Shown: in pieces, positions 1 through 29,551 of the stretch
How positions within the stretch are numbered: position 1 is the first letter of the stretch
Layout of the letters: every line of letters starts with the position of its first letter
Virus record (IMG/VR): IMGVR_UViG_3300021379_000692
Span: 1-29,551 of that record
Source: a virus
Strand: one strand, 5' to 3'
DNA length: 29,551 nucleotides
Made by a program: the position numbers and the translations under genes
Notes under the pieces: model-generated
What the model saw: the letters and a program-made list of their open reading frames with translations, nothing else
What the model was told of the DNA's origin: nothing
The model's database searches: none

Positions 1-1
1 C

Positions 2-298
2 GTTGTTCCAGGAAAATATACTTGGGATACGGTACCACAGCCCACAAACCCAGATGTTTACTTACGACAAGCAGCACCTGGAAAAATTACAGCCGTGATA
101 CGATTCTCTGGTAGATGGACTGAGAAAAATGCACTAAAGGCACGTAATAAGTTATATGAAAAGTTAGAAGAAGTAAATGTTTCACCTGTAAGTAAACCAA
201 TTATAGCTGCATATAATTCACCTTTTTCTATACCTTGGTTTCGTAGAAATGAAATCTTGGTAGAGGTGGATACTGCACCATTAGAACATCTTATTTAG
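2..298 (+). CDS. SOUL-family haem-binding protein, 5'-truncated by the window edge
   Basis: The frame is open from base 2 and ends with TAG at 296-298, so about the last 98 residues are present and the start lies upstream. Seen: a stretch beginning VVPGKYTWDTVPQPTNPDV, then LRQAAPGKITAVIRFSGRW, YNSPFSIPWFRRNE and a terminal ILVEV. This order is typical of the C-terminal half of SOUL proteins, which bind haem or other hydrophobic tetrapyrroles. It is known in some marine phages and many bacteria. A GTG at 95 is in frame, but the homologous residues before it show that it is internal. The stop codon overlaps the ribosome binding site of the next gene, so the two are probably co-transcribed. Whether the protein is exported cannot be told, because the N-terminus is missing. 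Confidence 0.85.
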   Translation, partial: VVPGKYTWDTVPQPTNPDVYLRQAAPGKITAVIRFSGRWTEKNALKARNKLYEKLEEVNVSPVSKPIIAAYNSPFSIPWFRRNEILVEVDTAPLEHLI

Positions 299-307
299 GA
301 GACTACG

Positions 308-1258
308 ATGAATAAATGGCTGGCACTTTTAACAGTATTGCCAACACTAGCATTAGCAGAAGATCCTCTCGCACTATATGAGGTTCCTACTACTAAATGG
401 ACTGGAGCTTTAGAATTAAACCGAGAGCCAGATCTAATTATAGATCTACCACCACAAGAAATACCTGCCACTGGTATGATTCCATATCGTTATGTGACAG
501 TAGATATTCCTCTCGAGGAAGATCGCTGGGTACAAGCAAGTGAATGGTTGCCTGGCGATAGGACTGTATTACACCACACGCTAAATCAATTAGTACCACC
601 TGATTCAAGACCTAGTTTTCAAGGCTTTCTTGGTAATCAATCTGGTAGGGACTCAGATCAAGTAGATTTGGCTGCATATGTTCCTGGTGGTACTGCTACA
701 GTTTTTCCTGAGAACACTGGTGGGTTACTGAAAGCAGGTTCAAGCCTACAACTGCAATTGCATTATACTACAAACGGTACAGCAGCAACTGATAATTCTA
801 AACTCGGTGTTTGGTTTTACCCAGAAGGCGAAGTACCTGAAGAAAGAATGACTGGTATGTGTGCTTGTATCTTCCCTGATGAATGGACAAACATTCCTCC
901 AGGCGATCCTAACTTTGTACAAACACAAAGCATTAATATCAGAAATGATATTGAACTACATACTTTCTTGCCTCATATGCACTGGAGAGGTAAGAGCATG
1001 AAGGCTGTAGCATATTATCCTGATGGTACACAAGAAGATTTAATCAATGTTGCTAACTACGATTATGATTGGCAACTTGCTTATACATGGGAAGAGCCTA
1101 AGTTTATTCCTGCAGGAACAACCATCACTGTAGATGGTGCTTTTGATAATTCAGCAATGAATCCTGCAAACCCAGATCCTGAGCGTTCAGTACCTTGGGG
1201 GCAAATGTCAGAGGACGAAATGTTCTTTGGCGCAATGACATGGAAAAACCTAAAATAA
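308..1258 (+). CDS. Secreted type II copper monooxygenase-like protein (PHM/DBH fold)
   Basis: 316 aa. AGGAG at 297-301 sits 6 nt before the ATG. Residues 1-17 look like a signal peptide (cleavage after ALA, before EDPL), so a periplasmic or membrane-exposed location is inferred. The body resembles the C-terminal part of bacterial proteins with the PHM-type ascorbate-dependent copper monooxygenase fold. The expected copper ligands can be placed: H89-H90 in VLHHTL, H152 in LQLHYTT, H222 and H224 in HTFLPHMHWRG, and probably M305 in DEMFFG. These match the 2His+His and His-x-His...Met pattern of the two copper sites. The redoxin domain often fused in bacterial relatives is absent. Substrate unknown. 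The final codons are repeated after copC (see repeats). A copper-binding, non-catalytic role is possible. Confidence 0.8.
   Translation: MNKWLALLTVLPTLALAEDPLALYEVPTTKWTGALELNREPDLIIDLPPQEIPATGMIPYRYVTVDIPLEEDRWVQASEWLPGDRTVLHHTLNQLVPPDSRPSFQGFLGNQSGRDSDQVDLAAYVPGGTATVFPENTGGLLKAGSSLQLQLHYTTNGTAATDNSKLGVWFYPEGEVPEERMTGMCACIFPDEWTNIPPGDPNFVQTQSINIRNDIELHTFLPHMHWRGKSMKAVAYYPDGTQEDLINVANYDYDWQLAYTWEEPKFIPAGTTITVDGAFDNSAMNPANPDPERSVPWGQMSEDEMFFGAMTWKNLK
1229..1258 (+). repeat. 30-bp direct repeat, copy 1 (end of copper monooxygenase-like gene)
   Basis: Begins GGCGCAATGACATGG and ends in the TAA stop. It matches 1617-1646 in 28 of 30 positions. The two copies flank copC. Recombination between them would remove copC and leave the monooxygenase-like gene intact in front of pqqA. 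Confidence 0.9.
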
Positions 1259-1263
1259 ACAGT

Positions 1264-1608
1264 ATGAAAACAATATTAGTCTTTTTTAGTTTGTGCTTGC
1301 TAGCAGTACCTTTATGTGTACAAGCACATCCCAAGCTAATAAAAACTGAACCTGTTGCTGATTCGATTGTTGAGGCAGCAACAGGGGTTTCTCTGTCTTT
1401 TAATCAAGATGTGAGATTGCTCAGATTTTCTGTTACATCAGAAAACGGTACTGAGCTAGACAGTGATTTCGTTCGACAAGCAAAAAATAAGAAAGATTAT
1501 CTCATTGTTGTCGATAATATGGTTAAAGGAAAATTTACTGTTACTGCTTCTGTTATAGGAACAGATGGTCATCCAGTTAGTAGGTCTTTTAGCTTTACTG
1601 TTGAATAG
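1264..1608 (+). CDS. copC: CopC-domain periplasmic copper-binding protein
   Basis: 114 aa from ATG 1264; the frame is open further upstream, but 1264 gives a clean signal peptide (residues 1-21, ending CVQA). The mature protein would start with HPKL. Known of the family: CopC binds Cu(II) through its N-terminal histidine plus a later Asp/His pair. Seen: mature His1, the CopC core LSFNQDVRLL, and TDGHPVSRSFSFTV, whose D and H suit the other ligands. No good ribosome binding site precedes the ATG, which starts 5 nt after the copper monooxygenase-like stop, suggesting translational coupling. The gene lies between two copies of a 30-bp repeat, a sign of recent insertion or tandem-type rearrangement. 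Likely role: delivering or buffering copper for the neighbouring copper protein (inference). Confidence 0.85.
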   Translation: MKTILVFFSLCLLAVPLCVQAHPKLIKTEPVADSIVEAATGVSLSFNQDVRLLRFSVTSENGTELDSDFVRQAKNKKDYLIVVDNMVKGKFTVTASVIGTDGHPVSRSFSFTVE

Positions 1609-1610
1609 CA

Positions 1611-1646
1611 CTGTATGGCGCAATGACCTGGAAAAATCTAAAATAA
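1611..1646 (+). pseudogene. Orphan 3' end of a copper monooxygenase-like gene
   Basis: After the copC stop, one frame reads LYGAMTWKNLK-stop, almost identical to the FFGAMTWKNLK-stop that ends the gene at 308-1258. It has no start of its own in that frame and no upstream body, so it is a remnant, not a gene. Its stop codon is followed at once by the AAGGAG used by pqqA. This suggests that the ancestral order was monooxygenase-like gene directly followed by pqqA, with copC arriving later. Confidence 0.7.
1617..1646 (+). repeat. 30-bp direct repeat, copy 2 (before pqqA)
   Basis: Begins GGCGCAATGACCTGG and ends in TAA. It differs from copy 1 at two positions, both silent or conservative in the monooxygenase reading frame (ACA/ACC Thr; AAC/AAT Asn), as expected for a coding duplication that has drifted. 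Confidence 0.9.
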
Positions 1647-1656
1647 GGAGAAAGTT

Positions 1657-1728
1657 ATGTGGACTAAACCAACTTACGAAAAAATCCGTTTAGGATTTGA
1701 AGTAACAATGTATCGCAAGACAGTATGA
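1657..1728 (+). CDS. pqqA: PQQ precursor peptide PqqA
   Basis: 23 aa: MWTKPTYEKIRL followed by GFEVTMYRKTV. PqqA is the ribosomally made peptide whose Glu and Tyr side chains are cross-linked by PqqE (with PqqD) and processed into the cofactor pyrroloquinoline quinone. Seen: the diagnostic W2-x-K-P start and the G-F-E15-V-T-M-Y19 core, with Glu and Tyr three residues apart at the canonical positions, and the canonical length of 23-24 residues. A strong AAGGAG (1645-1650) sits 6 nt before the ATG. No pqqB, C, D or E is in the window, so the peptide would have to use host enzymes. It lies with copper and haem proteins in what looks like one operon. A chance match is unlikely given the ribosome binding site, length and motif. 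Confidence 0.88.
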   Translation: MWTKPTYEKIRLGFEVTMYRKTV

Positions 1729-1731
1729 TCT

Positions 1732-1800
1732 ATGTATGGCGGTATCCCATTATTTTCAGTGTTCTGTTTAATATTGATTGTGTGTGATACCGCCATTCAT
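1732..1800 (+). repeat. Inverted repeat / large hairpin after pqqA
   Basis: Left arm 1732-1746 and right arm 1786-1800 are complementary over 14 of 15 positions, with an uninterrupted 11-bp core ATGGCGGTATC/GATACCGCCAT and a 39-nt loop. No T-run follows, so it is not a standard intrinsic terminator. It may act as an mRNA 3' stabiliser for the pqqA transcript or as a translation-control hairpin. Confidence 0.7.
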
Positions 1801-1848
1801 GTTATGATTCAAATGTATTTCGAAGGTCATCCAGCATTTAAGGATTGA
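1732..1848 (+). CDS. Possible 38-aa single-helix membrane peptide
   Basis: Starts with ATG three bases after the pqqA stop and ends TGA 1846-1848. Sequence seen: MYGGIPLFSVFCLILIVCDTAI-type hydrophobic helix (about residues 5-20), then a polar tail ending GHPAFKD. No ribosome binding site of its own is visible, and the ATG lies in the left arm of a strong inverted repeat, so translation would depend on ribosomes arriving from pqqA. The family is not recognised. It may instead be non-coding sequence around a hairpin. Confidence 0.4.
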   Translation: MYGGIPLFSVFCLILIVCDTAIHVMIQMYFEGHPAFKD

Positions 1849-1873
1849 CAAACCTCAAAATCCTTGTTATTAT
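1845..1873 (+). promoter_or_regulatory. Sigma70-like promoter
   Basis: TTGACA at 1845-1850, 17-bp spacer, TATTAT at 1868-1873. The -35 overlaps the stop of the preceding small ORF. It would drive the small gene at 1957, with a leader of roughly 75 nt. Confidence 0.75.
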
Positions 1874-1956
1874 ATATAGTGTTGTACAGTAACACCCTAC
1901 CCCCGTTTCTGTATATATCCGTAACACTATTAACGCCCACAAGGCAAGGAAATGAG

Positions 1957-2061
1957 ATGAGAAAGCGAGACATCGCAATGGCAACAGCACAATCCGTAGG
2001 AACTATAGTTTTAGCATTTGCAATCCCCGCAGTAATTGTTCTTGCAAACAATGGTTTCTAG
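1957..2061 (+). CDS. 34-aa small membrane peptide
   Basis: AAGGA at 1946-1950 lies 6 nt before ATG 1957, which decides this start over longer in-frame options. Sequence: MRKRDIAMATAQSVGTIVLA, then a hydrophobic stretch ending VIVLANNGF. A positively charged N-terminus followed by one helix of about 20 hydrophobic residues predicts an inner-membrane peptide with the N-terminus inside. The family is not recognised. It has its own sigma70-like promoter (1845-1873) and is separated from the late tail gene by a late promoter, so it is probably an early gene. Small early membrane peptides in phages often alter host membrane functions, but no specific role can be read here. Confidence 0.6.
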   Translation: MRKRDIAMATAQSVGTIVLAFAIPAVIVLANNGF

Positions 2062-2159
2062 AATATTTACATTATATATTGTATTTTGCGTACACCTGTT
2101 TGTTAATACCGATTTTGTACCACGTATTAAGCTACACAGACACATAGAGGAACAGGTAT

Positions 2160-2167
2160 TATAAATA
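2160..2167 (+). promoter_or_regulatory. T4-type late promoter
   Basis: Exact TATAAATA, the T4 late promoter -10 element read by gp55 with the gp45 clamp. It lies 24 nt before the tail gene ATG. The 98 nt upstream (2062-2159) contain no gene; ACCTGTT (2094-2100) and AACAGGT (2151-2157) form a weak inverted repeat. Confidence 0.85.
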
Positions 2168-2191
2168 GTAGACACAAAAAAGGTAACTACT

Positions 2192-2776
2192 ATGGCTTAT
2201 ACCCCAACCGCAAGTATAACAGAAGCAACATGGGACGCTGGGAATCCTAGTGAACTAGATTATCTAAAACCGAACGGCTTTAAATTTCAAGTACACAACC
2301 TTCCCAACGTCTCATTTTTCTGTCAATCAGCAAACATACCAGATATAACTTTAGGCGAAGCTACTGTGGCAACTCCACTAGTAGATTACTTTGTGCCTGG
2401 AGAAAAAGTTACTTTCGGCACATTGAATATTAGATTTCTGATACAAGAAGGTATGCAAAATTATAAGGAACTTTATAATTGGTTAGTCGGACTGGGTAAT
2501 CCAGAATCCACACAACAATTTACTAATTTTGTTTCTAATCAATCATATAGATTTCCTGGAACTAAGTCTAGTAAACTAGTTGACAAGGCTCTGTTTAGTG
2601 ACGCATCATTGTTTGCTTTAGATTCAAACAATAATCCTAATATAGAAATTAAATTTATTGATGCTTATCCTACAGCGTTGGGTGGGTTAGATTTTGATAT
2701 TAGCTCTGGCAGCACTGAGTATTTTCAAGGTATCGCTTCTTTTAGATACAGACAATACGAGATTACAACTATATAA
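2192..2776 (+). CDS. Tail-tube-fold structural protein (gp19/gp54-like)
   Basis: 194 aa. Seen: FKFQVHNLPNVSFFCQSANI, then GEATVATPLVDYFVPGEKVT, then a segment with NYKELYNWLVGLG and a C-terminal IASFRYRQYEI strand. This pattern (sheet with F-C-x-A-x-x-I/L-P, a VPG-[DE]-K turn, strand, helix with a W) is the one shared by T4-like tail tube and tube-initiator proteins. It sits behind an exact late promoter, as expected for a virion component. Which of gp19 and gp54 it replaces cannot be settled here. It adjoins uvsY, placing structural and recombination genes side by side. Confidence 0.65.
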   Translation: MAYTPTASITEATWDAGNPSELDYLKPNGFKFQVHNLPNVSFFCQSANIPDITLGEATVATPLVDYFVPGEKVTFGTLNIRFLIQEGMQNYKELYNWLVGLGNPESTQQFTNFVSNQSYRFPGTKSSKLVDKALFSDASLFALDSNNNPNIEIKFIDAYPTALGGLDFDISSGSTEYFQGIASFRYRQYEITTI

Positions 2777-2779
2777 ATA
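2772..2779 (+). promoter_or_regulatory. T4-type late promoter
   Basis: Exact TATAAATA overlapping the stop codon of the tail gene and 26 nt before uvsY. It would give late expression of uvsY-uvsW in addition to any read-through. Confidence 0.75.
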
Positions 2780-2804
2780 TAGGTATATATTATGAGGTTA
2801 TATT

Positions 2805-3248
2805 ATGATTACGTTAAACGAATTGCAGGAAGAGTGGAAGTCTGACTGTAAAATAGATGAGTTGAATTTAGGTAGTGAATCTACTAAAACTCCTGAACTA
2901 CACGCAAAATATTTAAATTATTTGACAACATTTAAATTACAACTGAGAAAATATGAATCTCAGATGTTGACTTTGCGTAGAATAAAACATCGTTACTTCA
3001 GGGGTGAGCTGTCTAAGGAAGAACTTGACAAATTGGGTTGGGATCAATACTTAGGTAATCAACCATTAAAAAATGAAATGCAAGAATTTTTAGACAGTGA
3101 TGAAGATGTCATAAAAATTGTAGATAAAGTAGAATATGTAAAGGCTTGTCTATATCAATGTGAGACTATTATGCGGTCACTAAATAGTAGAACATGGGAT
3201 ATAAAAAATGCAGTTGAATGGACAAAATTTACTAATGGTTTGATGTGA
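2805..3248 (+). CDS. uvsY: UvsY recombination mediator
   Basis: 147 aa (T4 UvsY is 137). UvsY loads the UvsX recombinase onto gp32-coated single-stranded DNA in T4-like recombination-dependent replication. Seen: N-terminal ITLNELQEEWKSDCKIDELN, the segment LHAKYLNYLTTFKLQLRKYE, and a basic patch LRRIKHRYFRGELS, following the order of T4 UvsY (LQEEL, YSKWL, lysine/arginine-rich linker, YY.G). The C-terminal helix ends IKNAVEWTKFTNGLM, again as in T4 (IKHI...). GAGG lies upstream of the ATG. The last four bases overlap the GTG start of uvsW, giving the conserved uvsY-uvsW pair. Confidence 0.9.
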   Translation: MITLNELQEEWKSDCKIDELNLGSESTKTPELHAKYLNYLTTFKLQLRKYESQMLTLRRIKHRYFRGELSKEELDKLGWDQYLGNQPLKNEMQEFLDSDEDVIKIVDKVEYVKACLYQCETIMRSLNSRTWDIKNAVEWTKFTNGLM

Positions 3249-4726
3249 TAAAAGTAAGTAAGAAAAATGAAGTACATCTAAAGATAGAAACGGAGCCAGG
3301 TATATCACAGGAGCTCAATGATTTCTTTACTTTTGAAGTACCAGGTGCAAGATTCATGCCACTATACAAAAATCGTATGTGGGATGGTAAAGCACGTTTG
3401 TTTAATATGTATAGGCAAGAACTGTATGTAGGATTACTTCCTTACTTACAAGACTTTGCTGATACACTAGAATATAAAGTAGAACTAGACATAGAAAACA
3501 TAGGTGATCCTGTGTCTACAAAATATGTTGAAAATTTTGCTGAAAAATTAAATTTACAAAGTGGAGACAAAGACATTGAGATACGAGATTATCAAGTCGA
3601 GGCTGTCAAGCATGCTATCAACACTGGTAGAGCGTTGTTGTTATCTCCTACAGCATCGGGTAAGTCGCTTATCATCTATAATCTTATTCGTTATCATCAG
3701 CACCTCAATAGAAAGCAACTTATTATTGTCCCTACAACCTCACTTGTTGAACAAATGTACGGTGACTTCCAAGACTACGCAACCGCAAACGATTGGGCTG
3801 TGTCCGAGAACTGTCACAGAATATATGGCGGCAAAGAAAAGTCAAACGACTATCCTGTAACTATATCAACGTGGCAATCTATTTACAAGTTTCCTAAGTC
3901 TTGGTTCGATAAGTTTGATGTTATTTACGGAGACGAAGCACACTTATTCAAAGCAAAATCACTTACTACAATATTAGATAAATGTGTCAATGCCAAGTAT
4001 CGTATTGGCACAACAGGAACACTTGACGGATCTAAAACACACAAATTAGTTCTTGAAGGCATATTTGGTCAAGTCAAAAAAGTAATTACAACTAAAAAAT
4101 TGATGGAGTCAAAACAAGTTGCTGACTTAAAAATTATAGCAATGGTTCTTGATTATCCCGAGGTTGACAGAAAAACTGTCAAAGGTATGTCATATCAGGA
4201 AGAAATGGATTGGTTGGTGTCAAATCACAAACGTAATCTTGTCATACGCAATTTATCTACAACACAAAAAGGCAATACATTAGTTTTGTTTCAGTTTGTA
4301 GAAAAACATGGGAGAATACTACATGACATGATTACAAAAAAGTGTCCTGACAGAAAAGTTTTCTTTGTATTTGGCGGCACTGATACTGAAACACGAGAAC
4401 AAATACGTTCTATTACAGAAAAAGAAGAGGATGCTATAATCATAGCTTCATATGGGACGTTTTCAACAGGCATAAATATTAGAAACTTACATAATATTGT
4501 TTTTGCTTCACCTAGTAAAAGCAGAATCCGAAACTTACAAAGTATTGGTAGAGGATTGCGTAAAGGAGATAACAAAGTCTCTTGTAATCTATTTGATATA
4601 GGTGATGATTTACAGTGGAAGTCTAAGAAAAATTATACGCTGACTCACATGGTTGAACGTATAAAAATATACAATGAAGAAAATTTCAATTACAAATTAG
4701 TAAGAGTACCTATAAATGTCGAATAG
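3245..4726 (+). CDS. uvsW: UvsW DNA/RNA helicase
   Basis: 493 aa, GTG start in the GTGA overlap with the uvsY stop. UvsW is an SF2 helicase that drives branch migration and unwinds R-loops, switching T4 replication from origin to recombination mode. Seen: an N-terminal domain of about 110 residues with a double-strand-binding look, Walker A SPTASGKS (about 133-141), DEAH box GDEAHLF (about 227-232), the motif III-like GTTGT, and the SF2 C-terminal motifs ASYGTFSTGINIRN and QSIGRGLRKGDNK. The length is close to the main T4 product. The stop overlaps the start of the next gene by 11 nt, so translation is coupled. Confidence 0.95.
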   Translation: MIKVSKKNEVHLKIETEPGISQELNDFFTFEVPGARFMPLYKNRMWDGKARLFNMYRQELYVGLLPYLQDFADTLEYKVELDIENIGDPVSTKYVENFAEKLNLQSGDKDIEIRDYQVEAVKHAINTGRALLLSPTASGKSLIIYNLIRYHQHLNRKQLIIVPTTSLVEQMYGDFQDYATANDWAVSENCHRIYGGKEKSNDYPVTISTWQSIYKFPKSWFDKFDVIYGDEAHLFKAKSLTTILDKCVNAKYRIGTTGTLDGSKTHKLVLEGIFGQVKKVITTKKLMESKQVADLKIIAMVLDYPEVDRKTVKGMSYQEEMDWLVSNHKRNLVIRNLSTTQKGNTLVLFQFVEKHGRILHDMITKKCPDRKVFFVFGGTDTETREQIRSITEKEEDAIIIASYGTFSTGINIRNLHNIVFASPSKSRIRNLQSIGRGLRKGDNKVSCNLFDIGDDLQWKSKKNYTLTHMVERIKIYNEENFNYKLVRVPINVE

Positions 4727-5171
4727 TTATCAAATTTTAAACTTAGTCAACGGACTGACTCTTGTTGGAGACGTTGAATGGTCAACTGAGTGTGCTATTA
4801 TACACTACCCTTTAGAAGTCACAGCCAATTCAATTGCAAATGAAGAAGGCAGAATAGTAGGTGAACACATGGTGTTGAAGCCTTATCTAGTAATGAGTGA
4901 AGAAACAGATGTTTCCATAGATCAATTGCATATTTTAACTTCATCTACATTGGCAGAAAGACTAGCTTCATCGTATGAAGATATGGTAAATAGTGTTTAC
5001 TTTTCTACTAAAGAATTCTCTGGTGAGTTTTTACAAAATGAAAATGTAGAAGAAATAGATGATGAAATATCGAATATGTCAGTTGAGGATAGAACTAGAC
5101 TTAAAGAACAAGTAGATAATCTGATAGAGAATATGTCAGTGAAGAAGCCTGATGATGGGAAACTGCATTAG
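4716..5171 (+). CDS. Small phage protein with Sm-like N-terminus
   Basis: 151 aa, overlapping the end of uvsW. The N-terminus, NSYQILNLVNGLTLVGDVEW, has the look of the first strands of an Sm/LSm-like barrel (I-x-x-L-x-x-G-x-x-[LI]-[VI]-G-x-V). The middle has LKPYLVMSE, and the C-terminal third is acidic with NMSVEDRTRLKEQVDNLIEN, probably helical. A relative begins at 29456 (SNSVRILKLDTGDDVIGVIN), so the phage carries two copies. Function unknown. An RNA-binding or structural adaptor role is only a guess. Confidence 0.6.
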   Translation: MSNSYQILNLVNGLTLVGDVEWSTECAIIHYPLEVTANSIANEEGRIVGEHMVLKPYLVMSEETDVSIDQLHILTSSTLAERLASSYEDMVNSVYFSTKEFSGEFLQNENVEEIDDEISNMSVEDRTRLKEQVDNLIENMSVKKPDDGKLH

Positions 5172-5200
5172 AATATCCCTTTAATCCCAACAAGGATATT
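5172..5200 (+). terminator. Weak hairpin, possible terminator or mRNA 3' end
   Basis: AATATCC (5172-5178) pairs with GGATATT (5194-5200) around a 15-nt loop. No T-run follows directly; a T7 tract occurs only at about 5230. It lies between the Sm-like gene and the gene 55 promoter. Confidence 0.3.
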
Positions 5201-5238
5201 ATAGCAATCTAACAAGTTTATGTCAAGCATTTTTTTAC

Positions 5239-5267
5239 TTGACAAAGTATTATAAAGATCGTATTAT
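5239..5267 (+). promoter_or_regulatory. Sigma70-like promoter of gene 55
   Basis: TTGACA 5239-5244, 17-bp spacer, TATTAT 5262-5267. Its -35 forms the right arm of an inverted repeat TGTCAAG-N10-CTTGACA (5221-5244), a possible operator. Confidence 0.8.
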
Positions 5268-5285
5268 TATATTATGGAGTTGAAC

Positions 5286-5840
5286 ATGAAAAAAACAAAA
5301 AACGCACACTATGTAGACAACAAAAAGTTCTACGCAGCTATTAAAGACTGGAAAGCTGAGTGGGATGAAGCTGTTGCCAACAACGAGCCGACACCTCAGT
5401 GTACAAATTACTTGGGTGAGTGCTTTGTTAAAATTTCAAATCATTTAGCTTACAAGTCTAACTTTGTAAACTATACTTTCCGAGACGAAATGATACTTGA
5501 CGGCATTGAGAATTGCCTGAGATATGCTGACCGTTTCAATCCTGAAAAGTCTGACAATCCTTTTGCATACTTTACACAAATAACTTACTATTCTTTTGTT
5601 AGGCGTATAAAGAAAGAAGCAAGACAAACTGAGACAAAATTAAACTACTTCCAAAACATTGACCTTCAGCAGTTGTTGGATGAGATTGAAGGTGATGGAC
5701 ACAGTTATGAATATCTATCTTGGGTAAGAGATCAAGTAGACACCAATATGAAGGAAAAAGCCCAATTGGATAGTATCATACCAGATTCTGCCAAAACTAA
5801 GCGCCGACCGCTGTATTTTGACGAAGAAAATAATTCTTGA
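5286..5840 (+). CDS. 55: Late-transcription sigma factor gp55
   Basis: 184 aa (T4 gp55 is 185). It redirects host RNA polymerase to TATAAATA late promoters together with the gp45 clamp. Seen: YVDNKKFYAAIKDWKAEW near the N-terminus, FRDEMILDGIENCLRYADRF (sigma region 2-like), NPFAYFTQITYYSFVRRIKK, and a C-terminal RRPLYFDEENNS resembling the hydrophobic/acidic clamp-binding tail of T4 gp55. An ATG at 5274 lies only 7 nt after the -10 and would be at or before the start of the mRNA. GGAG at 5276-5279 is well placed for ATG 5286, which is chosen. The five late promoters in this window are its expected targets. Confidence 0.93.
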   Translation: MKKTKNAHYVDNKKFYAAIKDWKAEWDEAVANNEPTPQCTNYLGECFVKISNHLAYKSNFVNYTFRDEMILDGIENCLRYADRFNPEKSDNPFAYFTQITYYSFVRRIKKEARQTETKLNYFQNIDLQQLLDEIEGDGHSYEYLSWVRDQVDTNMKEKAQLDSIIPDSAKTKRRPLYFDEENNS

Positions 5841-5865
5841 CATATAGCTTTTAGTGCTATATAAT
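5837..5865 (+). promoter_or_regulatory. Sigma70-like promoter of queE
   Basis: TTGACA 5837-5842, 17-bp spacer, perfect TATAAT 5860-5865. The -35 overlaps the gene 55 stop. The ATG of queE is at 5873, only 7 nt after the -10, so the transcript should start at or next to the ATG (leaderless). Confidence 0.85.
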
Positions 5866-5872
5866 ATACATT

Positions 5873-6760
5873 ATGAAAATCAGATACTCTGAAACATTCT
5901 ATTCTTTCCAGGGCGAGGCAGAACTAGCCGGAACTCCTACTGTTTGGTTACGTTTTTTCGGATGTAACCTAGAGTGTAATGGTTTTGGACAGAAAAATCC
6001 TGCATTGCCAGAAAGTCATAAACTTCCATACAAAGAATTTGATCCCAATAGAATACGAACAGTCGAAGAACTTCCCGTATGGGAATATGGTTGTGATAGT
6101 TCTTATTCGTGGTCAATGAAATATAAACACCTAGCTAAGGACTCAACAGTTGAAGGTATTTGTGATGAACTAGAGTCTAAACTCCCATATGGTAGTTTTA
6201 TTAATCCTTTTACTGGACAAGAAAATATGTTGGCTTTTACTGGTGGTGAACCCATGTTACGCCAACGACACATGAAAGCAATAGTAGGCGAGTTTCTTCA
6301 TCGAGGTAATGTCCCTAAAATTATCACAGTAGAAACAAACGGTACAAAGCCTTTGAATCCTGATCTTCAAAACTATATCAATACATATTTGTCTGAAATG
6401 GGTATACGTTGGCATTGGGCTATCAGTCCAAAAATTTTGCATACTTCAGGTGAAAAAGATGCAGTTGATGTTGGTAATTTTATGTCATATGTTGACGGTG
6501 TTAAAGGCACATCTTGCATAAAATTTGTATGTAATGGCAGCACCGCCAGTTGGCGTGAGATCGCTCACTATAAAGATGAAATTATTGAATATTGTTTACA
6601 TGCTGAAATACCTGTTCCTGATATTTGGATTATGCCTGTAGGCGCTACAAAAGAAGAACAGGAAAAGGTTGCCAATATTTGCATCATGGCAATGCAACAA
6701 GGTTATAAAGTCGCTACGAGGAACCATGCTTATGTCTTTGGCAATCAAATCGGAACATAG
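5873..6760 (+). CDS. queE: 7-carboxy-7-deazaguanine synthase QueE (radical SAM)
   Basis: 295 aa. QueE converts 6-carboxy-tetrahydropterin to CDG, the step after QueD. Seen: YSETFYSFQGEAELAGTPTV (the SIQGEG-type start), RFFGCNLEC, GGEPMLRQ (SAM-binding GGE motif), VETNGT and WAISPKI, all in family order. The cluster motif is unusual: C31-x3-C35 is followed by F38 instead of Cys, and the expected C-D-[ST]-x-[YH]-[ST]-W appears 36 residues later as C74-DSSYSW. An insertion therefore splits the CX3CX2C motif, and C74 is the likely third ligand. No ribosome binding site is visible; the gene appears leaderless. It starts the deazaguanine block and is followed after 4 nt by a phosphoribosyltransferase. 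Confidence 0.9.
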   Translation: MKIRYSETFYSFQGEAELAGTPTVWLRFFGCNLECNGFGQKNPALPESHKLPYKEFDPNRIRTVEELPVWEYGCDSSYSWSMKYKHLAKDSTVEGICDELESKLPYGSFINPFTGQENMLAFTGGEPMLRQRHMKAIVGEFLHRGNVPKIITVETNGTKPLNPDLQNYINTYLSEMGIRWHWAISPKILHTSGEKDAVDVGNFMSYVDGVKGTSCIKFVCNGSTASWREIAHYKDEIIEYCLHAEIPVPDIWIMPVGATKEEQEKVANICIMAMQQGYKVATRNHAYVFGNQIGT

Positions 6761-6764
6761 CACC

Positions 6765-7172
6765 ATGTCAGTTGAATGGGATTACGTTGAAGTATTAGTA
6801 GAAGAGATATCTAAACGTATTAAAAGAAAAGAAATTGAATTTGACAATATTATAGGATTATCCAGAGGCGGACTTGTACCTGGAGTGATGCTGTCTCACG
6901 CTTTGGGTGTTAATTTTATTCCATTAGTGTGGCAAACAAGAGACGGTGATAAAAAAGACAGAGAACTCTTGTCTAAATATAATAGTAGCAAAACTCTTAT
7001 AGTGGATGATCTAGTTGATTCAGGAGAAACATTTTTTCAAGTAAAAGAAACTGCTCCTGACGTACAATATTGTGCATTATTTAATAAACAACCTTCAATA
7101 GCACTTGACTTTTGGGGTTCAACTTTATATAATGAAAGCAGATGGTTAGATTTTCCATGGGAGCTACAATGA
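6765..7172 (+). CDS. Phosphoribosyltransferase
   Basis: 135 aa from ATG 6765; the frame is open upstream inside queE, but MSVEWDYVEVLVEEISKRI gives a normal type I PRTase start. Seen: IIGLSRGGLVPGVMLSHALG (N-terminal strand and glycine turn), the PRPP-binding loop LIVDDLVDSGET, and a C-terminal W-LDFPWE that matches xanthine/hypoxanthine PRTases (stacking aromatic after the last strand). The probable reaction is joining a purine-like base to PRPP. Its place between queE and folE makes a role in the purine or deazapurine supply plausible, but salvage of guanine or xanthine is equally possible. The last four bases overlap the next gene (ATGA). Confidence 0.8.
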   Translation: MSVEWDYVEVLVEEISKRIKRKEIEFDNIIGLSRGGLVPGVMLSHALGVNFIPLVWQTRDGDKKDRELLSKYNSSKTLIVDDLVDSGETFFQVKETAPDVQYCALFNKQPSIALDFWGSTLYNESRWLDFPWELQ

Positions 7173-7354
7173 GAACTAGTGCAATACGTAAAGAAGTAAA
7201 TCCTAATATAAACGAATCAGATGTTATGTATGTGGTAGAGCTGTATGAAGATGGCGAACTAGTAGAAATGCGAGCATTGCCAAATAAAAGTATCCACTAT
7301 GCTAACGATGTGAGTGAAAATTGGAACAATGGAATCATCAAAAATGGTAAGTGA
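7169..7354 (+). CDS. Small phage protein of unknown function
   Basis: 61 aa, starting at the ATGA overlap with the phosphoribosyltransferase stop, with GGGAG just upstream. Seen: MRTSAIRKEVNPNINESDVM, VVELYEDGELVEMRALPNKS and a C-terminal ENWNNGIIKNGK. The VVELYEDGELVEMR hairpin is followed by a short helix-forming tail, suggesting a tiny beta domain. The family is not recognised. It overlaps the start of folE. Confidence 0.6.
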   Translation: MRTSAIRKEVNPNINESDVMYVVELYEDGELVEMRALPNKSIHYANDVSENWNNGIIKNGK

Positions 7355-8027
7355 TTTAATAAAATCTAGGCTAAAAAAAGCAGGCAAAAGATACTATGCC
7401 TCAGACAATATCGCTGAGTTTTTACACGAAGGTGAGAAGGAAAAACTAGTAGAAGAATTGACTGAAAAATTCAGTGGTGTTCTTGACAGTCTTGTTATTG
7501 ACAGTGACAACGATCCTAATTCACAAGGCACAGCAAAAAGATTAGCTAAAATGTATATCAATGAACTCATGTCGGGTCGTTATGACATGATGCCAAACGC
7601 TACAGCATTTCCTAATCATATAGATGATGGATTTGAAGGTATGCTTGTTGTTCGCAGCGAAATAACTTCAATGTGTTCACATCACCATCAACCCGTCAAA
7701 GGCGTAGCTTACATAGGTATCATTGCAGCGGATAAATTAATTGGTTTGTCTAAATATACACGTATAGCACAATGGTGTGCAAGACGAGGCACACTACAAG
7801 AAGAGTTGGCGAACGATATTGCTAGTGAAATTATGAAGGCTACTGGCAGTCAGAACTTAGGTGTTTATATACAGGCTACTCATGGCTGTGTAGAACACAG
7901 AGGTGTTCAAGCACACAGTTCTTTGACTCAGACAACGGTTCTTAAAGGTAGTTTCTTCAATGATGCGGGAACTAGGAAAGAATTTTTTGACAATATTAAA
8001 TTACAACAGGATCACGCTCCAAGATGA
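7329..8027 (+). CDS. folE: GTP cyclohydrolase I FolE
   Basis: 232 aa from ATG 7329 (in-frame ATG 7344 is an alternative). It converts GTP to dihydroneopterin triphosphate, the first step toward both folate and the 7-deazaguanines. Seen: SQGTAKRLAKMYINELMSGR, zinc/active-site CSHHHQPVKGVAYIGII, LSKYTRIAQWCARR, QEELANDIA and CVEHRGVQAHSS; zinc ligands are the two cysteines and the histidine of these motifs. The N-terminus (about 50 residues) is longer than the minimal catalytic core. Its position with QueE, QueD and DpdA points to DNA modification rather than folate. The stop overlaps the next start (ATGA). Confidence 0.95.
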   Translation: MESSKMVSDLIKSRLKKAGKRYYASDNIAEFLHEGEKEKLVEELTEKFSGVLDSLVIDSDNDPNSQGTAKRLAKMYINELMSGRYDMMPNATAFPNHIDDGFEGMLVVRSEITSMCSHHHQPVKGVAYIGIIAADKLIGLSKYTRIAQWCARRGTLQEELANDIASEIMKATGSQNLGVYIQATHGCVEHRGVQAHSSLTQTTVLKGSFFNDAGTRKEFFDNIKLQQDHAPR

Positions 8028-8566
8028 GAATAAAACCCAATCAACCTCAAGTTGTTGTAGACTTAGAAACACTTAGTACACACGCAAATGCGTGTATCGT
8101 GTCTATAGGCGCTGTAAAATTTACACTTGAGGATGGTATACTTGATGAATTTTTTGTAAACGTAGAGCCAACTACCTGTAAAGATGTCGGTTTACACTTT
8201 GACAAAAACACAATTGAATGGTGGACAAAGCAAACACCTGAAGCACGTAAATCATGGCAAGAAAATCCTATACCGTTGACTGATGCTCTTTTACAGTTTG
8301 CAGATTTTTATGAAACAGGCAATCCTATTTGGGGTAACGGTGCTAACTTTGATATAACCATACTAGAATCAGCATACTATGCTATAGGGTATGACAAAGA
8401 CAAGGAATACGGACAACACTTGCCATGGAAGTTTTGGGACATTTATTGTTTGCGTACACTGACAAATATATTAGATAAAAAGTTAGAAAAAACAGGCATC
8501 AATCACAATGCTTTACATGATGCTATTGCTGAAGCACGTTTAATTATTGATATTTTAAAGTCTTAA
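8024..8566 (+). CDS. dexA: DexA-like DEDDh 3'-5' exonuclease
   Basis: 180 aa, shorter than T4 DexA (227). Seen: catalytic VVVDLETLST (D13 and E15), NTIEWWTKQTPEARK (close to the T4 DexA STIEWWKNQSPEARK), GNGANFDITILESAY (third acidic residue) and HNALHDAIAEARL (His and last Asp of the DEDDh type). The expected activity is single-strand 3'-5' exonuclease on DNA or RNA. It overlaps folE by 4 nt and is 2 nt from dpdA, so it is embedded in the modification operon. Confidence 0.88.
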   Translation: MRIKPNQPQVVVDLETLSTHANACIVSIGAVKFTLEDGILDEFFVNVEPTTCKDVGLHFDKNTIEWWTKQTPEARKSWQENPIPLTDALLQFADFYETGNPIWGNGANFDITILESAYYAIGYDKDKEYGQHLPWKFWDIYCLRTLTNILDKKLEKTGINHNALHDAIAEARLIIDILKS

Positions 8567-8568
8567 TT

Positions 8569-9837
8569 ATGAATAGAAAACTAGAATATGTGTTGTCAGG
8601 CACCTCCTATGTTCGTTTGACAAATCCACAATTGATAAACAATCCTACAAACGTAGAAGTAGTAAACGAATTGTTTGACCACTTTTTTGACGGTAAATAC
8701 TCTCACAATTGTTCATTACTGTACAACGCCTATGCCGAATCAGGTTTCGGTGAACGTATGCAAAATTTTACAAACCACATCCAAAACATACACGCTGATT
8801 CTGGTGGTTTGCAAATGATTACGCTTGGTAAAACTATTACGCCTGAATTAAAAGATAAGGTGTATGAAAATCAAGCTAAGTGGGCAGACGTTGGTATGTG
8901 TTTTGATGAAATACCTTTGGTTCTCACAGGAGAAAGATCAGAACGTAATGCTACAAGAGACAGGTATTTTGACAAAGATAACTTTGAACATTATGCAAGA
9001 CTTACTGGTAAAAATATTAAAAGACAACTAGAAGTTTTTGAACAAAATGACAGTAATTGTAAACCTTTTTTAATTTTACAAGGTCATTGTTATGATACCT
9101 ATATGCAATGGTATGATTGGGTGTTGGATGAAATACCTCAGTCAGAACACCATCGTATAGGAGGACTTGCATTAGGAGCAGCAGCACTCGGCACAGGTCC
9201 GTTAGAAGATGTACAACGAGCCTTTATTGCAAGTCAAATACCTTGGCATCAAGATAAAATGCACCTTCACATATTGGGTGTTGGATCAATTAGACGCCTA
9301 CTGCCTTATTTGATTTTTTGTCAAAATGGTTTGTATGACCGTATGGAAATTTCATACGATTCTACTACACATTCTAGAGCAGTTGAAACAGGATTGTATT
9401 ATCTGAACAACAGTACAATGAAATACAGTAGAGACCCAGATGATAGATATAGAATCATATTAGAAGATGTTAAAAAACAATATCCTCAACTGGATATACC
9501 TAAAGAAAAATTTTATGAAATGTTAAATACAGCCGGCAGTCCTTGGTTTGAGAAATATGGTAGTATCACTGAATGGCAAAGAACTAGAACCGCTATGATA
9601 TTCGGATGTGTGTCTAACTTTATGAAACACGTAGAAGAAATCATGTTGGATAAAGAAAAATTGTTAGAATTTGCCAACAAAATAAAACTTGACACGCAGT
9701 ATCGAGGGTTGTACAATATACAAAATAAAGATGATTTTGATTATTGGATGAACTATCCTTATCTCGGCAAAGAAATGAAAACAATGCCAATTTCAGATGA
9801 ACCACCCGAATCACTTGATGAAGATTTATTTGTATAG
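8569..9837 (+). CDS. dpdA: DpdA-type DNA 7-deazaguanine transglycosylase
   Basis: 422 aa. Resembles tRNA-guanine transglycosylase relatives that exchange guanine in DNA for a 7-deazaguanine. Seen: HADSGGLQMIT (D77 matches the D-S-G-G-[FL]-Q base-recognition motif of TGTs), a barrel segment LILQGHCYDTY, GGLALG, LHILGVGS and the strand MEISYDSTTHSRAVE, where the second catalytic Asp is expected. It lacks the bacterial TGT zinc-site signature, as phage DpdA proteins can. The surrounding QueE, FolE and QueD supply the base, which makes a DNA rather than tRNA target the best explanation. A tRNA-directed TGT is the alternative. Confidence 0.85.
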   Translation: MNRKLEYVLSGTSYVRLTNPQLINNPTNVEVVNELFDHFFDGKYSHNCSLLYNAYAESGFGERMQNFTNHIQNIHADSGGLQMITLGKTITPELKDKVYENQAKWADVGMCFDEIPLVLTGERSERNATRDRYFDKDNFEHYARLTGKNIKRQLEVFEQNDSNCKPFLILQGHCYDTYMQWYDWVLDEIPQSEHHRIGGLALGAAALGTGPLEDVQRAFIASQIPWHQDKMHLHILGVGSIRRLLPYLIFCQNGLYDRMEISYDSTTHSRAVETGLYYLNNSTMKYSRDPDDRYRIILEDVKKQYPQLDIPKEKFYEMLNTAGSPWFEKYGSITEWQRTRTAMIFGCVSNFMKHVEEIMLDKEKLLEFANKIKLDTQYRGLYNIQNKDDFDYWMNYPYLGKEMKTMPISDEPPESLDEDLFV

Positions 9838-9845
9838 GAGTTATA

Positions 9846-10076
9846 ATGGACGCACAAAAAGTTAGAAATGCAATTGTAGAAGTATCAAATGCTATGACTA
9901 GGGCACAAGCAGAACGAGAACTTATACGTGAGATTGTGAAAAAGATTCACGATGAAGAAGGTCTTGACAAACGAGTGTTCCGTAAGATGGCATCAGTGTA
10001 TTACAAAGGCAATTTCCAGGATGAAACTGCCCTAAATTCAGAGTTTGAGGACACATTTACACAAGTAATGAGTTAA
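9846..10076 (+). CDS. dsbA: DsbA-like double-strand DNA-binding protein
   Basis: 76 aa (T4 DsbA 89). Seen: ELIREIVKKIHDEEGLDKRV, FRKMASVYYKGNFQDET and a C-terminal EFEDTFTQVM, in the same order as T4 DsbA (I-R-x-[RK]-A-K-D-E-L-G-V-D, LALYHK, V-x-L-Y-D-T-V). In T4 this small protein binds double-stranded DNA and modulates late transcription (not the periplasmic DsbA oxidoreductase). AGGAG lies 4-9 nt upstream. It is separated from dpdA by 8 nt. Confidence 0.75.
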   Translation: MDAQKVRNAIVEVSNAMTRAQAERELIREIVKKIHDEEGLDKRVFRKMASVYYKGNFQDETALNSEFEDTFTQVMS

Positions 10077-10078
10077 AC

Positions 10079-10612
10079 ATGAATATATTTTATCTACACC
10101 CTAATACTAAGACTTGCGCTCAACATCATTGTGACAAGCACGTGGTAAAGATGATTATAGAGTATGCACAGTTAATGTCTACAGCACACCGTGTGCTTGA
10201 CGGCACAATGTATCAGGCCAAAACTAAACTCAATCGCAACATCAAGCGTTGGCGTATGGTAGACAGTGAACTTGAGAACACATTGTACAAAGCATCACAC
10301 ATTAATCATCCATCAGGCAAGTGGTGTAGGATGACAAAGGAAAACTATGGATACTTGTATAGCTTGTGGATAGAACTTTGCAAAGAGTACACCCATCGGT
10401 ATGGTAGAAAACATTTGACACAGGAGAAACTAGAACATATACTAGTTAATACACCTAAAAATATGCCTAGTGCAGGTGTCACTACTATGCCACAAGCAAT
10501 GCCTGATGACGTTAAGATGCCTGATCCTTTAGACGGGTATCGTAAATACTACAGAACATACAAGCGAGACTTCGCTAAGTGGACAAACAGACAAACACCG
10601 GAGTGGTTTTAA
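10079..10612 (+). CDS. Conserved phage protein rich in His/Cys/Trp, function unknown
   Basis: 177 aa. Seen: MNIFYLHPNTKTCAQHHCDK, HVVKMIIEYAQLMSTAHRVL, HPSGKWCRMTKENYGYLYSL, EYTHRYGRKHLT, then P-rich PQAMPDDVKMPDPLDGYRKY and a final WTNRQTPEWF. The regular C, H and W positions suggest an enzyme or metal-binding domain of helical character. I recognise it as a recurring phage protein but know no assigned function with confidence. It begins 2 nt after dsbA and is 1 nt before the next gene. Confidence 0.65.
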   Translation: MNIFYLHPNTKTCAQHHCDKHVVKMIIEYAQLMSTAHRVLDGTMYQAKTKLNRNIKRWRMVDSELENTLYKASHINHPSGKWCRMTKENYGYLYSLWIELCKEYTHRYGRKHLTQEKLEHILVNTPKNMPSAGVTTMPQAMPDDVKMPDPLDGYRKYYRTYKRDFAKWTNRQTPEWF

Positions 10613-10613
10613 A

Positions 10614-11075
10614 ATGTTACCTTATGATAATTACTTTCACAACACTACTCAAGTCCTTTCAGGAGAAATGGGTGAAAAGGCTGCTATGAATATTTTAGAT
10701 CGATTTGGAATTGACTTCCATGATTGGACCAAAATTCGAGAGGAAAAAGACATAGATATTTTTCACGATAACAAGGTATTCAGAACTCAAATAAAAAATA
10801 CTCTTACAGGTAGTTGGGTAGTAGAAGGTGGCAGAGCAGGAGATTATTATTCGTACACTAAAAAGATGATTGATGTTATGTTTTTAGTGTACTATCAAAA
10901 ATGTTGGGTAATCCCCGCTGAAGTATGGGAACAAAAAGCAAAAGGATTTCATAATATGAAAGTTGCGGATTGTGATCGTTTATTTCCCGAGTATCAGAAT
11001 AATCTTTCATTCAACGGGTGTACTGAACAATTACCAGCAGATGATAATTTAATACATCTTTTAGGAGAGGATTAA
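10614..11075 (+). CDS. Possible PD-(D/E)XK-fold nuclease
   Basis: 153 aa. Seen: LSGEMGEKAAMNILDRFGID (helix with a conserved glutamate), KDIDIFHDN and FRTQIKNT, that is D48 then Q59-x-K61. The E-(n)-D-(10)-[EQ]-x-K layout in a helix-strand-strand context is the core of the PD-(D/E)XK nuclease fold. The rest is aromatic and ends with an acidic tail. The overall family is not recognised; a non-nuclease protein that keeps the fold is possible. It lies in the modification block, where a nuclease that spares modified DNA would make sense (inference). Confidence 0.45.
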   Translation: MLPYDNYFHNTTQVLSGEMGEKAAMNILDRFGIDFHDWTKIREEKDIDIFHDNKVFRTQIKNTLTGSWVVEGGRAGDYYSYTKKMIDVMFLVYYQKCWVIPAEVWEQKAKGFHNMKVADCDRLFPEYQNNLSFNGCTEQLPADDNLIHLLGED

Positions 11076-11076
11076 A

Positions 11077-11436
11077 ATGCCAGTGAACAAACGTAATACA
11101 ATGATAAGGGTATCCTTTCAGAAAGAAGGGATACACAAATATCCTGCAGCAAAAGATCTTGAGGGTGTTGAGTTTTTACAATACCCTCATCGCCATATTT
11201 TTCATTTTTATGTTCAGTTAGAAGTGTTCCATGATGACCGTGAAGTAGAGTTTATTCTATTCAAACGTGAACTTGAGGGACTTTTTGAAAAAGGTGTTAT
11301 GCAAGCAGACTACAAGTCTTGTGAAATGATGGCAAATGATTTGTTAGATTATATTGAAGTAAATTATCCTAATCGTATATGTCAGGTTGAAGTATATGAA
11401 GATGATGAAAACGGAGCAATTATAAACAATGCGTAA
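11077..11436 (+). CDS. T-fold protein resembling QueD/PTPS
   Basis: 119 aa. Seen: MIRVSFQKEGIHKYPAA, then YPHRHIFHFYVQLEV, then DDREVEFILFKRELEGLF. This mirrors the 6-pyruvoyltetrahydropterin synthase layout: a histidine on the first strand (H20), H-x-H on the second (H38, H40) for zinc, and a V-[DE]-F-x-x-[FL]-K hairpin. The catalytic cysteine of true QueD is not obvious, and the real QueD is at 13571. It may be a second pterin-fold enzyme or a repurposed zinc-binding relative. It overlaps the glycosyltransferase by 8 nt. Confidence 0.5.
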   Translation: MPVNKRNTMIRVSFQKEGIHKYPAAKDLEGVEFLQYPHRHIFHFYVQLEVFHDDREVEFILFKRELEGLFEKGVMQADYKSCEMMANDLLDYIEVNYPNRICQVEVYEDDENGAIINNA

Positions 11437-12649
11437 ACTATTCTACATGGGACTAGAATCCTACGAAGCACGTTACACTCTACAGTTACAAGAGTGGAAC
11501 GAACGAGTATTCAACCTACGAGGTATTGATTACGAGGTCATCAATGGTGTCGAACTTGATGACAGTAAAGCTATTGTCACAGGCAGTGTGCTTGATGCTC
11601 ATGGTAGAACGTATTATAGTTTGTCACAACACATGAACCTGATTCAGAAGATGAAGAATGGTGAGGTGACTAGCGATGATGTTATTTTTTACGAGGATAT
11701 GTACACTCCCGGACTTGAATGTTTGCCATATATTATGGATCAAAGTCCTGTCGAATACAGACCTAAAGTGTTCCTTCGTTTCTTAGCACAGACTACAGAT
11801 CCAGATGACTTCCTAATACGTGAAGGTATGTTTGATTGGATGCGTAAGTATGAAGAAATGGTTGACCAGTTTGTTGACGGTATCATGGTAGCATCAGAGG
11901 AGTTTGTAGCACATCTTCGTATTGCAGGATTTAAGAAACCTATCTATGTAACAGGTTTGCCTTATGGTAAGTCAGAAGTGTTGGAACGAGTAACACCTAC
12001 AAAAGAACTCAAAGACAGAACAAGGCGTGTGTGTTTTGCATCACGCTGGGATGACGAAAAATTACCTAACTTCTACATGGATCTTGCACAGGAGTATTTC
12101 AAAATAGATCCTACAGTTGAGTTTTCTATTTTATGTGGTCACCCTAAACTAAAAAGTAATGATAAATTATATGTTGAGCGAGCAGAAAGTTTGCAGAGAG
12201 AAAGTACAAAGGCTTGGTTGCAAACAGCTAGATTCAAAATTTATACTGGTTTGAAAAAGAACGATTACTATGGTTTGTTGGCTGATAGTCAGGTACTTTT
12301 TAATTGTGCGTTGCAGGATTGGGTTAGTAACACAGTCAGCGAGGCAGACACTATGGGTTGTTTGACGTTGTTCCCAGCGTACAGAAGTTTTCCTGAGGTG
12401 TTTGCTAATAATTCTAATCATATGTATGTTCCTTGGTCAATAGAAGATGCAGTTGAAAAATTACAAAGAATGTTTAATTCAATTGACAATGATGATTTAG
12501 ACAAGTATAATATAGGTAAGATAAGTGATTATCAAAACGGAACAATAGACAGAACTATTGATTGTATGTTGGACGGTGAAAACTCTCCTTATTTGAGAGG
12601 TCACGTTGATTATCGTAAACACGTAACAAAGGCAAAATATGAAAGATAG
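11429..12649 (+). CDS. GT-B fold glycosyltransferase
   Basis: 406 aa. Seen: an N-terminal MRKLFYMGLESYEARYTLQL, an acceptor-side domain to about 185, a linker, then the nucleotide-sugar domain starting RRVCFASRWDDEKLPNFYMD, with FSILCGHP, YYGLLADSQVLFNC and SEADTMGCLTLFPAYRSFPE. The last matches the E-x-x-x-x-G...P motif of GT4-like enzymes. The role could be glucosylation or other sugar addition to phage DNA or the host surface; neither is shown directly. GalE follows with an 11-nt overlap, so a UDP-sugar donor is likely. The start is coupled to the preceding gene. Confidence 0.75.
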   Translation: MRKLFYMGLESYEARYTLQLQEWNERVFNLRGIDYEVINGVELDDSKAIVTGSVLDAHGRTYYSLSQHMNLIQKMKNGEVTSDDVIFYEDMYTPGLECLPYIMDQSPVEYRPKVFLRFLAQTTDPDDFLIREGMFDWMRKYEEMVDQFVDGIMVASEEFVAHLRIAGFKKPIYVTGLPYGKSEVLERVTPTKELKDRTRRVCFASRWDDEKLPNFYMDLAQEYFKIDPTVEFSILCGHPKLKSNDKLYVERAESLQRESTKAWLQTARFKIYTGLKKNDYYGLLADSQVLFNCALQDWVSNTVSEADTMGCLTLFPAYRSFPEVFANNSNHMYVPWSIEDAVEKLQRMFNSIDNDDLDKYNIGKISDYQNGTIDRTIDCMLDGENSPYLRGHVDYRKHVTKAKYER

Positions 12650-13574
12650 TGTATTAGTTACAGGTGGTAATGGTTACATAGGAACACAAACAGTCTTACA
12701 GTTGAAAGCTGCAGGTTATGAACCTATTGTTGTAGATTGGGTTGCAGACACAACTAAGAGCTCCTACACTTACTCATTCGATGATAATGCTGTTTTAGAT
12801 ATTATGAAACGGCACAACATCAAATCAGTGATACACTTTGCTGCTGACCATGAAGTAGGTCGCAGCGTTGAGGAACCATCAGTGTTTTACAACAATAATG
12901 TTGTCAGCAGTATCAAGTTTCTTGACAAGTGTATTCAAGCAGGGGTTGAAAAGTTTATCTTCAGTAGCTCTAGTAGTGTATATGGTGATGATCCAGAATT
13001 TCCTACAACAGAAAATAACAAAAAAAATCCTATGTCGCCTTATGGTAGAACAAAGGATATGTTTGAAGAGGTACTGTTAGATTACGATAGAGCTTACGGC
13101 ATCAAAACAATGTCTCTTAGGTACTTCAATGCTGCGGGTGCTGACCCTTTAAATAGGCATGGTTATTGTCAAGATACTTACTCACATCTGGTTCCTATTC
13201 TTGCTAGATGTTTCGGGCAGGATCTTCCTTTTACTATTTTTGGTAAAAACTATGACACCCCTGACGGAACTTGCATAAGAGACTATACCCATGTTTATGA
13301 TATTGCAGATGCACACATCAAAGCATTGGATTACGAAGGACCAGAAAGAGTATTTAATATAGGAAAAGGTAAAGGCGAAAGTGTTATAAATGTTATAAAT
13401 GCTTTTGAGGATTACACAGGAAAGAAAATACAAATAAATGTTACTGGAAGAAGAGAGGGGGATCCTGCAAAAACATTTGCAAACATAGATCTTGCAACTA
13501 ATTGTTTGAATTGGACTCCTATCTATTCAATTGAGGATATAGTCGAACACGCTTACAAGTGGGAGAACAGATGA
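12639..13574 (+). CDS. galE: UDP-glucose 4-epimerase-like SDR (GalE)
   Basis: 311 aa extended short-chain dehydrogenase. Seen: VTGGNGYIGTQT (NAD-binding GxxGxxG), VIHFAAD, SSSSSVYGDD (catalytic Ser region), SPYGRTKDMFE (catalytic Tyr-xxx-Lys), RYFNAAGAD, and DYTHVYDIADAHI, all GalE signatures. It interconverts UDP-glucose and UDP-galactose (possibly also the N-acetyl forms). It is slightly shorter than the 338-aa E. coli enzyme. It overlaps the glycosyltransferase upstream and queD downstream, so the sugar and deazaguanine genes share one transcript. Confidence 0.9.
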   Translation: MKDSVLVTGGNGYIGTQTVLQLKAAGYEPIVVDWVADTTKSSYTYSFDDNAVLDIMKRHNIKSVIHFAADHEVGRSVEEPSVFYNNNVVSSIKFLDKCIQAGVEKFIFSSSSSVYGDDPEFPTTENNKKNPMSPYGRTKDMFEEVLLDYDRAYGIKTMSLRYFNAAGADPLNRHGYCQDTYSHLVPILARCFGQDLPFTIFGKNYDTPDGTCIRDYTHVYDIADAHIKALDYEGPERVFNIGKGKGESVINVINAFEDYTGKKIQINVTGRREGDPAKTFANIDLATNCLNWTPIYSIEDIVEHAYKWENR

Positions 13575-14020
13575 AATATTATTCAACGAAAACGTATGGG
13601 CATGAACGTGGGTTGTCTTGTGTATTTAGACAACCTAATGCCACGCATAGCCATTGTTCACTGCTACACGGTTACTCATTAGGATTCAGTTTCAAGTTTG
13701 GTACTGAAGCCCTTGATGATAAAAACTGGGTAGTAGACTTTGGTGGCTTGAAAGAACTGAAAAATTGGTTAGAAGATACTTTTGACCACACAGTTGTTGC
13801 AGACAATAACGATCCACATCTCAAAGACTTGTTTGAACTACAAGAAAAAGGACTTGCTAAGGTTGTAGTTATGCGAGGTGTTGGTTGTGAAATGTTTGCA
13901 GAAGAAGCCTTTTGGGTAGCAGATAGTATAGTAAAAGAACTGACAAATGGTAGATGTCATTGTGTGTCGTGTGAAGTAAGGGAACACGGTGCCAACTCTG
14001 CTATATATGAGCGTGAATGA
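13571..14020 (+). CDS. queD: 6-carboxytetrahydropterin synthase QueD
   Basis: 149 aa. GGGAG (13561-13565) lies 5 nt before ATG 13571, which is chosen over an in-frame ATG at 13559. Seen: LSCVFRQPNATHSHCSLLHG (with the catalytic Cys and zinc His), HGYSLGFSFKF, VVDFGGLKELKNWLEDTFDH (the typical V-x-D-F...D-H) and CVSCEVREHGANSAIYE. Converts dihydroneopterin triphosphate from FolE into 6-carboxytetrahydropterin, the QueE substrate. The ATGA at its end couples it to gene 47. Confidence 0.92.
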   Translation: MKYYSTKTYGHERGLSCVFRQPNATHSHCSLLHGYSLGFSFKFGTEALDDKNWVVDFGGLKELKNWLEDTFDHTVVADNNDPHLKDLFELQEKGLAKVVVMRGVGCEMFAEEAFWVADSIVKELTNGRCHCVSCEVREHGANSAIYERE

Positions 14021-15078
14021 AGATAGCTTTAGTTACTGACTTGCATTTCGGTGCAAGAAGCGACTCACTAGCTTTTGATGCTCACTTCCGAAAATTTTAT
14101 GAAGATACCTTTTTCCCTTACCTTCAAGAACACGGCATCAAAACTGTATTTGACCTTGGTGATACGTTTGACAGACGTAAATATATAAATTATAATAGTT
14201 TAAAAAGTTGTAAAGAATATTTTTTTGATAGGTTACAAGATCTAGGTATTGATCTTCACATGATAGCAGGTAACCATGATACCTATTATAAAAATACAAA
14301 CATAGTAAACTCTCCAGACTTACTATTACAAGAGTACAACAATATCACTCTGTATGATGAAGTTACAGAAGTGAAGATGGGTAAAACTAATATACTTTTT
14401 GTGCCATGGATATGCGTAGATAACTATGATAGTAGCCTTCAAAAGATTTCAGAATCGAAAGCGGACGTTTGTCTGGGACATTTTGAATTTTCGGGTTATC
14501 AGATGTATCGTGGTACTCCTAATCCCCATGGTATGGACCCTAGCCTTTTTAATCATTTACCTTTGGTTATTAGTGGTCATTTCCACCATAGGCATACTCA
14601 GGGCAATATCACGTACATGGGCAACCCTTATCAAATAACTTGGTCAGACTATGATGATCCTAGAGGATTTGCTGTATTAGATTGTGACAACCAGGAGTTA
14701 AGTTATGTTGACAACCCTAAACAGATTTTTCATAAATTATATTACGATGATTCCAGTGAATTGGGTCGAGATAGTATTAACAATTGTAGTTTTTCAGATT
14801 ATAAAAATTGTTGCATAAAAGTTATTGTAGTAAACAAAACAGACTTCAATAAATTTGATTCTTTTATTGACAATTTATATCAACAGGATCTAATTGAACT
14901 AAAAATCATTGAGGATTTATCTGATTTTGAAGATGAGGCAGTGGGTGATGACATTGATCTAGAAGATACGATGACGCTACTCAAAGATTATGTTGATGGT
15001 ATAGAAATAAATTTAGATAAGGAAAAACTAAAAGTATTGTTACAATCATTATACGTTGAAGCACAGGATGCTGCATGA
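14017..15078 (+). CDS. 47: Recombination nuclease subunit gp47 (SbcD/Mre11-like)
   Basis: 353 aa (T4 gp47 339). With gp46 it forms the nuclease that resects DNA ends for recombination-dependent replication and degrades host DNA. Seen: the metallophosphatase motifs VTDLHFGAR, DLGDTFDRR, IAGNHDTYY, VCLGHFEFSG and ISGHFHHRHTQG, then MGNPYQITWSD. The C-terminal part is acidic (DLSDFEDEAVGDDIDLEDT). It overlaps gene 46 by 4 nt (ATGA). Confidence 0.95.
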   Translation: MKIALVTDLHFGARSDSLAFDAHFRKFYEDTFFPYLQEHGIKTVFDLGDTFDRRKYINYNSLKSCKEYFFDRLQDLGIDLHMIAGNHDTYYKNTNIVNSPDLLLQEYNNITLYDEVTEVKMGKTNILFVPWICVDNYDSSLQKISESKADVCLGHFEFSGYQMYRGTPNPHGMDPSLFNHLPLVISGHFHHRHTQGNITYMGNPYQITWSDYDDPRGFAVLDCDNQELSYVDNPKQIFHKLYYDDSSELGRDSINNCSFSDYKNCCIKVIVVNKTDFNKFDSFIDNLYQQDLIELKIIEDLSDFEDEAVGDDIDLEDTMTLLKDYVDGIEINLDKEKLKVLLQSLYVEAQDAA

Positions 15079-16745
15079 TAAAATTTACTACTATTAGGTG
15101 GAAAAACTTTTTGTCTACTGGCAATGCTTTTACTGAGATAAAACTCAACAAAAGCAGTAGTACATTAGTTCTAGGTGAGAATGGTTCTGGTAAGTCTACG
15201 TTACTAGATGCTCTTACGTTTACATTATTTAACAAACCTTTTCGTAACATATCTAAACCTCAATTGATAAACTCTATCAACAAAAAGAAGTTGTTGGTGG
15301 AGGTTGAGTTTAACATAGGAAGTAAACAGTATCTTGTGCGTAGAGGTAGTTTACCTAGTGTTTTTGATATAGAAATTGACGGTGAACCTTTAGACCAAAA
15401 TGCAAATGTTAGAGACTTTCAAAAACATCTTGAAGAAAATATTTTAAAACTAAACTATAAGTCTTTTACACAAATTGTTATATTAGGTAGTGCATCCTTT
15501 ACTCCTTTTATGCAATTGACTCCCAATGTTAGAAGAGAGATCATTGAGGACATTTTAGACATACGTATTTTTTCAACAATGAAAGATGTCTTGAAAGGTA
15601 AAATAACAGAACTCAAAGAAAAAATACGATTTGCTGAGAGTGAAATAATTGTAGAAAAAGAAAAGGGTAAAGTACAAAAAAGTTATGTCGAAACACTAGA
15701 GTCTGATAAACAAGAACGTATTGATAGGATACAAGGAGAGATAGATGAAACAAACTCAACAATCACAAGCCTTACAGAGAGTGCAGCCTCTTGCACAACA
15801 GAGAAGAAGAATCTTGGCTCAGTTGAATCAAAAAAACAGAAACTGGAGACCTATAATCAAGAAATAATTAGGAAAATAAGTGAACACCAAAAAGAAGTAG
15901 ATTTCTATCACAATAACGATGACTGTCCTACTTGTAAACAAGGCATACCACATGAGTTTAAAGTCAGTATGTCAGAAGAAAAGAAGGACAGGATTGATGA
16001 ACTTGAAACTGCGAGTGAAGACCTGAAGAAAAACTTAGAAGAAGTGAATGAGTTGTATGAAAAGGTTTTGTCTTTAGACGAACAAATTATGAGCTTCAAT
16101 AATCAAATCATCACAAATCAAACACTTCTGCAACGTCTTGTATTAGAAAAATCTGAGGCTGAAAGTAAAGTAGGTGACATTGAAAAAGAAACTGAAAAGT
16201 TAAAACAAACAGCTAAGAAAATTATGGAACTGACAAGCAACAAAAATGTTTTGTCAGAGGAACAACAATACAATAGTGTTGCAGAAAATTTGCTCAAGGA
16301 CTCAGGTATAAAAACTAAAATTATTCGTCAATATTTGCCTGTCATAAATAAGTTAGTGAATAAATACTTAACTGCCATGGACTTCTTTGTTCAGTTTGAG
16401 TTAGACGGAACATTTAAAGAAACAATAAAGTCCAGACACAGAGATAAATTTAGTTACGCTTCATTTAGTGAAGGTGAAAAACAAAGAATAGATTTGGCGC
16501 TTGTATTCACTTGGCGAACTATTGCTAAAATGAAAAACAGTGCCAGTACAAATTTATTACTTTTAGACGAGGTGTTTGATAGCTCTCTAGATGTTAATGG
16601 TACTGATTATGTTATGACATTGTTAAACACAATAGGTGAGGATACAAATGTGTTTGTAATTTCTCACAAAGGAGATCAACTGTTTGACAAGTTTAGAAGT
16701 GTTATCAGATTTGAAAAGAAAAACAATTATTCGGTGATGGTATAA
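15075..16745 (+). CDS. 46: Recombination nuclease ATPase subunit gp46 (SbcC/Rad50-like)
   Basis: 556 aa (T4 gp46 560). Seen: Walker A LGENGSGKST (about 33-42), Q-loop region FTQIVILGSASFTPFM, a coiled coil from about 180 to 400 interrupted by the zinc-hook DDCPTCKQG (about residue 284), the ABC signature FSEGEKQRIDLAL (about 464) and Walker B LLLLDEVFDSSLD (about 494), followed by VISHKGD. It acts with gp47. The stop shares one base with the peptide deformylase start (TAATG). Confidence 0.96.
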   Translation: MIKFTTIRWKNFLSTGNAFTEIKLNKSSSTLVLGENGSGKSTLLDALTFTLFNKPFRNISKPQLINSINKKKLLVEVEFNIGSKQYLVRRGSLPSVFDIEIDGEPLDQNANVRDFQKHLEENILKLNYKSFTQIVILGSASFTPFMQLTPNVRREIIEDILDIRIFSTMKDVLKGKITELKEKIRFAESEIIVEKEKGKVQKSYVETLESDKQERIDRIQGEIDETNSTITSLTESAASCTTEKKNLGSVESKKQKLETYNQEIIRKISEHQKEVDFYHNNDDCPTCKQGIPHEFKVSMSEEKKDRIDELETASEDLKKNLEEVNELYEKVLSLDEQIMSFNNQIITNQTLLQRLVLEKSEAESKVGDIEKETEKLKQTAKKIMELTSNKNVLSEEQQYNSVAENLLKDSGIKTKIIRQYLPVINKLVNKYLTAMDFFVQFELDGTFKETIKSRHRDKFSYASFSEGEKQRIDLALVFTWRTIAKMKNSASTNLLLLDEVFDSSLDVNGTDYVMTLLNTIGEDTNVFVISHKGDQLFDKFRSVIRFEKKNNYSVMV

Positions 16746-17263
16746 TGAAAGAACTAGAGTTGTTGCCTTTCGGTGATCCTTTTTTGAGTAACAAACCCAG
16801 TGAGTTTGATTTTGAAAAAGAAGATGCAAAAGAATTGAGCCTAAGACTTTTTCATGCTATGGGTAAGGCAGGCGGTATAGGATTATCTGCTAATCAAGTT
16901 GGACTTGATATGAGAGTGTTTGTTATGGGCGGCAATGATAAAGTGCCATCCAAAGCAATATTTAATCCTAAATTGCAAAGCGTATCTGATAAAATGGTCA
17001 GTATGAAAGAAGGCTGTTTGTCATATCCAGGACTTTGGTTAATGATAAAACGACCTGTAGAATGTTCAATTTCATATCAGGATGAAACAGGCGCTGTTAT
17101 TGCAGAGGGGTTTTCTGGATTTTCAGCAAGAGTTGTTTTGCACGAATACGATCATATGTTGGGGCAAAATTTTACTCAGAGAGCATCTTCTTTAAAGCTA
17201 CAAAGAGCTATGAAACATATGGACAAAAAGGTAAAGAACTTTAAGAGAGGAAAAAATGTCTGA
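16745..17263 (+). CDS. def: Peptide deformylase
   Basis: 172 aa. Removes the formyl group from nascent proteins. Seen: GGIGLSANQVGLDMRVFV (motif 1), EGCLSYPGLW (motif 2 with the metal-binding Cys) and HEYDHMLG (motif 3, HExxH metal site), so the enzyme should be active. Peptide deformylases are known in marine T4-like phages, where they are thought to keep up with fast translation. It is coupled to gp46 by TAATG and overlaps the next gene by 8 nt. Confidence 0.95.
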   Translation: MKELELLPFGDPFLSNKPSEFDFEKEDAKELSLRLFHAMGKAGGIGLSANQVGLDMRVFVMGGNDKVPSKAIFNPKLQSVSDKMVSMKEGCLSYPGLWLMIKRPVECSISYQDETGAVIAEGFSGFSARVVLHEYDHMLGQNFTQRASSLKLQRAMKHMDKKVKNFKRGKNV

Positions 17264-17624
17264 CGATATATTCGATTTCGGTTTTACTGCGGTAGATGAA
17301 ATTCCTACCTCCACAACCGTACAGGAACCTGTAGTAGCACAGGTAGACGATACACAGCTACAAACTATAATGGACAAGTTAGAAAGACTTGAGAGTTTGG
17401 TGTTGACTTCAGATAATTCTTCAATGATTAATGAACATCGTGAACTTGTGCAGCAAGATGTGACTGCAAAACTTGGACAAGTAGAGGACCTTATCTTACC
17501 ACTACTGTATAATCTACAAAAGAATCCAGAGAAGGATTATATTCATTGGCCTAATAGGACGGCTATCATAGATAAACAAATAGAAAGAATCAAAGCAGTA
17601 ACACGTTACTATGAAAATGTTTAG
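17256..17624 (+). CDS. Phage protein with coiled-coil-like segments
   Basis: 122 aa, GAGAGG upstream of the ATG. The first 40 residues are acidic and low-complexity (FDFGFTAVDEIPTSTTVQEP). Residues about 42-60 (LQTIMDKLERLESLVLTSDN) are heptad-like. The C-terminus has the conserved-looking LLYNLQKNPEKDYIHWPNRT followed by IDKQIERIKAVTRYYENV. I know this C-terminal pattern only as a recurrent marine T4-like phage protein without a function. It lies between peptide deformylase and ClpP. Confidence 0.65.
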   Translation: MSDDIFDFGFTAVDEIPTSTTVQEPVVAQVDDTQLQTIMDKLERLESLVLTSDNSSMINEHRELVQQDVTAKLGQVEDLILPLLYNLQKNPEKDYIHWPNRTAIIDKQIERIKAVTRYYENV

Positions 17625-17632
17625 GAGATAGT

Positions 17633-18229
17633 ATGTCAGATAATGAAAAAGGATTGGCTACTTTTACAGGTGTAGAAGGAGTATTTGCGAGACCTACAGG
17701 GAACCTATTTGATTTTTATTTGAACGGTGAACTTGAAGGACCTGAAAGTTACGTTGAATGGAATCATATTATACGAACAGCACAAGAAACAGATGTAATT
17801 TATCTGCACATTAATTGTTATGGTGGTGATGTAATGACTGCGGTACAGTTAATGCGAGCTTTATCCGAATCAAATGCTCACGTAATTGCTTCGGTTGAAG
17901 GCGCTTGTATGTCAGCTGCTACCTTTATATTCTTAATTGCAGACTCATTTGAAATTTCAGACCACAGTATGTTTATGTTTCACAATTATTCAGGTTTCTC
18001 TATAGGTAAAGGAAACGAAATGAAAGAGCAGATCATGCACGAGGAGAAGTGGGCTAAAAATTTACTTACCAAACTGTATGATGGATTTCTGACTAAGGAT
18101 GAAATCAAGGAAATTTGTAACGGGCGAGACATTTGGATGTCACCAGATGAAGTCGGATCTCGCTTGGAGAAACGAAACAGCCTCAAAACCGCCCCTAAAA
18201 AGAAGACAAGAGCGAAAAAAACTGCTTGA
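17633..18229 (+). CDS. clpP: ClpP-like serine protease
   Basis: 198 aa. Seen: HINCYGGDVMTAVQLMRALS (oxyanion-side glycine loop), GACMSAATFIFLIAD with nucleophile S94, MFMFHNYSG with H117, and a later NGRDIWMSPDEVGS whose Asp completes the triad. The length is that of a ClpP subunit; the C-terminus adds a lysine-rich tail (APKKKTRAKKTA). AGGAG precedes the ATG. A role in host or phage protein turnover with a host ClpX/ClpA, or as an independent protease, is inferred. It is not the usual T4 prohead protease gp21. Confidence 0.9.
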   Translation: MSDNEKGLATFTGVEGVFARPTGNLFDFYLNGELEGPESYVEWNHIIRTAQETDVIYLHINCYGGDVMTAVQLMRALSESNAHVIASVEGACMSAATFIFLIADSFEISDHSMFMFHNYSGFSIGKGNEMKEQIMHEEKWAKNLLTKLYDGFLTKDEIKEICNGRDIWMSPDEVGSRLEKRNSLKTAPKKKTRAKKTA

Positions 18230-18254
18230 CAAACTGAAAAAAAGATAATATACT
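18226..18254 (+). promoter_or_regulatory. Sigma70-like promoter before a non-coding interval
   Basis: TTGACA 18226-18231, 17-bp spacer, TATACT 18249-18254. It overlaps the clpP stop and points into an interval with no gene. Confidence 0.8.
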
Positions 18255-18260
18255 ATAGGT

Positions 18261-18350
18261 TATTGTTCTTAAAGTAAAAAAGAAAGCCCTTATATTTCAA
18301 GCACTTAGCACACTTTCACGTAAGTCATTGATTTATAAGGGCTTTTAGTG
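18261..18350 (+). ncRNA. Candidate small RNA or structured leader
   Basis: A promoter (18226-18254) is followed by about 90 nt without a credible ORF, and then by a perfect 12-bp stem AAAGCCCTTATA (18283-18294) / TATAAGGGCTTT (18334-18345) closing with GGGCTTTT. A second promoter starts right after it. Promoter plus terminal hairpin without a gene is the layout of a small RNA. The long 39-nt loop makes efficient termination uncertain. Confidence 0.45.
18283..18345 (+). terminator. 12-bp stem with GGGCTTTT end, possible terminator
   Basis: Arms 18283-18294 and 18334-18345 are perfectly complementary. The 3' arm runs into TTTT. A second 9-bp pairing, TCAAGCACT (18297-18305) with AGTGCTTGA (18347-18355), crosses the first stem and reaches the next -35 box. 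Confidence 0.5.
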
Positions 18351-18351
18351 C

Positions 18352-18380
18352 TTGACAAATTCAAAAAAAGATGTCATAAT
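18352..18380 (+). promoter_or_regulatory. Sigma70-like promoter of the CobT-like gene
   Basis: TTGACA 18352-18357 (in TGCTTGACA), 17-bp spacer, CATAAT 18375-18380. The start would be near 18387, with a leader of about 35 nt containing GTGAGGACC. Confidence 0.8.
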
Positions 18381-18422
18381 ACACGCATAAAATGAAAAAA
18401 CGGTTGTGAGGACCTTATCATT

Positions 18423-20651
18423 ATGCAAATTCAACAAAAATCACTATTGGCTAAACTACTGTCCACCGAAAACATTACGGTGGAGGTTAAGGCTGACCTG
18501 CCTACCGCAGCATTCGATCCTACTAGTCGCACCATGTACATTCCTAAGTGGAAGGATATGCCATCTTCTATGCAAGATTTGCTTATCGGTCACGAGGTAG
18601 GTCACGTACATGAGACTCCTGCAGAAGGCTGGCACGATGCTATTTGCGAGGATCAGACACTCAAAAGTTTCCTCAATGTGATTGAGGATGCTCGCATCGA
18701 GCGCAAGGTCAAGACACGTTATCCTGGTTTGGTACGTAGCTTCTACGCAGGCTATCGTGAATTGTTCGAGCGTGACTTTTTCGGTGTCAAGGACATTGAT
18801 GTAAATGCTCTCCCTCTTATTGACCGTATCAACCTACACTTTAAGGTTGGTTCATTTCTCAATGTCCAATTCTCAGACGCCGAGCGTCCATTTGTCGAGC
18901 GTTGTGCGACTACTGAAACATGGGAAGAGGTTGAAGAACTTGCCCGTGAACTACACGGCAAGGCTCAGGAAACTGCTGAGGATGATATTGAGCAGTTGAT
19001 GGATGAAATCAATTCCTCCTCAGATGACAGCGATATGGACATGGACGGTGATACGTCATCTTGGGATCAGTCAGACTCAGACGAGACTGAGGAAGGCGGT
19101 TCGGCTGCTGGTAACAGCGGCGAGGAGTCAGATGAGGAGGCAGATGATACTCAAGCTGCTTCAGATTCAGATGACGATGAAGGTGTTGATACAGGTGAAG
19201 GAGTTTACGAAGCACCTGAGGTCATTCAAGAATTCGTAGATGACGGTGGCGTTGGTTCAATTACCGACAAGGCTTTCCGTGACAATGAGGAGAACCTGTT
19301 AGATAAGGATTCACGTATCAAAGAATCCGTATATGTCAATGTACCCACTAAGATTGACCTGACAGATGTTATTGTACAGCCCCGTGATGTTTACAATTGG
19401 AATCTTGTCGAGGTTGGTAGCCTTAGAGATATAGACCCTAAGGTGTACGCTGAAGGACTGTACAAGGATTTCATTGCACAGAACAGCAAGACTATCAATC
19501 AGATGGTTTCTACTTTCGAGATGAAGCGTAAAGCATCACAATTCATCAAGGCTAGGACTTCTAAGACAGGCGACCTCAACGAGGACAGGCTGTGGGCTTA
19601 CAAGACCTCAGACGATTTGTTCAAGCAGATTACTTCAATCCCAGAAGGCAAGAACCACGGCTTCATTATGCACCTTGATATGTCAGGTTCAATGTTCCGT
19701 AATATGTCTGACACTATTGCACAGCTTATCAACCTTACTATGTTCGCACGTAAGATCAATGTACCGTTTGAGGTGTATGGTTTTACTACAGGCAGCGGTT
19801 ACGGTTGGGCTCACCCTAATGCTAAAGTCGGTGATTTTGTTTTCGAGGAAGCTAAGGTAGTCAAGCTGCTCACTTCAGACTTCAGCAAGCGTCAGCTCGA
19901 GGAAGCATACAAGTATTTGCTGCTTTGGAGAGCATCCTTTGAGTATCGGATGAAGTATCGTTACAATGAAGGTGGTTTCCCTGTATGGTTAGGTAACAAT
20001 AAAGCTCTTGATATGGGCGGCACTCCTCTCAATTCTACGCTTGTTGTTGGTATTGAGATTGCCAAGCAGTTTCGCAAGGCTACAGGTGTTGAACTTCTTA
20101 ACACTATTATCCTGACTGACGGTGAGGCTACTGACTTTGCAGAACTGTGGGTAGAATCAACAGCACGTAACGGTATGTGGCCTGGTACACTTCGCTACGG
20201 TCAGATCCCTGTGTTGAAATACGGTTCAGCTACTTACCCATTGATTGAAGGTAACGCACACCGCAATACAGAACTGACCTGTACTCTGCTTGAGATGTAC
20301 AAAGACATCACAGGCTCTAAGGTTATCAACTATCACATCCTGGATAGGTTCAGCAAGCGAGAAATTGAAATGTGCAAGGACTACGCTACTATCGGTAATT
20401 CAGACATGGGCTACGTTGCTTGGGAGAAGATTTATGCTCCTCAGCGAGCCTCAGGGCTCATTGAAGCACGTGATACTAAAGGCTTTGATGTACGCTACAT
20501 TATGAACGGCTCAAAGCTGAGCATTGAGGACGAGGAGCTCGAGGTCAAGTCTACTAAGAAGGGTGATTTGCTCCGAGGATTCCGTAAATTTGCAGGCTCT
20601 AAGGCTCAGCAGCGCATATTTGTACAGAAATTTATCCCTGAGGTAGCCTAA
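18423..20651 (+). CDS. CobT-like protein: HEVGH domain plus vWA domain
   Basis: 742 aa. Seen: H57-E-V-G-H61 (zinc-protease-like motif), VIEDARIERKVKTRYPGL (close to the CobT N-terminal signature), an Asp/Glu/Ser-rich linker (about 195-260), and a C-terminal vWA domain with MIDAS D419-x-S421-x-S423 in LDMSGSM, a conserved GGTPLNSTLVVG and ILTDGEA. CobT-type proteins work with a MoxR/CobS AAA+ ATPase, here encoded next door. The cobalamin chelatase also needs CobN, which is not seen, so a chaperone or remodelling role is likelier than B12 synthesis. Codon use looks visibly more GC-rich than in the flanking recombination genes. GAGG is upstream. Confidence 0.8.
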   Translation: MQIQQKSLLAKLLSTENITVEVKADLPTAAFDPTSRTMYIPKWKDMPSSMQDLLIGHEVGHVHETPAEGWHDAICEDQTLKSFLNVIEDARIERKVKTRYPGLVRSFYAGYRELFERDFFGVKDIDVNALPLIDRINLHFKVGSFLNVQFSDAERPFVERCATTETWEEVEELARELHGKAQETAEDDIEQLMDEINSSSDDSDMDMDGDTSSWDQSDSDETEEGGSAAGNSGEESDEEADDTQAASDSDDDEGVDTGEGVYEAPEVIQEFVDDGGVGSITDKAFRDNEENLLDKDSRIKESVYVNVPTKIDLTDVIVQPRDVYNWNLVEVGSLRDIDPKVYAEGLYKDFIAQNSKTINQMVSTFEMKRKASQFIKARTSKTGDLNEDRLWAYKTSDDLFKQITSIPEGKNHGFIMHLDMSGSMFRNMSDTIAQLINLTMFARKINVPFEVYGFTTGSGYGWAHPNAKVGDFVFEEAKVVKLLTSDFSKRQLEEAYKYLLLWRASFEYRMKYRYNEGGFPVWLGNNKALDMGGTPLNSTLVVGIEIAKQFRKATGVELLNTIILTDGEATDFAELWVESTARNGMWPGTLRYGQIPVLKYGSATYPLIEGNAHRNTELTCTLLEMYKDITGSKVINYHILDRFSKREIEMCKDYATIGNSDMGYVAWEKIYAPQRASGLIEARDTKGFDVRYIMNGSKLSIEDEELEVKSTKKGDLLRGFRKFAGSKAQQRIFVQKFIPEVA

Positions 20652-20689
20652 GTTATTGATATTACAGGGCTTAAAGTTTGAGAAAATGC

Positions 20690-20717
20690 TTGACTTTTGC
20701 TGAGATTACTGTATAAT
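20690..20717 (+). promoter_or_regulatory. Sigma70-like promoter of the MoxR/CobS-like gene
   Basis: TTGACT 20690-20695 (in TGCTTGACT), 16-bp spacer, TATAAT 20712-20717. Confidence 0.8.
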
Positions 20718-20768
20718 ATAGCATATAAACTGAAAAATTTAACTATTGTCTTGTGAGGAGACTATATT

Positions 20769-21947
20769 ATGACTGACCGTAATACACTTATTGACACCCT
20801 TCGTTCCCGCAATTACGAGGACAATATTGTTCCACGTAAAGACATCATCCGTGAAGCTAAGGCTATTGGTATCAATCACCCTGGCTTTTTACTCAAAGAT
20901 CAATTCAAGGTTGAGAAAGGCCTGTATGATCTGACTGAGATGTTCACAGGCACTGCTGCGGTTCCCGTTGCAAGAAAGCCTATCATGGAGGTTGTTACAC
21001 CTACTGTAACACCTGCTCCTGTAGCAGCACCTGAGTCTAAGGTTGTATCAATGGCTAAACTAGCTATGGACATTGAAGGCTTGGTACCATCTAAAGATGA
21101 TACCTACGTAGCTTTCGGTTTTCACAAAGACCTTAAGACTATCCTTCAGGGTGGTATGTTTTATCCTCTTTTCATATCCGGTTTGTCCGGTAACGGTAAG
21201 ACCACTATGGTTGAGCAGGTTTGCGCTCAGCTCAAGCGTGAGGCTATCCGTGTGAATATTAGTATTGAAACCGATGAGGACGATTTAATCGGTGGCAATA
21301 CTCTGGTTGATGGTAACGTAGTCTATAGAGAGGGTCCCGTCCTCACCGCTATGAAGCGTGGGGCTGTTCTCATTCTTGACGAGGTAGACAGAGGCTCCAA
21401 CAAGCTAATGTGCCTTCAAGCGATTCTTGAAGGTAAGTCCTACTTCAACAAGAAGACTGGCGAAACCGTCGCTCCTGCTCCCGGGTTTACAATAGTTGCA
21501 ACGGCCAACACTAAAGGTCGAGGCTCAGATGACGGCAAGTTTATCAGCGCACAGCTGCTAGACGAGGCTTTCCTCGAGCGTTTTGCAATTACCGTGGAGC
21601 AGGAGTATCCTAAAGCAGCCGTAGAGAAGCGCATCATCCTTAACAAGATGAACAAGGCTGGCTACACTGATGAGGACTTTGCTACTCATCTTGTCACTTG
21701 GTCTGAGGTTATCCGTAAGACCTTCTTTGAGGGCGCCATAGACGAGCTTGTCAGCACCCGTAGGCTTGAGCACATTGTCAATGCGTATGGTGTGTTCAAG
21801 GACAAGCTCAAGGCAATCACCCTGTGTACAAATCGTTTTGACGCTGATACTAAGGCGGCATTCATTGACTTGTACACTAAGGTTGATCCTTCAAACCCAC
21901 AGTCCATTGAGGATGTGGATCCTGCTTCGGACGATGTCGAGTTTTAA
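20769..21947 (+). CDS. cobS: MoxR/CobS-like AAA+ ATPase
   Basis: 392 aa, TGTGAGGAG before the ATG. Seen: an N-terminal part with helix-forming DTLRSRNYEDNIVPRKDIIR, a flexible PVARKPIMEVVTP-type linker, then Walker A LSGNGKTT (about 138-146), DLIGGNTL, Walker B GAVLILDEVDRG (about 198-208), sensor 1 FTIVATANTKGRG and a QLLDEAFLERFAITVE arginine-finger region. The MoxR/CobS class pairs with vWA-domain partners, and the preceding gene is one. Phage copies are commonly labelled cobS, but no other chelatase subunit is present, so cobalamin synthesis is not supported. Confidence 0.88.
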   Translation: MTDRNTLIDTLRSRNYEDNIVPRKDIIREAKAIGINHPGFLLKDQFKVEKGLYDLTEMFTGTAAVPVARKPIMEVVTPTVTPAPVAAPESKVVSMAKLAMDIEGLVPSKDDTYVAFGFHKDLKTILQGGMFYPLFISGLSGNGKTTMVEQVCAQLKREAIRVNISIETDEDDLIGGNTLVDGNVVYREGPVLTAMKRGAVLILDEVDRGSNKLMCLQAILEGKSYFNKKTGETVAPAPGFTIVATANTKGRGSDDGKFISAQLLDEAFLERFAITVEQEYPKAAVEKRIILNKMNKAGYTDEDFATHLVTWSEVIRKTFFEGAIDELVSTRRLEHIVNAYGVFKDKLKAITLCTNRFDADTKAAFIDLYTKVDPSNPQSIEDVDPASDDVEF

Positions 21948-21950
21948 TGC

Positions 21951-21978
21951 TTGACATTCGCTCCAAAACGTGTATAAT
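21951..21978 (+). promoter_or_regulatory. Sigma70-like promoter of the ParB-like gene
   Basis: TTGACA 21951-21956 (in TGCTTGACA), 16-bp spacer, TATAAT 21973-21978, followed by GTGAGGAC before the ATG. Confidence 0.85.
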
Positions 21979-22010
21979 GGTAAGTACATTTAAATAGTGA
22001 GGACTAAAAA

Positions 22011-23102
22011 ATGAGTACACCCTTCAATCCAGTAGTATCAGGTAATCCAAATTTTACCGTAGCCAGTAATCCATTCGACCCGACCTCGAAAATTAATACC
22101 GAGGAAGGAATTTATAGATCGATTGTAGACTTGGCAAAGGAGTCAGTACACTATAACAATATTGATGCTAAGACAATGGCTAGGTTGCGTGAAAAGTATC
22201 GTGCTGAGGTAGAAGAGGGGCCTGCGTACACGATGGAACAGATCCCTCGTTATAAGTTAAAGGTTAAGACCCCTGCTCAACGCAAGGCAGTATTTCCTGC
22301 ACAAAAGAAAATGATTCTAAATTTTAAACAGGCATTGAATACTCCTCTGTTTGTCAATGTAGACTCTAAAGGCAATTATAATATCATGGAAGGACAGCAG
22401 CACGGCACAGCTGATGCTGCGTTAGGTGATCCTAATGACATGGTAAACTGTATTGTTTACCGTAATATGCCTGATTGGTTTGAGGAGTGGTTCTTCCTTG
22501 AGTTTAATTGCGAGAGCCGTACTCAGATTTCAGCTTATGATCGTATCCGTTTAGCAATCCAGATGGAACGTAAATGTCCTACAGGTATAGATGAGTATGA
22601 GATGTATGCTGAGAAGCAGGCTTTATTTGAGGAGTACGGTTTTCGTTACTTGGATGAAAAGGAAACTAGTGTACCCTGTGGTGTATCACACCCTAGTATC
22701 TGGGACGTACCCTTCAACACAATAAAAGAGATGTTTAAGTTTATTGGTAATGATAATGAATTGAAACAGGACCCTACCCGTCAGATCACCTGGGGTTTTT
22801 GGCAATGTGCTCAGGAGTACGGTTATTTGTACAATGAGAATGTTATTCAAGCATGGCGTAACCTTGTAATTGATATGACCGGACAGCAGTATGTCAAAGA
22901 TGAATTGACAGCAATGTTTAAGGAGACAGGTCGTAACTGGTCTGCTACACGTGGCCCTAAAATGCTTATGGGGCTTTTGAAGAAGCGTGGTTGTAAGGAT
23001 ATTGATATGACTCGCATCTGCAATGACAACGCTACGTTGGTTGCTGAAATTGAGGACTGTATTCAGTATAGTGAATTGGCACAGCAATATGTATCAGTCT
23101 AA
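22011..23102 (+). CDS. ParB-like domain protein
   Basis: 363 aa. Seen: residues about 108-150 read LNTPLFVNVDSKGNYNIMEG, QQHGTADAALG, then VNCIVYRNMPDWFEEWFFLE, matching the ParB/sulfiredoxin fold order of V-[DE]-x-x-G-x-Y-x-I-x-[DE]-G-Q-H-R-x-x-A. The usual GQHR is GQQHG here. The C-terminal 210 residues are helical (NTIKEMFKFIGND, WRNLVIDMTGQQY, MLMGLLKKRG). ParB-like phage proteins can be DNA-binding, nuclease or NTP-binding; which applies is unknown. It follows the MoxR/CobT-like pair but has its own promoter. Confidence 0.7.
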   Translation: MSTPFNPVVSGNPNFTVASNPFDPTSKINTEEGIYRSIVDLAKESVHYNNIDAKTMARLREKYRAEVEEGPAYTMEQIPRYKLKVKTPAQRKAVFPAQKKMILNFKQALNTPLFVNVDSKGNYNIMEGQQHGTADAALGDPNDMVNCIVYRNMPDWFEEWFFLEFNCESRTQISAYDRIRLAIQMERKCPTGIDEYEMYAEKQALFEEYGFRYLDEKETSVPCGVSHPSIWDVPFNTIKEMFKFIGNDNELKQDPTRQITWGFWQCAQEYGYLYNENVIQAWRNLVIDMTGQQYVKDELTAMFKETGRNWSATRGPKMLMGLLKKRGCKDIDMTRICNDNATLVAEIEDCIQYSELAQQYVSV

Positions 23103-23466
23103 TTACTTACTTTACATCTTCTTTACAGGACTTACCTATAAGATAGGTCTAGTAGAGAAGCGTGAGAACTTAGACAGAAGGTTCAATCATCTGTTCAAAG
23201 GTCTGCAACAATCAGATGCTAGTATACGTGACAAAATTTGTTTTACTAGAGTATATGAAGCAAAGACTGACCGCATGATTAAGACGTGTGAAACGAATGT
23301 ATTGTCAGAGCTAGAAGAACATAGGATACCTGACTTCAAAGGTTACTTGACAGAATCTTTTGTTGACACTGTATCATTAGATGTTATAATTGAATCTATT
23401 AATAAGCAAACCCGTTGCAAATTGAATTTACTATATGAGGATTATGTTCCAAGTGAAAAAGATTGA
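23089..23466 (+). CDS. GIY-YIG-like small nuclease-fold protein
   Basis: 125 aa from ATG 23089, which overlaps the ParB-like stop. Seen: NYLLYIFFTGLTYKIGLVEK, then RRFNHLFKG, DASIRDKICFTRVYEAK, and a later ETNVLSELEEHRIPDFKGYL with ESF (candidate catalytic Glu). The Y-[IV]-[FY]...YKIG...R-F order fits the T5orf172/MUG113 branch of GIY-YIG proteins. Weak for a small protein, so a different alpha/beta fold is possible. Overlaps the next gene. Confidence 0.5.
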   Translation: MYQSNYLLYIFFTGLTYKIGLVEKRENLDRRFNHLFKGLQQSDASIRDKICFTRVYEAKTDRMIKTCETNVLSELEEHRIPDFKGYLTESFVDTVSLDVIIESINKQTRCKLNLLYEDYVPSEKD

Positions 23467-23728
23467 TTACAAATTTAACGAAGGGGCTCTGCTTGCAGAG
23501 CTCCAGGCGTATGTAGACGCAACATACGGTGAGCATTATAGCCGTAACAGGTTTCAGTCCTCGGAGTTTATCATGGACTGTGGACACGGCATGGGATTCT
23601 TTCTCGGCAATGTCCTGAAGTATACTCAGCGTTACGGTAAAAAGGACGGTCACAATAGAAAAGACCTACTAAAAATCTTACATTATGCTTTGTTAGCCCT
23701 GAATGAACACGATCAGGATTATAAATAG
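23444..23728 (+). CDS. DUF3310-like phage protein (SaV-like)
   Basis: 94 aa from ATG 23444; ATG 23435 and GTG 23453 are alternatives, since GAGG at 23437-23440 is not well spaced for any one. Seen: HYSRNRFQSSEFIMDCGHGM, then FFLGNVLKYTQRYGKKDGHN, then RKDLLKILHYAL. This is the DUF3310 core (H-Y...E-x-I-x-D...LGN-x-x-KY-x-x-R-x-G-K-K...DL-x-K). Proteins of this class, including T7 gp1.7, have been linked to nucleotide metabolism. Overlaps the previous gene and contains a late promoter at its end. Confidence 0.8.
   Translation: MFQVKKIDYKFNEGALLAELQAYVDATYGEHYSRNRFQSSEFIMDCGHGMGFFLGNVLKYTQRYGKKDGHNRKDLLKILHYALLALNEHDQDYK
23720..23727 (+). promoter_or_regulatory. T4-type late promoter
   Basis: Exact TATAAATA overlapping the DUF3310-like stop, 25 nt before the gene at 23753. 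Confidence 0.85.
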
Positions 23729-23752
23729 TACGAAACTTATTAGGAGAATATA

Positions 23753-24061
23753 ATGGCATTTAGAATAAGAAATACTTTTATACGCCCAAATACAGACGTG
23801 CATTGGTTTCCTGATGATATGAGAACATCAGAGTATACTTCTATTGTTACGTCTGCACGGTCCTCTAACAATGTTACTCAGACTAGAAGAGAAATCAGCG
23901 AGGATAATTTAACTTTTATCGTGGAGACTTCTGCAAACTCAGAAGCTGATTGGGAAGATTTCCAGACAGAAATGGCAATGACATATACTAATGCAGGTTT
24001 CTTAGACTGGTTAATAAACAATAGTATCACACAGGAAAGTGAGATATTAGAAAACACTTGA
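23753..24061 (+). CDS. Late small phage protein, possible virion component
   Basis: 102 aa behind an exact late promoter and AGGAG. Seen: MAFRIRNTFIRPNTDVHWFP, then SARSSNNVTQTRREISEDNL, FIVETSANSEADWEDFQTEM and GFLDWLINNSI. Beta-rich first half and an amphipathic C-terminal half. The family is not recognised; late expression suggests a structural or assembly role (inference). Its stop overlaps the -35 of the gene 45 promoter. Confidence 0.65.
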   Translation: MAFRIRNTFIRPNTDVHWFPDDMRTSEYTSIVTSARSSNNVTQTRREISEDNLTFIVETSANSEADWEDFQTEMAMTYTNAGFLDWLINNSITQESEILENT

Positions 24062-24086
24062 CAATTTGTTCTATATATTATATCAT
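24058..24086 (+). promoter_or_regulatory. Sigma70-like promoter of gene 45
   Basis: TTGACA 24058-24063, 17-bp spacer, TATCAT 24081-24086. The clamp thus has an early/middle-type promoter although it follows a late gene. Confidence 0.7.
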
Positions 24087-24112
24087 GGTATTTTTATTTG
24101 AAAGGATAAAGT

Positions 24113-24778
24113 ATGAAAATTAGTAATGAAACATTGAATGTTCTTAAGAACTTCGCAACCGTAAATACTAACATTCTTGTTAGGCCTGGTAACAAACTAG
24201 CGACAATCAGTGCAGGTAAAAACATTTTTGCAACCGCAGAAGTGACAGAAACCTTTGATCGTGAGTTTGCTGTTTATGACCTAAACAGTTTGTTAGGTAT
24301 CATCACTGCTCAGGATGACTCTGACATTTCCTTTGGCGATGAATCACTAAAGGTGACTAAGAACCTGAGCTCCTTTGAGTATTACTACGCTGACCCTCAG
24401 ATCATTGTGTCAGCCCCTGACAAGTCGATTGAAGTAGACGAGTTCTTCAGCTTTACATTGTCTAAGGAGAACTTAGAGATGATTATGAAGGCTGCTGCTA
24501 TCACTTCAGCTCCTATGTTTAGTGTAGTCGGTGATGGTACAGATGTCACTATCAGTGTAGGTGATCCTGCAACTGCAAAGAGTAACAGTTACAAAAACGT
24601 GGTTGCTCAAAGTGACAAAACTTTCATTGCAAATTTGGCAATAGAAAACTTGAAAGTCATTCCTAATACCTACACTGTGGTAATTTCTGAAAAGAACTTT
24701 ATTCACTTTGCAAATGAAACAGGTAGTGTAAAGTATTGGATGGCACTTGATAAATCCTCGGAGATTAACAATGGATAA
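24113..24778 (+). CDS. 45: DNA polymerase sliding clamp gp45
   Basis: 221 aa (T4 gp45 228). Processivity clamp for the phage polymerase and essential activator of late transcription with gp55. Seen: MKISNETLNVLKNFATVNTN, ILVRPGNKLATISAGKNIFA, EFAVYDLNSLLGIIT, and the second-domain start FFSFTLSKENLEMIMKAAAI, ending GSVKYWMALDKSSE. Order and length are those of T4-like clamps. AAGGAT lies before the ATG. Overlaps the next small gene by 8 nt; genes 44 and 62 follow. Confidence 0.95.
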   Translation: MKISNETLNVLKNFATVNTNILVRPGNKLATISAGKNIFATAEVTETFDREFAVYDLNSLLGIITAQDDSDISFGDESLKVTKNLSSFEYYYADPQIIVSAPDKSIEVDEFFSFTLSKENLEMIMKAAAITSAPMFSVVGDGTDVTISVGDPATAKSNSYKNVVAQSDKTFIANLAIENLKVIPNTYTVVISEKNFIHFANETGSVKYWMALDKSSEINNG

Positions 24779-24944
24779 TAAAATGTCTTTCAATTTGCGT
24801 GAAGTATCAAACGGCTGGCTGTTGGAAATAAATGGTGACGGCTATGCGGAATATATTTTTAAGACTACGGGTCCTGCATTGGGCATGATCCGTAAAGTCC
24901 TGAAAGAAGAAGTAGACCCTTTTGAGGAAGAAACCGATGAATGA
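24771..24944 (+). CDS. Small acidic-tailed phage protein
   Basis: 57 aa from ATG 24771 within the end of gene 45 (an in-frame ATG at 24783 is an alternative). Seen: SFNLREVSNGWLLEINGDGY, AEYIFKTTGPALGMIRKVLK and an acidic end DPFEEETDE. The family is not recognised. Its position between clamp and clamp loader makes a replication-accessory role conceivable. Confidence 0.55.
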   Translation: MDNKMSFNLREVSNGWLLEINGDGYAEYIFKTTGPALGMIRKVLKEEVDPFEEETDE

Positions 24945-25038
24945 AGATAAAGAAGTACAAGAAGAAGATACAGAAGAAGGTAAACACATTGAACTCAATT
25001 TAGAAGATGAAACTTCAGTAAAGGAAAAGTTTGGCTAG
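24937..25038 (+). CDS. 33-aa very acidic peptide
   Basis: Starts ATG 24937 overlapping the previous stop (GATGAATG), ends TAG 25036. Sequence MNEDKEVQEEDTEEGKHIEL then NLEDETSVKEKFG: about half the residues are charged. It overlaps the TTG start of the next gene. Function unknown; may be a short DNA-mimic-like or simply a translational coupler. Confidence 0.45.
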   Translation: MNEDKEVQEEDTEEGKHIELNLEDETSVKEKFG

Positions 25039-25627
25039 ATTAATTGCATTTGGTGATAGTTACACTACAGGATTGAACAAACCTCAGGGCGAAAGATATT
25101 ATGTAAAATCCTACATAAAATTTGTAGCAGACGCCTTTGATTTAGAACTAATAAACGAAGCAGTTGATGGCAATTCTAATCCAGTAATAGCCACTAATGT
25201 TTTAAATTTTAAGTTTGAACCTGATGATAAAATTTTCATTTGTTGGAGTGGACTGACCAGAGATTTTGAATGGTCAACCACTCCTTTAGGTTTTGTGAAG
25301 CCTCGGTTTTCAAATAACAGGCGTCACCGAAATGCTCACCATTGTTACTTTATGTCTAATATGGCTATACGAGCAACTGAAAACTTCTTGACTAAAAACA
25401 ATTTAAATTATATAATGACTTCAGCTTTTGTGATACCTGATTGGTTAGAAGATGAAACATGGCCTAATTGGATAACACCTACATTGAAAGATATTTGTAC
25501 AAAAAAGTTATTGGAAAAGTGTCTGCATCCTAATCAGGAAGGACACAGGAAAATAGCAAATTATATTATGGAGTATGTTGATGGAACACTTTTTATGGGT
25601 AGAAAAATATCGTCCGACAAAAATTGA
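25031..25627 (+). CDS. SGNH/GDSL hydrolase-like protein
   Basis: 198 aa. The start is TTG 25031, supported by AAGGA (25021-25025) 5 nt upstream and by the motif at once after it: IAFGDSYTTG, the GDS nucleophile block. Also seen: INEAVDGNSNPVIATNV (block II/III with G and N) and HPNQEGHRKIANYI (block V, His; the preceding acid is replaced by CLHPNQEGH). Esterase or lipase activity on an unknown ester, lipid or polysaccharide is predicted. No signal peptide is visible. Overlaps gene 44. Confidence 0.75.
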   Translation: MARLIAFGDSYTTGLNKPQGERYYVKSYIKFVADAFDLELINEAVDGNSNPVIATNVLNFKFEPDDKIFICWSGLTRDFEWSTTPLGFVKPRFSNNRRHRNAHHCYFMSNMAIRATENFLTKNNLNYIMTSAFVIPDWLEDETWPNWITPTLKDICTKKLLEKCLHPNQEGHRKIANYIMEYVDGTLFMGRKISSDKN

Positions 25628-26513
25628 AGATTGTATTCTCCCTGATTCTATTAAGAAAACATTTAAGGAATTTCTCCTCAAGGGAGAGGTTCCTAACCTG
25701 CTTCTGTGTGGTACAGCAGGCACAGGTAAAACTACAGTAGCAAGAGCCCTCTGTGAAGAACTAGGCAGTGATTACATTGTTATCAATGGTTCGGATGAAG
25801 GTAGACAAATTGATACACTCAGAACTAAAATCAAAAGTTTTGCAAGTGCTTTCAGTTTCGAGGACAAGCCTAAGGTCGTAATCATAGATGAGGCTGACTA
25901 TCTAAACAAAGAGTCAGTACAACCTGCTCTCAGGGCTTTCATAGAGACCTTCTCTGACAACTGCCGATTCATATTCACTTGTAATTATAAACAGAAGATC
26001 ATTGCTCCTCTGCACAGTAGGACTACTGTGATTGAATTTTCCTCACGTAAAGAGGACAAACAAAGTCTTTGTGCTTCTTTTCTGAAGAGGATGCAACATA
26101 TACTGAATAGTGAAGATGTTGAATATAAGACAGTGGTACTTGCAGAACTGTTGATGAAACACTTTCCTGACTATAGAAGAGTTATAAATGAATTACAAAA
26201 GTACAGTGCATCGGGTGTCATTGATGAAGGTATACTGAGTAGTTTGTCTGAGGTAAATACAAAAGAACTGATTAAGTCCCTGAAGGAAAAGGACTGGAAG
26301 AAGATGCGACAATGGGTCGCCAACAATGTCGAGTCAGACCCTCAAGGTATTTTCAGATACATCTATGACAGTTTGATTCCTGAGGTAGAGACTGTGCCTC
26401 AGATGGTTATACTTATTGCAGACTATCAGTACAAGGCGGCGTTTGTTGCAGATCAGGAAATTAATCTGACTGCTTGTTTGACTGAAATAATGGCGAGTAT
26501 GAAATTCAAATGA
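25581..26513 (+). CDS. 44: Clamp loader large subunit gp44
   Basis: 310 aa (T4 319). GGAG 25570-25573 is 7 nt before ATG 25581, so this start is preferred over ATG 25575. AAA+ ATPase that loads gp45. Seen: WVEKYRPTKIEDCILP, Walker A CGTAGTGKTT (about 42-51), Walker B VVIIDEADYL (about 100-108), FIFTCNYK (sensor 1) and PLHSRTTVIEF (SRC-like arginine-finger motif). Overlaps gene 62 by 4 nt (ATGA). Confidence 0.96.
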   Translation: MEHFLWVEKYRPTKIEDCILPDSIKKTFKEFLLKGEVPNLLLCGTAGTGKTTVARALCEELGSDYIVINGSDEGRQIDTLRTKIKSFASAFSFEDKPKVVIIDEADYLNKESVQPALRAFIETFSDNCRFIFTCNYKQKIIAPLHSRTTVIEFSSRKEDKQSLCASFLKRMQHILNSEDVEYKTVVLAELLMKHFPDYRRVINELQKYSASGVIDEGILSSLSEVNTKELIKSLKEKDWKKMRQWVANNVESDPQGIFRYIYDSLIPEVETVPQMVILIADYQYKAAFVADQEINLTACLTEIMASMKFK

Positions 26514-26965
26514 GTATATTAGAAGGATTCGGACCTCCTGTTGAGGAAATAAACGAAAAAGACTTTGAGGAAAAACTCAAAAAGATAAGTCCTTTTGATT
26601 ATGTTCAGGCAATCAATTATACAAAAGAGGATATGATACTAGATGAGCGAACTGAAAAAGAGTATAATGCTTTCATTATTAATCGTGCTATGGGTTATTC
26701 TCCCGATACTGTTATTGCTGGCAACGAGATGAACTCTCGCCCACACCTGGATAAAAAGATGCAGTTTGATTTTTTGAAAGGTGTAGTTAGAAAGGCAAAA
26801 AGATATAACAAGTGGTTGAAGGCAGAAGAGTCGGACTTAGAAGCGGTACAGGAATATTTCGGCTACAGTTTTAACAAGGCAAAAGATGCTTTGAAAATAC
26901 TGTCAGACGATGACCTATCAAAAATCAAAACTTTCCTTGCTACCTCAAAAGGTGGTACATTATAA
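26510..26965 (+). CDS. 62: Clamp loader small subunit gp62
   Basis: 151 aa (T4 187). Seen: SPFDYVQAINYTKEDMI, then EKEYNAFIINRAMGYSPDTV, NEMNSRPHLDKKMQFDFLKG, and RKAKRYNKWLKAE, all in T4 gp62 order. With four gp44 subunits it forms the clamp loader. A late promoter overlaps its stop codon. Confidence 0.92.
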   Translation: MSILEGFGPPVEEINEKDFEEKLKKISPFDYVQAINYTKEDMILDERTEKEYNAFIINRAMGYSPDTVIAGNEMNSRPHLDKKMQFDFLKGVVRKAKRYNKWLKAEESDLEAVQEYFGYSFNKAKDALKILSDDDLSKIKTFLATSKGGTL

Positions 26966-26968
26966 ATA
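26961..26968 (+). promoter_or_regulatory. T4-type late promoter
   Basis: Exact TATAAATA overlapping the gene 62 stop, 37 nt before regA. A TATAAT at 26981-26986 has no matching -35 and may be incidental or a weak sigma70 site. Confidence 0.75.
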
Positions 26969-27005
26969 CTCTTACAATTGTATAATAATTCATAAGGAAA
27001 ATGAA

Positions 27006-27431
27006 ATGATTGACCGTGATAATTTATTTGGTATTGATTATCCCGATTACCAACCGCTAGAAATATTATTAGAAGATCCTGAGAACTTTCTAAAAATTAA
27101 GGAAACTCTCTCACGGATAGGTGTCGCATCTAAAAAGGACAATACATTATACCAATCTTGCCACATACTTCACAAACAAGGAAGATATTTTATAACTCAC
27201 TTTAAAGAACTGTTTGCATTAGATGGAAAAGAAGCAGACTTTATGGAAAATGACCTGCAACGCAGGAACACTATTGCAAAACTTTTAGAGGAATGGGGAC
27301 TACTCAAAATTATTAGTGAAGGTGATTTGGATTACTGTCCTATGAGTCAAATTAAAATAATTTCTTATAGGGATAAAAATGATTGGAATTTGGTACCGAA
27401 ATATAATATAGGAAATAAAAGGCGAGCATGA
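27006..27431 (+). CDS. regA: Translational repressor RegA
   Basis: 141 aa (T4 122). AAGGAAA 7 nt before ATG 27006; an upstream ATG at 27001 is out of frame. RegA binds start regions of early mRNAs and blocks translation. Seen: an extra N-terminal MIDRDNLFGIDYPDYQP, then LEILLEDPENFLKIKETLSR, GVASKKDNTLYQSCHILHKQ, YFITHFKELFALDG, TIAKLLEEWGLLKII and NDWNLVPKYNIGN, matching T4 RegA throughout. The N-terminal extension of about 18 residues is unusual. Overlaps the desaturase by 4 nt. Confidence 0.95.
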   Translation: MIDRDNLFGIDYPDYQPLEILLEDPENFLKIKETLSRIGVASKKDNTLYQSCHILHKQGRYFITHFKELFALDGKEADFMENDLQRRNTIAKLLEEWGLLKIISEGDLDYCPMSQIKIISYRDKNDWNLVPKYNIGNKRRA

Positions 27432-28171
27432 GTCTTAGTAGGATGAAGTTTAAAGCTGCTATACTATCATTAGGGCAGTTATTGTTGTTACCTACAATTT
27501 ATCTAGTTTACACTAACCCACCAACAGCAGTGTGGTTATTTTTTACATTGGTGTTGTCTTACAAATTTGGCGTGTTTGGATGGGTGTTGGGTCAACACAG
27601 ATATTTTACTCATAAACAATTCAAAGTTTCTCCTTTTATGGAAAAGTGTTTGATGTTTTGGGCTGTGATGGGAACATGGCAAAGTCCTATGGAATGGGTG
27701 TGGAGTCACAATCATCATCACAAATATTCAGACACAGAGAACGATGTTCATAGTCCTAAATACTTAGGTTGGAAAAACTGGTTTTTCTTTTTTCATAAAA
27801 TAGATACTATGGAACCTGGCATAGCTATTTTAAGAATGGCAAAGTCACCTTGGCATCAGTTCTTTTTGAATTTTAAATATGGTATAATTTTTGGTTACGC
27901 TTTTATTTGTTATTATTTGTTTGGCATAATGGGATTGACATATGGTTGGTTGGTTCCAACATCATATGCAATGCTATCACAAATTATAATTGTTATGAAC
28001 CACAAAAATGGAGAACCTAAAAACTCATTTTTGATTGACTTATTTACATTGGGGGAAGGTCGGCACAAGGATCATCATAATAATCCTAAAGACTACTCCA
28101 AAGATAAATTTATAAAACCTGTGATAAAATTTATATCTTATGAAAACAATAAACATACATCTAGGGCTTGA
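27428..28171 (+). CDS. Membrane fatty-acid (acyl) desaturase
   Basis: 247 aa, compact for the family. Seen: hydrophobic helices near 10-50 and 145-185, and the three di-iron histidine boxes: HRYFTH (about 57-62), HNHHH (about 96-100) and RHKDHH (about 212-217). This is the delta-9 acyl-CoA/acyl-lipid desaturase pattern. It would introduce double bases no; it introduces double bonds into host lipid acyl chains, changing membrane fluidity during infection (inference). Desaturases are known auxiliary genes in marine T4-like phages. Coupled to regA by ATGA. Confidence 0.92.
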   Translation: MSLSRMKFKAAILSLGQLLLLPTIYLVYTNPPTAVWLFFTLVLSYKFGVFGWVLGQHRYFTHKQFKVSPFMEKCLMFWAVMGTWQSPMEWVWSHNHHHKYSDTENDVHSPKYLGWKNWFFFFHKIDTMEPGIAILRMAKSPWHQFFLNFKYGIIFGYAFICYYLFGIMGLTYGWLVPTSYAMLSQIIIVMNHKNGEPKNSFLIDLFTLGEGRHKDHHNNPKDYSKDKFIKPVIKFISYENNKHTSRA

Positions 28172-28937
28172 GTCAAACCTAACTCTAACCTATCAGTTTT
28201 ACGACAATCCTATAGCAAATATATGTTATGAGAGGATGCAAGATCAGGAGAATAAACTGATTGAGCGAGATATATTTAAAGGCTTTGGCGAAACAATAGA
28301 AGAGCTTAGGGAAGAATTACAACAAATAACAGACATACTTAAAACTAAAATGGAGTTTGAGTTTGATGATGTGTTAGACACAAATAAATTACACGTAAAC
28401 TTTCCTAGATATAATGATAAGTATTTAGATGACCCTGAGGTATTACCTTTACTTAGAAAATTTAATAGAATAATACATCATATAGAGCATTTAGGAAGAA
28501 CTAAGAATAAAGTTTTTCAATTTGCCTGTATTGATGGTGGTATTGATTTTAAAGAAGAGTGGTATCAATATTTTACGCCTTATAAAAGAAAGGGTGAAAT
28601 GTATATGCACTATCCTCACGTAGGTAAACATTTTCTAGAGTTGTTTTTAGATAACGATGTAGATGTTTTACCTGAACAGATTATGATTACAAATAAAGTA
28701 GCTAACACCTTTAGTTTTTGGTGCGGTGAAGATATGTATGCTGAAGGTGAGAGAGAAAAAATATTTTACGGAAGACTAAAAAGTTTTTATGATAAAATTG
28801 CAGACAAGTTACCTTATAAATGGGGAGATCCTCGTTTAGCAATAGGATATGTTCCTATAGGAAAGTTTATAGGAAACATAGATGAATTTGTACAAGAAAT
28901 AGGCCAAAATAAATTTGTACATAGTTGGTCTTTCTAG
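28140..28937 (+). CDS. Conserved-looking phage protein of unknown function
   Basis: 265 aa, starting inside the desaturase end (32-nt overlap). Seen: MKTINIHLGLESNLTLTYQF, a helical acidic segment FGETIEELREELQQITDILK, FNRIIHHIEHLGRTKNKVFQ, FACIDGGIDFKEEWYQYFTP, MYMHYPHVGKHFLELFLDND and a C-terminal RLAIGYVPIGKFIGNIDE. Many aromatic residues and several His-rich patches suggest an enzyme, possibly metal-dependent, but the family is not recognised. Confidence 0.65.
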   Translation: MKTINIHLGLESNLTLTYQFYDNPIANICYERMQDQENKLIERDIFKGFGETIEELREELQQITDILKTKMEFEFDDVLDTNKLHVNFPRYNDKYLDDPEVLPLLRKFNRIIHHIEHLGRTKNKVFQFACIDGGIDFKEEWYQYFTPYKRKGEMYMHYPHVGKHFLELFLDNDVDVLPEQIMITNKVANTFSFWCGEDMYAEGEREKIFYGRLKSFYDKIADKLPYKWGDPRLAIGYVPIGKFIGNIDEFVQEIGQNKFVHSWSF

Positions 28938-28945
28938 TATAAATA
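28938..28945 (+). promoter_or_regulatory. T4-type late promoter of hsp20
   Basis: Exact TATAAATA directly after the stop of the preceding gene. The start of the transcript would fall at about 28951, at the base of a hairpin. Confidence 0.88.
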
Positions 28946-28949
28946 AAAC

Positions 28950-28966
28950 GGACGCCGAAAGGGTCC
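28950..28966 (+). promoter_or_regulatory. GAAA-capped hairpin at the 5' end of the hsp20 late mRNA
   Basis: GGAC-g-CC / GG-GTCC around a GAAA (GNRA) tetraloop at 28957-28960, one bulged G. It lies where late transcription should begin, so it may protect the mRNA 5' end. Confidence 0.5.
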
Positions 28967-28999
28967 ATTACAATAACTCGCTTAATAAAGGAGACTATT

Positions 29000-29446
29000 A
29001 TGGTTAGTAATAAGCGTTATGCTGTGGCAAACATGGCTGATATTTTTGATAATGTTCGTTCCTATACAATAGGATTTGATCGTATGTTCGATAACTTAAA
29101 CACTGTTTCTGAACTTTCAAATAATTATCCTCCGTACAACATCTTGAAATTAGATGATGAACACTTTGTAATTGAAATAGCTTGTGCTGGTTTCACTAAG
29201 GATGAATTTAACATCCATGTAGTTCCTGAAGGCAATAAACTTGTCATTCAAGGAATCCAGGACAGAGGTGAAGATAAACGTGATTATTATCACAAAGGAA
29301 TCGCAGCTAGGAACTTTACACGCACATTTGCTTTGACAGATGATGTGGAAGTTACTGATGCAGATTTTGAAAATGGTATGTTGAATGTGTCTCTTGTCAG
29401 GATTGTACCTGAAGAGAAGAAACCTAAGGAAATTAAAGTAAGATAG
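29000..29446 (+). CDS. hsp20: Small heat-shock protein Hsp20
   Basis: 148 aa, AAGGAG upstream. Seen: FDRMFDNLNTVSELSNNYPP, YNILKLDDEHFVIEIACAGF, EFNIHVVPEGNKLVIQGIQD, and FTRTFALTDDVEVTDADFEN followed by GMLNVSLVR (the alpha-crystallin G-x-L-x-V hallmark), then PEEKKPKEIKVR containing the I-x-V-type tail. An ATP-independent holdase chaperone that would protect phage or host proteins in late infection. Hsp20 is a regular part of marine T4-like genomes. Confidence 0.96.
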   Translation: MVSNKRYAVANMADIFDNVRSYTIGFDRMFDNLNTVSELSNNYPPYNILKLDDEHFVIEIACAGFTKDEFNIHVVPEGNKLVIQGIQDRGEDKRDYYHKGIAARNFTRTFALTDDVEVTDADFENGMLNVSLVRIVPEEKKPKEIKVR

Positions 29447-29455
29447 GAGAATATT

Positions 29456-29551
29456 ATGAGTAACTCAGTACGAATTCTGAAGTTGGATACAGGTGATGAC
29501 GTTATAGGTGTTATAAATGAGGTTGAATTGGCTGAGGGTAAAGGCAATAAG
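29456..29551 (+). CDS. Sm-like-looking phage protein, cut by the window end
   Basis: The first 32 residues are present: MSNSVRILKLDTGDDVIGVI then NEVELAEGKGNK, with no stop before the edge. AGGAGA lies upstream. The start resembles that of the gene at 4716 (NSYQILNLVNGLTLVGDVEW), so both probably share a small barrel domain. Function unknown. Confidence 0.7.
   Translation, partial: MSNSVRILKLDTGDDVIGVINEVELAEGKGNK

Follow-up and report, generated by a model that had tools for sequence, protein, structure and literature searches.

The cofactor PQQ is built from a glutamate and a tyrosine of the peptide PqqA, which is bound by PqqD with a Kd of about 0.4 µM and cross-linked by PqqE (PMC10906245). 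In bacteria, pqqA (families PF08042 and TIGR02107) is the first gene of the pqq operon. A virus-encoded PqqA was reported in 2020 for the Lake Baikal virus population VP_266, a single case of a supposed methylotroph-infecting virus, for which PQQ supply was proposed and where a viral methanol dehydrogenase is described for the same viruses (PMC7678222). As virus-encoded pqqA also appears as a gene name in a 2026 reservoir study (PMC13188868), the remark of the initial annotation that no such described phage gene was known to it had to be dropped.

The window, i.e. the whole stretch of DNA analysed here, is a 29,551-base virus fragment from IMG/VR with T4-type genes. Its pqqA (1657–1728, plus strand) comprises 72 bases, 23 codons read from ATG to TGA, and encodes the 23-aa peptide MWTKPTYEKIRLGFEVTMYRKTV; the strong RBS described at the outset was found as AGGAG (1646–1650, plus strand), 6 nt upstream of the ATG. 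The peptide scored above the curated cut-offs of both Pfam PF08042 (38.6 bits, E 9.8e-10, whole model covered; cut-off 21.1) and NCBIfam TIGR02107 (38.8 bits; cut-off 20), and the reactive pair E15 and Y19 shows the E-x3-Y spacing, as expected from the PqqA hallmarks that had been read from the sequence. No family for this peptide was found in PHROGs. Length, the W-x-K-P start and the R-x-G-F/M-E-V/I-T-x-Y core with E15 and Y19 are the same as in bacterial PqqA, whereas the phage gene differs in standing without pqqB–E. No partner gene adjoins it, the usual pqqB–E context being common and not part of the sequence definition of the family, and, as claimed before, there is no second pqq gene among the ORFs of the window, which as a 29.5-kb fragment says little about the rest of the genome. 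A chance ORF is excluded because pqqA recurs behind a homologous neighbour in several viral lineages, is under purifying selection and is found in 248 viral loci (see below), and 1657–1728 is confirmed to encode a true PqqA, the ribosomally made precursor of PQQ.

A DNA-pattern scan of IMG/VR for W-x-K-P-x9-E-V-T-x-Y led to at least 120 stretches; of the 120 matches listed, 119 form a complete PqqA ORF whose stop always falls at the same position, and the remaining one (L017) is not a PqqA. In a separate scan for G-M-E-V/I-T, all matches (29/29) were complete PqqA-like ORFs, some with peptides of the alphaproteobacterial type; examples are L524, with a gp32-like gene nearby, and L535, with a DNA polymerase-like gene nearby, both neighbours being judged by eye. 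All scans of IMG/VR together, redundant contigs included, gave at least 248 viral loci with an intact pqqA and 98 distinct peptides, which is the outcome of the motif search among viral ORFs of 20–30 codons proposed in the initial annotation. Viral PqqA is always exactly 22 residues long from the W to the stop in the 248 loci, and a ribosome binding motif precedes 244 of these genes. This tiny gene, unannotated in most cases, proves to be widespread in aquatic phages. For 11 distinct copies, picked via neighbouring genes and not via PqqA, a simple pairwise count on these very short sequences, with no model, gave a pS of 0.528 against a pN of 0.067, showing that phage pqqA is under purifying selection. 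E15 and Y19 are kept in all 248 loci; variation at these residues in related phages had been named as evidence against a functional precursor, and even a scan with both positions left free returned E15 and Y19 only.

When annotated phages were searched by tblastn, 12 records with a PqqA match were obtained, the E-values being weak singly, from 0.06 to 0.6, as a query of 23 residues would lead one to expect; the peptides of the cultured phages exceed the PF08042 cut-off. Nine of the 12 records are phages of Methylophilales/Methylophilaceae, namely Venkman, four Melnitz variants, MEP301, MEP401, MEP402 and P19250A. Two matches named 'Acinetobacter phage MD-2021a' were set aside as bacterial, the one viewed carrying a pqq operon. 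All five OM43 phage isolates named in PMC10580990 (Venkman, MEP301, Melnitz, MEP401 and MEP402) contain pqqA, as does P19250A, and both short-tailed and myovirus groups are represented. The records viewed either lack an annotation of pqqA or have a hypothetical ORF on the opposite strand over it, in agreement with the earlier proposal that it is too short for usual gene calling. OM43 hosts depend on XoxF, a PQQ enzyme (PMC6794327, PMC5120137), and xoxF is the top transcript of the OM43 isolate NB0046 (PMC5120137).

Profile searches of 50 pqqA-bearing phage records for PqqD, PqqE and PQQ-dependent alcohol dehydrogenase detected neither PqqD, nor PqqE over the cut-off, nor the dehydrogenase in any of them; complete isolate genomes are included and many of the records are fragmentary, so that a lone absence means little and the joint pattern is clear. 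The PqqE model weakly matched a protein on contig L037, at 27.7 bits against a cut-off of 381; this is probably a different radical SAM protein. Phages are thus shown to carry only the consumable substrate PqqA and neither PqqD nor PqqE, which strengthens a substrate-only logic. Unlike VP_266 with its viral methanol dehydrogenase, the phages of this set, from many groups, encode no PQQ alcohol dehydrogenase, and the lineage of the window is T4-like, carries copper genes and presumably has hosts other than OM43.

In the window, pqqA is preceded on the plus strand by a SOUL haem-binding protein truncated at the contig end to its C-terminal part (2–298; PF04832, E 1.2e-17), an exported copper monooxygenase-like protein of putative PHM/DBH fold (308–1258) and a CopC-like periplasmic copper protein (1264–1608; PF04234, E 7e-15; same neighbourhood in L129–L132), and the four genes likely form a periplasmic redox cassette. 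The monooxygenase was assigned from an AlphaFold model (mean pLDDT 65, modest confidence) with PHM/DBH as the top 31 PDB matches, from a ligand alignment and from a weak match to Pfam Cu2_monoox_C below the cut-off. Residues H89, H90, H152 as well as H223, H225 and M305 are invariant across 13 phage homologues in the alignment, and we take them, by comparison with PHM, to be candidate copper ligands. An N-terminal cytochrome c motif (CxxCH) is present in most phage monooxygenases, and the bacterial homologues have a redoxin-like part in addition; the window protein has neither. Such putative PHM/DBH-fold proteins were seen in more than 100 viral contigs (window 308–1258 and viral loci L127–L206), and the annotated phage collection gave no match.

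The monooxygenase gene is directly followed by pqqA in several lineages (L129–L132, L157–L158, L159–L165, L176–L195 and L196–L202) and in 33 of the 34 loci scored with both genes, the window being the exception because copC sits in between. The order monooxygenase–copC–pqqA of the window contrasts with monooxygenase–pqqA–copC in L131, and a 31-nt direct repeat on the plus strand has one copy at the 3' end of the monooxygenase gene (1228–1258) and a second one (94%) immediately upstream of pqqA (1616–1646); the monooxygenase/copC/pqqA unit was thus rearranged, most simply through recombination, with the second repeat copy as the scar. The close relatives L128 and L161 have neither copC nor pqqA, and in L127, the nearest relative of the window, pqqA is absent and a different micro-ORF occupies its site; judging from these gene contents, pqqA is an accessory gene gained and lost in the lineages of the window. 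At this site of L127 (6335–6364) the same RBS is followed by M-C-N-C-T-N-C-T-C, a cysteine-rich, possibly metal-binding peptide encoded beside copper genes.

The strict window-type PqqA pattern had no match in the genome contigs searched, and hosts were therefore sought via the adjacent monooxygenase. Its bacterial homologues belong to Gammaproteobacteria named OM182, Pseudohongiella, SAR86 cluster or Pseudomonadales; PqqA was found in nine of 30 genomes with a homologue and was absent in the other 21. Beside PqqA, the nine genomes have pqqB and often also pqqC or pqqD; all nine contain PqqE and 12–31 matches to the PQQ alcohol dehydrogenase (PQQ-ADH) family each. All 13 genomes examined have such matches (12 to 46 each), and in the genomes tested that lack PqqA, PqqE is absent as well (4/4). 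These OM182-like genomes (G001, G002, G010 and G024; loci L277, L278, L290 and L323), with 18–46 PQQ-ADH-family matches and no PqqA or PqqE found, apparently depend on imported PQQ; being MAGs, they may be incomplete. Alignment with bacterial PqqA, which had been suggested as a check, showed up to 22 of 23 residues identical to a phage copy (bacterial L357 against phage L196), and the best match to the window peptide was L365 with 83% (294 genomes sampled from its order). From neighbour-gene homology and PqqA similarity, the hosts of window-type phages are probably Gammaproteobacteria of the OM182/Pseudohongiella type. The supposition that the host has PQQ biosynthesis genes stands in so far as a pqq operon and PqqE occur in some lineages of this group, and fails for many relatives without PQQ synthesis.

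We consider it probable that phage pqqA resupplies a consumed RiPP precursor, by which host PqqB–E keep making PQQ in infection. One PqqA is spent per PQQ, the enzymes being reusable and the peptide not, and a phage would for this reason carry only the consumable. In the pathway, PqqD presents PqqA to PqqE, which links E15 with Y19, and a protease, PqqB and PqqC complete PQQ. As host gene expression drops, phage pqqA would replace the spent peptide, host PqqB–E would thus go on producing PQQ during infection, and PQQ-dependent alcohol/methanol dehydrogenases (e.g. XoxF) as well as periplasmic electron flow would stay active in the infected cell. We infer the identity of the host, the expression of pqqA, its processing by host PqqD/E and the benefit to the phage, and a higher PQQ output would likewise be expected. 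Cyanophage psbA is an auxiliary gene of the same kind, resupplying a used-up component, the D1 protein, and relying on the host for the rest of the machinery; D1 is an enzyme protein subunit, whereas PqqA, a peptide of 23 aa, serves as the substrate in a RiPP pathway. Like other auxiliary metabolic genes, pqqA lies in real phage genomes, is host-like and is maintained by selection. In Gluconobacter, pqqA was second only to pqqB when single genes were expressed to raise PQQ, according to a result quoted in PMC7936290, and pqqA alone aids growth or product formation (PMC8102297). Against resupply, expression of the whole operon in Acetobacter raises PQQ far more than pqqAB in the data given in PMC7936290, so that PqqA need not be limiting; phage pqqA would be useless in hosts like the 21 genomes without PqqA, and it is dispensable in L127, L128 and L161.

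A phage peptide might instead act as a decoy that occupies PqqD/PqqE and halts PQQ synthesis or draws off SAM, so that periplasmic oxidation in the host is shut down. The peptide is indeed encoded without any enzyme, and with its sub-micromolar affinity a short peptide could titrate PqqD (PMC10906245), but a decoy could do without one or the other of E15 and Y19, neither of which varies in the scan with free positions, and phage PqqA remains very near host PqqA. The invariant pair argues for a really cross-linked peptide and against a mere decoy, which we regard as unlikely. Similarly improbable is that extra PQQ serves purposes other than carbon oxidation, e.g. by being released to neighbours that require it or by protecting against oxidative stress: the four relatives without PqqE described above would need to import PQQ, but feeding neighbours gives the phage no direct advantage.

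PHM acts on peptides, and the direct succession of monooxygenase and pqqA in nearly all loci scored with both would fit a product other than PQQ, obtained through modification of a PqqA-derived peptide by this enzyme or another. However, the majority of viral pqqA genes have no neighbouring monooxygenase, a signal-peptide-like start is seen in the monooxygenase and not in PqqA, PqqA lacks a C-terminal glycine, and monooxygenase homologues exist in bacterial genomes without PqqA, making such a product very unlikely. Bacterial contamination or a neutral passenger from the host might be suspected, as IMG/VR includes some cellular contigs and the two 'Acinetobacter phage MD-2021a' matches look bacterial; with pqqA in fully sequenced phages of five cultured groups, T4-type genes beside the window copy and purifying selection, the likelihood is negligible, and contamination, chance and neutral passage were rejected.

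Resupply of the spent precursor thus stays the preferred reading, and on balance we favour its extension to a general strategy, in which very diverse phages independently keep a substrate-only supply of a ribosomally made cofactor precursor, probably near-universal in methylotroph phages and skipped by gene callers. The PQQ-using host groups would be OM43/LD28 methylotrophs, OM182/Pseudohongiella-like Gammaproteobacteria and bacteria with alphaproteobacterial-type PqqA. In the open-access literature, which leaves aside subscription papers and preprints, there was no report of pqqA as general in methylophages, of phage pqqA unaccompanied by the partner enzymes, or of the lineage with the copper cassette; the gene itself being known, its breadth and the substrate-only pattern appear new. 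The findings point to PQQ supply as a bottleneck for marine methylotrophs and other PQQ-dependent bacteria under infection, with the carrying of the substrate rather than the pathway as the cheapest remedy. The gene is also a case of auxiliary genes beneath the size limit of gene calling and a simple sequence marker of phages infecting PQQ-making hosts; as it occurs in phages already in culture, an effect on methanol oxidation during infection is directly testable.

Among the T4-type genes of the window are tail tube gp19 (2192–2776), UvsY, a UvsW-type helicase, SbcD-like gp47, a ClpP-like protease and the sliding clamp. Tail tube and clamp are less than 60% identical to every record of the annotated phage collection, so that the lineage has no close cultured relative there. 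The late-promoter-like motif TATAAATA has five matches, not clearly above chance and none immediately upstream of pqqA. Downstream of pqqA, a small, conserved, membrane-like ORF (1732–1848; MYGGIPLFSVFCLILIVCDTAIHVMIQMYFEGHPAFKD) contains an 18-nt inverted repeat (89%; 1732–1749/1783–1800), and its homologues directly follow the monooxygenase gene in the relatives L128, L161 and L133. QueE-like, GTP cyclohydrolase-like and QueD-like translations were recognized by eye only at 5873–8027 and 13559–14020, these queuosine/folate-type lookalikes being scattered across the T4-like region. In addition, a fatty acid desaturase (27428–28171; PF00487) is possibly another auxiliary gene.
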